DNA of 64,000 nt from an uncultured Allomuricauda sp. (GTDB lineage Bacteria > Bacteroidota > Bacteroidia > Flavobacteriales > Flavobacteriaceae). The notes under the pieces were generated by a model. That model saw only the letters and a program-made list of their open reading frames with translations, was not told where the DNA came from and did no database searches. Positions 1-64,000 of the stretch are shown here, in pieces. The translations under genes and the position numbers were made by a program. Each line of letters starts with the position of its first letter. The first letter of the stretch is position 1. Location: positions 496,001-560,000 of the forward strand of contig NZ_CANMPQ010000002.1 in assembly GCF_947499695.1 (NCBI RefSeq). The letters run 5' to 3'.

Positions 1-689
1 ACAATGAACACGTTCTCCGGTTTAACATCCCCGATTGTTTCCACCTGAACTGTTAATGCCTCATTGTCGAGCACTTCCAATTTCTCATTTAACAACCTAA
101 ATGTAAAGGGCGCCGGTTGTTCATATGCCACATCATAGTTTACAACCCTAGTGTACGAATTAACAAAATCCACAATATTCCCAGAGATCCAGACAATGCC
201 AAGTATTATCAAAGGAATTACAGCATACTTAATATAACCGAGACTGTCTTTAAAATCAATAGCATTTGCGAATCTAAACTTACTCAGGTCATGACTCTTT
301 TGCTCGATACTCGCCAATAACAACTCAGACTTGTTATTGTTCTCGGAAAGCTCCAATAGATTATATAACTTATCGTCTATATTTGGAAAGTGTTTGCCAA
401 TCAGGTTTGATGCTTCCTTATTGGACAAGCCCTTCTTTAATTTGAAGAGGTAAAATATAGGAGTCAAAATAAACTTATACAAAAGAGACAGCTCCACAGC
501 AACGAAAACAACAAACAAAAACAATCTCCAATTCTGGTTCAGCCAAAGCGAATACTCCAAGAACATTATAGCCAAAGCAAAAAGAAGTCCTAGCGCCAGA
601 AATAAAATACTTCCGCTCACCAAACGTTTTAAGTAGAACTTTCTACTAAACTCGTTCAGTTTCTTTATAATGTTGTTGTAAGCTTCCAA
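1..689 (-). CDS. DUF4175 family membrane protein, N-terminal part
   Basis: This reading frame is open from position 689 to the left edge, so about 229 N-terminal residues are visible and the rest lies outside. Reading the minus strand gives a protein with hydrophobic segments near residues 22-44, 51-79 and 150-170 and the stretch LLLASIEQKS between the second and third. This layout matches the large DUF4175 envelope proteins of Flavobacteriaceae (about 1100 residues); their function is not known. The first usable start is TTG at 689, because an in-frame stop lies just upstream. It is divergent from gltX, with about 127 bases between the starts. The family call rests on recalled similarity. 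Confidence 0.75.
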   Translation of the reverse strand, partial: MEAYNNIIKKLNEFSRKFYLKRLVSGSILFLALGLLFALAIMFLEYSLWLNQNWRLFLFVVFVAVELSLLYKFILTPIFYLFKLKKGLSNKEASNLIGKHFPNIDDKLYNLLELSENNNKSELLLASIEQKSHDLSKFRFANAIDFKDSLGYIKYAVIPLIILGIVWISGNIVDFVNSYTRVVNYDVAYEQPAPFTFRLLNEKLEVLDNEALTVQVETIGDVKPENVFI

Positions 690-775
690 CTTTGGTCTTA
701 TTTACTACCAAGATACCTGTTAGCTTGGAATTGTCCTGAAAACATTTTGTTAAATCAAGATCTCATTCCAGTTTT

Positions 776-802
776 TTGCTGCTTAAGCAAATAGTATCTT
801 TG
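776..802 (+). promoter_or_regulatory. Bacteroidota-type promoter of gltX
   Basis: TATCTTTG at 795-802 fits the -7 consensus TAnnTTTG. A TTG at 776-778 lies 16 bases upstream as the -33 element. The first ATG of gltX follows 14 bases after the box, giving a very short leader. Confidence 0.6.
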
Positions 803-816
803 CGATTCAAAATCTT

Positions 817-2337
817 ATGATGAGTCAAAAAGTTCGGGTTCGATTTGCTCCCAGTCCCACAGGACCTTTGCACATTGGTGGTGTCCGTACCGCCCTTTTC
901 AACTATCTGTTTGCTAAAAAACATAACGGAGATTTTGTGCTTCGTATTGAGGATACCGATCAGAATAGATATGTTGAGGGAGCCGAAGATTATATTATCG
1001 ACGCTTTAAATTGGTGTGGCATTCCTTTTGACGAAGGGCCTGGAAAAGAGGGTGAAGTAGGCCCATATCGGCAAAGCGAGCGCAAACATTTATACCAAGA
1101 CTATGCGCTAAAATTAATAGCAGCTGGGCATGCATACTACGCCTTTGACACACAGGAAAATTTGGATTTTCATCGAAAAGACCATGAGGCAAAAGGCAAA
1201 ACATTCATCTACAATTGGCATAACCGTTTAAAGCTTTCAAATTCTCTTTCATTGACTTCCCAAGAAGTTCAACAAAAATTGAATGCGGGTGAGGACTATG
1301 TTATTCGATATAAATCTCCCCAAGATGAGACTTTGATTCTGAAGGACATTATCCGAGGGGAAATCAAAATAGACACGAACGTTCTAGATGATAAAATCCT
1401 TTTCAAAAGTGATGGCATGCCAACCTATCATTTGGCCAATATTGTCGATGATCATCTTATGAAAATTACCCATGTAATCCGTGGTGAAGAATGGCTTCCT
1501 TCCTTAGCATTGCATCAACTACTTTACAATTCGTTTGGATGGGATGCTCCTCAGTTTGCCCATCTTCCATTGATTATGAAACCTGTCGGAAAGGGGAAAT
1601 TGAGCAAACGGGACGGCGAAAAAGGAGGGTTTCCAGTTTTTCCATTATCCTGGAATGAATCCCAAGGTTACCGTGAATCGGGGTTTTTTCCTGAAGCGGT
1701 AGTCAACTTTTTAGCGCTTTTAGGATGGAATCCAGGCACAGAACAGGAACTGTTCTCATTGGATGAATTGGTTCAAGCTTTCAGTCTAGAGCGCGTCAAT
1801 AAATCCGGAGCACGATTTGATCCTGAAAAAACGAAGTGGTACAATCATCACTACTTGCAGACTAAAAGTGATTCAGCCCTTGCATCTGCTTTTATAGGAT
1901 ATCTTCAAAATAGCTCCCCATCTCTATCCGAATTAGCCGTCAACCATGATCATGTTGAAAAGGTAGTTTCCTTGATCAAGGAACGAGCAAACTTTATTTC
2001 GGATTTTTGGAGCCTTTCAAGCTTCTTTTTTGAAGCCCCTAACACCTACAATGAAAAAATGGTGAAAAAACAATGGAAGGAAGATACGCCTCAACTTATG
2101 CAAAACGTTGCTAATATTTTAAATAGTTGCAACAATTTTAATTCTGCCCATATTGAAGCCCAGGTTAAAAACTGGATTACGGAACAGGAGCTTTCCTTTG
2201 GAAAAGTCATGGGACCATTAAGATTGATTATTGTGGGCGATATGAAAGGCCCACATTTGTTTGATATTTTGGAAATGATTGGCAAAGAAGAAAGTCTAAA
2301 ACGGATTTCTACCGCCATCAATTCTCTTGGCAATTGA
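817..2337 (+). CDS. gltX: Glutamate--tRNA ligase
   Basis: Cytoplasmic class I aminoacyl-tRNA synthetase that charges tRNA-Glu with glutamate. The HIGH-type motif is at residues 19-22 (HIGG, after PSPTGPL) and the KMSKS-type motif is KLSKR near residues 261-265. At 506 residues it has the usual length for bacterial GltX, with the anticodon-binding helical domain in the last third. Two ATG codons are adjacent (817 and 820); either could be the start. Because glnS is also present in this window, this enzyme is expected to be a discriminating GluRS acting on tRNA-Glu only; that is inference. It is followed by an SPFH gene after 86 bases. Confidence 0.96.
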   Translation: MMSQKVRVRFAPSPTGPLHIGGVRTALFNYLFAKKHNGDFVLRIEDTDQNRYVEGAEDYIIDALNWCGIPFDEGPGKEGEVGPYRQSERKHLYQDYALKLIAAGHAYYAFDTQENLDFHRKDHEAKGKTFIYNWHNRLKLSNSLSLTSQEVQQKLNAGEDYVIRYKSPQDETLILKDIIRGEIKIDTNVLDDKILFKSDGMPTYHLANIVDDHLMKITHVIRGEEWLPSLALHQLLYNSFGWDAPQFAHLPLIMKPVGKGKLSKRDGEKGGFPVFPLSWNESQGYRESGFFPEAVVNFLALLGWNPGTEQELFSLDELVQAFSLERVNKSGARFDPEKTKWYNHHYLQTKSDSALASAFIGYLQNSSPSLSELAVNHDHVEKVVSLIKERANFISDFWSLSSFFFEAPNTYNEKMVKKQWKEDTPQLMQNVANILNSCNNFNSAHIEAQVKNWITEQELSFGKVMGPLRLIIVGDMKGPHLFDILEMIGKEESLKRISTAINSLGN

Positions 2338-2423
2338 ACAATCTGTAACAAAACTTGATTGTTAGCTACTCATATCTTACAGTCTTTTTGTACTTTAACT
2401 TCTTAACTTAAAACTTATCTGTC

Positions 2424-3353
2424 ATGAATCTAGCATACCTCATCCCAATATTACTTGTTGCAGGTTTTATCTTTTTCTCATTAGTCTTTATTGTTAAGCA
2501 GCAAACTGCAGTTTTGATAGAGACTTTTGGTAAGTTTACAAGTGTGCGCCATTCAGGGATACAATTTAAAATTCCATTTGTGCAGCGCATTGCTGCCCGC
2601 GTGGGATTAAAAATCCAACAATTGGATGTTATTATTGAAACCAAAACTTTAGATGATGTTTTTGTAAAACTTAAGGTGTCCGTTCAATATGTTGTAATCA
2701 AAGAAAAAGTTTACGAAGCATTTTACAAATTGGAATATCCCCACGACCAAATTACTTCTTATGTTTTTGATGTAGTGCGTGCCGAAGTTCCAAAAATGAA
2801 ATTGGACGACGTGTTCGTAAAAAAAGATGACATCGCTATTGCCGTAAAATCAGAATTGCAAGATGCGATGCTAGACTACGGTTACGACATCATAAAAACC
2901 CTAGTAACAGATATTGATCCTGATGCTCAGGTAAAAGAGGCCATGAACCGAATCAATGCCTCGGAACGTGAAAAAATTGCAGCACAGTTTGAGGGTGACG
3001 CCGCTAGAATCCTAATTGTGGAAAAAGCTAAGGCCGAAGCTGAAAGTAAAAGATTGCAGGGACAGGGTATTGCTGATCAACGTCGCGAAATAGCCCGAGG
3101 GCTTGAAGAGTCTGTTGAAGTTTTGAACAAAGTTGGCATCAATTCGCAAGAAGCATCTGCTTTGATTGTTGTTACCCAACATTACGATACTTTACAATCC
3201 ATCGGAGAAGAGACCAATACCAATCTAATCTTACTTCCAAACTCTCCCCAAGCAGGTAGTGATATGTTAAATAATATGGTTGCATCATTTACGGCGAGCA
3301 ATATGATTGGAGAGCAAATGAAGAAAACAGGAACCACAAATAAAAAAGAGTAA
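2424..3353 (+). CDS. SPFH / band-7 domain membrane protein
   Basis: Stomatin/prohibitin-type protein of 309 residues. Residues about 5-25 form one membrane segment. The SPFH domain follows (about 25-200), then an Ala/Glu/Lys-rich coiled coil (about 190-240) typical of oligomer-forming flotillin-like scaffolds. The tail is polar and ends with KKE. Proteins of this kind form ring- or cage-like membrane assemblies, often with proteases; no NfeD or FtsH partner is adjacent, so the client is unknown. The ATG at 2424 is well placed before the hydrophobic segment. A strong terminator follows 22 bases after the stop, so this gene ends the transcript. Confidence 0.88.
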   Translation: MNLAYLIPILLVAGFIFFSLVFIVKQQTAVLIETFGKFTSVRHSGIQFKIPFVQRIAARVGLKIQQLDVIIETKTLDDVFVKLKVSVQYVVIKEKVYEAFYKLEYPHDQITSYVFDVVRAEVPKMKLDDVFVKKDDIAIAVKSELQDAMLDYGYDIIKTLVTDIDPDAQVKEAMNRINASEREKIAAQFEGDAARILIVEKAKAEAESKRLQGQGIADQRREIARGLEESVEVLNKVGINSQEASALIVVTQHYDTLQSIGEETNTNLILLPNSPQAGSDMLNNMVASFTASNMIGEQMKKTGTTNKKE

Positions 3354-3375
3354 AACCCAACAATCATCCAAATAA

Positions 3376-3407
3376 AAAAGGGAGCAATATTGCTCCCTTT
3401 TTCTTTT
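3376..3407 (+). terminator. Rho-independent terminator after the SPFH gene
   Basis: GGGAGCAATATTGCTCCC is a perfect inverted repeat (3380-3397), preceded by an A run and followed by a T-rich tract. It lies 22 bases after the SPFH stop codon. Confidence 0.85.
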
Positions 3408-3610
3408 TCAATATTTAGAAAACTTCAAATCCGGTTCCCAGGACTCAAAACCAACATTTTTCTATTATAACGATGCTACTTGTCATTTTAAAACAAAGGT
3501 CAACCCTTTTGTCCGTAGATTTATAAAACCCTCAGAAAACCCTTTAAAACAAGAGGTTTTTAATAATTAAACCAAATGGTATTGTGTGATGTGGATAGAA
3601 AAATTCTATA

Positions 3611-5296
3611 CTACGATTTTTGCTCCAGTTTAGCCCAGGTGTCCCTCAAAGTAACCGTTCTGTTAAAAACTAATTTTTCAGCAGTCGAATCGGAGTCCAC
3701 ATTAAAATACCCTAGACGCTGAAATTGAAATAGATCCCCAATCTCAACATCTTTCAAACTGGGTTCCAAATATCCGGTAACCTTTGTTAAGGAATCAGGA
3801 TTTACAAAATCCATAAAATCTTTGTCCTTGTGTGTGTCGGGCGAAGCATCTGTAAAAAGACGATCATACAATCGAACTTCAGCAGAAATTGCATGGGGAA
3901 TAGATACCCAATGCAAAGTTCCCTTCACTTTTCGTAAACTTTCCTCAGTACCGCTTCCACTTCTACTTTTCGGGTCATAGGTGCATTGAACCTCAACAAC
4001 ATTTCCCTTTTCATCCTTGGTGCAGCTTTCAGCCTTTATGATATAACCATTTTTAAGTCTTACTTCCCCTCCAAGCTTTAATCTGAAAAACTTCCGATTT
4101 GCTTCTTCACGAAAATCCTCATGCTCAATATAAAGTTCTCTCGAAAATGGCACCTCTCTGCTTCCCGCAGACTCGTCCCCAGGATTATTCTCCGCCTCCA
4201 ACCATTCTTCTTTCCCTTCTTCATAATTGGTTATCACCAATTTCAAAGGGTTCAGAACGGCCATTACCCTAGGTGCAATTCTGTTCAAGTGTTCCCTAAC
4301 ATGAAATTCCAATAACGACACATCAACAATGTTTTCCCGCTTTGCAATTCCAATGGTATCAGCAAAACTTCTTATCGATTCCGGAGTATATCCTCTTCTT
4401 CTTAAACCTGAAATGGTAGGCATTCTTGGATCATCCCAACTATCAACGATTCCATTCTCTACCAACTGTAGCAACTTTCGCTTGCTAACTACAGTATGGC
4501 TAAGGTTTCTTCTGGCAAATTCTCGTTGTTTTGGTCTCAACTTTCTAGAATCTACCAATTGGTCCAAAAACCAATTATACAGTTCTCTGTGAGGTAAAAA
4601 CTCCAATGTGCATAGGGAATGAGAGACTTGTTCAATATAGTCGCTTTCCCCATGGGTCCAATCGTACATTGGATAAATACACCAATCGGTATTTGTTCTA
4701 TGATGTGGTCTGTGTAAAATTCTGTACATAATGGGATCCCGCATTAGCATGTTGGGCGAGGCCATATCAATTTTAGCTCGAAGTACGTGGGTGCCTTCTT
4801 CAAATTCCCCATTTCTCATTCCTTCGAACAGCTCCAGATTCTCTTCAACAGAGCGATTACGAAACGGTCCTTCCTTACCTGGCTCCGTCGGACTTCCCTT
4901 CTGTTCAGCCATTTCTTCCGAACTTTGACTATCAACATATGCCTTTCCGCTCTTGATAAGCTCAACGGCCCAATCATATAGTTGCTGAAAGTAATCTGAA
5001 GCATAGCATTCGGTTTCCCATTCATATCCTAACCAAGCCACATCTTTTTTTATAGCGTCTACATATTCCTTTTCCTCCTTTGCCGGATTGGTATCATCAA
5101 ACCTAAGGTTAACCGGTGCATTATATCTCAACCCCAAGCCGAAATTCAGACAAATAGAGCTTGCATGGCCAATATGGAGGTATCCATTTGGCTCTGGCGG
5201 AAATCGAAAACGAAGATGGCTTTTGTCATATCCATTAGCCAAATCATCCTCAACAATATGCTCAATAAAATTCAGTGATCTCTCTTCTTCACCCAT
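3611..5296 (-). CDS. glnS: Glutamine--tRNA ligase
   Basis: Class I synthetase charging tRNA-Gln directly. HIGH (as HIGH) lies near residues 41-44 within PPEPNGYLHIGHASS, and the KMSKS-type motif is VSKRK near residue 269. The length of about 561 residues is close to the E. coli enzyme (554). A TTG two codons upstream (5302) extends the frame, but I chose the ATG at 5296: the -7 box at 5314-5321 would start transcription about 11 bases from it and the leader is A/T-rich. GlnRS is a late, horizontally spread enzyme in bacteria; having it removes the need for GatCAB on tRNA-Gln. It is transcribed opposite to its neighbours. Confidence 0.95.
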   Translation of the reverse strand: MGEEERSLNFIEHIVEDDLANGYDKSHLRFRFPPEPNGYLHIGHASSICLNFGLGLRYNAPVNLRFDDTNPAKEEKEYVDAIKKDVAWLGYEWETECYASDYFQQLYDWAVELIKSGKAYVDSQSSEEMAEQKGSPTEPGKEGPFRNRSVEENLELFEGMRNGEFEEGTHVLRAKIDMASPNMLMRDPIMYRILHRPHHRTNTDWCIYPMYDWTHGESDYIEQVSHSLCTLEFLPHRELYNWFLDQLVDSRKLRPKQREFARRNLSHTVVSKRKLLQLVENGIVDSWDDPRMPTISGLRRRGYTPESIRSFADTIGIAKRENIVDVSLLEFHVREHLNRIAPRVMAVLNPLKLVITNYEEGKEEWLEAENNPGDESAGSREVPFSRELYIEHEDFREEANRKFFRLKLGGEVRLKNGYIIKAESCTKDEKGNVVEVQCTYDPKSRSGSGTEESLRKVKGTLHWVSIPHAISAEVRLYDRLFTDASPDTHKDKDFMDFVNPDSLTKVTGYLEPSLKDVEIGDLFQFQRLGYFNVDSDSTAEKLVFNRTVTLRDTWAKLEQKS

Positions 5297-5313
5297 AACC
5301 AAAATTTGAAGCG

Positions 5314-5321
5314 CAAAGGTA
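5314..5321 (-). promoter_or_regulatory. -7 box of the glnS promoter
   Basis: On the minus strand this reads TACCTTTG, matching TAnnTTTG, 17 bases upstream of the glnS ATG. I see no clear TTG -33 element. Confidence 0.5.
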
Positions 5322-5557
5322 GTAAAAACCAGTGTTTATAGTCGATGAATGGTTAAACTGTATACAAAGAAGGCCATTTCACAACAGTTTTAGTGTCCCC
5401 GACAACAATATCTTTCCATTCGGGCAAAATAAAATCATATTTGTTATTGGAATATTATATGAAATAGTCGGCGCTGAACCCGCCGGAAAGAACTGAACAA
5501 AATTAAGGGGCGCAACTGGAGGGCATTATTGCCCATAACCTCTTAAAACTAACGCTG

Positions 5558-7819
5558 ATGGAAAAAACTAGTTCATATAATCGAATTCTTGTGGCCGCTG
5601 CCGCAATTTTTCTACTTGCGGTCACCTATTCCGAAGCTCAGGTGCTTAACAAACCTGAAGCTGCTGACAACCCCAACCTAGCAGGTAACTCTGCGTGGAC
5701 TGCGGCCTGTGCCTCAGATAGTTTCAATGAATATTTCGTAAACTTTACTTGGAACCCTCCGATGGTTGATTCCGATAACGAATTTGTTCTTGAGCTTTCC
5801 GATGCCAATGGGAATTTTGGTGCGCCTAGAGAGCTCGCCAGATTAGGTGACAAAAATGCAACTTTTGATTTTGAGTTTCAATTCGCGGTGCCAACGGATG
5901 TTCGCGGAGAAAGCTACAAAATGCGTGTTCGTAGCACAAGTCCAGCCAAAACAAGTCCCGCATCGGACGCCTATCCAATGCACTATGTTGACTATAGTTC
6001 TCCTTTGTTAATAAGCGAGGATGCTAGCGGTACAATTCCACCAGGAGGAGAAATTCAGCTTTGTGGGGGTGCATCCATAGTTCTTTCCCCACATAACATT
6101 CCAAATGCTAACACTTATCAATACAATTGGTATAGAAGTGGTACGCTTTTAGTTGAAAAAACAGAACAAATTACAGTATCAACCCCAGGTATGTATTATG
6201 TAGAACTAGATTACGGGTCCGTATGTTCAGGTTCGGCAAACACCCTTTCAAATACTATTGAGGTAACTACAGGTACAAGCCAAGGCATCGCAATCAATGG
6301 TTCAGCAGATATCGGACTTTGTGCCGGTGATGCCCACACTTTAGAAGCAAACATCAGCGGTTCTGGACTTACCTATACTTGGTATAAAGACGGAGCTATC
6401 GTTGCTGGCCCAACCTTAGAGGCCCATACTTATAATGTGAATACCAGCTCTTCGGGGTTTGAAGGTGATTATGAAGTTGAAGTTGACGGACCTTCTGCTT
6501 GTTTGGAGCGTTCTTCATCTATTACCATAAGAAACTTAGGTGATTTCACGGTAACGAGAGAAAATGATGCAAACATTGTTTTGCTACCCTCTCAAACTAA
6601 AACTTTAACGGTTTCAACATCAGCAACCACACCCACATATCAATGGTACAAGGATGGCGTTGCTATTTCAGGTGAAACCAATAGCACCGTTATAATAAAT
6701 GAGACTGGCGTATACCATGCCACAGTTACTGAAACAGGAGGAGGATGTTCAGGTGCTCCTATAGATTCTGAAAATACAACAGTTGTTTCTCCAGATTCTT
6801 TTGAATTCGTTATCGCATATGCCGGAGCTTATGCTTCATGTCAAAATTCAGATGCAACCATTAGCCTTTCTGCTATCAATGCAGTTGGGGGGTCCGGTGC
6901 AAGAACAGATGTTACCTCCGATTTAGAATCTTCTTTTTCATACCAATGGTTACATGATGGATCCACCGTATCCGGTGAGACCTCTAAAACAATAACAATA
7001 TCAGATTTCCAAAATAATGGGTCCTATACATTAGAGGGTACATTGAATACGTTCAATGCATCTTCAAACGATTTGCCTATTTCTTTGGTTACCAACCTAT
7101 CCTTAAATATTACCTCTAACGGAACCGTATTATGTGAAGGAGCAGATCCGATTGTTTTCAATAGCTCGGAAAGCCTGACCGGTGAAACTTTTGAGTGGAC
7201 CAGAGACGGCGTAACCATAGATACATCATCAGAAACAATCAATGCTGCTGAAACCGGTGTTTACCAATTAACAATAACAACTCATGATTGTCCTGTTGTT
7301 TCCAATGAAGTAACTATTAATGCCTTTGATGAATCCTTACTGGTTTTAGACCAACCCGAGGATTTGATTATCATCGAAGGTGAAACTGAAACGGTAACGG
7401 CAAGTGGAGCTGAATCCTATGAATGGTTTGATGCAAACAATACGCTTTTAGGCACTCTAGATTCATATGATTTCCAAACAGAAGGACAGTATCTACTGGT
7501 AGCCAATTTTGGTAATTGTACCCTGAACAGGGTAGTTACAGTTTCCTACAGAGACAACTTTGCAATACCTAATGTTATTACCGTAAATGGTGATGGCATC
7601 AACGATTTGTGGATTCTTCCAAATACATATTCTCGAAAAGATGATGTGTTGGTTACTATATATGACGAAAGAGGTAAAGAAATCTTTAGTCAATCCAACT
7701 ACGAGAATAACTGGCCAGAATCAACAACATTATTTAATAAACAAAGTATGGTTTTCTACTATACCGTAGCAAGGAGCGGTGAAAACCTAAAACAAGGAAC
7801 CATAACGGTCATCAGATAG
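5558..7819 (+). CDS. sprC: SprC-like gliding protein: Ig-like repeats and type-B T9SS sorting domain
   Basis: Secreted surface protein of 753 residues. An N-terminal signal peptide ends near residue 27 (YSEAQ). About six Ig-like modules follow, each marked by an aromatic/Trp strand such as YNWYRSG, YTWYKDG, YQWYKDG, YQWLHDG or FEWTRDG (near residues 190, 273, 362, 464, 547), then a weaker YEWFDANN near 622. Residues about 665-753 are a CHU_C / gliding-motility-associated C-terminal domain with NGDGINDLW and a terminal TITVIR strand, the type-B signal for the type IX secretion system. It is the first gene of a four-gene operon and sits 5 bases before sprD. The name follows position and synteny with Flavobacterium johnsoniae sprCDBF; the exact role of SprC is not known. 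Confidence 0.8.
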   Translation: MEKTSSYNRILVAAAAIFLLAVTYSEAQVLNKPEAADNPNLAGNSAWTAACASDSFNEYFVNFTWNPPMVDSDNEFVLELSDANGNFGAPRELARLGDKNATFDFEFQFAVPTDVRGESYKMRVRSTSPAKTSPASDAYPMHYVDYSSPLLISEDASGTIPPGGEIQLCGGASIVLSPHNIPNANTYQYNWYRSGTLLVEKTEQITVSTPGMYYVELDYGSVCSGSANTLSNTIEVTTGTSQGIAINGSADIGLCAGDAHTLEANISGSGLTYTWYKDGAIVAGPTLEAHTYNVNTSSSGFEGDYEVEVDGPSACLERSSSITIRNLGDFTVTRENDANIVLLPSQTKTLTVSTSATTPTYQWYKDGVAISGETNSTVIINETGVYHATVTETGGGCSGAPIDSENTTVVSPDSFEFVIAYAGAYASCQNSDATISLSAINAVGGSGARTDVTSDLESSFSYQWLHDGSTVSGETSKTITISDFQNNGSYTLEGTLNTFNASSNDLPISLVTNLSLNITSNGTVLCEGADPIVFNSSESLTGETFEWTRDGVTIDTSSETINAAETGVYQLTITTHDCPVVSNEVTINAFDESLLVLDQPEDLIIIEGETETVTASGAESYEWFDANNTLLGTLDSYDFQTEGQYLLVANFGNCTLNRVVTVSYRDNFAIPNVITVNGDGINDLWILPNTYSRKDDVLVTIYDERGKEIFSQSNYENNWPESTTLFNKQSMVFYYTVARSGENLKQGTITVIR

Positions 7820-7824
7820 CCATA

Positions 7825-9897
7825 ATGCAAACAAACAAACCTCAACTCTTACTACTAATCATTCTTATGCTTGCCTTTACCGGGGTAAAGGGTCAGGAAG
7901 AGAATCCCTTTGTCGCATATAATGTCCCCTCTCAAAACTTATTAAAGTTTAATAGGTTTTTGATTAACCCTACATTTTCAACCGTTCGGGAAGACAAGTC
8001 CTACATCAATCTCTTTCATAGAAACCAGTCGGTATCTTTTGATGACAACAATCAGGTCTATTTTCTTAGTTATAGCGGTAGAGTAGGTGATCGTAGTGGG
8101 GTCGGTATGAGTCTGTTTACTAACCGAGAAGGTTTGTTTAATAACTTCGGGGTGCACGCAAATTATGCATATGGTGTGCGTTTGAGTCCAAAAAGTAATT
8201 TCACATTCGGAGCCAACTTTTCATACTATCAAAGTGCATTTAACCAAAGTCGGGCAAACACCGTAGATATTGATCCCTTCTTAAATACTTTGGAAAGTAG
8301 TTCCCTTGTCACTTTTCAACCTGGATTCAATCTTTCTTTTGGCAATTTTGATATCGGTGGATTCGCGGAAAATCTATTCGATTACAACCTAAAAACCAGT
8401 GAATCGGTAACCGATTTTACTGAAAAAACATTCTCCGGTCATTTACAATATACCCATCAGTTTGAAAACGCTGCAGGCCTTCTAGAACAAGCAAGGTTAA
8501 TGCCTCTAGCGAGAGTGCGCAAACGTGGTGAGGAGGATATTACTTTGGGCGGGAACCTCATTTTGGACCTTCCAAAACTAGGATGGTTGCAAGCCGGATA
8601 TGATGATTTTTATGGTGCTTCTGCCGGACTGGGTTTTAACCTCAACAAGAGTCTTTCAATTGGTTATACCGTTGAGAAGGGATTGTCGAACAGTTTTGAA
8701 AACTTTGGGTTGAGTCACGAAGTATCTCTTGCCTACTCTTTCACTCCTAATCTTACCGAAGATAGGGTGCTTTTAGAGGACGATTTTGAAGATTTGGTAC
8801 AATCGGATTCAATTCCACAGGAAAACTTAACGCTCTCGGAAAAGGATTTAGAAATCCAGAGGTTACAGAACAAACTGGCCGAAAATGATGCTATTCTTGA
8901 CGAACTTTTATTACGTCAAGATTCTATAGAAAGCACGCGCAAGCAGGACTTAGAAAGACGTTTCGAAACGGTAATGAAAATGGTTAAACGCGAAACCAGG
9001 GGGGAAATGCCACAACTTGAAGAAAAAGCTAAAGAAATGTATTTCGCCAATGCTGACACCATGGACGTTATTACCAAACGCACAACACAACCTTTGGCTA
9101 ATCATGGATTGTCCAACACTACGGCTGCAAAGAAGGTTATTCGATTGGACAACAACAGTACGGCCGTTACCAAAACATCTTCCGTTAAACGAGATAAAAT
9201 CACACGAAGGGAAAAAAGAAATACAAAAAGAAGGTTTCGATCATACTCCATTCCAAATGTGGAAAGCGGTCATTATCTAATCGCCAATGTTTTTAAAAAC
9301 CCAAACAATGCTACCGCATTTTTGGACAAGTTACAGACCCAGGGCATTGATGGCGGTTTTTTCATCAACCCAAAAAATGGACTCAATTATGTGTACTTAA
9401 AGGGTTATCAAAACAAAAAAGAAGCGATTAATGCTTACCACACCAAACTTGATGGTTCTTATAGTGGTGATGCATGGGTCATGAATGTCAATGGCATTGA
9501 CACCAATAGCTCAGGGGGTCAACTACTTGTAGCTGTAAACAACAAAGAAAAATCTAAATATGAAGACAATGTGCTTCATAAAAATATTAATCCATCCAAA
9601 GGAAACCTTTCCCAAGTTTCCTATTCAACCTACAAAATAAATGGACTGGGTTCTGGCTTTTACATTATTGCCAACGTATTCAAAAATGCTTCAAACGCTA
9701 AGCGTTTTGTTAAAGATTTGAATGCCAAAGGACTGAATGCGAGCTATTTCATAAATCCAGAAAACAACTACAGGTATGTGTATTTAAAAAAGCACCAAAC
9801 CTGGAACAATGCACTAACCTCATACTATTCCAAACTAAACGCCTCGTATGACGACGAAATGTGGATCATGCGGGTGAAACCAAACTCCAATAGTTAA
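7825..9897 (+). CDS. sprD: SprD-like protein: PorP/SprF domain, coiled coil and two SPOR-like repeats
   Basis: 690-residue envelope protein. A signal peptide ends near GVKGQ (residue 24). Residues about 25-310 are a PorP/SprF-type domain (LINPTFS near the start, many alternating beta strands), the family that displays type-B T9SS cargo at the outer membrane. A charged coiled coil follows (about 330-400), then a basic linker. The C-terminus holds two homologous modules at about 474-555 and 603-685, each with the pattern Y.I....SG.Y.IANVFKN..NA and ...YVYLK..Q, which look like SPOR/DUF peptidoglycan-binding repeats. That suggests a tether from outer membrane to cell wall (inference). It lies between sprC (5 bases) and sprB (2 bases), so the three are surely cotranscribed. 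Confidence 0.82.
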   Translation: MQTNKPQLLLLIILMLAFTGVKGQEENPFVAYNVPSQNLLKFNRFLINPTFSTVREDKSYINLFHRNQSVSFDDNNQVYFLSYSGRVGDRSGVGMSLFTNREGLFNNFGVHANYAYGVRLSPKSNFTFGANFSYYQSAFNQSRANTVDIDPFLNTLESSSLVTFQPGFNLSFGNFDIGGFAENLFDYNLKTSESVTDFTEKTFSGHLQYTHQFENAAGLLEQARLMPLARVRKRGEEDITLGGNLILDLPKLGWLQAGYDDFYGASAGLGFNLNKSLSIGYTVEKGLSNSFENFGLSHEVSLAYSFTPNLTEDRVLLEDDFEDLVQSDSIPQENLTLSEKDLEIQRLQNKLAENDAILDELLLRQDSIESTRKQDLERRFETVMKMVKRETRGEMPQLEEKAKEMYFANADTMDVITKRTTQPLANHGLSNTTAAKKVIRLDNNSTAVTKTSSVKRDKITRREKRNTKRRFRSYSIPNVESGHYLIANVFKNPNNATAFLDKLQTQGIDGGFFINPKNGLNYVYLKGYQNKKEAINAYHTKLDGSYSGDAWVMNVNGIDTNSSGGQLLVAVNNKEKSKYEDNVLHKNINPSKGNLSQVSYSTYKINGLGSGFYIIANVFKNASNAKRFVKDLNAKGLNASYFINPENNYRYVYLKKHQTWNNALTSYYSKLNASYDDEMWIMRVKPNSNS

Positions 9898-9899
9898 AA

Positions 9900-12800
9900 A
9901 TGACCAATCACTTTCTTAAAACTGTAATATGCCTTTTAGGCATCTGGTTTATTGGCTTAAAGGGGCAAGCCCAGGAAGTGCCTTTTACACCAAGGCTTTC
10001 AGATAATGGCAACACCTACCTTAATATAAAAGGGGACTATACTTTTCTCTCCAATAGTGTAATGAACAGTGTCTCAAACGGACACGATGTGAATACACCA
10101 TACAATGGGAATGGAAGTAACAATAGTCTTCACGTAGAATATGTGGATATCGATTCAGATCCCACAACATTCAACTCTAGTAGTTCAACCCTCTCATTAC
10201 CATCTTGTTCCCAAATCTATTGGGCAGGACTGTACTGGGCTGGTAACTACGATGTTGAACGAGATGGAGATCATAGAAGTCGTTATGAAAGTGGTTATAC
10301 CGATGACCCAAATCATTATGATGTTACCCAGGTTAAACTGAGAGTTCCTGGCAGCGCAACTTATATAGACCTTCAAGCAGATACTGCCGCCGATCCCGTT
10401 GGAGAAGAAGATGATGTTATCGTAGACGGATATAATATTTTACCAAACGACCCATACGTATGTTATAAGAATGTAACAAACATCTTAGCCGGATTAGCAG
10501 ATCCCACAGGAGATTATTTTGTGGGTAATGTCAGAGGAACTAGAGGTGCCACTACTTATGGTGTTGCCGGTTGGACCTTGGTTGTTATCTATGAAAACCC
10601 AACACTGCCTGGAAAGTACATTTCTGTTTTTGATGGTTATGAGGGTATCACCACACAATCTGGTAATAGCACTGCTGATATTACGGTTTCAGGATTTAAT
10701 ACCATTCCCGTTGGACCCGTAAATGCACGTATCGGAGTAAGCACATTGGAGGGTGAAACTTCTTTGTCAGGAGATACTTTTGGTATCGTTTCTAACAGTA
10801 GTTCAACATTTACAGCTATTTCGGATTCAGCGAATCCAAGCAATAATTTTTTCAATTCAACCATTAGTGAAGATGGCGCCAATGTCACTTCCAGAAACAT
10901 AAACAGTACCAATGCAATTGGTTTCGATTCAGATGTTTTTGACCTGAATAATCCAAGCAATAGTATTATTGATAATGGCGACACCAGTGCAACTCTAAGA
11001 CTAGGAACCAGCGGAGACTGGTTTGCTTCTTTCCTTGTAACATTTGGCGTAGAAATTATTGAGCCTGACATCGTTTTAGAAAAAAAGGTGGAAGACATTG
11101 GTGGTAATGATATCACTGGGCTTGGCGTTAATTTAGGACAGGTATTAGATTACGTACTCTCATTTGTCAATACTGGTAATGATGATGCTACGAACTACAC
11201 GATTCGAGACGTTCTTCCAATAAACGTTACTTTGGATGAAACGGTAATGACCTTACCTCCTGGAGTAACCTATACCTATACTCCGGCCACACGTGAAGTG
11301 GTATTTGACATCCCGGATAACCTTGTTGAAGAAGGAGATCCAATATCAGAAATACGTATTCGAGTGCAAGTCGCACAGAACTGTTTCGATTTTATTGACG
11401 CGTGTACCGATATTATCCAAAACCTTGCATATTCAACGTACGAAGGTAGCATTAACGCGAATCAAATTAGTGATGACCCCAGTGTTTCTGACTTTGATAA
11501 TTGCGGTTTTACCACTCCAGGTGCAACCAACTTTCTGTTAGATGACCTTGATAGTTGTGATTTTTCAAGAACCGTACAGCTTTGTGGAGATAATGTGGTC
11601 TTAGATGCTGGTGACAATTTCGATTCTTATATCTGGTATTTGGATAATAATGGCAACTCAGTCATTGATGCTGGTGATACCGTTTTAAATGATGGAGATC
11701 CAGATGCTGACCCTAGTACCTTATTGGTAACGGATACCGGGATTTACATTGTAGACAAAATAGTTGCCGATCCTTGTAAAGGGTTCCAAGAAATCATCAC
11801 AGTTGAACTTTTTGGGATAACACAATCCAATCCGATTACAGCATTGATCAATGACACTTCGAATACTGTGGAAGGCGAAATAGTGACCTGCCCCAATGAT
11901 GGTAGTGAGCTTCCGCAAATCTTTTTGTGCGGACTGAACGATACGGAATTGGTTCAAATAAATATTCCTGATGCCAACAGCATTGTTTGGGAGCAATTGG
12001 ATGAAACCAGTTGTACTGCCGCAACCCAAGATTGCGCGAATACAGACAACTCCTGTACATGGAATACCGTTGGTACAGGTGGTGATTTCTTAGCCTCAGA
12101 TGCTGGCCAATATCGGGTGGTGATCAATTATTTAAATGGATGTTTTAGTCGTTTTTACTTCAACATTTTCAAGAACCCATTAGACCCTCAATACACTTCA
12201 AGGGATATCATTTGTTCAAGCGATGGGAATATCACCATTACCAATATGCCATTGGATTACGAGTATAGGTTGATTGACCAAGCAACTGGAAACGAGCTTG
12301 TTGGATACAACTCAAATCCAAGTTTTGACATTACAAATAACGGCGCATATACCGTAGAAATGAGACAACAAGGCGTTGTTGACGGGTGTATTTTTGTGCT
12401 GGATAATATTGGAATCCTTACCCGTGATTTTCAAGTTGATGTTGTCCCTTCAGATACCGATTGTAACGGTCTTGGGGAGATTGCCATCTCAGTGCTAAAT
12501 GTAGAGCCACAATATTATTATGAAATATCACAGGGAGGAACTACTGTTGACACTTTTGGACCCTCTTCAGATAACAACTATACTTTTGAAAATTTGAATG
12601 ATGGTGTGTATGATGTTGATGTTTCAACTGATGATGGTTGTATTTATACAGAACAGGTAACCATAAATGATTTAACAGATTTAGACCTTAATGCCAGAGT
12701 TTCTCAGCATATTACCTGTAGAGAGGGTAATATTCAGATGGAATCGACTGGAGGACAAACTCCACACACCTATGCAATTTGGTCTTTTGTTGATGATGGA

Positions 12801-15800
12801 GGAACAACGGTTATTTCATATCCAACCGTAGGTGATATACCAGCAAGTGAATATCAAACTAGTGTAATTTTTGATATTCTCGACCCAGGAGATTACACCT
12901 TTGTGGTGGTTGACAGAAATAACTGTAGCGCCATTTCCAATACGGTTACAATCTTTTTTGAACCATCTATTGATTATACAACGGCATCCACGGATGAAAC
13001 CTGTTTCGGAGCTTCGGACGGAACTATTTCCTTCAATCTAATAAGCACCAATGGTTATCAAGTTGAGTTCTTTTTAATTGATTCAACAGGAACGGAAATA
13101 GCAACTAACACTTCAGGGTCATTTACGAACCTACCGCAGGGAGATTATACTGTACGTGTAAACCAAAGGAAGGGAAGTGCTTCGTGCGATTTTTTTGAAA
13201 ACTATAACATCAGTGGCCCAACCTCAGGAATTAGTGGAGACGCCGCATTAATTCAGGACTATACCTGTTTGCAAAATGGTATTATTGAAGCTCAAAATGT
13301 AGCCGGTGGTACAGCCCCATATGAGTATAGTATTGATGGTGTCAATTTCGTTAATGGAGTGGGGGCCGAGACCTTCTCGAACCTTACAAATGGAACTTTC
13401 AACATCACTATTAGAGATGCCAACAACTGTACATTCGTAACCAACGGAATAACTTTTGATCCATTAAACCCTCCTTCAGATTTAACTTTTACTGCAACTA
13501 CACCAAACTGTCCAGCATTAACATCCGATGTTACTGCCACCGTTGTAGATGGAAATACTCCTTTCGTATTTGAAATTGTAGCTCCAGCTCCAATCGCGGC
13601 TACTTCAACAACCGGAGGTTCTGCGGATTTTGATGGTCTAGCTCCAGGCACCTATACATTTAGGGTGACCGATGACAAAGGATGTACTTATGATGAATCC
13701 TTTACAATAAATCCAGTTTCACAAATCAATGTGTCTGGACAATTAATAAGCAATATTACGTGTTTAGGTGACACCGATGGTGAAATCTCATTTACTGTCG
13801 CCGATTTCAATACAGATTACGATTACGCAGTAACAGGTCCAGCTAATTTCAATGGTAGCAACCAAACAGGAACCACAATTCCTCTGACAGGTTTAGCTGA
13901 TGGAACCTATACCATTGTAGTAACAGATAACTTAACAAACTGTACGGCCACAACCGATGTTACCGTAAATGCTCCAGCTGCGGCGTTAACTTTAAGTGCG
14001 GCAGAGACACAACCGACTTGTATCTCTGATGGTAGCGTAACATTGACCTCAAGCGGAGGATGGGGAGGCAACTCGTTCACCCTGACCAATCCGGATACAA
14101 CAATTTTTGGCACCAATAATACAGGAGCTTTCACTGGATTAACCCAGGCAGGAACATATAATGCATCGGTTACTGATGCAAATGGTTGTGTGGTAAACGC
14201 TTCCTTTACATTGAATGCTGCTATTCCACCCGTATTGGCCATTGTTCCCAATAACACATGTTATGATGATGCTGTTGGCTTAACCTTGACAGCTAATATA
14301 ACATCAGGTGGTGACGGAAATTATCAGTATAGCCTTAATGGTGGTGCTTTTGGAACAAACAACGTATTTGCCGGATTAACTTCAGGCACGTACACCATTG
14401 ATGTTAGGGATGGAAACAATTGTACAGATTCTGCGTCCATAACAATTAATCCTGAGTTGAGCGTAATCGCATCAGCTCCAAATATTACAGCTTGTACTAC
14501 AAGCACAGATGTAAATATTACCGCAGCTGGTGGTGACGGAAGTTATGTTTATGCCATTGTTGCTGACGGTGTTACTCCAAACCCTGGTGATTTTGCCGTA
14601 ACCAACCCCGTAAACATAACGGGTGCCGGCGACTACGATGTTTACGTAAGGGACAATAGTGGTAATGCTGGATATTGCGAAGCAAATTATGATTTAACGA
14701 TTGCTCAAGATGCACCTTTGGCAATAACCTCTGGATTTACGCCTGTAAGTTGTTTTGGGGGTTCTGATGGAACAATCACATTAAGTGCTTCAGGAGGTGA
14801 GGCTCCATATTTGTTCAGCATTGATAATGGAACGAACTATCAAGTTTCGGGAAGCTTCGTAAATCTCGCTGCGGGAACATACAACCTAAGAATACAAGAC
14901 GCCAACAATTGCGAAACAGCTGATACTATTACGGTCACCCAACCGAATCAATTGGCAGCCGAAGCGCAACAGACCCAAAACTATACATGCCTGCAATTGG
15001 GTGAAATTACCGTTGGTAGTGTAACGCCTACTTCCGGTGGTTCTGGTGACTATCAATATAGCATAAATGGAGGTCCTTGGACTCCTTCAACAACCGGAGG
15101 AACCGTATTTGCCAATTTGACCGATGGAACTTATTCTATTCAGGTTAGGGATGCCAATGAAATTGGGTGTACTATCACCCTGCCAAATGTAGTTATTGCT
15201 CCGCTTCCTACCGAACCTACATTAAGCACTTCTGTCGCATACAATTGTGATGGAACCGGAAATATCACGGTGCTTCCAAACGACCCTACATATACATATA
15301 GTTTGAATGGGGCTGCCGCTCAGGCCAGCAATGTATTTAACAATGTTGCTGTTGGAACACATACAATTGATGTTAATTATGGAAGTGATTGTGTAACGCA
15401 AACCACAGTTACAGTAACCGCAGGAAATGCATTTGGGTCATCCATAACAGCCTTCTCAGACATTTCATGTAACGCCGGAACTGATGGGTCGATATCTTTT
15501 GAAGTAGATAATTTTGATACTGTCAATGGTTTTGAATACCAAGTAAATGGAGGTGGTTATTCAGCTCCTCAAACAGCAAGTCCCATTACAGTTTCTGGTT
15601 TGGCTGCAGGAAACTATACGATCGAAGTTCGTGATGTTTTGGATAACACATGTATCATCACCCTCAACCAAACACTGTCAGAGCCAGTAGTTATTGCTGC
15701 TTCTGCTTCAATAACCGATGTCCTCACCTGTACTAATGGAGGTGCAACAATAACCGCCTCAGCAACTGGAGGAACCCCTGCTTATGAGTATCAATTGGAA

Positions 15801-18800
15801 GACGGCGTTGGAGGAATTATTGCTGGCTTTGACTATGCTACAAATGGAAACAACACCATTTTCACAGGGCTTGCAGCTGGTGATTATATTGTTAGGGTAA
15901 GAGATACTAATCTTTGTGAGGATCCAATCGATACTGCATTGACAGTTGCTTCCCCAACACCGATAACATTTACGTCCACACCAACTGCTTGTTACAGTGG
16001 AAACAATGATGGGACAATTACAGTGAACGTTACTGCTGGTAATGGAGATTATCAATTTAGCCTAAATGGAGGGCCGTGGATTACGCCATCTCCTGCCAAT
16101 GCAACAACACATACTTTCTCTGGATTGATTGCTGGAAATTATACAATCAACGTTAGGGACGGTTTTGGTTGTACTGGTACACTTCAAAACCCAAGCATTA
16201 CAGATGCATTAGTTGCAACTGTAGATGTTGTAGACATAAGCACTTGTGCTGATGGTTCTATTACGGTTACCGCATCTGGCGGTGTTCCAAACTTGGAGTA
16301 CGCATTTGTTCCCACAACAACAAGTCCAACAGGATTCTTCTCAACCACAAATACATTTGCAGTTACCACTGGAAACGATGGTGATTATGATGTTTACGTT
16401 AGGGATAATTCAGCTACAGTGCCTTTCTGTGAGTTCATGGAAACCGTAACGGTAAATCCAGCAACTCCCTTGACTGTTACGAACACCCCGACGGACCCTT
16501 TATGTCATGATGGGACGGGTTCTATTTTAGTAGATATTACTTCCGGAATAACCCCATATACCATTCAAATTGTTGATTTGGACAATGCTGGCGCCGGAAA
16601 TCAAACTGATACAAACGTTCTAGTTTCTAACAGAACTTATTTCAATCTAATGCCGGGTGATTACACCATAAACGTTACTGACGCTACTGGTTGTACTGTT
16701 TCAGAAACACCGGTAAATATTGCGAATCCAGATGAGTTAACTGCCACAATTGTAGGCGCTACACCTATGAATTGCACCGGCTTACCTAGTGACTTCGGGT
16801 TTGATTTTACAGCTTATCCAACCACTTTAGGCACTATTCAGTTTAGTGCGGACGGTGGAACAACATGGGTTGTTAATACAACTCCTGGAACAACAGATGA
16901 ATTTAGGGGATACAATTCAGGTGATATTGTAAATCCTTCTATGAGAATTGTAGATGGGTCAAATAATACCGTTTGTCAAACAGATTTTCCTCCGTTTATC
17001 ATTCCGTATCCATTGGATGATTTAGACATTACTATTTTACCAATTGTCGTAAACTGTAACGAATTACAGGTAACTGTAAGAGGGCAAAACGGAACTGGTC
17101 CTTACGAATATGCTTTTTCTGATGATCCAGCCAACTTTGACCCAGCTACGGCCACATGGACAGCCCCATTACCTTTAGGAACAACCCACACATTTTTAGG
17201 TTTAGTTCCCGGTAGAAGCTATACATTCTATGTTAGGGATTTTATAGGGTGTGTTAGGGGTAGTAGTGTTAATGTCAATGATATAATTACCGTTCCTTTG
17301 GATATTACTTCAGCTATTACACCTTCCTGTGATGGTGCCAGTAACGGAAGTATCACCTATACTGTAACAGATACTCAAGCGCCATTTGGACCACAGTTTA
17401 GATGGGAAGTTTTTGATATGAGCACTGGAGTTCCCGTTTCTGTAACCAGTAGTGGTGGAAATGTTGCATTTTCTTCTCCTCAAAATATTACTGTACCTGG
17501 TTTAGGTGCTGGAAACTACTTTATCGAAGTAGTTGAGGTTGACGGTGGTGGAGTTGACAGTTGTATCGGAGCTACTGAAAACGAATTGTTGGAAGAATTG
17601 GATCCATTGACCGGAACACCTGTCGTGCTTCAAAACATAAGTTGTGATACTCCGGGATTGATTCAGGTTCAAAGCCCATTTGGAGGTGGTGGAACCTATA
17701 CGTATACCGTAACTGGTCCTGCTCCTTTTGTGACAATTTCTTCCACATCGGATAATCCAATTGAGATTCCAGCTAACTCACCTGCTGGAAACTACCATGT
17801 TACTATGGAAGATCAATATAGTTGCTCATCTCCTCTTGGAAATGTGGCATTGACATTGACTCCAAATCCAACAATTGATGCCATCGCTATAGATAACTGT
17901 TCTGATCCAGCCACAGTATCCATAACAGCTTCAAGTGGTGCTGCACAGATATTTTACTCATTGGATGGTGGTACGACATATTTGGACAACGGTGGTGTTT
18001 TCAACAATATCTCTGCTGGTACTTATAATGTATCAATCTTGGATAGTAATGGTTGTTCTGATACCAGCACAATTACCGTTCATCCTGTTTTACAGGCCAC
18101 TGCTACATTGACCAAATTATTAGATTGTTCAGTTAGTCCAGATGCAGAAATTACCATTGACATTCTTGCTGGTTCTGGAGACAATCTTGGTTTTGCAGGA
18201 AGTTATGATTACGAAATCGCTGATGGAACCGGAACTGTCGTAGCTAGAACTGTATTGCCAAGTGACCCATTTGTGTTCAGTACAATTACGCCTGAAGATT
18301 ATACAATTACCGTTTATGATAACAATACAACTGGTCCCGAGTGTTCCAGAGTATTCAATGTTACTGTAGACCCTGCGCTAACACCTGCGTTTAGTGTAAC
18401 ATCGAACACCGATGTCACTTGTAATGGTGATGATGATGGAACCATCGATGTAATGGCCACGGATAATGGTATTGGTCCATATACTTTTGAAATCATTTCA
18501 GGCCCCGGAAGTTCTGCTACATTCCCAATTGCCCCTTCATCCAACAATGCTACAACAGCATCATTTACTGGCCTTGAAGGTTCAGCAGCCGGAATTACAT
18601 ATACTATAGAAGTAACTGCAGCGAACGGCTGTACATCAACACAAACACAGACGATTTCCCAACCGGATATTTTGTCTAGCATAAACTCTAGTGTTGTTGA
18701 ATTTGGATGTGCTTCTGGAAATAACATGGACAACGCAACCATAACAATCGATGCGGCTTCAATAGTTGGTGGAAGCGGAGTTTATACCATTTATGAGTTC

Positions 18801-21800
18801 ATTAATGATCAAGGTACTCCGGCAACTGCAGATGATGTTGTTGAACAGTCTGGACCGAACAATGTCTACATAGAAACGAACATGGCTGGTGGAAGTTACA
18901 TTATCAATGTATATGACAGTAATGGTTGTGTTGGCACAGTAACTGAGACAATTGCCGCTTTTGATGAGTTATTATCAACCGGTATCGCTATTGACGCAGC
19001 CGCCACTTGTGTGTCTGGAGAAAACATTACAATAACAGCTACCGGGTCTATTACGAATTCGACTACTACACCTGCCAATTATGAGTTCAGGTTGTTGCCT
19101 GCTGGTACTTTCCAAGCTTCTGGAAGCTTCACGGGTCTGGCGGTAGGAACCCATAATTTTGAGGCAAGGAACACAGTTACTGGATGTATTATTTCCACAT
19201 CTCATATTGTTGCTGACCCAGAGGTGTTAAACCTTAATGTGGCTGGTACCACAAACATCACATGTTTTGGTGATACAAATGGAAGTGTAGATTTGAATCT
19301 TGTGGATGCTGGAAGCATTACCTATGCAAGTGCAGTTACCTATACACTATACTATGATGTAAACAATACTCCAAGTAACTTGGCTGATGATACAACGTCG
19401 ATTGGTGGAGATTCCGATGGTAGTTTTACTATAAGCGGACTTGCTGCTGGAAACTATTTTGTGGAAGTGGTGGATACGAACCCTCCTGGTTCAGCCTGTA
19501 CATATACTCAGGCATTTACAATTAACGGTCCTAGCGTTGGTATTTCTGCAAACACACAGGTTACTGATGTTACTTGTGTACTAAATGATGGGGTTATTGA
19601 AATCATTAATGCCGCTGGTGGATGGGGTGGATATACCTACTTTGTAGATTTAGCTTCAAACCCTGCACCAACATTTCCTGCTAGTTACCAAGCATCTCCA
19701 CAATTCACTGGACTTGCTGGTGGAGCGGGAGCTGGTACAGACTATCAAGTTTGGGTAGCTGACACCAATGGATGTGAGTTCCAATTGCCAAATGTTAATC
19801 TTGTTGACCCAACGGCAATTACAGCAACCTTGCAAATCAACCAAGAAAATTGTACTGCCCTTCAAGGAGAAATTGAAGTTACAGGCACCGCTGGAGGTCA
19901 AGGAAGCAACTATACGTATCAACTGATTCGTGGAGGAAGTAATGTTGGTTCTCCGCAAACCAGTCCTGTTTTCTCAGGATTGGGTGCTGGTTCTTACGAA
20001 GTGTTGATTGCTGATCAATGGTCTTGTTCAACCACTATCGGTCCTGTTGTGTTATTGGATGAAATGGTTGCGACAGCTACTGTTGTAAAACCAATAGATT
20101 GTACTGTTGATCCCGGAGGTCATATAACTATAAACGTAACAGGAGGTTCAGCCAATCTTACCTATGATGCGTTGTTTCCAGATGCGGTAACAACAGCCAA
20201 TAATACTACAGGTGTGTTCACTGGATTAACACAACCAGGAACATACACCTTTACCATAACAGATGGAAATACGGTAACACCATGTACCGTGGTAATTACC
20301 CAAGACTTGGATGATACGGTCGACCCAGTAATCACTGGCGTTGTTGAAGACCCTGTAAATTGTTTTGGTGGATCCGATGGAAGTCTTACGGTTCAATTGG
20401 ATGCTGCTACCGCAGTCAACCCGGTTTACACCTACGAGCTTTACGAAATTTCCAATTTAGCGGTTCCTTATAGACCCGCTCAAACGAGCCCTGTTTTTGA
20501 TAATCTTCCAGCAGGAGATTATAGGGCCAGGGTAATCTCGGCCAGGTCATGTGATGACTTCTTTGATCAGACCGTGACCGAGCCCGTAGCGCTAGCTGTT
20601 TCAGCAAGTGCAACACCTTTTGCATGTAATCCTAATAATACGGTTAACACCTCAACCATAACTGTAACCGCTTCCGATGGAACTGGACCATATTTATATA
20701 GTATTGACAATATCAACTTCCAAACATCAAATGTTTTTGATGTTCCAGATACTGGTGCTGTTCAAAACATCACAGTTTACGTAACAGATGGTAATTCATG
20801 TGCTGAAACCGACACTGTAGTAATTCAACCTATAAATACATTCACCGCAGCGGTAACTCAAAATACAGCTATTAGTTGTGCTAATCCTGAAGATGTTTTG
20901 ATTACTGTAACTGATAATGGAAACCCAGGCAACACATATACTTTTGAGTTATTGCCAATAGGAAATCCAGCCGGAAGTATTACTGCAACACCGACTAATG
21001 TTACTGCAACAGCAGACTTAACGGCTCCTGGAAGCTATACTTTTAGAGTAACAGATAATACTACTGGTTGTTATGTTGATACTGCGCCTTATGATATTGC
21101 TCCTTACGATTTGATTGAAGTGGTTGCTACGCCAACTGCACCTGCAATTTGTTTTGGAGATACAAATGGTGCTTTAGAAATTAACGTTACAGGATACACA
21201 GGTACGTACGATTATCAGGTTTTTGATGATTCCAACAACCCCGTAGGTCCTTTGGTGAATACAGATACAAGTGTAAACCCACGTCCAATTAGCGGACTTT
21301 CAGGAGGTAACTATTATGTGCGAGTTACACAAACAGGAAATCCTTTGTGTGTGGAAGATTCGAACACCATAACAATCGCATCTCCAGATATGGCTTTAAC
21401 CGCAACTCCTATTGAGGTTGCCAACGTAAGCTGTGCCAATAATTTAGGTGAAATAGAGGTTTCTCCATCAGGAGGTTTTACCCCTTATAACGTTCAATTG
21501 ACCAATACAACAACTGGCCAGATATATAATGCCACTAATATTGTGAGCTTCGTTTTCCAAGGACTTTCTGCTGGCACCTTTGATGTGCAAATCACGGACG
21601 ATGCTGGGTGTACAATCAATGAGCCTATTGTTCTTGTTCAACCACTGCCTATAACGGCCGACATTTCTGCAACACCTACCTCTCTAGTTTGTTATGGGGA
21701 TACAAATGCAACTGTATCCGCAATCAATGTGCTCAACGGACAAGGGGTATATCAATATCAGCTAAATGTATATGATGCAACCGGAACAACTATTGCGTTC

Positions 21801-23642
21801 ACATCCGGTGCTCAGTCTAGTCCTGATTTTACCAATCAAGGAGCCGGAATTTACAGCATAACCGTTTCAGATGGTTGGGGATGTGATGTGGAAACCGTGC
21901 AGGTGACCATCACTGAACCAAATGACGTGCAGGCCAATCTTATTCAATTAACACAATTGACTTGTACTACAAACGCACAAATTGAGCTTTCCGCTACCGG
22001 TGGAACAGGACCTTATGAATATAGTGTTGATGGTATTGCCTATACGCCCTTGGCTGGTGGAAACACACATACTTTTACAGTTCCAGCTGGACCTTATCAG
22101 TACTACGTAAGGGATGCGTTTGGTTGTGATGCACTAATATCCAATCAGGTAACTGTTGACCCAATTATTCCTTTGGATGTTATCATTGACGATAGTGCCG
22201 CTACCATTAATTGTACAGGTGAAGCCTCTGCAACAATTTATGCTGAAGCTGTTGGAGGATTAGGTGGTTATTCTTACGAATTATTTACAGATCCCGGTTT
22301 GGCCACTTCTGTTGCAGGACCTCAAAACGATGGAGAATTCAACGGATTGATTGCGGGAACTTACTACGTACAGGTTATCAGTATGGATTGTCAAGTGGTG
22401 AGTTCAGCAATAGACATAATTGATCCTGTTCCGTTACAAATCGACAGACAGGAATCTACGGATGTTACTTGTGCTGGATTAGAAGATGGAACCATTACTG
22501 TTGAAGTTTCTGGAGGTACTGGAGAAATTCTTTATGCCATCACTCCAAACCTGAACCAGTTTGATACGGAAAATGTCTTTACAGATCTAGCTCCGGGAAT
22601 TTATGATGTAATTGCTCAAGATAGAAATGGTTGTTTCGAAACCTTCCAGTTTGATATTCAGCAACCAGCGGCTATTCAAGCACAAGCAATCAACGTATTG
22701 CATGAGGTTTGTTTTGGTAGCGCTGATGGTTCTTTTGAATTGGATATTACCGGAGGTACACCACCATACTCATCTGCTTTGAACTCAAATGCAGATTCAG
22801 ATTTTGTTCAAGATCAGGTGTTATTCCAAAACCTTGCTGCTGGAACACATGTGGCATTCATTAGAGATGCTCAAGGTTGTGAGACCAATGTAATTGTGGA
22901 AATCAATCCTGGTGTAAATCTTACCGCTACGGTAACACCTATCTATGAATGTGATGGAGACCTACCTACAAACCGTTTGGATATTGTATTTGAAGATCAA
23001 TCTGTAGTTGCAGATGTGCTTTATGGTTTGGATACCACAGATCCAGCATTAATGCAGTTAACCTCGGATTTTGCCAATATTGCATCTGGAGATCATAGCT
23101 TGACCATTCTACATTCTAATGGTTGTGCCAACACGATTGATTTTAACATTATTGGATTTGAACCATTGGCCTTGGTGTTGGAAAATAGCAACATTAACGA
23201 GATAACCGCCAATGTAACCGGAGGATTGGAAGATTATACCATTTTCTTCGGCGATGTTAACAACGGAACCGATAATACTTACATTATTAACAGAACCGAC
23301 ACTTATACTGTAAGGGTGATTGATCAGAACGGTTGTGAAGTAATGGCAGAAATATTTATGGAGTTCATCGATATTGAAGTTCCGCCTTTCTTTACACCAG
23401 ATGGTGATGGAATGAATGACCGATGGTTGCCTGACAATCTTGAAGCCTTCCCTAATGCACTAATGATCATATTTGATCGTTATGGTAGAGAGCTCTATCG
23501 CATGGGATATGGCGATGCTGGTTGGGATGGACTCTACAACAACAGTGAGCTACCTACAGGGGATTACTGGTACATCATAAAGCTCCAAGGCGAAAATGAT
23601 GACAGAGAACTAGTAGGGCATTTTACCCTATATCGACAATGA
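9900..23642 (+). CDS. sprB: SprB-type giant cell-surface gliding adhesin
   Basis: 4580-residue secreted adhesin, the mobile filament that rotary gliding motors move along the cell. A signal peptide ends near QAQ (residue 25). Residues about 30-385 form a beta-rich N-terminal region (GLYWAG, GVAGWTLVVIYE). A DUF11-type module lies at about 390-515 (EPDIVLEKKV, GDPISEIRIRV). From about residue 780 to 4440 there are roughly 43 SprB repeats with the pattern TC.G..DG.I....GG..PY.Y and a closing GTY.V.V.D.NGC; each usually has two cysteines. Residues about 4490-4580 are a type-B T9SS sorting domain (FTPDGDGMNDRW, DGLYNNSELPTGDYWY). The F. johnsoniae protein is longer (about 6500 residues). The start is 2 bases after the sprD stop. 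Five seven-repeat blocks are listed separately. Confidence 0.93.
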   Translation: MTNHFLKTVICLLGIWFIGLKGQAQEVPFTPRLSDNGNTYLNIKGDYTFLSNSVMNSVSNGHDVNTPYNGNGSNNSLHVEYVDIDSDPTTFNSSSSTLSLPSCSQIYWAGLYWAGNYDVERDGDHRSRYESGYTDDPNHYDVTQVKLRVPGSATYIDLQADTAADPVGEEDDVIVDGYNILPNDPYVCYKNVTNILAGLADPTGDYFVGNVRGTRGATTYGVAGWTLVVIYENPTLPGKYISVFDGYEGITTQSGNSTADITVSGFNTIPVGPVNARIGVSTLEGETSLSGDTFGIVSNSSSTFTAISDSANPSNNFFNSTISEDGANVTSRNINSTNAIGFDSDVFDLNNPSNSIIDNGDTSATLRLGTSGDWFASFLVTFGVEIIEPDIVLEKKVEDIGGNDITGLGVNLGQVLDYVLSFVNTGNDDATNYTIRDVLPINVTLDETVMTLPPGVTYTYTPATREVVFDIPDNLVEEGDPISEIRIRVQVAQNCFDFIDACTDIIQNLAYSTYEGSINANQISDDPSVSDFDNCGFTTPGATNFLLDDLDSCDFSRTVQLCGDNVVLDAGDNFDSYIWYLDNNGNSVIDAGDTVLNDGDPDADPSTLLVTDTGIYIVDKIVADPCKGFQEIITVELFGITQSNPITALINDTSNTVEGEIVTCPNDGSELPQIFLCGLNDTELVQINIPDANSIVWEQLDETSCTAATQDCANTDNSCTWNTVGTGGDFLASDAGQYRVVINYLNGCFSRFYFNIFKNPLDPQYTSRDIICSSDGNITITNMPLDYEYRLIDQATGNELVGYNSNPSFDITNNGAYTVEMRQQGVVDGCIFVLDNIGILTRDFQVDVVPSDTDCNGLGEIAISVLNVEPQYYYEISQGGTTVDTFGPSSDNNYTFENLNDGVYDVDVSTDDGCIYTEQVTINDLTDLDLNARVSQHITCREGNIQMESTGGQTPHTYAIWSFVDDGGTTVISYPTVGDIPASEYQTSVIFDILDPGDYTFVVVDRNNCSAISNTVTIFFEPSIDYTTASTDETCFGASDGTISFNLISTNGYQVEFFLIDSTGTEIATNTSGSFTNLPQGDYTVRVNQRKGSASCDFFENYNISGPTSGISGDAALIQDYTCLQNGIIEAQNVAGGTAPYEYSIDGVNFVNGVGAETFSNLTNGTFNITIRDANNCTFVTNGITFDPLNPPSDLTFTATTPNCPALTSDVTATVVDGNTPFVFEIVAPAPIAATSTTGGSADFDGLAPGTYTFRVTDDKGCTYDESFTINPVSQINVSGQLISNITCLGDTDGEISFTVADFNTDYDYAVTGPANFNGSNQTGTTIPLTGLADGTYTIVVTDNLTNCTATTDVTVNAPAAALTLSAAETQPTCISDGSVTLTSSGGWGGNSFTLTNPDTTIFGTNNTGAFTGLTQAGTYNASVTDANGCVVNASFTLNAAIPPVLAIVPNNTCYDDAVGLTLTANITSGGDGNYQYSLNGGAFGTNNVFAGLTSGTYTIDVRDGNNCTDSASITINPELSVIASAPNITACTTSTDVNITAAGGDGSYVYAIVADGVTPNPGDFAVTNPVNITGAGDYDVYVRDNSGNAGYCEANYDLTIAQDAPLAITSGFTPVSCFGGSDGTITLSASGGEAPYLFSIDNGTNYQVSGSFVNLAAGTYNLRIQDANNCETADTITVTQPNQLAAEAQQTQNYTCLQLGEITVGSVTPTSGGSGDYQYSINGGPWTPSTTGGTVFANLTDGTYSIQVRDANEIGCTITLPNVVIAPLPTEPTLSTSVAYNCDGTGNITVLPNDPTYTYSLNGAAAQASNVFNNVAVGTHTIDVNYGSDCVTQTTVTVTAGNAFGSSITAFSDISCNAGTDGSISFEVDNFDTVNGFEYQVNGGGYSAPQTASPITVSGLAAGNYTIEVRDVLDNTCIITLNQTLSEPVVIAASASITDVLTCTNGGATITASATGGTPAYEYQLEDGVGGIIAGFDYATNGNNTIFTGLAAGDYIVRVRDTNLCEDPIDTALTVASPTPITFTSTPTACYSGNNDGTITVNVTAGNGDYQFSLNGGPWITPSPANATTHTFSGLIAGNYTINVRDGFGCTGTLQNPSITDALVATVDVVDISTCADGSITVTASGGVPNLEYAFVPTTTSPTGFFSTTNTFAVTTGNDGDYDVYVRDNSATVPFCEFMETVTVNPATPLTVTNTPTDPLCHDGTGSILVDITSGITPYTIQIVDLDNAGAGNQTDTNVLVSNRTYFNLMPGDYTINVTDATGCTVSETPVNIANPDELTATIVGATPMNCTGLPSDFGFDFTAYPTTLGTIQFSADGGTTWVVNTTPGTTDEFRGYNSGDIVNPSMRIVDGSNNTVCQTDFPPFIIPYPLDDLDITILPIVVNCNELQVTVRGQNGTGPYEYAFSDDPANFDPATATWTAPLPLGTTHTFLGLVPGRSYTFYVRDFIGCVRGSSVNVNDIITVPLDITSAITPSCDGASNGSITYTVTDTQAPFGPQFRWEVFDMSTGVPVSVTSSGGNVAFSSPQNITVPGLGAGNYFIEVVEVDGGGVDSCIGATENELLEELDPLTGTPVVLQNISCDTPGLIQVQSPFGGGGTYTYTVTGPAPFVTISSTSDNPIEIPANSPAGNYHVTMEDQYSCSSPLGNVALTLTPNPTIDAIAIDNCSDPATVSITASSGAAQIFYSLDGGTTYLDNGGVFNNISAGTYNVSILDSNGCSDTSTITVHPVLQATATLTKLLDCSVSPDAEITIDILAGSGDNLGFAGSYDYEIADGTGTVVARTVLPSDPFVFSTITPEDYTITVYDNNTTGPECSRVFNVTVDPALTPAFSVTSNTDVTCNGDDDGTIDVMATDNGIGPYTFEIISGPGSSATFPIAPSSNNATTASFTGLEGSAAGITYTIEVTAANGCTSTQTQTISQPDILSSINSSVVEFGCASGNNMDNATITIDAASIVGGSGVYTIYEFINDQGTPATADDVVEQSGPNNVYIETNMAGGSYIINVYDSNGCVGTVTETIAAFDELLSTGIAIDAAATCVSGENITITATGSITNSTTTPANYEFRLLPAGTFQASGSFTGLAVGTHNFEARNTVTGCIISTSHIVADPEVLNLNVAGTTNITCFGDTNGSVDLNLVDAGSITYASAVTYTLYYDVNNTPSNLADDTTSIGGDSDGSFTISGLAAGNYFVEVVDTNPPGSACTYTQAFTINGPSVGISANTQVTDVTCVLNDGVIEIINAAGGWGGYTYFVDLASNPAPTFPASYQASPQFTGLAGGAGAGTDYQVWVADTNGCEFQLPNVNLVDPTAITATLQINQENCTALQGEIEVTGTAGGQGSNYTYQLIRGGSNVGSPQTSPVFSGLGAGSYEVLIADQWSCSTTIGPVVLLDEMVATATVVKPIDCTVDPGGHITINVTGGSANLTYDALFPDAVTTANNTTGVFTGLTQPGTYTFTITDGNTVTPCTVVITQDLDDTVDPVITGVVEDPVNCFGGSDGSLTVQLDAATAVNPVYTYELYEISNLAVPYRPAQTSPVFDNLPAGDYRARVISARSCDDFFDQTVTEPVALAVSASATPFACNPNNTVNTSTITVTASDGTGPYLYSIDNINFQTSNVFDVPDTGAVQNITVYVTDGNSCAETDTVVIQPINTFTAAVTQNTAISCANPEDVLITVTDNGNPGNTYTFELLPIGNPAGSITATPTNVTATADLTAPGSYTFRVTDNTTGCYVDTAPYDIAPYDLIEVVATPTAPAICFGDTNGALEINVTGYTGTYDYQVFDDSNNPVGPLVNTDTSVNPRPISGLSGGNYYVRVTQTGNPLCVEDSNTITIASPDMALTATPIEVANVSCANNLGEIEVSPSGGFTPYNVQLTNTTTGQIYNATNIVSFVFQGLSAGTFDVQITDDAGCTINEPIVLVQPLPITADISATPTSLVCYGDTNATVSAINVLNGQGVYQYQLNVYDATGTTIAFTSGAQSSPDFTNQGAGIYSITVSDGWGCDVETVQVTITEPNDVQANLIQLTQLTCTTNAQIELSATGGTGPYEYSVDGIAYTPLAGGNTHTFTVPAGPYQYYVRDAFGCDALISNQVTVDPIIPLDVIIDDSAATINCTGEASATIYAEAVGGLGGYSYELFTDPGLATSVAGPQNDGEFNGLIAGTYYVQVISMDCQVVSSAIDIIDPVPLQIDRQESTDVTCAGLEDGTITVEVSGGTGEILYAITPNLNQFDTENVFTDLAPGIYDVIAQDRNGCFETFQFDIQQPAAIQAQAINVLHEVCFGSADGSFELDITGGTPPYSSALNSNADSDFVQDQVLFQNLAAGTHVAFIRDAQGCETNVIVEINPGVNLTATVTPIYECDGDLPTNRLDIVFEDQSVVADVLYGLDTTDPALMQLTSDFANIASGDHSLTILHSNGCANTIDFNIIGFEPLALVLENSNINEITANVTGGLEDYTIFFGDVNNGTDNTYIINRTDTYTVRVIDQNGCEVMAEIFMEFIDIEVPPFFTPDGDGMNDRWLPDNLEAFPNALMIIFDRYGRELYRMGYGDAGWDGLYNNSELPTGDYWYIIKLQGENDDRELVGHFTLYRQ
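13761..15467 (+). repeat. SprB seven-repeat block 1
   Basis: Codes for residues about 1288-1856. It starts at the Cys of ITCLGDTDGEISF and holds seven SprB repeats with lead motifs TCLGDTDG, TCISDG, TCYDDA, ACTTST, SCFGGSDG, TCLQLGE and NCDGTG. The fourth ends with DYDVYVRDNSGN...C. Confidence 0.75.
15468..17327 (+). repeat. SprB seven-repeat block 2
   Basis: Codes for residues about 1857-2476. Lead motifs are SCNAGTDG, TCTNGG, ACYSGNNDG, TCADGS, LCHDGTG, NCTGLP and NCNELQ. Repeats 1, 3 and 4 match those of block 1 far better than their own neighbours (SISFEVDNFD against EISFTVADFN; DYDVYVRDNSA against DYDVYVRDNSG). Confidence 0.75.
17328..19262 (+). repeat. SprB seven-repeat block 3
   Basis: Codes for residues about 2477-3121. 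Lead motifs are SCDGASNG, SCDTPG, NCSDPA, DCSVSPDA, TCNGDDDG, GCASGNN and TCVSGEN. It pairs best with block 4. Confidence 0.75.
19263..21149 (+). repeat. SprB seven-repeat block 4
   Basis: Codes for residues about 3122-3750. Lead motifs are TCFGDTNG, TCVLNDG, NCTALQG, DCTVDPGG, NCFGGSDG, ACNPNNT and SCANPED. Position-by-position matches to block 3 include GNYFVEVVDTN with GNYFIEVVEVD, and IDCTVDP with LDCSVSP. Confidence 0.75.
21150..22949 (+). repeat. SprB seven-repeat block 5
   Basis: Codes for residues about 3751-4350. Lead motifs are CFGDTNG, SCANNLG, CYGDTNA, TCTTNA, NCTGEA, TCAGLEDG and CFGSADG. Repeats 1-3 align with block 4; the last two look more like generic SprB repeats. About two further degenerate repeats then lead into the sorting domain. 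Confidence 0.65.
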
Positions 23643-23660
23643 TACTTAACCTATTGAACC

Positions 23661-24611
23661 ATGTTGAAAAAAAGTTGTTTCTTATTTTTTATGATGCTAT
23701 TGGCCCATGGAGCTAGGGCCCAGGAGCTTACCATACCACAGCTGTCCCAGTACATTGCTGATAATCCTTTTTTAATGTCCCCTACCTATGCTGGTATTGG
23801 GGATCATATTAAGGTTCGATTAAACGGGTTAACGCAATGGGTCGGTATCGAAGATGCTCCAGATACTCAAACATTGGCGGCAGATGCTCGAATTGGGAAT
23901 CGGTCAGGTCTCGGAATGCTCATGTACAATGATAGTAACGGGGAAACCAAGCAAAGAGGTGCAAGAGTTTCGTTTGCACACCATTTGACTCTTAATAGAT
24001 ATGATGATATTTTTCTTTCCTTCGGTATTTCCTATAACTTCAACCAGTTTAGGATTGATGTAGAAAATTTCACAGATTTTAATGGCCAATTACCCACTGA
24101 TGATAAGGCCACGACCAACCATAATTTTGATTTGGGTGTTCTATATCGTTATGATAAGTTTTACCTCAGTCTAAATGCTTCCAACATATTACCCAAAAAT
24201 CTAGAACAATTTAATCCTGTTTTTGAGCCAAACACGCTTCGAAACTATTATGCATACGCCGGGTATAGTATATCAAAAAGTAAGAACAGTAAGCTTGAAA
24301 TAGAACCTTCTGTATTTTTTCAATGGTTTGAAAGTGATGGAAGATCTGTAACAGATTTGAACGCAAAATTTCGGTTTCACGACTTTGAGGATTACTACTA
24401 CATCGGAGCAACTTATCGTTTTTTAAATGACCAGCTAGGTAAGCCCCTTTATATAGCTCCAATCGCCGGTCTAAAGAAAAGTAACTTCTACTTCGGATAT
24501 TCTTATCAGGTTATTACTAATGAAATCTTAGGTTATAGTACAGGAACCCATGTGCTCACCGTTGGGATGGACCTTTTCCAAGGTATTAGTAATTGTAGGT
24601 GTATGTATTAA
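23661..24611 (+). CDS. sprF: SprF: PorP/SprF-family T9SS outer-membrane protein
   Basis: 316-residue PorP/SprF-family protein. A signal peptide ends near RAQE (residue 21). It then has the family hallmark of an early NPFLMSPTYAG segment and alternating beta strands to the C-terminus, consistent with an outer-membrane barrel. In F. johnsoniae SprF is specifically needed to get SprB to the surface; the pairing here, 18 bases after the sprB stop, supports the same job. No terminator is seen between sprF and folB (39 bases), so some read-through is likely. Confidence 0.92.
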   Translation: MLKKSCFLFFMMLLAHGARAQELTIPQLSQYIADNPFLMSPTYAGIGDHIKVRLNGLTQWVGIEDAPDTQTLAADARIGNRSGLGMLMYNDSNGETKQRGARVSFAHHLTLNRYDDIFLSFGISYNFNQFRIDVENFTDFNGQLPTDDKATTNHNFDLGVLYRYDKFYLSLNASNILPKNLEQFNPVFEPNTLRNYYAYAGYSISKSKNSKLEIEPSVFFQWFESDGRSVTDLNAKFRFHDFEDYYYIGATYRFLNDQLGKPLYIAPIAGLKKSNFYFGYSYQVITNEILGYSTGTHVLTVGMDLFQGISNCRCMY

Positions 24612-24650
24612 TTTCGTTTAAACTATTTTTGTCCCGCTTAATACTTTATT

Positions 24651-25007
24651 GTGGGGAAAATCAGGATAAACAACATCAGGGTACACTCAAATCATGGTTG
24701 TTTAAAAGAAGAGATGCTTATTGGGAGTGATTATCGTGTAGATTTAGATGTTTACGCAGACCTTTCTCAGCCTTCCAAATCCGATAAACTTCAGGAAACC
24801 GTGGACTATGTCCATTTAAACAAAATTGTTAGGGAAGAAATGGCCATTCGTTCCAATCTTCTGGAACATGTCGCAAAACGAATCATCGATCGTATATTTT
24901 TGGAACTTTCCATGGTAAACGAAGCACAGGTTGAGGTCGCTAAAATAAATCCTCCGATGGGCGGAGATGTAGAAAGTGTTTCGGTTAAACTTAAATATTC
25001 TCGTTAA
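24651..25007 (+). CDS. folB: Dihydroneopterin aldolase
   Basis: 118-residue FolB, which converts 7,8-dihydroneopterin to 6-hydroxymethyl-dihydropterin and glycolaldehyde in folate synthesis. The family features are the N-terminal HSNHGCLKEE segment with the conserved Glu, the VDYVHLNKIV segment, LLEHVAKRI, and the closing K.NPPMGGDVESV. The length is normal. The start is a GTG at 24651; there is no in-frame ATG near it. It follows sprF and precedes a tRNA-Cys pair. No other folate gene is adjacent. Confidence 0.92.
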   Translation: MGKIRINNIRVHSNHGCLKEEMLIGSDYRVDLDVYADLSQPSKSDKLQETVDYVHLNKIVREEMAIRSNLLEHVAKRIIDRIFLELSMVNEAQVEVAKINPPMGGDVESVSVKLKYSR

Positions 25008-25045
25008 GCACCTCATTACTAGCTAACTAAATGACATACATTTAT

Positions 25046-25053
25046 TATTTTTG
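25046..25053 (+). promoter_or_regulatory. -7 box upstream of the first tRNA-Cys
   Basis: TATTTTTG fits TAnnTTTG and ends 11 bases before the first base of the tRNA. No clear -33 TTG is present. Confidence 0.5.
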
Positions 25054-25064
25054 GATACGAATAC

Positions 25065-25139
25065 GGCATTGTGGTCGAATTGGATAGACAAAATCTCGCA
25101 AAGGTTTTTATGGTGGTTCGAGTCCACCCGATGCCTCCA
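25065..25139 (+). tRNA. tRNA-Cys (GCA), divergent copy with C33
   Basis: Folds as a full cloverleaf. The acceptor stem is GGCATTG with CGATGCC (one U-G pair), the D stem is GTC/GAC, the anticodon stem is AAATC/GGTTT, and the T arm is GGTGG/CCACC with loop TTCGAGT. The loop TCGCAAA places GCA at 34-36, but position 33 is C instead of the near-universal U. The discriminator is U73, as CysRS wants, and a CCA is encoded at 25137-25139. Stems differ from the second tRNA-Cys by paired changes, so this looks like a maintained gene rather than a decaying copy. Confidence 0.7.
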
Positions 25140-25207
25140 AAGTTGTTCTCTTTAAAATACCCTTGCATTTAAAGTATTTTCGAGCTTTATCTTTCGTAAA
25201 ATATTTT

Positions 25208-25215
25208 TAGCTTTG
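25208..25215 (+). promoter_or_regulatory. -7 box upstream of the second tRNA-Cys
   Basis: TAGCTTTG fits TAnnTTTG and ends 8 bases before the tRNA. It indicates that the two tRNA-Cys genes can be transcribed independently. Confidence 0.5.
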
Positions 25216-25223
25216 CCCATTCT

Positions 25224-25294
25224 GGCATCGTGGCCGAGTGGCTAGGCACAGCTCTGCAAAAGCTTGTACAGCGGTTCGAATCCGCTCGATGCCT
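25224..25294 (+). tRNA. tRNA-Cys (GCA), canonical copy
   Basis: Cloverleaf with acceptor GGCATCG/CGATGCC, D stem GCC/GGC, anticodon loop CTGCAAA (U33, GCA), T arm AGCGG/CCGCT with loop TTCGAAT, and U73. CCA is not encoded (CTA follows), so the CCA-adding enzyme is needed. Base pair 27-43 is a C-U mismatch. This is the expected main cysteine tRNA. Confidence 0.95.
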
Positions 25295-25297
25295 CTA

Positions 25298-25324
25298 AAA
25301 CCCAACTTTAGGTTGGGTTTTTTT
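25298..25324 (+). terminator. Terminator after tRNA-Cys, shared with the convergent exporter gene
   Basis: AACCCAAC and GTTGGGTT form an 8-bp stem with a TTTA loop, followed by seven T. The 3' end of the convergent LysE-family gene, including its stop codon, is built into the stem. Confidence 0.85.
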
Positions 25325-25982
25325 GTTCGTTTATCCGTTCTATTCCGTCTTTGATGTTGAATTTTTCTTTGGGTAAAAATCCTTTTGTGATAAGGACAAT
25401 ACCACACACCATTAAAACGACGCCAAGACCCTTTTTAATGAGAACAATACGCTCCTGCGTTAAATATTTCTTTAATTGTTTTGCCAGCAATATTTTGAAC
25501 AAATCTGTAATGAAATAGACTATAATAACTGAGCTGAAAAAGACTAATATGCGGTTAGGCGTGTTCTCCAGACTTGGACCAACAATAACAATGAGTCCCA
25601 ACCAAAATGCCAAAACTCCAATATTTATAAAATTCAATAAGAAGCCTTTTACCATTAGGCCAAGATAGGTTCCTTTTGACGCTTTAAGATTGGCTTTTTT
25701 TGCTTCTTTCTTCACAAAAATCACAATTCCATACACCAACAATATCATCCCTCCGAAGACAAAGAGACCAGGTTGATTACTCAAATTTTCCAACAATTGA
25801 AAACTACTGAAATAAGCTATTAGCAGAAATACAATATCGGCAATAATAACGCCAACATTAAAGCTCAACCCTGCCCTAAATCCTTTGATTGCGCTAGTTT
25901 CAAGCAGAACAAAAAATACTGGGCCTATCATAAAGCTCAGTAAAAAGCCCAAGGGAATCGCTGCTTGGATATCTTCAACCAT
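25308..25982 (-). CDS. LysE-family amino-acid exporter
   Basis: 224-residue inner-membrane protein of the LysE/RhtB superfamily, which exports amino acids or related small solutes. The N-terminus has the family pattern of a first helix with LGFLLSFMIGPVFFVLLETS followed by GFRAGLSF..G. About six hydrophobic helices are visible. The substrate cannot be told from sequence. The ATG at 25982 lies 3 bases after the stop of the GIN-domain gene, so the two are probably one transcript. Confidence 0.85.
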   Translation of the reverse strand: MVEDIQAAIPLGFLLSFMIGPVFFVLLETSAIKGFRAGLSFNVGVIIADIVFLLIAYFSSFQLLENLSNQPGLFVFGGMILLVYGIVIFVKKEAKKANLKASKGTYLGLMVKGFLLNFINIGVLAFWLGLIVIVGPSLENTPNRILVFFSSVIIVYFITDLFKILLAKQLKKYLTQERIVLIKKGLGVVLMVCGIVLITKGFLPKEKFNIKDGIERINEQKNPT

Positions 25983-25985
25983 GGC

Positions 25986-26666
25986 TTATTCGACTCGTTT
26001 TATTTTACCTCCAAATACTTTCTTTTCGTCCATCTTTTCAGGGTCTCCATACACCAAAACCTCTCCACCGGCTTTTACGTTGGCCTTTACATAATTTGTC
26101 GCATAGATTTCGGCATTACCACCAGCATTTACGGTTATAGTAGTGAATTTTGTCTTGAATGCTTTACCATTATAAGCTCCACCAGTATTTATAATCACAT
26201 CCTGATTATCAGCAAAACCCATTACCTCTATTTCACCCCCAGTGACGGTCTTTACCAAAAGCTGTTCCGTTTGACATTTTAGAACAAGTTCACCACCTTC
26301 TTGCGCCCGAACATCAAGAATGTCTTGAACAAAAGTTTCTTCCGAAGCTATTCTTGCATCTTCATTAACATCTATCACCTTTAATTCTTCAGTAAAATAA
26401 AGATCGATAAATGTTCGATATCCACTGAAAATCTTATCAATTTCCATCCGGAGTTTAAGTACGCCATTGTTATTGACAACCGCTACTTTCTTAATGTTTG
26501 CACCTGTTATTATTGCCTTATTGGTATCGGATTTAATCAAGTTAATGGAAAGCCCATCAAAACCTTTTACTTCTGTGAATTTCTGAAGTTCTACGGCAAT
26601 TTTTTCGCTTTGGGCGACAAGCACCTGGAACGAAAGAAAAACTAGAAAAAATTGTATTGTTTTCAT
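25986..26666 (-). CDS. Exported head-GIN-domain (DUF2807) protein
   Basis: 226 residues with an N-terminal signal peptide ending near VLVAQ (residue 19). The rest is a DUF2807/GIN domain: repetitive right-handed beta-helix strands with many short G.A, GGE and GGN turns, such as AQEGGELVL, VTGGEIEVMG, NTGGAYNGKA and NAGGNAEIYA. Such proteins are common in Bacteroidota; they are called putative adhesins but no function is proven. It lies between rnr (34 bases) and the exporter (3 bases) on the minus strand. Confidence 0.82.
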   Translation of the reverse strand: MKTIQFFLVFLSFQVLVAQSEKIAVELQKFTEVKGFDGLSINLIKSDTNKAIITGANIKKVAVVNNNGVLKLRMEIDKIFSGYRTFIDLYFTEELKVIDVNEDARIASEETFVQDILDVRAQEGGELVLKCQTEQLLVKTVTGGEIEVMGFADNQDVIINTGGAYNGKAFKTKFTTITVNAGGNAEIYATNYVKANVKAGGEVLVYGDPEKMDEKKVFGGKIKRVE

Positions 26667-26700
26667 TGGTTATAAATTGACCTTCAAACGATAACAAATT

Positions 26701-28899
26701 CTATTCCAAAGTAACATTCTCTTTTTTCCCTATTAATGAAAAATCAAGATGTCGTTTTACTAAATCGGTATCTTTTACCATTACATAAACTTCATCTCCC
26801 AATTGATACATTCGATTGTATCGTTCGCCAATAATTGCGAATTGTCGATCATCAAAAGTGTAATAGTCATCTCTAATATCGCGAATCCTGACCATACCTT
26901 CGCATTTGTTTTCGATAATTTCGACGTAAATGCCCCACTCCGTCACACCTGATATGACTCCCAAGAACTTTTGGTCCTTATGGTCAGCCATAAATTTGAT
27001 TTGCATATATTTTACAGAATCACGCTCTGCATTTGCTGCTAACAGTTCCATGTCGGAGGAATGTCTGCACTTTTCCTCGTAAATAGGAGCTTTTGCCGAT
27101 TTACCTCCATCCAAATAATGTTGTAGTAATCTATGTACCATAACATCAGGATATCTTCGGATTGGTGAGGTAAAATGAGAGTAGTATTCAAATCCTAAAC
27201 CATAGTGACCAATATTTTCTGTGGTGTAAACTGCTTTGCTCATACTCCGAATGGCCAATGTATCTACAAGGTTCTGTTCTTTCTTGCCCTTAACATCTTC
27301 CAAAAGCTGATTTAAAGAAGCATTAACGCTCTTTCTATCACGAAGGTTGATACTATGTCCAAACCTAGAAATCACGCCGTTTAAGGCAATCAATTTATCT
27401 TCATTAGGTTCGTCATGAATTCGGTAGACGAAGGTTTTTTTCTGTTTGCCAATAAATTCAGCGACCTTTTTATTCGCTAACAACATAAACTCTTCAATAA
27501 GTTTATTCGCGTCTTTGGATTCCTTAAAATAAACACCTTCAGGCTCATTTTTTTCATTGAGATGAAATCGTACTTCTATTTTATCAAAAGAAATAGCACC
27601 ATCATCCATGCGTTGCCCACGCATAATTTTTGCAAGCTTATCAAAGGTCAACGTGGCTTCAACTATTTCATCCGATACGGTGTAGCTTCCCTTTCGTATT
27701 GAAATTTCTTTAGGTATGGTAGCTTCTCCCGTTTCAATGATATGCTGTGCCTCTTCATAAGCGAAACGCTCATTAGAATTGATTACTGTCCTTCCAAACC
27801 ATTGATTTATGAGGTTTGCCTTTTCATCCATTTCAAAAATGGCCGAGAATGTATACTTCTCTTCGTTTGGTCTAAGTGAACACGCATTGTTCGATAAAAC
27901 CTCAGGTAGCATGGGTACCACCCTATCAACTAAATACACTGAAGTTGCACGTTGATACGCCTCATCTTCCAATATGGTATTCTCTTGCACGTAATGCGAC
28001 ACATCTGCAATGTGGATACCTATTTCATAATTACCATTTTCCAGTTTTTGAAAAGACAGCGCATCATCAAAATCCTTGGCATCTTTTGGATCTATGGTAA
28101 AAGTCAATACCTCTCGCATATCCCTTCTTTTTGCAATCTCAGATTCTTTAATTGAGGTATCCAAGGTCTGTGCAAACTGTTCTACTTCATATGGAAACTC
28201 ATAAGGAAGTCCGTATTCTGCTAAAATGGAATGTATTTCAGTGTCATGTTCTCCTGGTTTTCCTAGAATTTGGGTAACCGTTCCATAAGGGGAATCTGCA
28301 TCGGCTGGCCAATCCCCCAATTCAACCAAAACTTTATCCCCATCTTCAGCTTTTTTAAGCTTATCTATAGGAACAAAAATATCAGTGTACATCTTAGGAT
28401 CGGACGGTCGCACAAAAGCAAAAGTTTTCTGCTTATCAACAATCCCAACAAAGGTGTTTTTTCTTCGTTCTAAAACTTTGGAAATCTCTCCCTCAGGCTT
28501 CTTTCCATTTCTTTTAGGTTTTAAAAATACCTCAACGGTATCGCCATGAAAAGCACGGTTCAATTTGTTGTAGGGTACAAAAACATCATCTTCCAAATCA
28601 TCAATCAAAACATAGGCGTTACCACTCATAGTAACATCAATACTTCCAGTAAAATATGTATGCAACGAGGGTTTCTTCTTGAAACTTCCACGTTCTACCT
28701 CCAAAATTCTGTCACTAGCCCTAAGTTGTCCTAAACGTTTGATAAGATCATTCCTATCTTTGGTTTCTTTGATACCTAGTTTAGCTGCTATCTGTTTATA
28801 ATTAAAAGATTTGGAAGGTTCTTTTTCAAGTACTGTAAAAATGCCTTTAGTAATTTCATTCTTTCGTTGACTCCTTACTCGCTTTTTCTTCTTCGACAT
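26701..28899 (-). CDS. rnr: Ribonuclease R
   Basis: 732-residue processive 3'-5' exoribonuclease of the RNB family, which degrades structured RNA. In order: a basic, winged-helix-like N-terminus (KKKKRVRSQRK, then FNYKQIAAKLG), cold-shock OB domains, the RNB catalytic domain with DPKDAKDFDDAL near residue 270 (metal-binding Asp residues) and FTSPIRRYPDVMVHRLL, and a C-terminal S1 domain (ISGVTEWGIYVEI, GMVRIRDIRDDYY). The length is typical. The ATG at 28899 is followed directly by lysine codons. It is divergent from rpiB across a long AT-rich gap. Confidence 0.96.
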   Translation of the reverse strand: MSKKKKRVRSQRKNEITKGIFTVLEKEPSKSFNYKQIAAKLGIKETKDRNDLIKRLGQLRASDRILEVERGSFKKKPSLHTYFTGSIDVTMSGNAYVLIDDLEDDVFVPYNKLNRAFHGDTVEVFLKPKRNGKKPEGEISKVLERRKNTFVGIVDKQKTFAFVRPSDPKMYTDIFVPIDKLKKAEDGDKVLVELGDWPADADSPYGTVTQILGKPGEHDTEIHSILAEYGLPYEFPYEVEQFAQTLDTSIKESEIAKRRDMREVLTFTIDPKDAKDFDDALSFQKLENGNYEIGIHIADVSHYVQENTILEDEAYQRATSVYLVDRVVPMLPEVLSNNACSLRPNEEKYTFSAIFEMDEKANLINQWFGRTVINSNERFAYEEAQHIIETGEATIPKEISIRKGSYTVSDEIVEATLTFDKLAKIMRGQRMDDGAISFDKIEVRFHLNEKNEPEGVYFKESKDANKLIEEFMLLANKKVAEFIGKQKKTFVYRIHDEPNEDKLIALNGVISRFGHSINLRDRKSVNASLNQLLEDVKGKKEQNLVDTLAIRSMSKAVYTTENIGHYGLGFEYYSHFTSPIRRYPDVMVHRLLQHYLDGGKSAKAPIYEEKCRHSSDMELLAANAERDSVKYMQIKFMADHKDQKFLGVISGVTEWGIYVEIIENKCEGMVRIRDIRDDYYTFDDRQFAIIGERYNRMYQLGDEVYVMVKDTDLVKRHLDFSLIGKKENVTLE

Positions 28900-29435
28900 T
28901 TATTATTTGTTTGGCGAAAAATACGAATTAATATCCGTGGCACGGTCAACAATGGATTAACCTTTGAACAACACTTATTTTATCAACAAACAACAGTATT
29001 ATATTTTTTCTTCTTTTTTAAATTAAATTAAAATGATGATTATGATTGTATGTTGAAAACAGGAATAAGTTTTTTGCAAAAAACTTGTGTTGAACAGGAA
29101 GATGATTTTATCCACAATCTTTCAAAGTATAAGAAGATTATAAATCAGCATATTATATTTTTTATGCACTTTGTTTGATAAGTGTTGTCAACATAAAATT
29201 CTTGAAAATTTAATATTGATTTTATGTTAATTAAGTAGATTAAAATCTTGATCACGGTTGATTAATTTTTAATGGAATTTAATCCTAATATTAAAACTTT
29301 ATACGTAATAAGATTGTATAGGATGAAATCAAAATTTAGTTTGCTGATTTTATCTTCAAAAGATTAACAATATGTGGTTTTCTATAAACCATTGATTCTT
29401 AGTTTTATCTGAATTTTTCCTGATTCTTATCAACA
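28900..29435. other. AT-rich intergenic region with DnaA-box-like sites, candidate oriC
   Basis: About 535 bases without a gene between divergent rnr and rpiB; clearly more AT-rich than its surroundings. A perfect DnaA-box consensus TTATCCACA is at 29108-29116, and one-mismatch copies TTATCAACA are at 28980-28988 and 29427-29435. A 20-bp perfect palindrome at 29067-29086 is flanked by the near repeats TGTTGAAAACAGGAA and TGTTGAACAGGAA. A smaller inverted repeat TGTTGTCAACA lies at 29183-29193. Together these resemble a replication origin, but dnaA is not adjacent and skew cannot be judged from one window. Confidence 0.4.
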
Positions 29436-29463
29436 TTGCGCCATTAAAAGAATTGTACCTTTG
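29436..29463 (+). promoter_or_regulatory. Promoter of rpiB
   Basis: TTG at 29436-29438, a 17-base spacer, and TACCTTTG at 29456-29463: a complete Bacteroidota-type -33/-7 pair. The rpiB ATG is 27 bases downstream. Confidence 0.65.
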
Positions 29464-29490
29464 TTGTATAGACATTTCAAAACCCTGACC

Positions 29491-29922
29491 ATGAAAATAG
29501 CAATAGGCAATGACCACGCCGGAACCGATTATAAGTTGGCAATTATGGGATTGTTAAAATCCAAAGGAATAGAGGTTACCAATTATGGAACGGATGGTAC
29601 TGATAGTGTGGACTATCCTGATTTTGTGCATCCCGTAGCCAAGGATGTTGAAGAAGGAAATGTTGATATGGGCATTGTTATCTGCGGAAGCGGAAATGGC
29701 GCAAATATGACAACAAATAAACACCAAAAAGTAAGGAGCGCTTTGTGCTGGACGAAAGAAATCACAGCTTTAGCTCGAGAACACAATGATGCGAACATTT
29801 TAAGCCTTCCAGCTCGTTTTATCGCCTTACCACAAGCCCTGGAAATGGTAGAAACTTTTTTGAATACTGAATTTGAAGGCGGAAGACATGAAAGAAGAGT
29901 GGAAAAAATTGCTTGTAGATAA
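29491..29922 (+). CDS. rpiB: Ribose-5-phosphate isomerase B
   Basis: 143-residue RpiB/LacAB-family enzyme that interconverts ribose-5-phosphate and ribulose-5-phosphate. Seen are the N-terminal IGNDHAGTDYK and the active-site segment CGSGNGANMTTNKH, whose Cys is the catalytic base, followed by VRSALCW. An in-frame TTG lies 30 bases upstream, but it falls inside the -7 promoter region, so ATG 29491 (MKIAIGNDHAG) is the start. It is followed by a CDF exporter after 9 bases. Confidence 0.93.
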   Translation: MKIAIGNDHAGTDYKLAIMGLLKSKGIEVTNYGTDGTDSVDYPDFVHPVAKDVEEGNVDMGIVICGSGNGANMTTNKHQKVRSALCWTKEITALAREHNDANILSLPARFIALPQALEMVETFLNTEFEGGRHERRVEKIACR

Positions 29923-29931
29923 CATAAAGCA

Positions 29932-30849
29932 ATGGGACATCACCACCATCATGGTCACCAACACTCCCATAACGATTTAAAGGGAAGAAATCTTCTCATT
30001 TCCATATTTCTTAATATTGCTATTACCGTTTCCCAGGTAATTGGAGGGATAATCTCAGGCAGTCTTGCGTTATTATCAGATGCACTTCACAACTTTAGCG
30101 ATGTACTTTCATTAATTATTAGTTATGTAGCCGCTTTATTGGGGAAAAAGAAAGCCTCTAAAAACAAAACATTCGGTTATAAACGAGCTGAAATTTTAGC
30201 GGCATTTATTAATGCCGCCACTTTGATGGTTGTTGCTGTTATTTTGATGATTGAAGCCGCAGAACGTTTTTTTGAACCACAAGAAATAGGCTCTAACCTA
30301 GTTATTTGGCTGTCATTTATTGCCATTTTGGGAAATGGCTTCAGTGTGCTTTTATTGAAAAAAGATGCTGAAGACAATATGAATATGAAATCAGCTTATT
30401 TACACCTACTCACCGATATGATGGCATCTGTTGCGGTGTTAATAGGTGGCTTGTTGATGAAATTTTTCCAAATTTATTGGGTAGATGCCGCTTTGACAAT
30501 GGCTATAGGAATCTATCTGATTTATATGGGGTATGATTTACTTAAAGAATCCACCAAAGTTCTGATGCTGTTTACACCAAAATCTATCGAGGTAAAAGAA
30601 ATTGTGGAGTCCATTTGTACATTGGAACCCATTAAAAATGTGCATCATGTGCACATTTGGCAATTGAATGAGGAGGAAATCCATCTGGAAGCCCATATAG
30701 ACTTCAAGAACGACATAAAACTATCTGAATTTGATAAGATTTTGGAGGATATAGAGGAACATGTGTACCATAAGCACGGGATCAATCATGTAAATATTCA
30801 ACCAGAGTTTGATAAGTGTGATTCCAAAAACGTAATAGTGCAAGATTGA
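29932..30849 (+). CDS. Cation diffusion facilitator metal exporter
   Basis: 305-residue CDF-family transporter that expels Zn2+ or similar divalent metals by proton exchange. The N-terminus is His-rich (MGHHHHHGHQHSH). The first helices carry SGSLALLSDALHNFSD with the HxxxD metal site, a second site lies near LLTDMMASVAVL, and there are six membrane segments. The C-terminal cytoplasmic domain has NVHHVHIWQL and HKHGINHVNIQ. The length is typical of the ZitB/CzcD type. It follows rpiB by 9 bases, and its TGA stop shares a base with the ATG of the next gene. Confidence 0.92.
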   Translation: MGHHHHHGHQHSHNDLKGRNLLISIFLNIAITVSQVIGGIISGSLALLSDALHNFSDVLSLIISYVAALLGKKKASKNKTFGYKRAEILAAFINAATLMVVAVILMIEAAERFFEPQEIGSNLVIWLSFIAILGNGFSVLLLKKDAEDNMNMKSAYLHLLTDMMASVAVLIGGLLMKFFQIYWVDAALTMAIGIYLIYMGYDLLKESTKVLMLFTPKSIEVKEIVESICTLEPIKNVHHVHIWQLNEEEIHLEAHIDFKNDIKLSEFDKILEDIEEHVYHKHGINHVNIQPEFDKCDSKNVIVQD

Positions 30850-31292
30850 TGGAAATTGTAGCAAAAACTTTCGATGAATTATCCACCAAAGAGTTGTATC
30901 AAATTTTACAATTACGGAGTGAGGTTTTTGTTGTGGAACAAAATTGTGTGTACCAAGATGTTGATGGCAAAGACAAAAAAGCACTACATATTATTGGAAG
31001 TAAAAAAGGAAAAGTTGTAGCCTACACCCGTGTTTTTGGACCTGGAGATTATTTTGAAAATGTGAGCATAGGAAGGGTGGTCGTCGCGAAAGAAGAACGA
31101 AAATATGGCTTTGGTAAGATAATTATGACGGCCTCCATCGATATAATTGGCAAAAGATTCCCAAAAAGCACAATTGAACTCTCTGCCCAGACCTATCTTT
31201 TAAAATTTTACAATGAATTGGGCTTTGTTATCGAAGGTGAAGAATATTTGGAAGATGGTATTCCGCATATTAGAATGTTAAAAACAGAGTAA
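30849..31292 (+). CDS. elaA: ElaA-like GNAT acetyltransferase
   Basis: 147-residue GNAT-fold protein with the ElaA pattern: LYQILQLRSEVFVVEQNCVY.D.DG.D near the N-terminus, the acetyl-CoA loop region VSIGRVVVAKEERKYGFGK, and FYNELGFVIEGEEYLEDGIPH at the end. ElaA proteins are uncharacterised N-acetyltransferases. The start is the ATG that overlaps the CDF stop codon by one base (TGATG), which implies translational coupling; a TTG 3 bases upstream is the alternative. Confidence 0.87.
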   Translation: MEIVAKTFDELSTKELYQILQLRSEVFVVEQNCVYQDVDGKDKKALHIIGSKKGKVVAYTRVFGPGDYFENVSIGRVVVAKEERKYGFGKIIMTASIDIIGKRFPKSTIELSAQTYLLKFYNELGFVIEGEEYLEDGIPHIRMLKTE

Positions 31293-31395
31293 AGCTCCTA
31301 TTTACTGCAATCTATACTCCAAACCATTCCTCACACACGGCAACCCGCTGTTATTTAGTTGATTTTGTTATATTTAGAAAACAATCAACCGACCG

Positions 31396-32430
31396 ATGAA
31401 TTTAAAACAATCACTACTGATTGCCTTTGTACTTGGGGTAATCAGTCTCACCGCATGGGAGTGCTATTGGCGTTCCCAAGGTAAAACACCAACTTTTCAA
31501 GATGATAATGCCCTTTGGGCATCCACTCGTTCCAGGGTGGAAAAACTAACCAAAGACGATTTTGTATTTGTAGGCTCCTCAAGAATCCATTTTGATGTTC
31601 AGCTTGAGATTTGGGAAAACTTGACTGGAAAAAAACCTGTTCAATTGGCAATGGGCGGGGCTTCTCCACTTCCTGTTTTTAGGGATGTGGTTAGAAATAC
31701 AGATTATAATGGTACAATAGTGGTCGGGATTACCCCACCATTATTTTTTTCAACTACTTTTCCTCAAGCACCACCGATATCAGGTCCGCAGGAAAAAGTG
31801 GACCATTATCAGAATCGAACGTACGCACAACGTTTCAATCAATGGCTTTCCTTGCCCTTACAGCGCAATATTGCTTTTGTTCAGTCCTATGAAGATATGT
31901 TGGCCGGTAATTTTGATCTAAAATCCTTGATTGAAACTATAAAAATGGGCAACAGAACTGAAAAACCCATAATGCCACCATTTTATGATTTTGGTGTAAT
32001 TAGTGAAGACCGAAATGTACGTATGGCAGATAAATTTGAAAAAGATTCAACCTGGGCTCAAACGGTAATTGATGTATGGATGTTCTGTTTGCAAGGCAAT
32101 GCCGATATGCCACCTCCAGATAAAGAAGGCACATCTTCGTTCTTTTTGGAAGATTTACAAATTTTTCAGGAAAGAGGGGGAAAAGTAATTCTTCTACGTT
32201 GTCCTTCAGCAAATAAATTTCGGGAAATTGAGAATAAAATCACCCCTAGAGAAGCTTTCTGGGATGAATTGGTAAAAAAATCTGGTCTGCCGGCATATCA
32301 TTTTGAAGATTACAAGCAACTACAAGGATTACGAATTCCTGAATGGTCGCACCTTGCGGCTGAAGATGCCGACCACTTTACCAAGGAATTAATCAAACTA
32401 ATGCAGAAAGACGGCGCTATCAACCTCTAA
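31396..32430 (+). CDS. SGNH-like protein paired with MBOAT acyltransferase
   Basis: 344 residues, one N-terminal membrane segment (about 5-22) and the rest probably periplasmic. VGSSRIHFDVQ near residue 57 is a block-I-like nucleophile region of SGNH hydrolases, MGGASPLPVF resembles the second block, and SHLAAEDADHF near the C-terminus fits the Asp-x-x-His block. I infer a DltD/AlgX/PatB-like role: taking acyl groups from the MBOAT encoded 11 bases downstream and placing them on, or removing them from, an envelope glycan. I recognise no named family, so the function is inferred from fold motifs and context. Confidence 0.6.
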   Translation: MNLKQSLLIAFVLGVISLTAWECYWRSQGKTPTFQDDNALWASTRSRVEKLTKDDFVFVGSSRIHFDVQLEIWENLTGKKPVQLAMGGASPLPVFRDVVRNTDYNGTIVVGITPPLFFSTTFPQAPPISGPQEKVDHYQNRTYAQRFNQWLSLPLQRNIAFVQSYEDMLAGNFDLKSLIETIKMGNRTEKPIMPPFYDFGVISEDRNVRMADKFEKDSTWAQTVIDVWMFCLQGNADMPPPDKEGTSSFFLEDLQIFQERGGKVILLRCPSANKFREIENKITPREAFWDELVKKSGLPAYHFEDYKQLQGLRIPEWSHLAAEDADHFTKELIKLMQKDGAINL

Positions 32431-32441
32431 ACCAACCAACA

Positions 32442-33857
32442 ATGTTATTTAACTCTTTGGGCTTTATAGCCTTTTTGACAATAGTACTGATTCTATACTA
32501 CACTCCAATATTATCATGGGTGCAAAAAAAAGTAATGCTTTTATTGGCAAGCTATATTTTTTATGGATTATGGAACCCACCTTTGATTTTACTATTATGG
32601 ATTTCTACCATGGTAGATTGGACAGCAGGCAATCAATTGGCAAAGGAGGAGCGGCCAAAAATCAGGAAATTATGGCTCTTACTAAGTATGTTCGTCAACT
32701 TAGGTTTTTTGGCCTTCTTTAAATACGGGGATTTTCTTTTAGAAAATTTTGTGGCAGTTACAGGCGCGATTGGTTGGGATTTTCAAGCACTGCCCATGGA
32801 TATTATTTTGCCTATGGGGATATCGTTCTATACTTTTCAAACAATGTCTTATACAATCGACATTTATAAGCGAAAAATTGAACCAGCAAAGACATTTCTT
32901 GATTTTGCGTTATATGTAACATTCTTCCCCCAACTTGTAGCAGGTCCAATAGTGCGAGCTAAAGATTTGATTACCCAGTTTTATGAGAAAAAAAAAGCAA
33001 CAGCCCAACAATTTATTTGGGGACTCTTTTTACTTACACTTGGGTTGTTTCAAAAAGTAGTTTTGGCAGACACGCTATTATCCAATACTTCAGATACCGT
33101 TTTTGGAGCTAAAGAAATATTGAATGTTTGGGACGCATGGTCGGGAACACTTGCTTTCTCAGGGCAAATATTCTTTGATTTTGCTGGATATTCTACCTGT
33201 GCAATTGGTATTGCCTTAATGCTTGGCATTGTGCTGCCAGATAACTTTATGTATCCCTATGCTTCAATTGGTTTCAGTGACCTTTGGAAGCGTTGGCATA
33301 TTTCATTGTCGACATGGCTTCGTGACTATCTCTATATTCCGTTGGGCGGCAACCGCAATGGTATTACAAGAATGTATGTGGCCTTAATGCTAACCATGCT
33401 ATTGGGAGGTTTGTGGCACGGTGCTGCATGGACTTTCGTAATTTGGGGCGGATTGCATGGTATTTACCTAGTTGGTGAGCGTTTATTGAAAAAGATGATT
33501 ACAATAAAAGTCAATGCTTGGAATGGAATTTTCCTCGCACTGCTCACCTATACTTTGGTCAACTTCACTTGGGTGTTTTTCAGGGCAAGAGAATTTACTA
33601 CAGCCAAAAACATGATTACTTCAATGCTCTTTATGAATGCAGATGGAGCTAAAATTCTTGACACTGTTGATGTTTTGAAGGTATTCGGTCTAATAACCAT
33701 GCTCTTTCTATGTCATTGGTTCATGAGAAACACCAATTTAAAGGAAGTTTCCAAAAGAACGCCATCATGGATTTTAGGATTGATATGGGCGGTTATGTTT
33801 TTTCTTTTAAGTATTTCACAAGGAAGCGGAGAACAGTTCATTTATTTTCAATTCTAA
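32442..33857 (+). CDS. MBOAT-family membrane O-acyltransferase
   Basis: 471-residue polytopic protein of the AlgI/DltB branch. Family features are the N-terminal FNSLGFIAFL, ILPMGISFYTFQTMSYTID, FFPQLVAGPIVRA, WKRWHISLSTWLRDYLYIPLGG and GGLWHGAAWTFVIWGGLHG, whose His near residue 326 is the catalytic one. It moves acyl groups, usually acetyl, across the inner membrane to a periplasmic acceptor. With the SGNH-like partner upstream it forms a two-gene acylation unit. No polysaccharide genes are nearby, so the acceptor is unknown. Confidence 0.93.
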   Translation: MLFNSLGFIAFLTIVLILYYTPILSWVQKKVMLLLASYIFYGLWNPPLILLLWISTMVDWTAGNQLAKEERPKIRKLWLLLSMFVNLGFLAFFKYGDFLLENFVAVTGAIGWDFQALPMDIILPMGISFYTFQTMSYTIDIYKRKIEPAKTFLDFALYVTFFPQLVAGPIVRAKDLITQFYEKKKATAQQFIWGLFLLTLGLFQKVVLADTLLSNTSDTVFGAKEILNVWDAWSGTLAFSGQIFFDFAGYSTCAIGIALMLGIVLPDNFMYPYASIGFSDLWKRWHISLSTWLRDYLYIPLGGNRNGITRMYVALMLTMLLGGLWHGAAWTFVIWGGLHGIYLVGERLLKKMITIKVNAWNGIFLALLTYTLVNFTWVFFRAREFTTAKNMITSMLFMNADGAKILDTVDVLKVFGLITMLFLCHWFMRNTNLKEVSKRTPSWILGLIWAVMFFLLSISQGSGEQFIYFQF

Positions 33858-34171
33858 CGAAAGAAATGAGATGGTTCTAATTTTATAATGCTTTCGCACT
33901 CAGGCTTTATCAAAGACCCTAAAGAGTCAAATACAATGGAAGGTTTTAAAATTTGACGTGGAATGGGTTTATAATAATGAAACTATTCCCTTTTAGAAGC
34001 AATAACAAAGTAAAAGGTCGCACAACGTGCGACCTTTAAAACCAAATCAACCAACCAAAAATCCTAGACTCTCGCCTAGTAAAATCTTTATTTTTTTATT
34101 TAACAACCGTATTCAAAACCAATCTCTTTATGCTTTTCAATTATTTGACACCACTTTTTAAAAAAGGTCAC
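33858..34171. other. Intergenic segment with an 11-bp hairpin
   Basis: I see no gene here. The one clear element is a perfect 11-bp stem AAAGGTCGCAC / GTGCGACCTTT with an AAC loop at 34013-34037. It lies 155 bases after the MBOAT stop and has only a weak T tract, so it may end MBOAT transcription poorly or protect the 3' end. Confidence 0.6.
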
Positions 34172-34205
34172 AAAAAAACCGCCCAAACAGATTTTAGAGC
34201 GGTTT
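34172..34205 (-). terminator. Terminator of the minus-strand operon ending in DUF4301
   Basis: On the minus strand, AAACCGC and GCGGTTT form a stem followed by seven T, 26 bases after the DUF4301 stop codon. Confidence 0.75.
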
Positions 34206-34230
34206 CAACCTTAAAAAGGGTTAATGATTT

Positions 34231-35769
34231 TTATGCTTGGTGGGTTGGCTTTAGAAGGTCGTTCACCGTTTTCACAGGATTAAAGGTAACTAAAGGCACT
34301 TCCACAAAAATTGTATTCCAAAACGCCATTGCTCCGTTCCATAACCCTGGGAGCTCCAAAGCCTTTAGTTCTTTGCCTTCTTTTGTCTTATTGGTAATGA
34401 ACCCCTGTTTTACATCAACAAAATCCAAGAGGTTGTACTTTTCTCCTTTATGGTTTCTAATTCCACACACCAAATCAACAGGGTTGAAATGCGTAGAATT
34501 TTTAAGAATGGAGGCTTGTTGCTCATTGGACAAATCTATTTGTGCTGATTCAATAATTTGAAGGGAAATATTCCCGTTTTCGTCACTTATCCAGAAAGGA
34601 CCACCTCCAGGCTCTCCTTCATTCTTGACCATTCCACAAACTCTAATGGGCCGATTTAGTTTATCTGAAAGTATAGAAACCTGCGTTTGCAAATCTGCAG
34701 AATCATAGTTTTCGGGCATTCTAACATTTAATTGCTGTTCTAAGAAGGCTTTGATTTGTTGTGCATCACCTACTGAAATAGACCCTTCTGAAATAGCTTT
34801 AGCGTAACCGAATGCTGTTTTTTGTGCCTTGCGTAAAACCCCCGCCAACATTTTCTTGCTATCGGCCACCTCTTCTAAATTCTCATCAATGACCACATTA
34901 TCAATGTTTTTAATAAAAATGATATCAGCGTCTTGATCATTCAGGTTTTCAATGAGAGCCCCATGTCCTCCAGGGCGAAATAATAAAGAACCATCACTGT
35001 TTTTAAAAGGCGCGTTCTCCATGTCCACCGCTATGGTATCGGTAGAGGTTTTTTGGTTCGAATAACTTACATCAAAATCCGTATTGGTAACAGCCGAAAC
35101 CCTTGAAGCTGCCATTGCATGTTCTTTTTTGAACATAGCGTCGTGTTGTTCAGAAATGGTAAAATGGAGATTGGCTTTTCCACCCGTTTTTGCATATAGC
35201 GAAGCTTCCTTTAAATGTTCCTCAAATGGTGTGGCTGATGCGGATTGGTACTTGTGAAAAGGAAGCAATCCTTTTGGGTAAAAACCATAATTTAACCCTT
35301 CAGAAACCAGCATTTCTTTTACAAAAAGATATACTTCTTCGTCCTTGGTTTTTGATTTTCCGGAAATCCTTTCCATAATCAAACCATAAAAAGGAAATTT
35401 TTCCAGATTGTCGGAAAACTGTTTGACGGCAGTATCCCCTGTCCGTTCGATATAATCAGATAGTTTTTCTTTGGAAGCAACATATGAATCCAAGAAATTG
35501 AACATGGCTTTGAACATCCTGGAAGCAGCGCCGGAAGCAGGCACAAATTTTAAAAGGTCCATTGAGCCTCTTTCATCTTCAAAAAACCGGACAAGCTCTT
35601 TGTGTTCATCTTCTGAAAATTTTAGAATACCGTCTGAAACCACGGCTGCTTTCTGAAGTTTTACAAATGGGATACCAGCTTTAAAAGTTTCGATTTGATT
35701 TTCAACTTTTTCTTTTGGAATGCCCTTACTTTCCAATTGGGCCAAGTCTTGTTGACTTAAATTGCTCAT
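34231..35769 (-). CDS. DUF4301 family protein
   Basis: 512-residue soluble protein without signal peptide or membrane segment. Features are LLKFVPASGAASRMFKAMF near residue 85, FRPGGHGALIENLNDQDADIIFIKNIDNV in the middle (quoted in parts: RPGGHGALIENL and DADIIFIKNID) and CGMVKNEGEPGGGPFW later; these look like a nucleotidyltransferase-like or phosphate-binding fold, but no activity is known. It is the last gene of a five-gene minus-strand run and overlaps the kinase gene upstream by 4 bases (ATGA), so the two are translationally coupled. Confidence 0.82.
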   Translation of the reverse strand: MSNLSQQDLAQLESKGIPKEKVENQIETFKAGIPFVKLQKAAVVSDGILKFSEDEHKELVRFFEDERGSMDLLKFVPASGAASRMFKAMFNFLDSYVASKEKLSDYIERTGDTAVKQFSDNLEKFPFYGLIMERISGKSKTKDEEVYLFVKEMLVSEGLNYGFYPKGLLPFHKYQSASATPFEEHLKEASLYAKTGGKANLHFTISEQHDAMFKKEHAMAASRVSAVTNTDFDVSYSNQKTSTDTIAVDMENAPFKNSDGSLLFRPGGHGALIENLNDQDADIIFIKNIDNVVIDENLEEVADSKKMLAGVLRKAQKTAFGYAKAISEGSISVGDAQQIKAFLEQQLNVRMPENYDSADLQTQVSILSDKLNRPIRVCGMVKNEGEPGGGPFWISDENGNISLQIIESAQIDLSNEQQASILKNSTHFNPVDLVCGIRNHKGEKYNLLDFVDVKQGFITNKTKEGKELKALELPGLWNGAMAFWNTIFVEVPLVTFNPVKTVNDLLKPTHQA

Positions 35770-36329
35770 GTTTTGAGGAGTTTATCGATATGGTTGATTG
35801 CTGTTTGAAGCCTTGTTTTTTTATCTCCTTTCAAGATAACGAAATTCCTGTCATATTTTTCCAAAGCACCTTGAAAACACTTGAACATTTCTTCTCTTTC
35901 GTTGGGTTTGTCCCTTAAATCATCAGCTTCCCAAGGTGTATCAATGTAGGTTAAGAAATATATGTCATACGTATTTTTTAGCGCGTATTTCTCCAAGATA
36001 GGGTCACAGTGCCCAATATAATAGGCTTCGGAATATACTTTGGTCTCCAATAAATCTGTGTCACAAATAAGAATATCGGTCGTTTTCTTTGAGAGCTCAT
36101 TCTCCAAACGGATTTGACCTTCTGCTATGGGCAATAAGTCATTAGGTTCACAGGTTTTCCGCTCGTTATTCCATTTATTCTGTAAATATTCACGCGCATA
36201 TTCTGGAACCCAAACTGTATTATAATGCCTAGCCAGTTGCTGTGAAAGCGTAGTTTTTCCAGTAGATTCCGGTCCAAAAAGGACTACTTTAATAAGGTCT
36301 GAGGGCTCTTGCCTAAGTTTTTCTTCCAT
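35766..36329 (-). CDS. NadR-like AAA_28 family ATPase/kinase
   Basis: 187 residues. The P-loop GPESTGKTT is at about 19-27. WVPEYAREYLQ and EGQIRLENEL follow, then CDTDLLETKVYSE and DTPWEADDLRD, all as in the ribosylnicotinamide-kinase domain of NadR. It likely phosphorylates the solute imported by the PnuC protein next to it, trapping it in the cell. The start overlaps the end of pnuC by 46 bases in another frame; no later Met precedes the P-loop, so I keep the overlap. The substrate (nicotinamide riboside or another vitamin) is not decided by sequence. Confidence 0.82.
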   Translation of the reverse strand: MEEKLRQEPSDLIKVVLFGPESTGKTTLSQQLARHYNTVWVPEYAREYLQNKWNNERKTCEPNDLLPIAEGQIRLENELSKKTTDILICDTDLLETKVYSEAYYIGHCDPILEKYALKNTYDIYFLTYIDTPWEADDLRDKPNEREEMFKCFQGALEKYDRNFVILKGDKKTRLQTAINHIDKLLKT

Positions 36330-36922
36330 GCTTTATAGCCATAAATGGCAATAATGGTGAACAAAAAATATTGAAACGATGAAAACACTAATCCTTTATA
36401 TAAATACAAAGGCACTGAAATAACATCTCCAATAATCCAAAATATCCAATTTTCAAGCTTCTTTTTGGCCATCAACCACATTCCCACAAAAAAGATTGCC
36501 GTTGTGATAGTGTCAATATAAGCTGTCCAAGTATTGAACTTGTTTGCAGCAAAATAGACTGCACTAACAAAAACTATTGTTCCAATAAATAGTAAAACGG
36601 ACCATTTTTTTTCGTTTTTGGAGGTTCTGGAAATGGGAACAAAATGAGTTTCATCTACTTTTCGCGTCCAAAGATACCAGCCTACTACGCTCATTATAAA
36701 GTAATATGCGTTTATGAGCATATCACCCAATAATCCATAAACCAATAAAATATAAACAAATATTGCTGTGCTTATTATTCCAGTAGGGAACACTAAGATG
36801 TTTTCCCTTTTCGAGTACCAGACACTCAAGAAACCAAAAACCACCCCGATCATTTCTAGAACAACCAAAAGGGATGGGACACCCTCGTACTGCGCAAAAA
36901 TCCAATCAAAAATGTGGCTCAT
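36284..36922 (-). CDS. pnuC: PnuC-family vitamin transporter
   Basis: 212-residue inner-membrane facilitator of the PnuC family with about seven hydrophobic helices. Family features are ENILVFPTGIISTAIFVY, MLINAYYFIMSVVGWYLW and NWIFWIIGDVISVPLYLY. PnuC proteins carry nicotinamide riboside; relatives (PnuT) carry thiamine. Upstream, overlapping by 17 bases, is a thiamine-binding-type protein; downstream, overlapping by 46, is a NadR-like kinase. These point to different substrates, so nicotinamide riboside and thiamine both remain possible. Confidence 0.87.
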   Translation of the reverse strand: MSHIFDWIFAQYEGVPSLLVVLEMIGVVFGFLSVWYSKRENILVFPTGIISTAIFVYILLVYGLLGDMLINAYYFIMSVVGWYLWTRKVDETHFVPISRTSKNEKKWSVLLFIGTIVFVSAVYFAANKFNTWTAYIDTITTAIFFVGMWLMAKKKLENWIFWIIGDVISVPLYLYKGLVFSSFQYFLFTIIAIYGYKAWKKNLGKSPQTLLK

Positions 36923-37166
36923 AATCGCTTCGGTCCGATTTTACCATTTTCATTGTCAGAACCACGTGTTCCAGGTTGTTGAAAGTTTCTTTTATTTCTG
37001 AAGTTAACAGGTCCATTACGGCATCATAATTTCCATAAACTTGGGTGCTTAAGGGATTCTCAAGAACCCGTAAACCTGAGGCTCGTAGTTTTTTGATGAA
37101 GTCAATGATGGGTGGTTCAAAATTGTCTTGAAGAGGAGTCAATGTTAGCTCAACGGAAATGTTCAT
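36906..37166 (-). CDS. Thiamine-binding / MTH1187 (DUF77) family protein
   Basis: 86-residue small cytoplasmic protein beginning with MNISVELTLTPL, with the ferredoxin-like fold pattern of the Thiamine_BP/DUF77 family (YkoF, YqgV, MTH1187) and TQVYGNYDAVMDLL in the middle. Members bind hydroxymethylpyrimidine or thiamine; others are uncharacterised. Its end overlaps the pnuC start by 17 bases. It lies 43 bases downstream of the phosphopantetheinyl transferase gene; no TPP riboswitch fits in that gap. Confidence 0.75.
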   Translation of the reverse strand: MNISVELTLTPLQDNFEPPIIDFIKKLRASGLRVLENPLSTQVYGNYDAVMDLLTSEIKETFNNLEHVVLTMKMVKSDRSDYEPHF

Positions 37167-37209
37167 GGGCCATGCAAAATTTTCAGGACAAAGCTACTAA
37201 AAAGAAGTA

Positions 37210-37851
37210 TCAACCACCCATCATTCGAAGCGCATAAACACAGGTAAAACCTTCAAACTCTAAAAATTCAACCTCATAATGTGATTTTTTGCCCTTATAC
37301 AGGATTTGGGCCACGGTTCTTTTATCGTCAAAAGAAAAATCCATCACATCAATGTGTTTTAAAAAACTAAGCCCTTGTTGTGCGTAAATTTTGTAAAGCG
37401 ACTCTTTGGCTCCCCAAACTATGGTCAACTTTCTTATTATGGCTTCGGTATTGGCTAGTGTTCTATATTCTTGTAAAGGGGTGAACTTGTTTGCAATTCT
37501 TAAGATTTTATCACGCTGCATTTCAATGTCTATGCCAACCTCATCCGTTTGGCTTACAATAATCCCCGTGAAATTATGCGAATGTGTAATGGAAATGTGG
37601 TTACCATCCTTTAAATGCGGTTTTCCAAAATCATCATAATAAAGGTCATGATCTTTGTACCCCGCTTCAGCCATTAAGTGGCGGATACTCAAAAAAGCTC
37701 GTCTGTGCATTTCCGATTTCATCCCATCCATACGGTTCTGGCAATGGGGGGTTAGCTCAATACCTTTGGCCAATTCAGGCTCGGTTTCAGTAACCTTCCA
37801 TATATATGAAGAAGTGGTAGGTGAAATTGTTATGGTTTTGTAAATAGGCAC
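37210..37851 (-). CDS. 4'-phosphopantetheinyl transferase
   Basis: 213-residue Sfp-type enzyme that moves 4'-phosphopantetheine from CoA to a carrier-protein serine. Metal-site motif GIDIE is at 106-110, and WGAKESLYK at 146-154 gives the second acidic residue and the lysine. HISITHSH near 85-92 is also typical. The start is GTG at 37851. It heads a minus-strand run that continues with the thiamine-binding gene and is divergent from ahcY across 73 bases. Confidence 0.92.
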   Translation of the reverse strand: MPIYKTITISPTTSSYIWKVTETEPELAKGIELTPHCQNRMDGMKSEMHRRAFLSIRHLMAEAGYKDHDLYYDDFGKPHLKDGNHISITHSHNFTGIIVSQTDEVGIDIEMQRDKILRIANKFTPLQEYRTLANTEAIIRKLTIVWGAKESLYKIYAQQGLSFLKHIDVMDFSFDDKRTVAQILYKGKKSHYEVEFLEFEGFTCVYALRMMGG

Positions 37852-37873
37852 GACTAAGAGTTAAGCGATTTCG

Positions 37874-37881
37874 TATCTTTG
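37874..37881 (+). promoter_or_regulatory. -7 box of the ahcY promoter
   Basis: TATCTTTG fits TAnnTTTG and lies 43 bases before the ahcY ATG. No TTG is found at the expected -33 distance. Confidence 0.5.
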
Positions 37882-37924
37882 CATCCGATAATAGCTAAGC
37901 TACAAAAAGAAAACGACGTTAAAT

Positions 37925-39241
37925 ATGAGCACAAAGACAATTCCATATGTTCCTTATAAAGTGAAGGATATTTCCCTTGCAGATTGGGGTCGGAAAGAGA
38001 TAGAACTTGCCGAGGCAGAGATGCCCGGTCTAATGGCATTGCGCAAAGAATATAAAAAGGAACAGCCTTTAAGAGGGTCAAGAATTGCAGGGTGCCTGCA
38101 CATGACCATACAAACTGCTGTTTTAATTGAAACTTTGGTAGAGTTGGGTGCCGATGTCACCTGGAGCTCTTGCAATATATTTTCAACTCAAGATCATGCC
38201 GCCGCTGCGATAGCTGCAGCGGGAATTCCCGTTTATGCCTGGAAGGGTATGACAGAGGAGGAATTTGATTGGTGTATTGAGCAGACCTTGTTTTTTGGTG
38301 AGGACAGGCAGCCGTTAAATATGATTTTAGATGATGGTGGAGATCTTACCAATATGGTGCTGGACCAATATCCAGAATTGGCTGCAGGCATTAAAGGACT
38401 TTCCGAGGAGACCACTACGGGTGTTCATCGTTTGTATGACCGTGTCAAAAATGGAACGCTTCCAATGCCGGCCATTAATGTGAATGATTCTGTTACCAAA
38501 TCTAAATTTGATAATAAATATGGCTGTCGTGAGAGTGCTGTGGATGCTATCCGCAGGGCGACAGACACCATGTTGGCTGGAAAACAAGTAGTAGTTGCAG
38601 GCTATGGAGATGTAGGTAAAGGTACTGCAGCTTCGTTTAGAGGTGCAGGTGCTATCGTAACGGTTACGGAGATAGACCCGATTTGTGCTTTGCAAGCGTG
38701 TATGGACGGTTACGAAGTAAAGAAATTGGAAACGGTTATAGGCAAGGCAGATGTAGTTATTACAACTACCGGAAACAAGGACATTATTCGCGAAGAGCAT
38801 TTCCGAGGCTTAAAAGACAAGGCCATTGTCTGCAACATTGGTCATTTTGACAATGAAATCGATATGGCCTGGTTGAACGACACCTATGGAAGCACTAAGG
38901 ATGAAATTAAGCCACAAGTAGATAAATACACCATTGAAGGTAAAGATGTAATTGTTTTGGCAGAAGGTCGTTTGGTAAACCTTGGTTGTGCTACTGGGCA
39001 TCCAAGCTTTGTGATGAGCAATTCATTTACAAACCAAACTTTGGCGCAGATTGAGCTATGGAAGAACAGCGACAAATATGAAAATGATGTTTATATGCTT
39101 CCTAAGCATTTGGATGAAAAAGTGGCTAAACTTCATTTAGCACGTTTAGGAGCTGAGCTTACAGAACTTAAAAAAGACCAGGCCGATTACATTGGCGTTA
39201 AGGTCGAAGGCCCTTTCAAGCCTGAGTACTATAGATATTAG
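37925..39241 (+). CDS. ahcY: Adenosylhomocysteinase
   Basis: 438-residue NAD-dependent enzyme that splits S-adenosylhomocysteine into adenosine and homocysteine, relieving product inhibition of methyltransferases. Signature segments are [36 protein letters not shown], the NAD fold [18 protein letters not shown] near residue 225, [12 protein letters not shown], and the C-terminal KPEYYRY. It begins [20 protein letters not shown], with ATG at 37925. Single gene with its own promoter and terminator. Confidence 0.97.
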
Positions 39242-39256
39242 GCTTGAAAACCTAAT

Positions 39257-39289
39257 TGAAAAAAACCTCGTTATTCAACGAGGTTTTTT
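39257..39289. terminator. Bidirectional terminator between ahcY and the LytTR regulator
   Basis: AAAAACCTCGTT and AACGAGGTTTTT form a 12-bp stem with an ATTC loop, with A and T runs on either side. It serves both the plus-strand ahcY and the convergent minus-strand regulator, whose stop codon begins just after it. Confidence 0.88.
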
Positions 39290-39290
39290 A

Positions 39291-40046
39291 TTACATGTCC
39301 AACCATTTTTTAAAATTGGTGGTGCGTTCTCGTGATACAATGACCTGTTCTTCTTCCTTGGGCAGTAGCTTAAGCAGCAACCGGCTATTGAAATAACTGT
39401 GAATTTCAACCACAGCCCTTACGGATACCATAAACTTTCTGTTAATCCTGAAAAAATGAATCGGATTCAAAATATTTTCCAATTGGTCTATGGTGTATTC
39501 AATAGGATAGGTCTGACCTGAATGGGTATATAAACAGATCATACCTTCGTGCGATTTAAAAAATGCAATATCCTCCACATTAAAAGATCTGAACTGATTA
39601 CCTACTTTTACCATAAAGCGGTGTTTGTATTCTTTATGGAACAATTGCTTTAGATGCTCTAAATTCTCGGTAGCGCCTTTTTCATTTCGGGTTACATTTT
39701 TCTTGAATTTTTCTAAGGCACCTTTTAGGTCTGTTTTTACAATAGGTTTTAATAGATAGTCAACGCCATTGTACTTAAAACCCCTAATTGCAAATTCATT
39801 GTAGGCTGTGGTAAATATTACCGGTGGGTGATCTTCCATTCCGTCTAAAATATCGAACCCATAACCGTCATTGAGTTGAATATCCAAAAAAACTAAATCG
39901 GGTAGTTTGTTTTTGTTGAACCACTGCGTTCCGCTCTCAACGGAGGTTATTTTTGCAACAATGTCAATCTCAGGTGCCAGTTCGCTTACCAATTGAGCCA
40001 AACGCTTGGATGCAAATTCTTCGTCCTCTACAATTACTGCCGTCAT
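39291..40046 (-). CDS. LytTR-family response regulator
   Basis: 251 residues: a receiver domain (about 1-120) with acidic pocket VEDEE and phospho-acceptor Asp55 in LVFLDIQLNDG, FTTAYNE and a KP pair (YLLKPIVK), then a LytTR DNA-binding domain (about 145-250) with HFFRINRKFMVSVRAV and the terminal FKKWL. It is the partner of the histidine kinase 2 bases upstream. Target promoters are unknown; the divergent TonB receptor gene is a plausible one. Confidence 0.92.
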   Translation of the reverse strand: MTAVIVEDEEFASKRLAQLVSELAPEIDIVAKITSVESGTQWFNKNKLPDLVFLDIQLNDGYGFDILDGMEDHPPVIFTTAYNEFAIRGFKYNGVDYLLKPIVKTDLKGALEKFKKNVTRNEKGATENLEHLKQLFHKEYKHRFMVKVGNQFRSFNVEDIAFFKSHEGMICLYTHSGQTYPIEYTIDQLENILNPIHFFRINRKFMVSVRAVVEIHSYFNSRLLLKLLPKEEEQVIVSRERTTNFKKWLDM

Positions 40047-40048
40047 AG

Positions 40049-41128
40049 TTAGGATACCGCTATCAAATTCATATCAATTACTCCCTTGTCCAAAAGAGGA
40101 ATGATTACCTCGAAAAAATCATCTTCTTGCCGAACCAAAACTTGTTTGTTGGTATAATAGCCATATCGCTTTTTAATATTCTTCAATCCCAATTGAGTGG
40201 TTTGTTCTTTTAAATCTCTTTTTTGCAGATTATTCCGCACTACTAATGCATCATTACCAATGGTGGAGATTTCAATATACAAGGGCTTTTCCTTACTGTA
40301 ATAGTTGTGTTTGATCGCATTTTCAACCAACATTTGAAGTGAAAGGGTTGGAATTATATAGTCTTTTGTCATAACCTTTACCTCGGACTTGATAACAACC
40401 GCATTTTTATGCCTAACATCCATCATGAAAACAAAAGCGTCCAAAAACCCCAATTCTTTTTTCAGGCTTACCAAATCCTGCTCTCGATTATCCAAGATGT
40501 AGCGATAACTCGATGCCAATCGAGTAACGAAATCGGAAGCTAGATCTCGATCTTCATACATCAAGGAAGTGAGCGTATTTAGGCTGTTAAAAAGAAAGTG
40601 AGGACTTATCTGACTTTTCAAGGACGCATATTTAGATGCTGTCATCTCCCTTTTTAAATCCTCCATTTGTTTGTTCATTTCATCCCTTTGGTTCATAGCA
40701 AAGTGGAACATATTGAAAAAAATTACGGTTACACCCAGAAGGATGGCTCTTAGAAAATCTACAGTAAACTCCACTAAAGGTGGATCGTCACAAATAATAC
40801 CTAGAGGTTCTCGCAACGGAAACAAACCTAAGTAGTAAACCAGGGCCGCTGCTGGAGCCAGTAAAGCTATATTTTTTCCAATGATGACCATGCTGCTTTT
40901 AAAATGAAGCCCGCCTTTGGTCCGTTGTTTTTTTAGAAACCAATCATTGATTTCCCATGTGAGCATAAATAAGAAGAAGGCTGTGAAGTAATAAAAAATG
41001 CTTGTAGGATTAAAAAATGTATGTGCCTTGTCTTCATCTGGTTCCATGGTAAGTTTTACCAGAAAGAAGACCACATTGATTACCGCCAACCTAAACAGAA
41101 ATTTATATATCCTTTTCTTTTTAAACAT
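40049..41128 (-). CDS. LytS/YehU-type sensor histidine kinase
   Basis: 359 residues. Four hydrophobic segments (near 10-25, 43-60, 85-103 and 125-145) form a membrane anchor with little periplasmic sequence. A coiled coil follows, then the His_kinase module with phospho-acceptor His177 in SQISPHFLFNSLNTL, and an HATPase part with LSLQMLVENAIKHNY (N box) and LGLKNIKKRYGYY (G box). No known ligand domain. It overlaps nothing and is 2 bases ahead of its response regulator. The pair is divergent from the TonB receptor, with 246 bases between. Confidence 0.92.
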   Translation of the reverse strand: MFKKKRIYKFLFRLAVINVVFFLVKLTMEPDEDKAHTFFNPTSIFYYFTAFFLFMLTWEINDWFLKKQRTKGGLHFKSSMVIIGKNIALLAPAAALVYYLGLFPLREPLGIICDDPPLVEFTVDFLRAILLGVTVIFFNMFHFAMNQRDEMNKQMEDLKREMTASKYASLKSQISPHFLFNSLNTLTSLMYEDRDLASDFVTRLASSYRYILDNREQDLVSLKKELGFLDAFVFMMDVRHKNAVVIKSEVKVMTKDYIIPTLSLQMLVENAIKHNYYSKEKPLYIEISTIGNDALVVRNNLQKRDLKEQTTQLGLKNIKKRYGYYTNKQVLVRQEDDFFEVIIPLLDKGVIDMNLIAVS

Positions 41129-41374
41129 ATGCTTTGCCTTAGGGTAAAGATACTGATCATTAAATAAGAAGATACCGGCCCTTACCCTGATCGTTAAAAA
41201 ACAGATTGAACCGTTATTTCGAGATTTCTATTGAAAAATGCACACAATCACTGAAATTTTCCAATTCGAAGAAATAGATGCCAACCTAATGGGCTAAACA
41301 ACACTTCATGATTTATAATGGGATATGGACTATAGGTTTATCTGACTTTCGAGCAAACTAAAAATAAACCTATT

Positions 41375-43756
41375 ATGAAAAAGACCATTTTGGCAATCAC
41401 TCTTTTATCTTCATTCTTCGGTTTTGCACAAACCGGAATTATTAAAGGGACAGTACTTGACAAACAATCTGAAAGTCCCTTGGAAGGTGCTACGGTTGAG
41501 CTTCTAGATGCGGAAATCGCCACAGGAGTTATAACCGACTTGAATGGACACTTTATACTCAAAGACGTTCCGATTGGGCGACAGGCCATTCGAATTAGTT
41601 ACGTTGGCTTTGAAAGTTCCTATGTTCCAAACATTGAAGTTACCACTGGCAAGGATGTTGTGCTCAATATTTCGTTAAGGGAAAGCTTCAACACTCTTAA
41701 CGAAGTTGTAATTACCTCAAACTCAAATCTAGATCGTCCAAAAAATAAAATAGCCACTGTTTCAGCAAGGCAGTTTGGCATTGAAGAAGTAGGCAGATTC
41801 TCTGGCGGACGTGGTGATATTGGTCGATTGGCTGCAAATTTTGCCGGGGTCTCTGCCCCTGATGATAGTAGAAATGATATTATTGTCCGGGGTAATTCCC
41901 CAACTGGCCTGCTTTGGAGAATAGAAGGAATTCCTGTTCCAAATCCCAATCATTATTCTTCCGCAGGAACGACGGGAGGGCCAGTTTCAGCTTTGAACCC
42001 CAATATGCTTAAAAACTCGGACTTTATTACTTCGGCCTTTCCTGCAGAATATGGAAATGCGATAGGAGGTGTTTTTGATATTGGTTTAAGAAATGGGAAT
42101 GTAGATGATTATGAATTTGCTGCCCAAGTGGGTGCATTTTCTGGATTGGAAGCCACTGGAGAAGGTCCCTTGGGCAAAAAGGGCTCTTTTTTGGTTGCAG
42201 CACGGTATTCGCTGGTTGGGTTGATAGGTTCTGCGGGAGCAGGGACCTCCGCGAATCCGAATTACGGAGACTTTTCGTTCAATCTCAATTTCGGAAATGG
42301 CAAACTTGGTAGTTTGTCCCTTTTTGGTATCGGTGGAACTTCAGACATTGAATTTTTGGGAGACAATATCGAGGCGGATGACCTGTTTGCCGCCGAAGAT
42401 GAAGATGCTTATGTAAAGTCAGGTTTTGGTGTGATTGGATTGAAGCACACCATTCCCTTTGGGAAAAACTCCTTTTTTCGGACAGTGGTAGGATATTCTA
42501 CTTCTTCCAGCGAGTATACTGCCGATCGCTATTTCGAAAAAGACACGCCCCAAGAAACTATTTTGCTTTATACCAAAGATGATGAAAAGGAAAATCGTTT
42601 TACGGTTTCGTCCTTGCTTAACACAAAATTGAACAACAGAATCACTTTTAGAACAGGAGTGCAGTATGAGCATTTGACTTTGGATTACATCAACCAAGAT
42701 CGCGAAGAACAACCGGACAATGATGGAGATGGCTTTTCCGACCTGACAACGCTTATTGCTACAAATGAAAATCTTTCTTTGATACAACCTTTTGTTCAAG
42801 GCCAGTATAGACTTACCAAAAAACTTACGCTAAACACAGGGCTTCATGGACTTTATAGCAATTTGAACCAACAATTTGCTATTGAACCAAGAGCCGGCTT
42901 GAGTTTTGAGGCCACAGAAAAGCACAGGTTCAGTTTGGGATATGGTATTCATTCACAAAACATTCCACCCCCGTTATTATTCTTAAACGAAGAGGTTAAC
43001 GGAAGCTCGGTACAAACCAATAGGGATTTGGAGTTTGTTAAAAGCGCTCATTACGTTTTCGGATATGATGTAAAACTTGGCGATAAATGGCGAGCCAAAG
43101 CAGAGGCGTATTACCAGGATATTGACAATGTTCCTGTGGACCCCTTCTCATCCAGCTATTCGACCTTGATAGAAGGCGCTGATTTTGGATTCAGTAATGA
43201 CGCAGTATCTCTGGTTAACCAGGGAACAGCAACAAACCAAGGTGTTGAATTGACTTTAGAAAGGTTCTTCAGCCAAGACTATTATGTGCTATTCACATCT
43301 TCTTTTTATCAAAGCAAATACAAAGGGAGTGATGGTATTGAACGAAACTCGCCCTTTAACAATGGGCAAGTAATAAATCTTTTGGCGGGAAAGGAGTTCC
43401 CAATAGGGAAGTCAAGAAAAAACAAGTTTTTTATGGATACCCGATTAACCTATTCAGGAGGGAGATATTATACTCCAATAAACCTGGAAGCATCACAAAA
43501 TGCGGGTTATGAAGTTCTGTTCGATGACTTAGCCTATAGTCGACAATATGACGACTATTTCAGGTGGGATGTAAAACTTGGATTGAAAATTAACAGCAAG
43601 GGAAAGAAACTATCTCACCAATTTTATGTTGACCTACAAAATGTTACAAATCGGACGAACATCTTTTCTAGAAGATATAATAGACTGACCAACAACATTG
43701 ATCGCGAAGATCAAATTGGGTTTTTCCCAGATTTTGGATATCGCTTTCAATTTTAA
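41375..43756 (+). CDS. TonB-dependent receptor with carboxypeptidase-like N-terminal domain
   Basis: 793-residue outer-membrane receptor. The signal peptide ends near GFAQT (residue 19). A CarboxypepD_reg-like domain lies at about 21-105 (GIIKGTVLDKQSESPLEGAT, GHFILKDVPIG). The plug (about 120-230) has NDIIVRGNSPTGLLWRIEG. The barrel follows and ends with the aromatic strand YRFQF. No SusD-type lipoprotein is adjacent, so it probably imports a small ligand rather than a polysaccharide. It leads a run with a DinB-like protein (20 bases) and a PLP enzyme (19 bases). Confidence 0.9.
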   Translation: MKKTILAITLLSSFFGFAQTGIIKGTVLDKQSESPLEGATVELLDAEIATGVITDLNGHFILKDVPIGRQAIRISYVGFESSYVPNIEVTTGKDVVLNISLRESFNTLNEVVITSNSNLDRPKNKIATVSARQFGIEEVGRFSGGRGDIGRLAANFAGVSAPDDSRNDIIVRGNSPTGLLWRIEGIPVPNPNHYSSAGTTGGPVSALNPNMLKNSDFITSAFPAEYGNAIGGVFDIGLRNGNVDDYEFAAQVGAFSGLEATGEGPLGKKGSFLVAARYSLVGLIGSAGAGTSANPNYGDFSFNLNFGNGKLGSLSLFGIGGTSDIEFLGDNIEADDLFAAEDEDAYVKSGFGVIGLKHTIPFGKNSFFRTVVGYSTSSSEYTADRYFEKDTPQETILLYTKDDEKENRFTVSSLLNTKLNNRITFRTGVQYEHLTLDYINQDREEQPDNDGDGFSDLTTLIATNENLSLIQPFVQGQYRLTKKLTLNTGLHGLYSNLNQQFAIEPRAGLSFEATEKHRFSLGYGIHSQNIPPPLLFLNEEVNGSSVQTNRDLEFVKSAHYVFGYDVKLGDKWRAKAEAYYQDIDNVPVDPFSSSYSTLIEGADFGFSNDAVSLVNQGTATNQGVELTLERFFSQDYYVLFTSSFYQSKYKGSDGIERNSPFNNGQVINLLAGKEFPIGKSRKNKFFMDTRLTYSGGRYYTPINLEASQNAGYEVLFDDLAYSRQYDDYFRWDVKLGLKINSKGKKLSHQFYVDLQNVTNRTNIFSRRYNRLTNNIDREDQIGFFPDFGYRFQF

Positions 43757-43776
43757 GAATCATAAAACTGTTCGTT

Positions 43777-44316
43777 ATGAAAAAAGCAGGGTTAATTTTA
43801 GTAGTTTTAGGAGCTGGATTAACTATTATCATTTTGAATAAAAACTCCGAATCCGACCCGCACTTTTTAGACGAACAGTTTTCTCAAATTGAGGGTTTCA
43901 TTCCGCATAGAGACTCCTTAAACTCCAAAGTATCCAAGGTTGATGTGGCTTGGCACTTGGACCATATGCTTAAGACCATAAATGTTATATGTAAATCATT
44001 GGAAGTGTCCAATCCAGAAGAATACCGTTCCAATTTTAACTTTACAAGGGCCGTGATTTATACCTTGGGTGATTTTCCCAGAGGGGTGGCCAAATCACCA
44101 AGAGTAGTGCGCCCACCAGATGTAATTGCTACCGAAGACCTTTATCGGCAATTGGAAATGGCAAAAGAAAATTTAAAAGCCATTCAAAGGTTAGATGCAA
44201 AAGCCCATTTTGAGCATCCATATTTTGATGTCCTTAACAAAAAACAAAGCATACGGTTTTTAAAAATACATACAGGACACCATTTGAAAATTGTCCGTGA
44301 CATTGTAAGAAAGTAA
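43777..44316 (+). CDS. DinB/DUF1569-like membrane-anchored protein
   Basis: 179 residues. A hydrophobic N-terminal segment (about 4-20) without lipobox probably anchors it. Histidines in VAWHLDHML near residue 50 and in KIHTGHHLKIVRDI near the C-terminus match the metal-binding pattern of DinB/DUF1569 four-helix bundles. Proteins of this fold include thiol-dependent enzymes and unknowns. It sits between the TonB receptor and the PLP enzyme. Family call moderate, function unknown. Confidence 0.6.
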   Translation: MKKAGLILVVLGAGLTIIILNKNSESDPHFLDEQFSQIEGFIPHRDSLNSKVSKVDVAWHLDHMLKTINVICKSLEVSNPEEYRSNFNFTRAVIYTLGDFPRGVAKSPRVVRPPDVIATEDLYRQLEMAKENLKAIQRLDAKAHFEHPYFDVLNKKQSIRFLKIHTGHHLKIVRDIVRK

Positions 44317-44335
44317 TCAAAGAGCAAACTCAAAA

Positions 44336-45448
44336 ATGAAAGATATTTGGTTCGAAATTGACAATATTGATGAGGTAGATTCCCCTTCCATTGCATTGTA
44401 TAAGGAGCGACTTAGGTTCAATTTAGACGAGATGATAGCGTTGGTAAGCGGCAATGCGGATAGATTGATGCCACATGTTAAAACAAATAAGATGCCTGAG
44501 GTTTTGAAGTTGCTTATTAGGGCAGGTATTACCGACTTTAAGGCTTCAACTATTTCAGAAGCCGAGATTGCAGCAGCAGTTGGGGCCAATTCTGTTTTGA
44601 TCGCGCATCAGCTGGTGGGGCTAAAAGTAGATCGCTTTCTTGAACTATCAACACATTTTCAATCAACTTGCTTCTCAACAATAATTGATTCCGTTGATGC
44701 TGCATTCCTTTTAAATAAAAAAGCCGAGAAAAAAGAACAGAAGGTTAATGTTTATATAGACATCAATAATGGAATGAACCGCTCTGGGATAAAAATGGGC
44801 CCTGGGCTGGACGCATTGTTGGCAGCTATTAAAGAGTGTAATGGACTTGAATTTAAAGGCCTTCATGTTTATGACGGACATTTGAGAGACCCTGAGTTTT
44901 CTGTTCGCAACAAAAAAATTGAGTCAGGATTCGAAGATGTCACAACATATTTTGATGCCTTGAAGAAGATTTATCCTAATATCAAAATGATTTGCGGCGG
45001 AACACCTTCATTTACCTCACATCTCTTAAATGAAAGCCGAATTACAAGTCCAGGCACCTGTGTTTTATGGGATTGGGGGTATGGTGAAAAACTAACGGAA
45101 CAAAACTTTAAATATGCGGCTCTTCTAGTCACGCGAATCATTTCCAAACCCACGGAAGACATAGTGACCCTAGACTTGGGACATAAGTCGGTGGCATCAG
45201 AAAACCCCATTGATAAAAGGGTCAAGTTTTTGAATATTGACAATTATGAACTCCTTTCACAAAGTGAGGAACATGGGGTTTTAAGGGTTTCCAACTGGGA
45301 TAAACTCAAGGTGGGGGATGTTCTTTATGGAATCCCGTATCATATTTGTCCAACCATTAACCTGCATGATGAGGTCTCTGTAATTGAAAATGGCCTGAAA
45401 ACAGATTCCTGGGAAATCACGGCCCGAAAACGGAAACTTCGATTCTAA
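44336..45448 (+). CDS. D-threonine aldolase-like PLP enzyme (alanine racemase fold)
   Basis: 370-residue fold-III PLP enzyme of the D-threonine aldolase / D-serine dehydratase family. RLMPHVKTNKM near residue 42 carries the PLP lysine. INNGMNRSGIKMGP and GLHVYDGHLRDP are family motifs, GGTPSF binds phosphate, and PYHICPTINL near residue 340 gives the His-Cys metal site. It cleaves or dehydrates beta-hydroxy D-amino acids; the exact substrate is open. The stop overlaps the convergent phytase gene by 4 bases. Confidence 0.87.
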   Translation: MKDIWFEIDNIDEVDSPSIALYKERLRFNLDEMIALVSGNADRLMPHVKTNKMPEVLKLLIRAGITDFKASTISEAEIAAAVGANSVLIAHQLVGLKVDRFLELSTHFQSTCFSTIIDSVDAAFLLNKKAEKKEQKVNVYIDINNGMNRSGIKMGPGLDALLAAIKECNGLEFKGLHVYDGHLRDPEFSVRNKKIESGFEDVTTYFDALKKIYPNIKMICGGTPSFTSHLLNESRITSPGTCVLWDWGYGEKLTEQNFKYAALLVTRIISKPTEDIVTLDLGHKSVASENPIDKRVKFLNIDNYELLSQSEEHGVLRVSNWDKLKVGDVLYGIPYHICPTINLHDEVSVIENGLKTDSWEITARKRKLRF

Positions 45449-46476
45449 TTTTCGAACCATTCACCAAGTACTTTTTCCAAATCGTGGAAAAAGAAGTTTT
45501 TCTCATCATTCATGGCAACAAAAAGCCCAGAGGAAAAGGTTTCATTAAGTGGAACGGTTACAACTTCGCAACCATCTGTTTCCAGTGTAGTAAGGTTTAC
45601 TGCTTTTATAAACGAATTATCCTTTCTTGAAAAAATATTGAATTGTCCTTTTTGCTGATCGGAAACGATGATAACTCCTTCTCCATTTGGAAAGCTGGCA
45701 ATAGCGATTCCTTCGATATCCTCAAGAAAGTGTTCTCCTCCAAAACATGAAATTTCACTATCTCCCATTTCTGGTTCAGCATGGTACTTTCTTATACAAA
45801 CACCTTCATCCGAATAATAAATCAACTCGTTTTCATCATCAATAGCGATGGCCTCAATTTCTTTTTGACCGCTAAAAGCCCCAAATTTTCGAACTAATTT
45901 GGAACTTACTCCAGTGCTGTCCGAACTCAATTTGTATTGATACAAATAACTACCATCTGGACCTGTTTTTCTTCCGACAACGGCATAGACTGATGAATCT
46001 TTCGGGGATTTATATAGACTTATTCCCATTGGCAACTTGTGTTCCAAATTGGTTTCATCCTCAAAAACTGGAAAACCTCCGTCATCCAGGGGTTGCATAT
46101 CTGGAACAGAAAACAGCCTTATTTGTTGTTTTTCACGCTCGGTAAAGGCTAGGATATCAACTGAAACTGAATCGTTCAGCTGAAACCCATATTCAACATC
46201 TACATTGTTGGGTCTTTGGATGTTTAAAATGGACTTATCCTGGAGAATCTTCCCATTCAAATCAAAGGCGTAGATGCCTCCGTTGGTTTCTTTGTCTGTT
46301 CCAAAAACGATGCTTTTTGAGGCATCAATGGGATTGACCCAAATTGCAGGGTCATCCGTGTCGTTAATGGTGGTTTCTGTTATTACATCAGGTTGAATAG
46401 GGGGCAGCGGACTTTTTTCGTTACAGGAAATGAATCCTATAATTAGTGCGAGCACAAAATAGTTGACGTTTTTCAT
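45445..46476 (-). CDS. Beta-propeller phytase lipoprotein
   Basis: 343 residues. The lipobox GFISC gives a lipidated Cys18. The remainder is a six-bladed beta-propeller phytase (3-phytase, BPP type): DDPAIWVNP near residue 40, the calcium and phosphate-site segment RPNNVDVEYGF, and EIEAIAIDDE and EDIEGIAIA further on. It releases phosphate from inositol phosphates, needs Ca2+, and is probably tethered to the outer membrane. A TonB receptor lies 60 bases upstream on the same strand. Phosphate starvation control is likely for such pairs, but I see no Pho box. Confidence 0.9.
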   Translation of the reverse strand: MKNVNYFVLALIIGFISCNEKSPLPPIQPDVITETTINDTDDPAIWVNPIDASKSIVFGTDKETNGGIYAFDLNGKILQDKSILNIQRPNNVDVEYGFQLNDSVSVDILAFTEREKQQIRLFSVPDMQPLDDGGFPVFEDETNLEHKLPMGISLYKSPKDSSVYAVVGRKTGPDGSYLYQYKLSSDSTGVSSKLVRKFGAFSGQKEIEAIAIDDENELIYYSDEGVCIRKYHAEPEMGDSEISCFGGEHFLEDIEGIAIASFPNGEGVIIVSDQQKGQFNIFSRKDNSFIKAVNLTTLETDGCEVVTVPLNETFSSGLFVAMNDEKNFFFHDLEKVLGEWFEN

Positions 46477-46536
46477 GGTTTTTGTTTACGACAAAAGCTG
46501 CCCTAAGGCAGCTTTAAAGACTGTAGGTTAATGGTT

Positions 46537-49350
46537 TTATTTTTTGAACAAATCATATTTCAATCCAAAAGTCAATCTTTTTTCATAAAACTCAACTTGT
46601 TGAGTTCGATTTGAAACACCTTGATAATAACGCAAGGGCTGGTTGGTTATATTGTTTAGATCTGCGTACAATCTGAGATTTTTGTTGATGGTAAACGAAG
46701 CGTTAAGATCTACAAAAAACTGCTTGTCATAATACCTGTCCTCAAAATCATTACCTCCCAACTCATCAATATAAGCATCAGAAAAATTGGTCGATAGACG
46801 AAGGCTAAACTTTTTATCGGTATAACCCAAGGAGGCGTTAAACATATTCGGGGCCGTACCAGGAAGGTCTACATCTTCCCTCGTCTCATCTCCGTTTCGG
46901 ATGCCATCTGTTGAGGATGTAAGAAGAGTATAATTCAGATATATGCTAAAGTTTTTGCCGAAGCCAGGAAGGAAATCCAATTGTCTCTGGAAAGCGACTT
47001 CAGCGCCGAAAATGGAAGCGCTATCACCATTTAATGGCTGAAATAAATCGAAACCAGTTGCGCTATCTTCTGATAAAGAAGTATAGATGAAGTCCTGGAT
47101 ATCTTTGTAAAAGACTCCACCAGAGATGATACCCACAGACTCAAAATAATGTTCGGCCACTAAGTCAAAATTCATGGAGCGAGTGGGGTCCAATTCGGCA
47201 TTTCCGGTTTCTACTTCCTCATCTTCATTGATTACATTTCTGAAGGGAACCAAATCTTGATAGTTGGGCCTCGCAATGGTGTTGGTCCAAGCAAAACGTA
47301 AGACTGTGTTATTCGAAGGGTCATACTTAAAATGAACACCGGGTAATACACTGGTATATGAACTTTCGTCACGGATTTCATTAAAACTTGCAAAATCTCC
47401 TTCATCATCAAAGATTACTTCATTCCCAAGGCTGTTTACCTTGGTGTTTTCAACGCGGATACCGGCAAGAACAGATAGTTTTTCGGACAATTTTTGATTG
47501 GCCATAATATAGCCGGCGTAAACTTTTTCATCTACATCGAAATTCCCAGCTAAAAACTCATCTTCAATAGCATTTGTGTCAAAGTTAGCGGTATTTGAGA
47601 AGTCGAGAGTTCCCAAAAATGCAGGATCTAAAAAGAACCCTGCAGCATACTGGCTTCCTGCTAAGAAGTCGTTCTTTGTGTAGTCTCTGGTGTCAACATC
47701 GGCCAAAGTTTCAAAACCATTGCCAATCGGTTCTGATTCAAAAAAGGTGTTGTCCCTTACCTTGTTTTTAGATTTAATTCTAGCTCCAAATTTTATGGTT
47801 CCTTCCCCGGCACCAAAAATATTTGAGGGCAATTCAAAATTCAAAAAGGCATTAAAATCTTCTTCTTCCGTAAATTGATTTTCCTCAGTGAATTCTCTCA
47901 ATTCAAAGCTGGACAATGTTGCATCGGATACATTGGTTGGTCTGAAAGAAGGGTATCTTGGATTGTCCAAATCGGCGTTTATACCAATGGCATCTCCAAT
48001 CTCATATTCAGCATAGCGCTCGTTTGGCCGTTCTTCGGAAGCTTTGGCATAGGATGCCATCCAATCCACTTTAAGGTTACCAAAAAGATGATTTCCTCCG
48101 AGACTATAGTTTTGCATACGTTGATCTTCCAATCTAGTATTTTTGATACGGCCACCTGGAATCCCTCCTTTGGTCTGTCTGCGAATCTCACCTTCATACC
48201 CAACAACATTCTCTGTTCCATCGGCAAATACGGGCTCAATACTTCTGAATCGTAGTCGAAACCTATTTTCCCGATCATCACGCCAATTGTACATGGTTTT
48301 TAGGAAAATTGTATTGTTGGCATCAAATACATAATCCATATTGGCGGAAAAACTTCTTCTGATTCGTTGAACCAGATAAGTTCTTATATCGGATTCCTCC
48401 ACAAATGGATTCACCTCAATATCTTCTTCGGTTAGTGGACTTTCCGCTTCATTGACCCATTCTGCTTCCACGTTGTCGGAACCAAAATCAACATTATTAT
48501 AGGACGTGGCCAACATCCAGCCAAATTTTCCATTTTTTGTTCGGTCTCCTAGCAAAAATCCCATATTATAAATGGGCTCATCGTTTATAAAACTTACTCC
48601 TGAACCCAAGGTAGTGGATAGACGAAAGCTTTGAGGTGAGGAACGTGTTATCAAATTCACAGAGCCTCCCAGTGCGTCGCCATCCATGTCTGGAGTAATG
48701 GCCTTGTTTACTTCAATGGTCTGAATCATATCCGATGGAATCAAATCCATTTGAATGTTTCGATTATCCCCTTCAGCGGATGGGATTCGACTGCCATTTA
48801 AGGTGACAGAGTTTAATTGGGGAGCAAGGCCTCGTACAATCACATTTCTTGCCTCACCTTGATCCACTTGCATGGTTATTCCAGGGATTCGTTTTACGGC
48901 ATCACCTATATTGGCATCGGGAAACTTTCCGATTTGATCAGTTGATACAACGTTGGTGATGTTTTGGTTTGTTTTTTGGGTATTGAGCGCCTTCGCTTGG
49001 CCGCTTAATCCATATGCCGAAACTTGGACTTCATTCAGCTCAACGCTCTCGGGATTCATGGTTATTGAAATCACGGCAGTTTCGTTGGCCGAAACAGTAA
49101 TAATTTGTTCCGTGGTTGCATACCCTAAATAGGATATTTGGATGGTGTGGCTTCCCTCAGGAATGTTCAGCAATGTAAATCTTCCATCAAAATCAGTGAT
49201 TGCCCCTTTCGACAATTCTGAAATTATAACATTGGCTCCCGGGACATAGATTCCGTTTTCATCGGAAATGGTTCCCTGTACATTACCAGTTTGAGCCATA
49301 AAAGAAACTGGTATAAAAATGAGGATAAAGAGGTTTAAATATTTTTTCAT
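46537..49350 (-). CDS. TonB-dependent receptor of the phytase locus
   Basis: About 937-residue outer-membrane receptor. The signal peptide (MKKYLNLFILIFIPVSFMAQ) is followed by a carboxypeptidase-like domain (GNVQGTISDENGIYVPGANV), then a plug with NARNVIVRGLAPQLNSVTLNG, and a barrel ending in GLKYDLFKK. An in-frame TTG lies 27 bases upstream (49377); ATG 49350 is preferred because it begins a normal signal peptide. It resembles receptors that sit beside beta-propeller phytases, so phytate breakdown products or chelated metals are likely cargo (inference). Confidence 0.9.
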   Translation of the reverse strand: MKKYLNLFILIFIPVSFMAQTGNVQGTISDENGIYVPGANVIISELSKGAITDFDGRFTLLNIPEGSHTIQISYLGYATTEQIITVSANETAVISITMNPESVELNEVQVSAYGLSGQAKALNTQKTNQNITNVVSTDQIGKFPDANIGDAVKRIPGITMQVDQGEARNVIVRGLAPQLNSVTLNGSRIPSAEGDNRNIQMDLIPSDMIQTIEVNKAITPDMDGDALGGSVNLITRSSPQSFRLSTTLGSGVSFINDEPIYNMGFLLGDRTKNGKFGWMLATSYNNVDFGSDNVEAEWVNEAESPLTEEDIEVNPFVEESDIRTYLVQRIRRSFSANMDYVFDANNTIFLKTMYNWRDDRENRFRLRFRSIEPVFADGTENVVGYEGEIRRQTKGGIPGGRIKNTRLEDQRMQNYSLGGNHLFGNLKVDWMASYAKASEERPNERYAEYEIGDAIGINADLDNPRYPSFRPTNVSDATLSSFELREFTEENQFTEEEDFNAFLNFELPSNIFGAGEGTIKFGARIKSKNKVRDNTFFESEPIGNGFETLADVDTRDYTKNDFLAGSQYAAGFFLDPAFLGTLDFSNTANFDTNAIEDEFLAGNFDVDEKVYAGYIMANQKLSEKLSVLAGIRVENTKVNSLGNEVIFDDEGDFASFNEIRDESSYTSVLPGVHFKYDPSNNTVLRFAWTNTIARPNYQDLVPFRNVINEDEEVETGNAELDPTRSMNFDLVAEHYFESVGIISGGVFYKDIQDFIYTSLSEDSATGFDLFQPLNGDSASIFGAEVAFQRQLDFLPGFGKNFSIYLNYTLLTSSTDGIRNGDETREDVDLPGTAPNMFNASLGYTDKKFSLRLSTNFSDAYIDELGGNDFEDRYYDKQFFVDLNASFTINKNLRLYADLNNITNQPLRYYQGVSNRTQQVEFYEKRLTFGLKYDLFKK

Positions 49351-49479
49351 TTCTAAGTGGTTGTTATTTGACCACAAAGAAATTGTTATATAAAAAAAAG
49401 GGGGTTAGATGATTTTTAAGATTATGTGATATTAAATGTAGTTTTCTGCGTTATTTAAGATGGCTTAACAATGAAGTAA

Positions 49480-49506
49480 CAAAAAACCCCCACTTTGCAG
49501 TGAGGG
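49480..49506 (-). terminator. Terminator of rplU-rpmA
   Basis: On the minus strand CCCTCACT and AGTGGGGG pair (one G-T) around a GCAA tetraloop, followed by six T. It lies 25 bases after the rpmA stop. Confidence 0.82.
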
Positions 49507-49530
49507 CTGTTTTATAGAAGTAATTTTATA

Positions 49531-49791
49531 CTATGCTTCAAAAGGCTCAATGGAAACAAATGATTTTCCACCGGCTTTCTTTTGAAACTTTACAAGACCA
49601 TCAACTTTAGCGTGTAAAGTATGATCTTTTCCCGCGTAAACATTTTCACCTGGATTGTGCTTTGTACCACGCTGTCTAACAATGATGTTTCCAGCTACAG
49701 CAGCCTGTCCACCAAAAATCTTAACGCCAAGGCGTTTCGATTCTGATTCTCTACCGTTTTTTGAACTACCTACACCTTTCTTATGTGCCAT
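49531..49791 (-). CDS. rpmA: 50S ribosomal protein L27
   Basis: 86 residues beginning [20 protein letters not shown], which is the canonical L27 N-terminus reaching towards the peptidyl-transferase centre, with GVKIFGGQ and [13 protein letters not shown]. There is no cleavable N-terminal extension. It follows rplU by 22 bases, as in most bacteria. Confidence 0.98.
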
Positions 49792-49813
49792 GATATATAA
49801 ATTTTAGTTCGTT

Positions 49814-50359
49814 TTATTTGTTAAGAGCTTCAATAAGGTCTGCTTTCTTCATAGAAGAAATACCGGAAATACCTTTTGCTTTGGCCATTTCTTTCAATTC
49901 AGCTACTGTTTTTCCGCTCAAGTCTTCAACTGCTGCTTTTTTGGGAGCCGCTTTCTTTGGAGCTTCTTTTTTGGCAGGAGCCGCTTTTTTAGCTTCAGCA
50001 GCTGGCTTCTCGGCTTTTGCCTTTGCAGGAGCTGCTTTCTTAGCACCTTTAGCTACAATACCTTCAACAACAATCTCGGTTAAGGATTGTCTGTGACCGT
50101 TTTTAACTCTGTAACCTTTACGTCTTTTCTTTTTAAAGACGATTACTTTATCTCCTTTTAGGTGCTTAACAACTTTGGCTTCTACAGCCGCACCTTCTAT
50201 GACTGGGGCGCCGATGGTAACGTTTCCTCCGTCTTCCAAAAGAAGTACTTTGTCAAAAGTGACTTTTTTTCCTTCTTCTGTCTGTAAACGATGAACGTAC
50301 ACCTTCTGGTCTTTTGCAACTTTAAACTGCTGCCCTGCCATCTCTACAATTGCGTACAT
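49814..50359 (-). CDS. rplU: 50S ribosomal protein L21 with C-terminal Rho_N/SAP-like extension
   Basis: 181 residues; typical L21 has about 103. Residues 1-103 are a normal L21 core (MYAIVEMAGQQFKV, FKKKRRKGYRVKNGHRQ). An Ala/Lys/Pro-rich linker covers 104-143. Residues 144-181 form a helical module (TVAELKEMAKAKGI, MKKADLIEAL) like the Rho N-terminal or SAP fold, a nucleic-acid-binding helix pair. Extended L21 is known from other Bacteroidota. The upstream leader has a perfect promoter. Confidence 0.95.
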   Translation of the reverse strand: MYAIVEMAGQQFKVAKDQKVYVHRLQTEEGKKVTFDKVLLLEDGGNVTIGAPVIEGAAVEAKVVKHLKGDKVIVFKKKRRKGYRVKNGHRQSLTEIVVEGIVAKGAKKAAPAKAKAEKPAAEAKKAAPAKKEAPKKAAPKKAAVEDLSGKTVAELKEMAKAKGISGISSMKKADLIEALNK

Positions 50360-50409
50360 AATGCGTTAATTAAATTTATTATTGGTCGCTTTATTAAAAT
50401 AAGCGGGTG

Positions 50410-50439
50410 CAAATATACTGCTAATTCCTTAATGCACAA
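50410..50439 (-). promoter_or_regulatory. Promoter of rplU-rpmA
   Basis: On the minus strand: TTG (50437-50439), 19-base spacer, TATATTTG (50410-50417). This is a full match to the Bacteroidota -33/-7 pattern. The leader to the rplU start is about 45 bases and includes a 5-bp inverted repeat (CGCTT/AAGCG). Confidence 0.65.
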
Positions 50440-50463
50440 GCACAATCAAAGCTTTTCAAGGCA

Positions 50464-50910
50464 TTATTTTTTAGGATTGTTCGAAGTTTTAAAGAGTTGC
50501 ATGAATGATAATGTTAAAACCAAGGTTGTGGCAAATCCCATAATGGCCACTGTAAAGAACACAATCCCTTGAAAATTGTTGTAATCTTTGGCCCACACAT
50601 CTGAAAGCCGGTCCAAGAAACTTGAATCCAGTTCCGTCGCATAGAAAGCAAAGAAAATAGTGAACAATAAGGTGGCAACAAATCCTGTAGTTATGCCAGC
50701 CATAAAGCCTTTTCCATAATCAAAACCTTTTCCCATTCGCAGTTTGGTGTATTTAATGGTCTCGTAAATTCCAAGACCCGTGATTATACCATTGAACAGA
50801 CTATAAAAAACATTGGTATGCTTTCCCATAAGCGCCAAAATCAAAAAATACGCCATTAGAACAGCACTGGTAACAATGCCAAAACGGATTGGAAGGGATA
50901 AGTTTTTCAT
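50464..50910 (-). CDS. DUF4199 family membrane protein
   Basis: 148 residues with four hydrophobic helices (near 9-28, 33-50, 68-90 and 113-137) and a short polar C-terminus. The GMGKGFDYGKGFMAGITTGF-like stretch between helices 2 and 3 (RMGKGFDYGKGFMAGI) is typical of DUF4199. The family is common in Bacteroidota and uncharacterised. It stands alone between rplU and the M16 genes. Confidence 0.82.
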   Translation of the reverse strand: MKNLSLPIRFGIVTSAVLMAYFLILALMGKHTNVFYSLFNGIITGLGIYETIKYTKLRMGKGFDYGKGFMAGITTGFVATLLFTIFFAFYATELDSSFLDRLSDVWAKDYNNFQGIVFFTVAIMGFATTLVLTLSFMQLFKTSNNPKK

Positions 50911-51083
50911 TGCGCTAAAATTTTGGATGATGTTTAATTTACTGAATGTTGAGGAATTATGCTACAAATTCTTGTTAAAGACTTACCTTATAATCGACAG
51001 ATCTTTTATTTTTTGACCCTATTTAATGTAACATCAACTCTAATATTGATACTAATTTTAATTGTTAACTCATTATAAAACAT

Positions 51084-52412
51084 ATGACCATGAAAAGATT
51101 TCTACTATCTATACTTTTCATCATGGCTATGGGCCATTATACCAATGCCCAGGAAGTTGCCTTTGAAGAGTACGATTTGGACAACGGGCTCCATGTAATT
51201 TTACACCAGGACAATACTGCTCCTGTAGTAACCACAGCGGTTATGTACCATGTGGGCTCAAAGGATGAAGACCCTGAGAAGACGGGGTTTGCACATTTTT
51301 TCGAGCACTTATTATTTGAAGGCACCAAAAACATTAAGCGGGGGGAGTGGGATCAGATTGTGGCATCCAATGGAGGTAGCGGAAATGCAAATACCTTTTT
51401 AGATAGAACGTACTATTATGAGACATTTCCATCTAATAGCTTGGAAGTGGGACTTTGGTTGGAATCTGAGCGATTGTTACACCCAATTATCGGACAAGTA
51501 GGGGTGGATACTCAAAAAGAGGTAGTACAAGAAGAAAGAAGGCTTCGCGTAGATAATTCTCCCTATGGCGCTTTCTTTGAAGTTCTTTTGAAAAACCTTT
51601 ATAAAAAGCATCCATATCGATGGGGTGTTATAGGATCTCTTGACCATTTGGCAAGTGCAACCCTTGATGATTTTAAAAACTTCAACAAAACATATTATGT
51701 TCCCAACAATGGTGTTTTGGTGGTAGCGGGTGATATAGAGGTTGCCAAAACAAAGAAAATGATCTCAGACTATTTTGGACCAATTCCGCGGGGAGCTGAT
51801 ATCCAAAGGAACCAAGTGGATGAAGATCCAATTGTAAATACAATACAAACCAACTATTACGACCCCAACATTCAAATCCCGGCTATCTTATTGGCCTATA
51901 GAACTCCTGGTCAAGCAGAAAGAGATGCTTATGTAATTGATATGATCTCAACGTATTTAAGTGATGGAGAAAGCTCCAAGCTATATAAGAAGCTGGTAGA
52001 TGAGAAAAAAATCGCCCTGCAAATATTTTCAGTGCCGATTAGCGCAGAGGATTATAGCTCTTATGTTGTTGGTGGGCTTCCAGTTGGTGAAAATTCCATT
52101 CAGGATATCAAAAATGAAATTGACGCAGAGATTTTAAAAGTACAGACCGATTTAATTTCCGAAAAGGATTATCAAAAGCTTCAGAATAAATTTGAAAACA
52201 ACTTTGTAAACGCCAACAGCAGTATTTCGGGCATAGCCAACTCCCTGGCCGAAAACTATATGTTGCGCGACGATACGAACCTGATTAACACTGAAATTGA
52301 CATTTATCGCTCAATCACACGAGAGGAAATTAGAGAAGTGGCCAAAAAATACTTGAAAGTGAACCAAAGGGTGGAATTAGAATATTTACCAGAACAAAAA
52401 GAAGCTAATTAA
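51084..52412 (+). CDS. Active M16-family zinc peptidase subunit
   Basis: 442 residues with a signal peptide ending near YTNAQ (residue 23), so it acts in the periplasm. The inverted zinc motif HxxEH is at 71-75 (HFFEHLLFEG) and the third ligand Glu about 76 residues later in VVQEERRLR (about 151). Two halves with the M16 fold follow. The length fits a single-ring-half subunit that pairs with a second protein. The downstream gene, 1 base away, encodes such a partner. An ATG at 51090 (MKRFLL) is an equally good start. Confidence 0.92.
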   Translation: MTMKRFLLSILFIMAMGHYTNAQEVAFEEYDLDNGLHVILHQDNTAPVVTTAVMYHVGSKDEDPEKTGFAHFFEHLLFEGTKNIKRGEWDQIVASNGGSGNANTFLDRTYYYETFPSNSLEVGLWLESERLLHPIIGQVGVDTQKEVVQEERRLRVDNSPYGAFFEVLLKNLYKKHPYRWGVIGSLDHLASATLDDFKNFNKTYYVPNNGVLVVAGDIEVAKTKKMISDYFGPIPRGADIQRNQVDEDPIVNTIQTNYYDPNIQIPAILLAYRTPGQAERDAYVIDMISTYLSDGESSKLYKKLVDEKKIALQIFSVPISAEDYSSYVVGGLPVGENSIQDIKNEIDAEILKVQTDLISEKDYQKLQNKFENNFVNANSSISGIANSLAENYMLRDDTNLINTEIDIYRSITREEIREVAKKYLKVNQRVELEYLPEQKEAN

Positions 52413-52413
52413 G

Positions 52414-54486
52414 ATGAAAAAGTATATTATATTTTCCCTACTGTCACTTTTTATGGCAGTTTCACAAGCACAAATAGACAGAAGCAAACAACCTGAACCA
52501 GGACCTGCCCCGGAAATCAATCTGCAAGAACCAGCACGCTTTGAACTCAACAACGGACTCAAGGTGATGGTGGTTGAAAACCACAAACTCCCTAGAGTTT
52601 CCATTACCCTCACAATAGACAATCCTCCAATTTTACAAGGTCAGAAAGCAGGGGTAGCAGATTTAACCTCTGCGTTGTTGGGAAAGGGGTCAAAATCGAT
52701 TTCAAAGGATGATTTCTATGAAGAGGTCGACTTTTTGGGTGCCAATATCAGCTTTACGGACCAAAGTGCGTCAGCGAGCTCCCTTTCCAAGTACTTCCCC
52801 AGAATTCTGGAATTAATGGCAGATGCCGCATTAAATCCAAACTTTACTCAAGAAGAATTCGATAAAGAAAAGGATATCATATTAACCGGTATCAAATCTC
52901 AAGAAAAAGATGTTTCGGCTATTGCCACAAGAGTGCAATTGGCTTTGGCCTATGGGAAAGGTCATCCGTTTGGAGAAATTACCTCTGAAGAAACGGTAAA
53001 TAATGTCACTTTAGCGGATGTTGAAAAGCATTACCGCGACTACTTTGTTCCGGCCAATGCCTATTTGGTAATTATAGGGGACGTGGATTTTGCAAGTGCC
53101 CAGGAGTTGGTGACAACCCATTTCACACCTTGGTCCAAGGCAGTCCCTCCTTCCTTTAGCTATTCGCAACCAAAGGATGTGCAGTATACCCAAATTAATT
53201 TTGTAGATGTACCAAATGCCGTACAGTCGGAAGTTGTTGTGGAGAACATTACCAATCTTAAAATGAAGGATGAAGATTATTTAAATGCGCTTTTAGCCAA
53301 TCGAATTTTGGGTGGCGGCTCACAAGCCAGATTATTCAAGAATTTAAGGGAGGACAAAGGCTATACCTATGGTTCCTATTCTGGAATTCGAGATAATAAG
53401 TATAGCCCTATGCGTTTCAGCGCAGAGGCACAAGTTAGGAACGTGGTCACCGATAGTTCTGTGGTCGAAATTTTAAGCGAAATAGACAGGATTATTTCCC
53501 AGCCGGTTACCGAAGAAGAGTTAACCAATGCAAAGGCTAAATATGCAGGTAGCTTTGTTATGGCTCTTGAAAGCCCTTCAACAATTGCCAATTATGCATT
53601 AAATATTGAAACGGAAGGACTGTCCAAAGACTTTTATAAAACCTATTTGGAGCGCATTGAAGCAGTTACGGTAGAAGATGTTCAAAAAGCGGCCCAAAAG
53701 TACTTTTCCACAAAGAATGCTAGGGTTGTGGTTACAGGAAAGGGAAGTGAAGTATTGGAAAACCTTGAAAAAGTAAACTTCAATGGCAAAAAAATTCCGG
53801 TTTTATTTTATGATAAGCACGCAAGCAAGACCGAGAAACCAAATTATGATGCCGAGGTTCCAGAAGGCATTACTGTGGAATCCATCCTTCAGAAATATAT
53901 TATGGCCATTGGGGGTCAAGAGAAATTAGAAGGAGTTGAATCTTATGCAATGTCCGCCGAAGCCGAAATGCAAGGGATGAAATTGGAATTGGAGTTGAAA
54001 AAAACCACAAAGGACCAGTTTATGCAAGACGTGAAAGTGATGGGGAACTCCATGCAAAAACAAGTCTTGGATGGAGACAAAGGATATATGGTTGCTCAAG
54101 GACAGCGTAAAGACCTTTCTGCAGAGGAGATTGAGCGCATAAAAGAGGAATCTGCTGCTTTTCCAGAACTTAATTATTTGGCGGCCGGAAATATTACCCT
54201 AGACGGTGTTGAGGCAGTTGGGGATAAAAAGGCCTATAAATTAAAGATCACTGATAAAAAATCGGCGTTTTACGACATAGAAACGGGATTAAAACTTCAG
54301 GAAATAAGTATTGAGGAGGTGCAAGGTCAGCAGATGAACAATACGGTTGGACTGGATGATTATCAGGAAGTATCGGGCATTAAGTTCCCATTTAAGCTTA
54401 CCCAAACCATGGGACCACAGAGCTTTGAATTTGTAGTAAAAGAAATTAAAGTTAACGAAGGAGTTAGTCCTTCAGACTTTGAATAA
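52414..54486 (+). CDS. Non-catalytic M16-family partner with LolA-like C-terminal domain
   Basis: 690 residues. The signal peptide ends near SQAQ (residue 20). An M16 domain covers about 35-470; at the place of HxxEH it has GVADLTSALL, so no zinc site. The substrate-clamping RxxxxGYTY-type motif is present (LREDKGYTYGSYS near residue 310). Residues about 490-690 form an extra beta-rich domain resembling LolA/outer-membrane lipoprotein-sorting domains (AIGGQEKLEGVESYAM). It probably forms a heterodimer with the active subunit encoded 1 base upstream, like mitochondrial processing peptidase. Confidence 0.88.
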   Translation: MKKYIIFSLLSLFMAVSQAQIDRSKQPEPGPAPEINLQEPARFELNNGLKVMVVENHKLPRVSITLTIDNPPILQGQKAGVADLTSALLGKGSKSISKDDFYEEVDFLGANISFTDQSASASSLSKYFPRILELMADAALNPNFTQEEFDKEKDIILTGIKSQEKDVSAIATRVQLALAYGKGHPFGEITSEETVNNVTLADVEKHYRDYFVPANAYLVIIGDVDFASAQELVTTHFTPWSKAVPPSFSYSQPKDVQYTQINFVDVPNAVQSEVVVENITNLKMKDEDYLNALLANRILGGGSQARLFKNLREDKGYTYGSYSGIRDNKYSPMRFSAEAQVRNVVTDSSVVEILSEIDRIISQPVTEEELTNAKAKYAGSFVMALESPSTIANYALNIETEGLSKDFYKTYLERIEAVTVEDVQKAAQKYFSTKNARVVVTGKGSEVLENLEKVNFNGKKIPVLFYDKHASKTEKPNYDAEVPEGITVESILQKYIMAIGGQEKLEGVESYAMSAEAEMQGMKLELELKKTTKDQFMQDVKVMGNSMQKQVLDGDKGYMVAQGQRKDLSAEEIERIKEESAAFPELNYLAAGNITLDGVEAVGDKKAYKLKITDKKSAFYDIETGLKLQEISIEEVQGQQMNNTVGLDDYQEVSGIKFPFKLTQTMGPQSFEFVVKEIKVNEGVSPSDFE

Positions 54487-54510
54487 AGAGAGACCAAAAT
54501 AAGTACTAAG

Positions 54511-54545
54511 AAAGGCTTTCTTTAAAGAAAGCCTTTTTATTTTTG
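54511..54545 (+). terminator. Terminator of the M16 pair, fused to the next promoter
   Basis: AAAGGCTTTCTT and AAGAAAGCCTTT form a long stem, followed by TTTATTTTTG. The tail of the T tract also contains TATTTTTG at 54538-54545, a -7 box for the next gene, whose TTG start is 20 bases on. Confidence 0.85.
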
Positions 54546-54565
54546 CAATCGAAATCAAAAGTTAA

Positions 54566-54940
54566 TTGAAACGATTTGCCGCTTATAGTTTTGTGCTCCT
54601 TTATCTTCTGGCAATGACAAGGCCAGTATTACCCTTGATAGAGTACATAGTTTATGAAGACTATATAGCTGAATTTCTTTGTATCAATAAAGACAAAGCG
54701 GAGCTGGAGTGTAATGGAAAGTGCTATCTTATGCAGCGTCTTTCCGAGCAAAACGAACAAAAACAGCAGAACCTTCCCAAAATTGTATTGGAAGAATACC
54801 CGATAGGTTTTGTCGAATTAATGGATAACCTCACCAAAGAGCAGCTGCGGATTGAATCCAAAAATGAATTCAATTATAGCAATTCCTACGCTTTTTTATT
54901 CTTGGCTTCTAACTTTCATCCTCCCAATACTCTTATCTAA
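54566..54940 (+). CDS. Small envelope protein with Cys motif, unknown function
   Basis: 124 residues. A hydrophobic N-terminus (FAAYSFVLLYLLAMTRPVLPL) acts as signal or anchor. LCINKDKAELECNGKCYLMQ has three cysteines, a pattern that could bind a metal. The rest is polar, with a second hydrophobic patch (YAFLFLASNF) near the C-terminus. The start is TTG at 54566, placed 20 bases after a good -7 box. It leads a cluster with a Met-rich barrel, a PepSY protein and a Met-rich lipoprotein. I do not recognise a named family; a copper-related role is a guess from context. Confidence 0.65.
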   Translation: MKRFAAYSFVLLYLLAMTRPVLPLIEYIVYEDYIAEFLCINKDKAELECNGKCYLMQRLSEQNEQKQQNLPKIVLEEYPIGFVELMDNLTKEQLRIESKNEFNYSNSYAFLFLASNFHPPNTLI

Positions 54941-55016
54941 ATTCTGCGACCCATAATTTATTTAAGGTAATCTACGTATACAAAGGATTACCCTAACCTT
55001 CAATATTTAAAACCGA

Positions 55017-56036
55017 ATGAAAAAATTTATATCGGCTATTGCTTTAATGGCCTCACTAGCGCTATGCGCACAAGAAACCAACGATAATATAGAAAAATGG
55101 TCTGCCGGAAGACCTGATGGACATGCCCCCATTGCTGTAATGGGAGATCATATGCACGGCAAAAATGAATGGATGTTTTCGTACAGATATATGTACATGA
55201 ATATGGAGGATCTTAAACAAGGAAGTGATAATGCATCTTATGACAATGCATTGGCAAATTATATGGTAACTCCAACAGCAATGCCCATGCAAATGCATAT
55301 GTTGGGAACTATGTTTGCACCAAGTGATAAAGTGACACTAATGGCCATGTTCAATTACGTTTCTATGGAAATGGACCATCTTACTAGAATAGGGGGGACA
55401 TTTACTACGGAGTCCAGCGGATTGGGAGACATTAAATTATCCTTACTATATCAATTTTTCAATAAAAACAGGCAAAGTCTTCATGGTCAAATAGGATTTT
55501 CTATTCCTACCGGAAGTATTACGGAAAGTGATGTTACACCAGCATCTACTCCTAATGAAACGGAACTGCCATATCCTATGCAGCTAGGAACCGGTACTTT
55601 TGACCCTTTAGTTGCTGTTACCTACCTAGGTCAATCCAATTCAGTTTCCTGGGGGAGCCAGATAAAAGGAGTTTTTCGTCTTGGAGAAAACAATAGAGAC
55701 TTCCGATATGGAAATAGATATACCTTTAATAACTGGTTTGCGGTTAAGGCCACAGATTGGATTAGTTTTTCAACTAGATTGGAAGGGCTTATTGTTGGAG
55801 AATTGGGAGGCGCAGACCCAAACTTGAACCCAACGATGGTCATAACAGCCGATACTGGCAATTCTGGGGGCACTTTTTTGAATGGAGGCTTCGGATTTAA
55901 TATCTATGCTTCAAAAGGGGCACTTAAAAATTTGCGTTTCGGATTTGAGTTTGCCACACCTTTCTATCAGGATCTAAATGGCATCCAGCTGAAGAACAAG
56001 GAAACCCTAACTTTAGGAACCCAGTATTCATTTTAA
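55017..56036 (+). CDS. Met/His-rich outer-membrane barrel protein
   Basis: 339 residues. The signal peptide ends near LCAQE (residue 19). The first 130 residues are rich in Met and His (MGDHMHGKNEWMFSYRYMYM, then PTAMPMQMHMLGTMF). The remainder alternates in beta strands and ends in LGTQYSF, an outer-membrane barrel signature. This resembles the 'transporter' proteins found in Bacteroidota copper clusters. Met/His-rich surfaces commonly bind Cu(I)/Cu(II). A 7-bp hairpin (54966-54992) lies just upstream. Transport is inferred, not shown. Confidence 0.65.
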   Translation: MKKFISAIALMASLALCAQETNDNIEKWSAGRPDGHAPIAVMGDHMHGKNEWMFSYRYMYMNMEDLKQGSDNASYDNALANYMVTPTAMPMQMHMLGTMFAPSDKVTLMAMFNYVSMEMDHLTRIGGTFTTESSGLGDIKLSLLYQFFNKNRQSLHGQIGFSIPTGSITESDVTPASTPNETELPYPMQLGTGTFDPLVAVTYLGQSNSVSWGSQIKGVFRLGENNRDFRYGNRYTFNNWFAVKATDWISFSTRLEGLIVGELGGADPNLNPTMVITADTGNSGGTFLNGGFGFNIYASKGALKNLRFGFEFATPFYQDLNGIQLKNKETLTLGTQYSF

Positions 56037-56043
56037 TTCTAAA

Positions 56044-56070
56044 ATCCCTGGAAGCGTAGCTTCCAGGGAT
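56044..56070. other. Perfect 12-bp intercistronic hairpin
   Basis: ATCCCTGGAAGC and GCTTCCAGGGAT pair perfectly around a GTA loop, just after the barrel gene and 15 bases before the PepSY gene. No T tract follows on the plus strand, so it is more likely a stabiliser or partial terminator that sets the ratio of the two genes. Confidence 0.75.
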
Positions 56071-56084
56071 AAAACAATTTGCAT

Positions 56085-56822
56085 ATGACCAAAAGACAAT
56101 TGATTCAATACAACCGCAAATGGCATCGGTATCTAGGGGTTGTCCTTGGAATCCAATTTTTATTGTGGACTTTAGGGGGACTATATTTTAGTTGGACAAA
56201 TATTGATGAAATTCGAGGAGATTATTTAAAAAAGAAGTCATTTGTTTCGCTTCCTCAACAAGATTTGGTTTCTCCATCTTCGTTTCTAAACCCTGGAATC
56301 ATTTCATCAGATGGGATTGTTTCGATAGAGGTGATAACCATTTTAAATCAACCTACCTATCGTGTAATTTATACATCAAAAACAGGAAACATTTCCAGAC
56401 TATTTGATGCCTTGACTGGTCTACCGAGAGCTCCTTTGAGCGAAAAAGAAGCGACTTCGGTCGCAATGGAAGGGTTAAATGTAAGTGCTGCCGTCACTGA
56501 AGTTGAATACCTAAAAAACACCCACAAACACCATGAATATCGAGGCCGTCCGTTACCGGCATATGCTGTGACTTTCGCAAAACCTGCGAACACCACGATA
56601 TATGTATCTGAAAACTACGGAGACATTCAAACCTTCAGAAGCAATAAATGGAGGGCGTTTGACTTTCTTTGGATGCTTCATACCATGGATTATGAAGGCA
56701 GAGACAACTTTAACAATATTTTGCTGAGGGCCTTTGCAATTTTCGGCCTGTTCACCATACTTTCAGGCTTTAGTTTATATATTTTTACATCAAGAATTTT
56801 TAGAAAAAAAACATCAAAATGA
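56085..56822 (+). CDS. PepSY-domain membrane protein
   Basis: 245 residues. An N-terminal helix (WHRYLGVVLGIQFLLWTLGG) follows the basic NRKWHRYLG segment typical of PepSY_TM proteins. A periplasmic PepSY-like region covers about 30-195 (VTEVEYLKNTHKHHEYRGRP). KWRAFDFLWMLHTMDYEGRD leads into a second helix (FAIFGLFTILSGFSLYIF). Relatives occur with iron or copper uptake and reduction. A TTG 6 bases upstream is in frame; ATG 56085 is the likelier start. The stop overlaps the next ATG by 4 bases. Confidence 0.85.
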   Translation: MTKRQLIQYNRKWHRYLGVVLGIQFLLWTLGGLYFSWTNIDEIRGDYLKKKSFVSLPQQDLVSPSSFLNPGIISSDGIVSIEVITILNQPTYRVIYTSKTGNISRLFDALTGLPRAPLSEKEATSVAMEGLNVSAAVTEVEYLKNTHKHHEYRGRPLPAYAVTFAKPANTTIYVSENYGDIQTFRSNKWRAFDFLWMLHTMDYEGRDNFNNILLRAFAIFGLFTILSGFSLYIFTSRIFRKKTSK

Positions 56823-57244
56823 AAAAAGCACTTTCAATATTAACCACATTCGTTTTAGTACTATCCTATTCATGCAAGGAACAAAAGAAGATGGAGGAAG
56901 GACCCACCCAAATGGAAGAGGTTATGGCAGTTCATGATGAGGTAATGCCCAAAATGGGAAAACTAGGAAAACTCGTTGGAGAACTTAAGAGCAAGGTGGA
57001 CACTACTGCTTTGGGACAGGAGTACGAAAGTGCCATGAAAGAACTTCAAGAAGCCAACAACTCCATGATGGAATGGATGATGAACTTTGGGAATCGTTTT
57101 GATTCGGATGAGATACTTGACGGAAAAGAACTTACCGAAGAAAAACAGCAATGGTTAAATGAAGAAGAAGTTAAAGTAGAAGCGCTTCGCGAACAGATCA
57201 ACTCAAGTATTGCAAAAGCAGAAGCATTGCTAAGCGAAGAGTAG
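56819..57244 (+). CDS. Met-rich coiled-coil lipoprotein
   Basis: 141 residues. The lipobox LSYSC gives lipidated Cys19. The mature part is helical and charged, with Met-rich stretches (MEEVMAVHDEVMPKMGKL, NNSMMEWMMNFGN) and a closing coiled coil. Similar proteins in Flavobacteriaceae are loosely called viral A-type inclusion proteins, a name with no functional meaning. It is coupled to the PepSY gene by an ATGA overlap, so the two probably work together. Metal binding by the Met clusters is possible. Confidence 0.72.
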   Translation: MKKALSILTTFVLVLSYSCKEQKKMEEGPTQMEEVMAVHDEVMPKMGKLGKLVGELKSKVDTTALGQEYESAMKELQEANNSMMEWMMNFGNRFDSDEILDGKELTEEKQQWLNEEEVKVEALREQINSSIAKAEALLSEE

Positions 57245-57249
57245 ATTTA

Positions 57250-57804
57250 TTATTTCCAACGCAATGTTTCCATAATTCTTAGGATATCATTTTGTAGGTA
57301 GGCCGCTGCCGGTAGTATGGAGTCGAAATTCGGCTTTGCATAAAAATACAAGGACCCGGTTACGAAATGATTTGTGCTATCGGTGACATAGAATTGGGAT
57401 TGCGAAGCGGCATTTCCACTAACCTCATAGAACATTCCATATACTTGCGCGTCTTGGTTGAGGTATTCCTTAGGCGCAATACCATCGGCTTTCACTACAT
57501 GTTCATAGGTGAGTTTTTGGGCGTCAATCAACAATTCCTTGATATTGCCTTCCACCTTTTTGTAGGTAAGAAAAACGGAGCCCTTCATCATTGGGTAATC
57601 TAAAACCAGAGAGCAATCCTTATTTTCTTTTACCGAAGCTAAGGTGTTGATTTCAAAAGTATACGCACAGTTCTCATTGATTTCTTTGTATTTGGCTTGA
57701 GGATAGTCCAGCCTTAACATCGCATTGGGTTTGGGCAAAACATCATTTTTACACCCTAAAAGAAGTAATGCCGAAATTGAATAAACAATAAATCTATGCT
57801 TCAT
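57250..57804 (-). CDS. gldD: Gliding motility lipoprotein GldD
   Basis: 184 residues with lipobox LLLGC (Cys18). Typical GldD features are the PKPNAMLRLDYP segment after the lipobox, CAYTFEIN, LDYPMMKGSVFLTYK, the conserved YEVSGNAASQSQFYVTDS, and a C-terminal ILRIMETLRWK. GldD is needed for gliding and for type IX secretion in Flavobacterium; its biochemical role is unknown. It overlaps the end of gldE by 11 bases, so the two are coupled. Confidence 0.96.
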   Translation of the reverse strand: MKHRFIVYSISALLLLGCKNDVLPKPNAMLRLDYPQAKYKEINENCAYTFEINTLASVKENKDCSLVLDYPMMKGSVFLTYKKVEGNIKELLIDAQKLTYEHVVKADGIAPKEYLNQDAQVYGMFYEVSGNAASQSQFYVTDSTNHFVTGSLYFYAKPNFDSILPAAAYLQNDILRIMETLRWK

Positions 57805-59122
57805 GGGGTAGTGTGACTTTTATACGTTTTAGTCTCTTTTTATCAAGGCTTTCTACAACAAACAGATAGTTTTTGAACCCGACTTTTTCTCCACGTTTGG
57901 GGAAACTTCCGGAAATTTCCAGAACAAAACCGGCTATAGTCTCAGATTCTCCTTTTTGCTCCTCAAACTCATCTTCATCTTCGATTTTTACAACTCTATA
58001 AAAATCTTTTAACGTTGTTTTTCCATCAAAAACGTAATTGTAGTCATCCAATTTGGAAAAAACAAGGTCTTCGTCGTCAAACTCATCACTTATATCTCCA
58101 ACAATCTCTTCAATAATATCTTCTAAGGTTACAATGCCAGATGTTCCACCATATTCATCAACAACTACAGCCAAATGATTCTTTTTATCTTGAAATTCCA
58201 GGAGCAAGTCGTCCAGTTTTTTGTTCTCAGGAACAAAATAGGGTTCTCGAATCAGTGACATCCAATTAAAACTTTTTCTGTCAATATAGGGTAATAAGTC
58301 CTTCACATAAAGCACTCCAAGAACATTGTCCATATTCTCGGAAAAAACAGGAATTCGGGAATAACCATTTTTCTTGATTTCCTCCATTACCTCTAGAAAT
58401 TTCATCTCTTCATTGAGAGCGAATATGTCAATACGTGGACGCATGACTTGCTTAGTGTCTGTGTTACCAAAGGTGACGATTCCTTCTAAAATTTTCTGTT
58501 CCTCTTTGGTGGTGTCACCTTCAGAGGCCAGTTCTAAGGCTTGTGATAAATGGTCCACACTTAAATTGGATTTCTGCCTTCCCAACTTCTCCTGAAGAAA
58601 ACCCGTTGCAGAACTCATGGGAGAGCTTAAAGGGGTTAAAAGCACATTCAATATTTTAAGGGGAATCGACATAAAATGTGAAAACTGGATTTTGTTGCGG
58701 TTGGCATAAATCTTCGGAAGTATTTCACCAAACATTAAAATCAAGAAGGTGGCCACAATAACTTCCAGCAAAAATCTGACTGAAACAACACCAAAAAGTG
58801 TTTGGTTAACTTCTGAGAATAGTGTGTTGCCAATGGTGCTGAACAATAGTACAATCCCAATATTTATTGTATTGTTAGCTATTAGTATTGTTGCCAAAAG
58901 CTTTTTTGGCTTGTTGAGCAATTGAACTATGAGTCGCCCTCTTGGGGAATCTTTTTCCTCAAGTTCATTCAAATCGGTTTGGGACAACCCGAACAACGCT
59001 ACCTCTGCTCCAGAAATCAAGGCAGAGCAAATCAAAAGAAGCAAAAGAACAATCACCTTTATGGTAAAGATACCGCTGAAAGCAGTGAAGAAAAATGCCA
59101 AACAATAGGGTTCGGGATCCAA
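57794..59122 (-). CDS. gldE: Gliding-associated membrane protein GldE (CNNM/CorC type)
   Basis: 442 residues. A CNNM/DUF21 membrane domain covers about 20-195 (LICSALISGAEVALFGLS, LMFGEILPKIYANRN). A CBS pair lies at about 210-340 (VMRPRIDIFAL, HLAVVVDEYGGTSGIVTLED) and a CorC_HlyC domain at about 355-435. In Flavobacterium extra GldE can compensate for some gldD defects. The start is TTG at 59122, because the conserved MDPEP N-terminus of GldE follows directly. It is 24 bases from ssb. Confidence 0.95.
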   Translation of the reverse strand: MDPEPYCLAFFFTAFSGIFTIKVIVLLLLLICSALISGAEVALFGLSQTDLNELEEKDSPRGRLIVQLLNKPKKLLATILIANNTINIGIVLLFSTIGNTLFSEVNQTLFGVVSVRFLLEVIVATFLILMFGEILPKIYANRNKIQFSHFMSIPLKILNVLLTPLSSPMSSATGFLQEKLGRQKSNLSVDHLSQALELASEGDTTKEEQKILEGIVTFGNTDTKQVMRPRIDIFALNEEMKFLEVMEEIKKNGYSRIPVFSENMDNVLGVLYVKDLLPYIDRKSFNWMSLIREPYFVPENKKLDDLLLEFQDKKNHLAVVVDEYGGTSGIVTLEDIIEEIVGDISDEFDDEDLVFSKLDDYNYVFDGKTTLKDFYRVVKIEDEDEFEEQKGESETIAGFVLEISGSFPKRGEKVGFKNYLFVVESLDKKRLKRIKVTLPHEA

Positions 59123-59146
59123 ATTCGTATGTTTTATACTTATTTT

Positions 59147-59602
59147 TTAGAACGGAAGATCATCATCTTGTTCCACCTGTTCAACCGATTCGGGACCGGA
59201 AGGCTTTGCTGGTTCATGCTGCGGTGTAGCTGCGGGCACTTGCTGGGCATTGGCCATACTTTCCTTTTTGGTAGATAAAAATGTAAAATCTTGAACATGT
59301 ACTTCTGTGGTGTACCTGGTATTACCGTCTTCACCTTGCCATTGTCTGTTCTTTAAACGACCCTCCACATAGACTTTGTCACCTTTACTGAGGTATTTTT
59401 CGCAAATTTCGGCGGCTTTGTTTCTTACCACAATATTGTGCCAATCTGTATTGGTAACTTTCTCTCCTGTTTGCCTACTGGTGTAGGTTTCATTGGTAGC
59501 CAATGGAAAACGACCAATACATCCTCCCCCTTCAAAATAGTGTGTTTTTACTTCGTCTCCCAAATGCCCGATCAGCATTACTTTGTTTAATGTTCCGCTC
59601 AT
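59147..59602 (-). CDS. ssb: Single-stranded DNA-binding protein
   Basis: 151 residues: an OB-fold domain (about 1-105; MSGTLNKVMLIGHLGDEVK, DWHNIVVRNKAAEICEKYL, GDKVYVEGRLKNRQW) and a flexible Pro/Gln-rich tail ending in the acidic tip DDDLPF, which recruits partner proteins. It works in replication and repair. It sits between mutY (23 bases) and gldE (24 bases), an order kept in many Flavobacteriaceae. Confidence 0.97.
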   Translation of the reverse strand: MSGTLNKVMLIGHLGDEVKTHYFEGGGCIGRFPLATNETYTSRQTGEKVTNTDWHNIVVRNKAAEICEKYLSKGDKVYVEGRLKNRQWQGEDGNTRYTTEVHVQDFTFLSTKKESMANAQQVPAATPQHEPAKPSGPESVEQVEQDDDLPF

Positions 59603-59625
59603 AATTCTTTAATTAATCAAAAGTA

Positions 59626-60663
59626 CTAAATTTTAAATGTCTTGATGAAGTCCGCAATCAAAACAGGAACGGGAAATGAGCTTATATTTTGCCATGGAAC
59701 CCCGTCCAAAAATGGTTGTTCAACTTCCAATATCCAAAATTTAGTATGTAAATGCTGATGGGACAACTTATGAATAATGAATTCATTGTTATATAGCCTG
59801 ATGGTCTTATATTTTTGGAAGTCCTTTGTTGTCTTCAATTCAATTCTCAAATCTTTTTCGTCCAGAGTCTTTTCGGATTCCAATAATGGAAATTGATAGA
59901 GGTTTTGCCAAATACCCTTTCCCTTTCTTTGTTCCAACCTAGTGTTTCTTTCGGAATCAATAAAGACTAGATAATTGAAGTGTCGGACTCTTATTTTGGT
60001 TTTGTTGATTTTTACAGGAAGGCTAGCAACCTTATTTTCCTTAAGTGCTATGCAACTTTCATTTAGAGGGCAATGCAAGCAATATGGTTTTTTAGGCGCA
60101 CATTGAATTGCACCAAATTCCATTATACCCTGATTGTAATCTCTAATATTACCGGTGTGCATTACTTCTCTGGCCAATTCTTTGAAGTATTTTATTCCCT
60201 CAGTACTGTTAATGGGTAGATCAACTCCAAAATAACGAGCAAGTACGCGATAGACATTACCATCAACAACGGGTTCGGGGATATCAAAACAAATGGAGGC
60301 AATGGCACTTGCAGTGTAATCTCCAACACCTTTTAGACTTTTTAGTTGTTTATAGGTGTTCGGGAATTTGCCATCATATTCTTCCACCACCATTTTGGCA
60401 GTTGTATGAAGGTTTCTGGCCCTGGAATAGTAACCCAAACCTTGCCATAGCTTCAAAACTTGTTCTTCATTTGCATTTGCCAATTTGAAAACAGTTGGAA
60501 AAGCTTCTAAAAACTTGTGATAATAGGGCATTCCCTGTGCAACTCGGGTTTGTTGCAGCATAATTTCAGAAAGCCAAATTTTATAAGGGTCTTTGGTCTC
60601 TCTCCAAGGAAGAGCACGCTTGTTTTGGCCATACCATTTTAGAATATGCTCGGAAAAAGTCAT
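59626..60663 (-). CDS. mutY: A/G-specific adenine glycosylase
   Basis: 345 residues. It removes adenine mispaired with 8-oxoguanine. The helix-hairpin-helix LKGVGDYTASAIAS is followed by PVVDGNVYRVLAR with the catalytic Asp. The 4Fe-4S ligands are spaced Cys-6-Cys-2-Cys-5-Cys (CAPKKPYCLHCPLNESC). The C-terminal NUDIX-like domain reads 8-oxoG. WYGQNKRALPWR at the N-terminus is typical. First gene of mutY-ssb-gldE-gldD. Confidence 0.97.
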   Translation of the reverse strand: MTFSEHILKWYGQNKRALPWRETKDPYKIWLSEIMLQQTRVAQGMPYYHKFLEAFPTVFKLANANEEQVLKLWQGLGYYSRARNLHTTAKMVVEEYDGKFPNTYKQLKSLKGVGDYTASAIASICFDIPEPVVDGNVYRVLARYFGVDLPINSTEGIKYFKELAREVMHTGNIRDYNQGIMEFGAIQCAPKKPYCLHCPLNESCIALKENKVASLPVKINKTKIRVRHFNYLVFIDSERNTRLEQRKGKGIWQNLYQFPLLESEKTLDEKDLRIELKTTKDFQKYKTIRLYNNEFIIHKLSHQHLHTKFWILEVEQPFLDGVPWQNISSFPVPVLIADFIKTFKI

Positions 60664-60682
60664 ACAAGAAAATACTAAGGAC

Positions 60683-60690
60683 CAAATGTA
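60683..60690 (-). promoter_or_regulatory. -7 box of the mutY promoter
   Basis: On the minus strand TACATTTG fits TAnnTTTG, 19 bases before the mutY ATG. No TTG at the right distance. Confidence 0.48.
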
Positions 60691-60744
60691 TCAGTTTATA
60701 TACTTAAAATTAAAGGGTTTAAACAAAAGATTAATTTTAATTTT

Positions 60745-60752
60745 TATATTTG
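60745..60752 (+). promoter_or_regulatory. -7 box of the HU promoter
   Basis: TATATTTG fits TAnnTTTG and lies 33 bases before the HU ATG in an AT-rich stretch. No clear -33 TTG. Confidence 0.5.
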
Positions 60753-60785
60753 CAAGCCTAAAAAATAAGAAAATAATAATACGAA

Positions 60786-61076
60786 ATGACGAAAGCAGAT
60801 ATTGTAACTAGAATCTCAGAAAAACTAGGTATAGAAAAAGGAGACGTACAAGCGACAGTTGAATCTTTTATGGAGGAGGTAAAATCGTCCTTGGAGAATG
60901 GTGATAATGTATATTTAAGAGGTTTCGGAAGCTTTATCATAAAGACAAGAGCGGAAAAAACTGGTAGAAACATTTCAAAGAACACTACCATCAAAATTCC
61001 AGCACACAATATTCCAGCGTTTAAACCTGCAAAGGTTTTTGTGGAAGGTGTAAAAAGCAACGTTCAAGTAAAATAA
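60786..61076 (+). CDS. HU/IHF-family DNA-binding protein
   Basis: 96-residue nucleoid protein. The N-terminal helices MTKADIVTRISEKLGIEKGD and the beta arm VYLRGFGSFIIKTRAEKTGRN, followed by NTTIKIPAHNIPAFKPAKVF, define the HU/IHF fold; the Pro at the arm tip (IPAHN) intercalates DNA. It is first in a run with the 29-residue protein and RNase G/E, a conserved neighbourhood in Flavobacteriaceae. Confidence 0.96.
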   Translation: MTKADIVTRISEKLGIEKGDVQATVESFMEEVKSSLENGDNVYLRGFGSFIIKTRAEKTGRNISKNTTIKIPAHNIPAFKPAKVFVEGVKSNVQVK

Positions 61077-61105
61077 AATATAACTAACACTAAAGGAAGA
61101 GCCAT

Positions 61106-61195
61106 ATGCCGAGTGGTAAAAAAAGAAAAAGACATAAGGTAGCTACCCACAAGCGTAAAAAACGCAGAAGAGCTAACCGACACAAGAAAAAGTAG
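61106..61195 (+). CDS. 29-residue basic AURKAIP1/COX24-like (bS22/mS38-type) protein
   Basis: Starts MPSGKKRKRHKVATHKRKKR and ends NRHKKK; 19 of its 29 residues are Lys, Arg or His. It matches the tiny AURKAIP1/COX24-domain proteins of Bacteroidota, related to mitochondrial mS38 and actinobacterial bS22, which sit in the small ribosomal subunit. A GGAAGAG stretch lies 10 bases before the ATG. It is between HU and RNase G/E, and a terminator begins inside its last codons. Too short for routine gene calling, so it is easily missed. Confidence 0.82.
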   Translation: MPSGKKRKRHKVATHKRKKRRRANRHKKK

Positions 61196-61213
61196 TTGTT
61201 ACAACTACTTTTT
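61187..61213 (+). terminator. Terminator overlapping the end of the 29-residue gene
   Basis: GTAGTTG and CAACTAC form a 7-bp stem with loop TTA, extended by A5 and T5 pairs. The stop codon is in the left arm. It should separate HU and the small gene from RNase G/E. Confidence 0.8.
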
Positions 61214-61229
61214 CATTTTACACACCTAC

Positions 61230-61335
61230 GTTCTTTGACATAGAGATTCAAGTAAAGAATTTCAATCGGTTGTATAAAAACCGATTCTATATATTGTTTA
61301 ATCATTTATTCCAGCTAAATAATAGTGGAATAAAT
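61230..61335 (+). promoter_or_regulatory. Structured leader of RNase G/E: boxA-like motif and two hairpins
   Basis: GTTCTTTGACA at 61230-61240 matches E. coli boxA (GCTCTTTAACA) at 9 of 11 positions. Two hairpins follow: AATCGGTT/AACCGATT (61264-61286, 8 bp, loop 7) and ATTTATTCCA/TGGAATAAAT (61304-61335, 10 bp, loop 12). Between and inside them the RNA is AU-rich and single-stranded, as RNase E/G prefers. The GTG start is 14 bases after the second hairpin. Confidence 0.5.
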
Positions 61336-61349
61336 AAAAATCGATTCAG

Positions 61350-62897
61350 GTGAATAGAGAATTAATCGTTAGATCTAGCACTGATGCAGTCGATTTTGCC
61401 TTACTAAAGGATGGAAAACTAATTGAATTACACAAAGACGAGGATGACAACAATTTTTCTGTCGGTGATATTTTCCTGGCTAAAATCAGAAAGCCAGTCA
61501 CCGGTCTAAATGCGGCATTCGTAAATGTTGGTTATGAAAAAGATGCGTTCCTGCACTATCATGACCTTGGTCCGCAATTGTCCTCCATGTTGCAATTCAT
61601 AAAGAAAGTTAGAACAGGGAAGTTAAAAGATTATTCTCTGAAAGATTTTCCATTTGAAAAAGATATAGACAAGAATGGCAGTATTAACGAAGTTATTAAA
61701 GCCAATCAGTCATTATTGGTACAGATTGTAAAAGAACCCATTTCCACCAAGGGACCACGAATAAGTTCCGAGCTTTCGTTAGCAGGACGTTATTTGGTCA
61801 TGGTTCCATTTTCTGACCGCGTTTCCGTATCACAAAAAATAGGAAGCAAAGAAGAAAAAGATAGGTTAATACGACTTGTAAAAAGTATTAAGCCCAAAGG
61901 ATTTGGGGTAATAATACGTACCGTTGCAGAAGGCAAGAAAGTTGCAGAATTAGACAAAGATCTTCAAAATTTATCATCCAAATGGATGAAGATGTGCAGG
62001 AGACTGCAGAAGGCACCTCATCCATCTAAGGTATTGATAGAACTCAACAGAGCTTCATCAATATTAAGGGATGTTTTCAACGATTCCTTTACAGGAATTC
62101 ATGTAGACGATGAGACCTTATTTAATCAAATCAAGGATTATTTGCATGAGATCGCACCCCAAAAAGAATCCATAGTTAAACATTACTCTGGAGTAGCTCC
62201 AATTTTTGAAAAGTTCGGCATAGAACGTCAAATAAAAACCTCTTTTGGCCGAACGGCCTCCATGAGTAAAGGAGCTTACCTTGTAATTGAACATACCGAA
62301 GCATTGCACGTTATAGATGTAAACAGTGGTAACCGTTCCAACAAGGCCAAGAATCAGGAAGACACCGCTTTAGAGGTAAACATGTTAGCTGCCTCAGAAA
62401 TAGCACGTCAGCTTAGGCTTCGCGATATGGGGGGAATCATTGTTGTGGATTTTATTGATATGACCAAAGGCGATCATAGACGAAAGCTTTTTGATCATCT
62501 AAGAGATGAAATGAAGGAAGATCGCGCAAAACACAAAATTTTACCTCCAAGTAAGTTTGGATTGGTACAAATTACAAGACAGCGCGTCCGTCCCGAAATG
62601 AATATCAAAACAAGTGAGGAAAACCCTAATGGATCAGGTACCGAAGTGGAAGCTCCAATTCTTTTAATAGATAAGATCAATCTCGATCTAGAGCGAATCA
62701 TGAAAGGCAACTATAAGGATAATGGTGTTATTTTGAACATTCATCCATTTATTGCGGCCTACCTAAACCAAGGATTTCCATCGCAACGCTTCAAATGGTT
62801 TTTGGAGTATAAAAAGTGGATAAAAATCCAACCGAGGGATGCCTATACATACCTTGAATATCGTTTTAAAAATAAAGACGGTAAAACAATTAGATAA
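61350..62897 (+). CDS. rng: Ribonuclease G/E
   Basis: 515-residue endoribonuclease of the RNase E/G family, which starts mRNA decay and processes rRNA. An S1 domain lies at about 35-120 (GDIFLAKIRKPVTGLNAAFV, with a lineage-typical insertion). The 5'-sensor region contains SLAGRYLVMVPFSD. The catalytic Asp residues are in ALHVIDVNSGNRS (near residue 325) and IVVDFIDM. The zinc-link and small domain region has GLVQITRQRVRP. There is no long C-terminal scaffold, so it is G-like in size. The start is GTG at 61350. A two-hairpin leader precedes it. Confidence 0.95.
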   Translation: MNRELIVRSSTDAVDFALLKDGKLIELHKDEDDNNFSVGDIFLAKIRKPVTGLNAAFVNVGYEKDAFLHYHDLGPQLSSMLQFIKKVRTGKLKDYSLKDFPFEKDIDKNGSINEVIKANQSLLVQIVKEPISTKGPRISSELSLAGRYLVMVPFSDRVSVSQKIGSKEEKDRLIRLVKSIKPKGFGVIIRTVAEGKKVAELDKDLQNLSSKWMKMCRRLQKAPHPSKVLIELNRASSILRDVFNDSFTGIHVDDETLFNQIKDYLHEIAPQKESIVKHYSGVAPIFEKFGIERQIKTSFGRTASMSKGAYLVIEHTEALHVIDVNSGNRSNKAKNQEDTALEVNMLAASEIARQLRLRDMGGIIVVDFIDMTKGDHRRKLFDHLRDEMKEDRAKHKILPPSKFGLVQITRQRVRPEMNIKTSEENPNGSGTEVEAPILLIDKINLDLERIMKGNYKDNGVILNIHPFIAAYLNQGFPSQRFKWFLEYKKWIKIQPRDAYTYLEYRFKNKDGKTIR

Positions 62898-62898
62898 T

Positions 62899-62934
62899 AC
62901 AAAGCGACCTCAGCAATGGGGTCGCTTTTTTTGT
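62899..62934 (+). terminator. Terminator of RNase G/E
   Basis: AAAGCGACC and GGTCGCTTT form a 9-bp stem around a short loop, followed by a T run. It starts a few bases after the rng stop. Confidence 0.88.
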
Positions 62935-62993
62935 TTTATGGATTTGGCAACAATATGGTATTTTTGAATAATTCACCATCCTATTTTGAGACC

Positions 62994-64000
62994 ATGAAAA
63001 TCATTTACACTTTTTTTTTAGCGCTGCTGTTAGCCAACTGCTCAGTAGACAAGCAAAGGACGATAGCTGATGTATTGATTGATTCAGCCTCAATTTCAGG
63101 AAAACCAGACTATTTGGAATCTCCATTTGTCACTGCCGGTGATCGTGTTTATATGGTTGGTCATCAGGATGGAAGCTTTCCGGATTTGGGGTGGCATATA
63201 AAAGGTGAAATGGGGGGCATCTGGAACCATCCCATTAAACTAATGGATGGGTTTGATGCCCATATGATTATCGAATCAGATACTTTGCAGTTGAATAAAG
63301 CTTCAGAATTTGTAAACTATCCCATGGCCAATATGCATAGCTTTTCATGGCCTTCCAAAAATATTACGGTTGAAAGATGGCAGTTTGTACCTGATGGAGA
63401 ACAAGGTGTTTTGGTACAATACATCACCAAATCCGAGCAAAACTTAAGGGCTGCGAAGTTTAATTTTGTTGGCCATACCGATTTACGGCCAACATGGCTT
63501 GGCGAACAAACTCAAATGGTAGATTCAAAGGATTCCGCGGCTTTCGAAAATGAAAAATGGGTGGTTAAAGATGAGAATAATACCTGGTTCAATATTTTTG
63601 GTGCCGATCAAAAAGCTGAAGGACACAAGTCATTAGATCAAAAAGGCAATGCTATTTCTAGTGCATTAACTTATGCAATAGAATTGAATGATCAGGCCCC
63701 GACTGTTTTAACTTTCGTAATTGCGGGTTCTTATACTTCAAAAGAAGATGCATTAAAAACCTACGATGCAATTCAAAAGGACTACTATACCTTGGCCGAC
63801 CAGAAAAGAGAACGATATAAAAGGTTGGCGGCTCAATCCAAATTGACAATTCCTGACAAAACTCTTCAACAAACATTCGAATGGCTTAAATATAATTGTG
63901 ATTGGTTGGTGCGAACAGTTCCCGAAATAGGAACGGGAATCGGGGCTGGCATTCCTGATTATCCTTGGTGGTTTGGCGTCGACAGTGAATATGCCTTAAA
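62994..64000 (+). CDS. Lipoprotein with glycosidase-like signature, partial
   Basis: The frame is open from ATG 62994 to the right edge; about 335 residues are visible. A lipobox (LLANC, Cys16) makes it a lipoprotein. The first 270 residues are beta-rich (DRVYMVGHQDGSFPDLGWHI), as in the N-terminal sandwich of GH15/GH63-type or glycogen-debranching enzymes. Then helices begin with TLQQTFEWLKYNCDWLV and the signature GIPDYPWWFGVDSEYAL, typical of (alpha/alpha)6-barrel glycosidases. I infer an outer-membrane glucoside hydrolase; the catalytic acids lie outside the window. TATTTTTG at 62959-62966 is a plausible -7 box. Confidence 0.72.
   Translation, partial: MKIIYTFFLALLLANCSVDKQRTIADVLIDSASISGKPDYLESPFVTAGDRVYMVGHQDGSFPDLGWHIKGEMGGIWNHPIKLMDGFDAHMIIESDTLQLNKASEFVNYPMANMHSFSWPSKNITVERWQFVPDGEQGVLVQYITKSEQNLRAAKFNFVGHTDLRPTWLGEQTQMVDSKDSAAFENEKWVVKDENNTWFNIFGADQKAEGHKSLDQKGNAISSALTYAIELNDQAPTVLTFVIAGSYTSKEDALKTYDAIQKDYYTLADQKRERYKRLAAQSKLTIPDKTLQQTFEWLKYNCDWLVRTVPEIGTGIGAGIPDYPWWFGVDSEYAL

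Follow-up and report, generated by a model that had tools for sequence, protein, structure and literature searches.

SprB-type gliding adhesins of the Flavobacteriaceae change in size as matched pairs, by equal blocks of repeat units on the two sides of a fixed centre, and we hold this rule to be very nearly certain. As its explanation we propose that SprB folds into an antiparallel hairpin, in which two arms of equal length would meet at a tip close to the centre of the array and the C-terminal stalk would be unpaired. We give this reading a probability of roughly 0.6. SprB itself is known; the matched-arm rule is, as far as we have seen, new.

The window analysed here, a 64,000-nucleotide stretch of DNA from an uncultured Allomuricauda sp., carries a sprB gene (positions 9900..23642, plus strand) coding for a 4580-residue gliding adhesin with matches to PF13573, PF13585 and TIGR04131. 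The SprB repeats (PF13573) are recognised in 24 stretches (E=8e-101), and residues 4492-4579 (23373..23636, plus strand; TIGR04131, E=2.9e-24) form the C-terminal sorting domain, of T9SS type B. An N-terminal region (residues 1-759; 9900..12176, plus strand) precedes an array of 43 SprB-type units (residues 760-4485; 12177..23354, plus strand), the first of which starts at residue 760; the units are ~86 residues each, and nearly all contain a pair of cysteines. The neighbouring genes are a sprC-like gene with Ig-like domains and a CHU_C sorting domain (5558..7819, plus strand), a sprD-like gene with PorP_SprF (PF11751) and SPOR domains (7825..9897, plus strand), both of which we take to deserve these names from their position, and sprF, of the PorP/SprF family (23661..24611, plus strand; PF11751). 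The title of a 2011 paper by Rhodes et al. describes sprC, sprD, sprB and sprF as one operon, presumably in the order found in the window. Like Flavobacterium johnsoniae SprB, which is an SprF-anchored T9SS type B substrate, the window protein combines PF13573 repeats, a sorting domain, sprC-/sprD-like and sprF neighbours and the same size class. The 4580-residue frame is a genuine SprB, for which family membership predicts surface movement and support of gliding. The same genome codes for one other large PF13573 protein (L039; G000:C1:200001-216000), of 2772 residues and 29 units, which lacks a long N-terminal region.

An earlier note on this DNA had described SprB as five superblocks of seven repeats each (units 6-40; 13761..22949, plus strand), and the underlying period is real. 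The block starts fall at Cys1288, 1857, 2477, 3122, 3751 and 4351, with seven units between successive starts. When 42 units were cut by their cysteines, all pairs aligned and unit means removed, repeat n proved closer to repeat n+7 than to its neighbours, as had been claimed (offset 7, z=5.4; offset 1, z=-0.3), with p=0.0002, the floor of the 5000 shuffles. Harmonics are seen at offsets 14 (z=2.4), 21 (z=1.7) and 28 (z=2.9), and among periods 2-14 (43 units) period 7 ranks first (z=6.7), followed by 14 (z=3.5). A residue dot plot of the unsegmented protein gives the same picture, offsets 550-634 being the densest (0.65 per 1000 windows, compared to 0.20 at 40-124). Chance and segmentation artefact are excluded as the source of the period by the shuffles and by this unsegmented plot. 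The phase is arbitrary; units 3 and 4, upstream of Cys1288, likewise match units 10 and 11.

Two finer claims stood in part. Blocks 1-2 and 3-4, which lie on one side and on the other side of the centre, respectively, pair best by residual alignment score (23.8 and 27.6) but not by plain mean identity (36% and 32%), which ranges from 30 to 39% over the block pairs and is highest for blocks 2-3; block 5 pairs weakly. The single repeats cluster only partly by slot, since the nearest neighbour shares the slot in only 15 of 35 units (shuffles: mean 4.1, maximum 16 in 10,000). Growth by whole seven-repeat modules is supported beyond the window protein, and recent, exact seven-unit tandem copies, up to 97-100% identical, are found in several lineages. 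The superblock count is where the earlier description fails: the five blocks are the wrong unit, and sizes change instead as matched pairs about a fixed centre near window units 19-20. The seven-unit module may be a mechanical unit.

The same offset test on the relatives gave a mixed result: at least ten of the 43-unit relatives score higher at offset 14 than at offset 7. Individual proteins are strongest at offset 4 (L048), 10 (L076) or 3 (L061), many 29-unit proteins have little or no signal at offset 7, and the 23-unit L069 has none (z=-0.4). For the paralogue L039, offset 3 is best (z=2.6), with z=1.8 at offset 7. After multiples of 7, offsets 3-4, 10-11, 17-18 and 24 are often next best, a pattern that resembles a half period of ~3.5 units. 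Many homologues also carry a non-SprB insert of ~190-220 residues inside unit 5 or unit 12, which are seven apart, or inside both (e.g., L085, residues 1184-1401); in L058 three such inserts occur (units 5, 9 and 12), and the window SprB has none.

The number of units per protein was assessed using the following approach: (i) With SprB residues 1-639 as query, 139 of the 199 family genomes proved to contain relatives; the loci comprised those with long open frames together with 80 named loci, a non-random sample which includes some close relatives or paralogues. (ii) The 217 array proteins were segmented with one repeat HMM plus a start model, and spurious leading matches were deleted manually, as was one false match within an inserted domain of L056. 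(iii) Removal of 20 incomplete proteins left 197, removal of 12 duplicates left 185, and three records cut by contig ends were excluded manually (L140, L142 and L192, with 19, 20 and 15 units; for L192 the cut was deduced), so that 182 unique complete proteins remained.

These 182 proteins fall into a few sizes, namely 23 units (30 proteins), 29 (55), 43 (62), 57 (17), 71 (5) and 85 (3), together with one protein each of 113, 127, 49, 32, 35, 41, 44, 46, 54 and 77 units. The unit number equals 1 modulo 14 in 144 of them (29, 43, 57, 71, 85, 113 and 127). Proteins of 23 units (29 less 6; 30 of 182) and 49 units (43 plus 6; one of 182) depart from this series, and in seven of the 182 the extra units lie near the anchored C-terminal end. 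The sizes 36, 50, 64, 78 and 92, which an unmatched seven-unit block would produce, occur in none of the 182.

Where the extra units lie was determined in a two-gap test in which gap sizes and positions were both free. It covered 147 related pairs of unequal size, formed by each protein with its two most similar other-size relatives above a similarity cut; proteins of 32, 35, 46 and 49 units fell outside its scope. An exactly equal split was best in 144 of the 147 pairs (3+3 in 55, 7+7 in 72, 10+10 in 15 and 14+14 in 2), with margins from >3000 down to 2 (L064 against the window protein), and a single gap was best in none; the pairs share relatedness and so do not amount to 147 independent trials. 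The remaining three pairs are comparisons of 23 with 43 units, split 17+3 or 3+17 with leads of 1, 35 and 0 over the next split. The matched changes include triplets as well as sevens. Compared to its 29-unit relative L065, the 23-unit L069 has lost units 6-8 and units 17-19, and the 49-unit L076 is set apart by 3+3 from 43-unit relatives and by 10+10 from 29-unit ones. In L047, units 9-15 and, separately, units 32-36 match the units seven further on with 97-100% identity, and L062 is similar. The two-gap test, together with the twin arrays described below, excludes single 14-unit duplications as a general rule, although a free domain alignment of L054 (29 units) with L053 (43 units) is contrary and places all 14 extra units in one gap; the two-gap test splits this pair 7+7 with a small margin (34).

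In the largest proteins the matched growth is recent enough to be seen within a single gene. The 113-unit protein (L243+L242; 10,676 residues) has an offset-7 identity of ~100% over units 15-42 and of 97-100% over units 60-88. Neighbouring copies in its N-terminal array are 99.9-100% identical in DNA (three comparisons), whereas the blocks of the N-terminal and C-terminal arrays are only 28-49% alike slot by slot, which means that two different blocks have been amplified to an equal extent. The 127-unit protein of genome G592 (C1:4084897-4118091), the largest SprB-type protein in the sample with 11,173 residues, shows recent spans at units 15-48 and 74-108. The F. johnsoniae-type SprB frame of genome G616 (6497 residues, 71 units) has them at units 10-29 and 36-57, and arrays in both halves also occur in the three 85-unit and four further 71-unit proteins. 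Among the proteins with at least three recent units (15 of 89), the numbers of such units in one half and in the other are strongly correlated (Pearson 0.96, Spearman 0.84, p=1e-4).

The position of the centre is indicated by a marker, unit 18 of the window SprB (residues 2280-2379; 16737..17036, plus strand), a conserved though divergent unit which gives a single strong match per protein and was recognised in 29 complete proteins. In the window SprB 18 units precede the marker and 24 follow it. The numbers before and after are (11,17) in eight proteins, (18,24) in 16, (21,27) in one and (25,31) in two, such that in 27 of the 29 the distance of the marker from the centre is preserved, with a constant difference of 6; in the remaining two proteins, at (11,20) and (18,27), three additional units are present near the C-terminal end. 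The eight proteins in which both halves contain recent runs put the mirror axis at an estimated 1.69 units beyond the marker (sd 0.44), which would place the putative hairpin tip of the window protein between units 19 and 20 (17283..17328, plus strand). A within-size shuffle attains this tightness in 11% of cases (0.11), so that mirror placement of the paired blocks is suggestive only. Several hundred tests for covariation of unit charge, length and composition at mirror positions yielded nothing firm; the best aromatic sum, one of these several hundred, was at 40, near the expected 39-40.

Amplification without a partner is found only near the C-terminal base. Such additions amount to 3 units (L104 and L103), 6 (L061) and 15 (L195), and, assuming a 29-unit core, to 12 and 48 (L272 and L265j) and 25 (L267), these three cores having been deduced from the location of the extra array and not from alignment. 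Units 32-44 of L267 are 13 near-identical copies of a single unit, near the base in the C-terminal half; this single-unit amplification contrasts with the seven-unit growth elsewhere. In the window SprB the counterpart of the C-terminal triplet amplified in some homologues would be units 39-41 (22428..23171, plus strand), the proposed unpaired stalk. With the axis at 19.7, units numbered 40 and above have no partner in the array, and this is roughly where free amplification occurs. The matching rule thus binds the arms and not the stalk, with repeats of the same kind and in the same family, and this provides a built-in control.

Since the lengths are equal about the centre, the simplest cause would be direct apposition of the two sides. 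In the proposed structure, the chain would run outward from its anchored C-terminal end along one arm of Ig-like units (units 20-38 in the window SprB; 17292..22430, plus strand), turn near the middle of the array at units 19-20 and return as a second, antiparallel arm of equal length (units 0-19, residues 760-2462; 12177..17285, plus strand), which would bring the N-terminal region close to the base. In the arm-arm arrangement seven units would constitute one repeat, for example, and this is a guess, a single turn of one arm about the other. Retention of a seven-unit (or three-unit) block would depend on an equally long block in the opposite arm, since all units beyond it would otherwise be left unpaired. 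The units just ahead of the sorting domain would form a single-stranded stalk to the anchor and be free to vary. That the matching reflects physical pairing of the arms is inferred, as are the turn, the location of the N terminus and the significance of the number seven. The complete version, an in-register twin-armed hairpin whose arms lengthen solely by matched seven- or three-domain blocks, with a free stalk, seven as one arm-arm repeat, a mid-protein tip and the N terminus at the cell surface, appears to us slightly less probable than the hairpin as such, and still somewhat better than even.

The dimensions of the filament can be compared with this proposal. The rise per Ig-like unit is 3.5-4 nm. 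At this value 71 units in file would measure ~250-285 nm, and arms of 35 units ~125-140 nm. Published accounts give the SprB filament, of ~6,500 residues, a length of ~150 nm (PMC4094633, PMC13104615), which suits 35 domains in file better than 71; alternatively, 71 domains could reach 150 nm by coiling. AlphaFold2 models of 13 central units (93 sequences, positioned according to how far they lie from the centre) and of 13 units of the C-terminal arm (89 sequences) had a pLDDT of 87.8 and 87.1 and a pTM of 0.56 and 0.36, respectively, a contrast which, as a single comparison of predicted models, fits a more fixed arrangement at the centre. Foldseek and VIA-align gave domain-level Ig/FnIII matches for the AlphaFold models.

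Equal arms could also arise in a loop or bow, with both ends of SprB at the cell surface, the middle as the distal tip and the arms unpaired; equality would then place the adhesive centre at the far point. Such an arrangement accounts for equal changes on either side of a conserved centre. A flexible, unpaired loop should, however, tolerate unequal arms, and by this argument the strict equality, triplets included, is difficult to account for unless the arms touch, for which reason we consider the loop unlikely.

We attach the same low weight to a parallel oligomer without a hairpin, in which a 14-unit helical phase would limit the length and a gain of seven units would be compensated by a gain of seven elsewhere. 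Its model is grappling hook protein A (GhpA) of Aureispira sp. CCB-QB1 (PDB 9flp and others), a T9SS-secreted giant array and the sole strong sequence relative with a solved structure; the two arrays are related by profile search (E=1.2e-77) and by Foldseek (E=1.2e-25). GhpA is described as a heptamer with a monomer that spans the filament (PMC13319060), which by analogy is a caution against the hairpin, and helical layer lines at 10.8, 17.0 and 8.5 nm are reported for SprB legs (PMC6791848). GhpA is a predation hook, unlike SprB, which is a gliding foot. Against the GhpA neck, Foldseek gives an rmsd of 108 A for the centre and a comparably large one, 124 A, for the arm control, and the comparison therefore does not discriminate. 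Proteins of 23 and 49 units violate a 14-unit phase, yet they suit matched triplets, and the C-terminal additions of 3, 6, 12, 15, 25 and 48 units (12, 25 and 48 presupposing the 29-unit core) would violate any phase rule. That no pair of the two-gap test prefers a single gap also argues against the oligomer, the free alignment of L054 with L053, which grouped 14 units, being the contrary case.

Neutral unequal crossing-over between blocks seven apart, with a symmetry that is ancestral and has been reshuffled among paralogues, would account for the steps of seven and for the high identity of neighbouring blocks. Two further observations are in its favour. The minimum number of size changes on the trees is 18 for the last nine units and 20 for the first five (86 proteins each; L039, L061, L101-L104 and L114 left out), and 29 for the N-terminal region (92 proteins; L039 left out), and such differences between parts of the gene are what an exchange of parts predicts. 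In a looser test, recent offset-7 runs of at least three units were found in 17 proteins, in both halves of eight and in one half of nine, so that recent identity is frequently confined to one half in proteins with balanced counts; in the correlation analysis, L040 and L056 likewise have matched counts and high identity in one half only. Local homogenisation may explain the one-sided cases. The disagreement between the N-terminal and array-end trees suggests exchange of parts between paralogous genes within one genome, and some of the size changes on the trees may be such exchanges and not new paired duplications; the number of independent paired events is uncertain for this reason. Nevertheless, neutral crossing-over gives no reason for the absence of 36, 50, 64 and 78 units among the 182 proteins, and leaves unexplained that different blocks of the two halves were recently amplified to similar copy numbers; we regard it as less probable again than the loop or the oligomer. 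An artefact of segmentation or assembly, conceivable where repeats are hard to assemble and a census rests on one HMM and a start model, is very improbable, given that the window unit count agrees with the cysteine spacing, that the same few counts recur across 182 proteins from many assemblies, and that the 113-unit, 127-unit and F. johnsoniae-type genes lie in one-contig assemblies (G427, G592 and G616).

Excerpts of the accounts of F. johnsoniae SprB, the published length of which is 6497 residues (PMC9870892), describe a huge filament of ~150 nm and make no mention of seven-unit blocks, matched arms or a hairpin. Among the matches listed from open-licence PMC papers (title and start of the abstract), none describes these features in SprB, in agreement with the remark in the earlier note that the seven-domain module was not known to have been described. 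Like SprB, GhlA of Litorilinea aerophila is a giant single-chain array that serves as a cell-surface filament; unlike SprB, it consists of 49 DUF11 domains, belongs to another domain family and phylum, and is pictured as beads on a string.

In the partial literature considered here, the architecture of the SprB foot is an open question, while its anchor and motor are being worked out. The rule, with equal changes in the two halves and free change at the base, predicts a fold and would put the adhesive tip in mid-chain, and it indicates which truncations should still function. If the hairpin is true, it would account for the 150-nm length of a protein of 6497 residues, and SprB would be a rare case in which the record of duplications by itself indicates how a giant protein is built.
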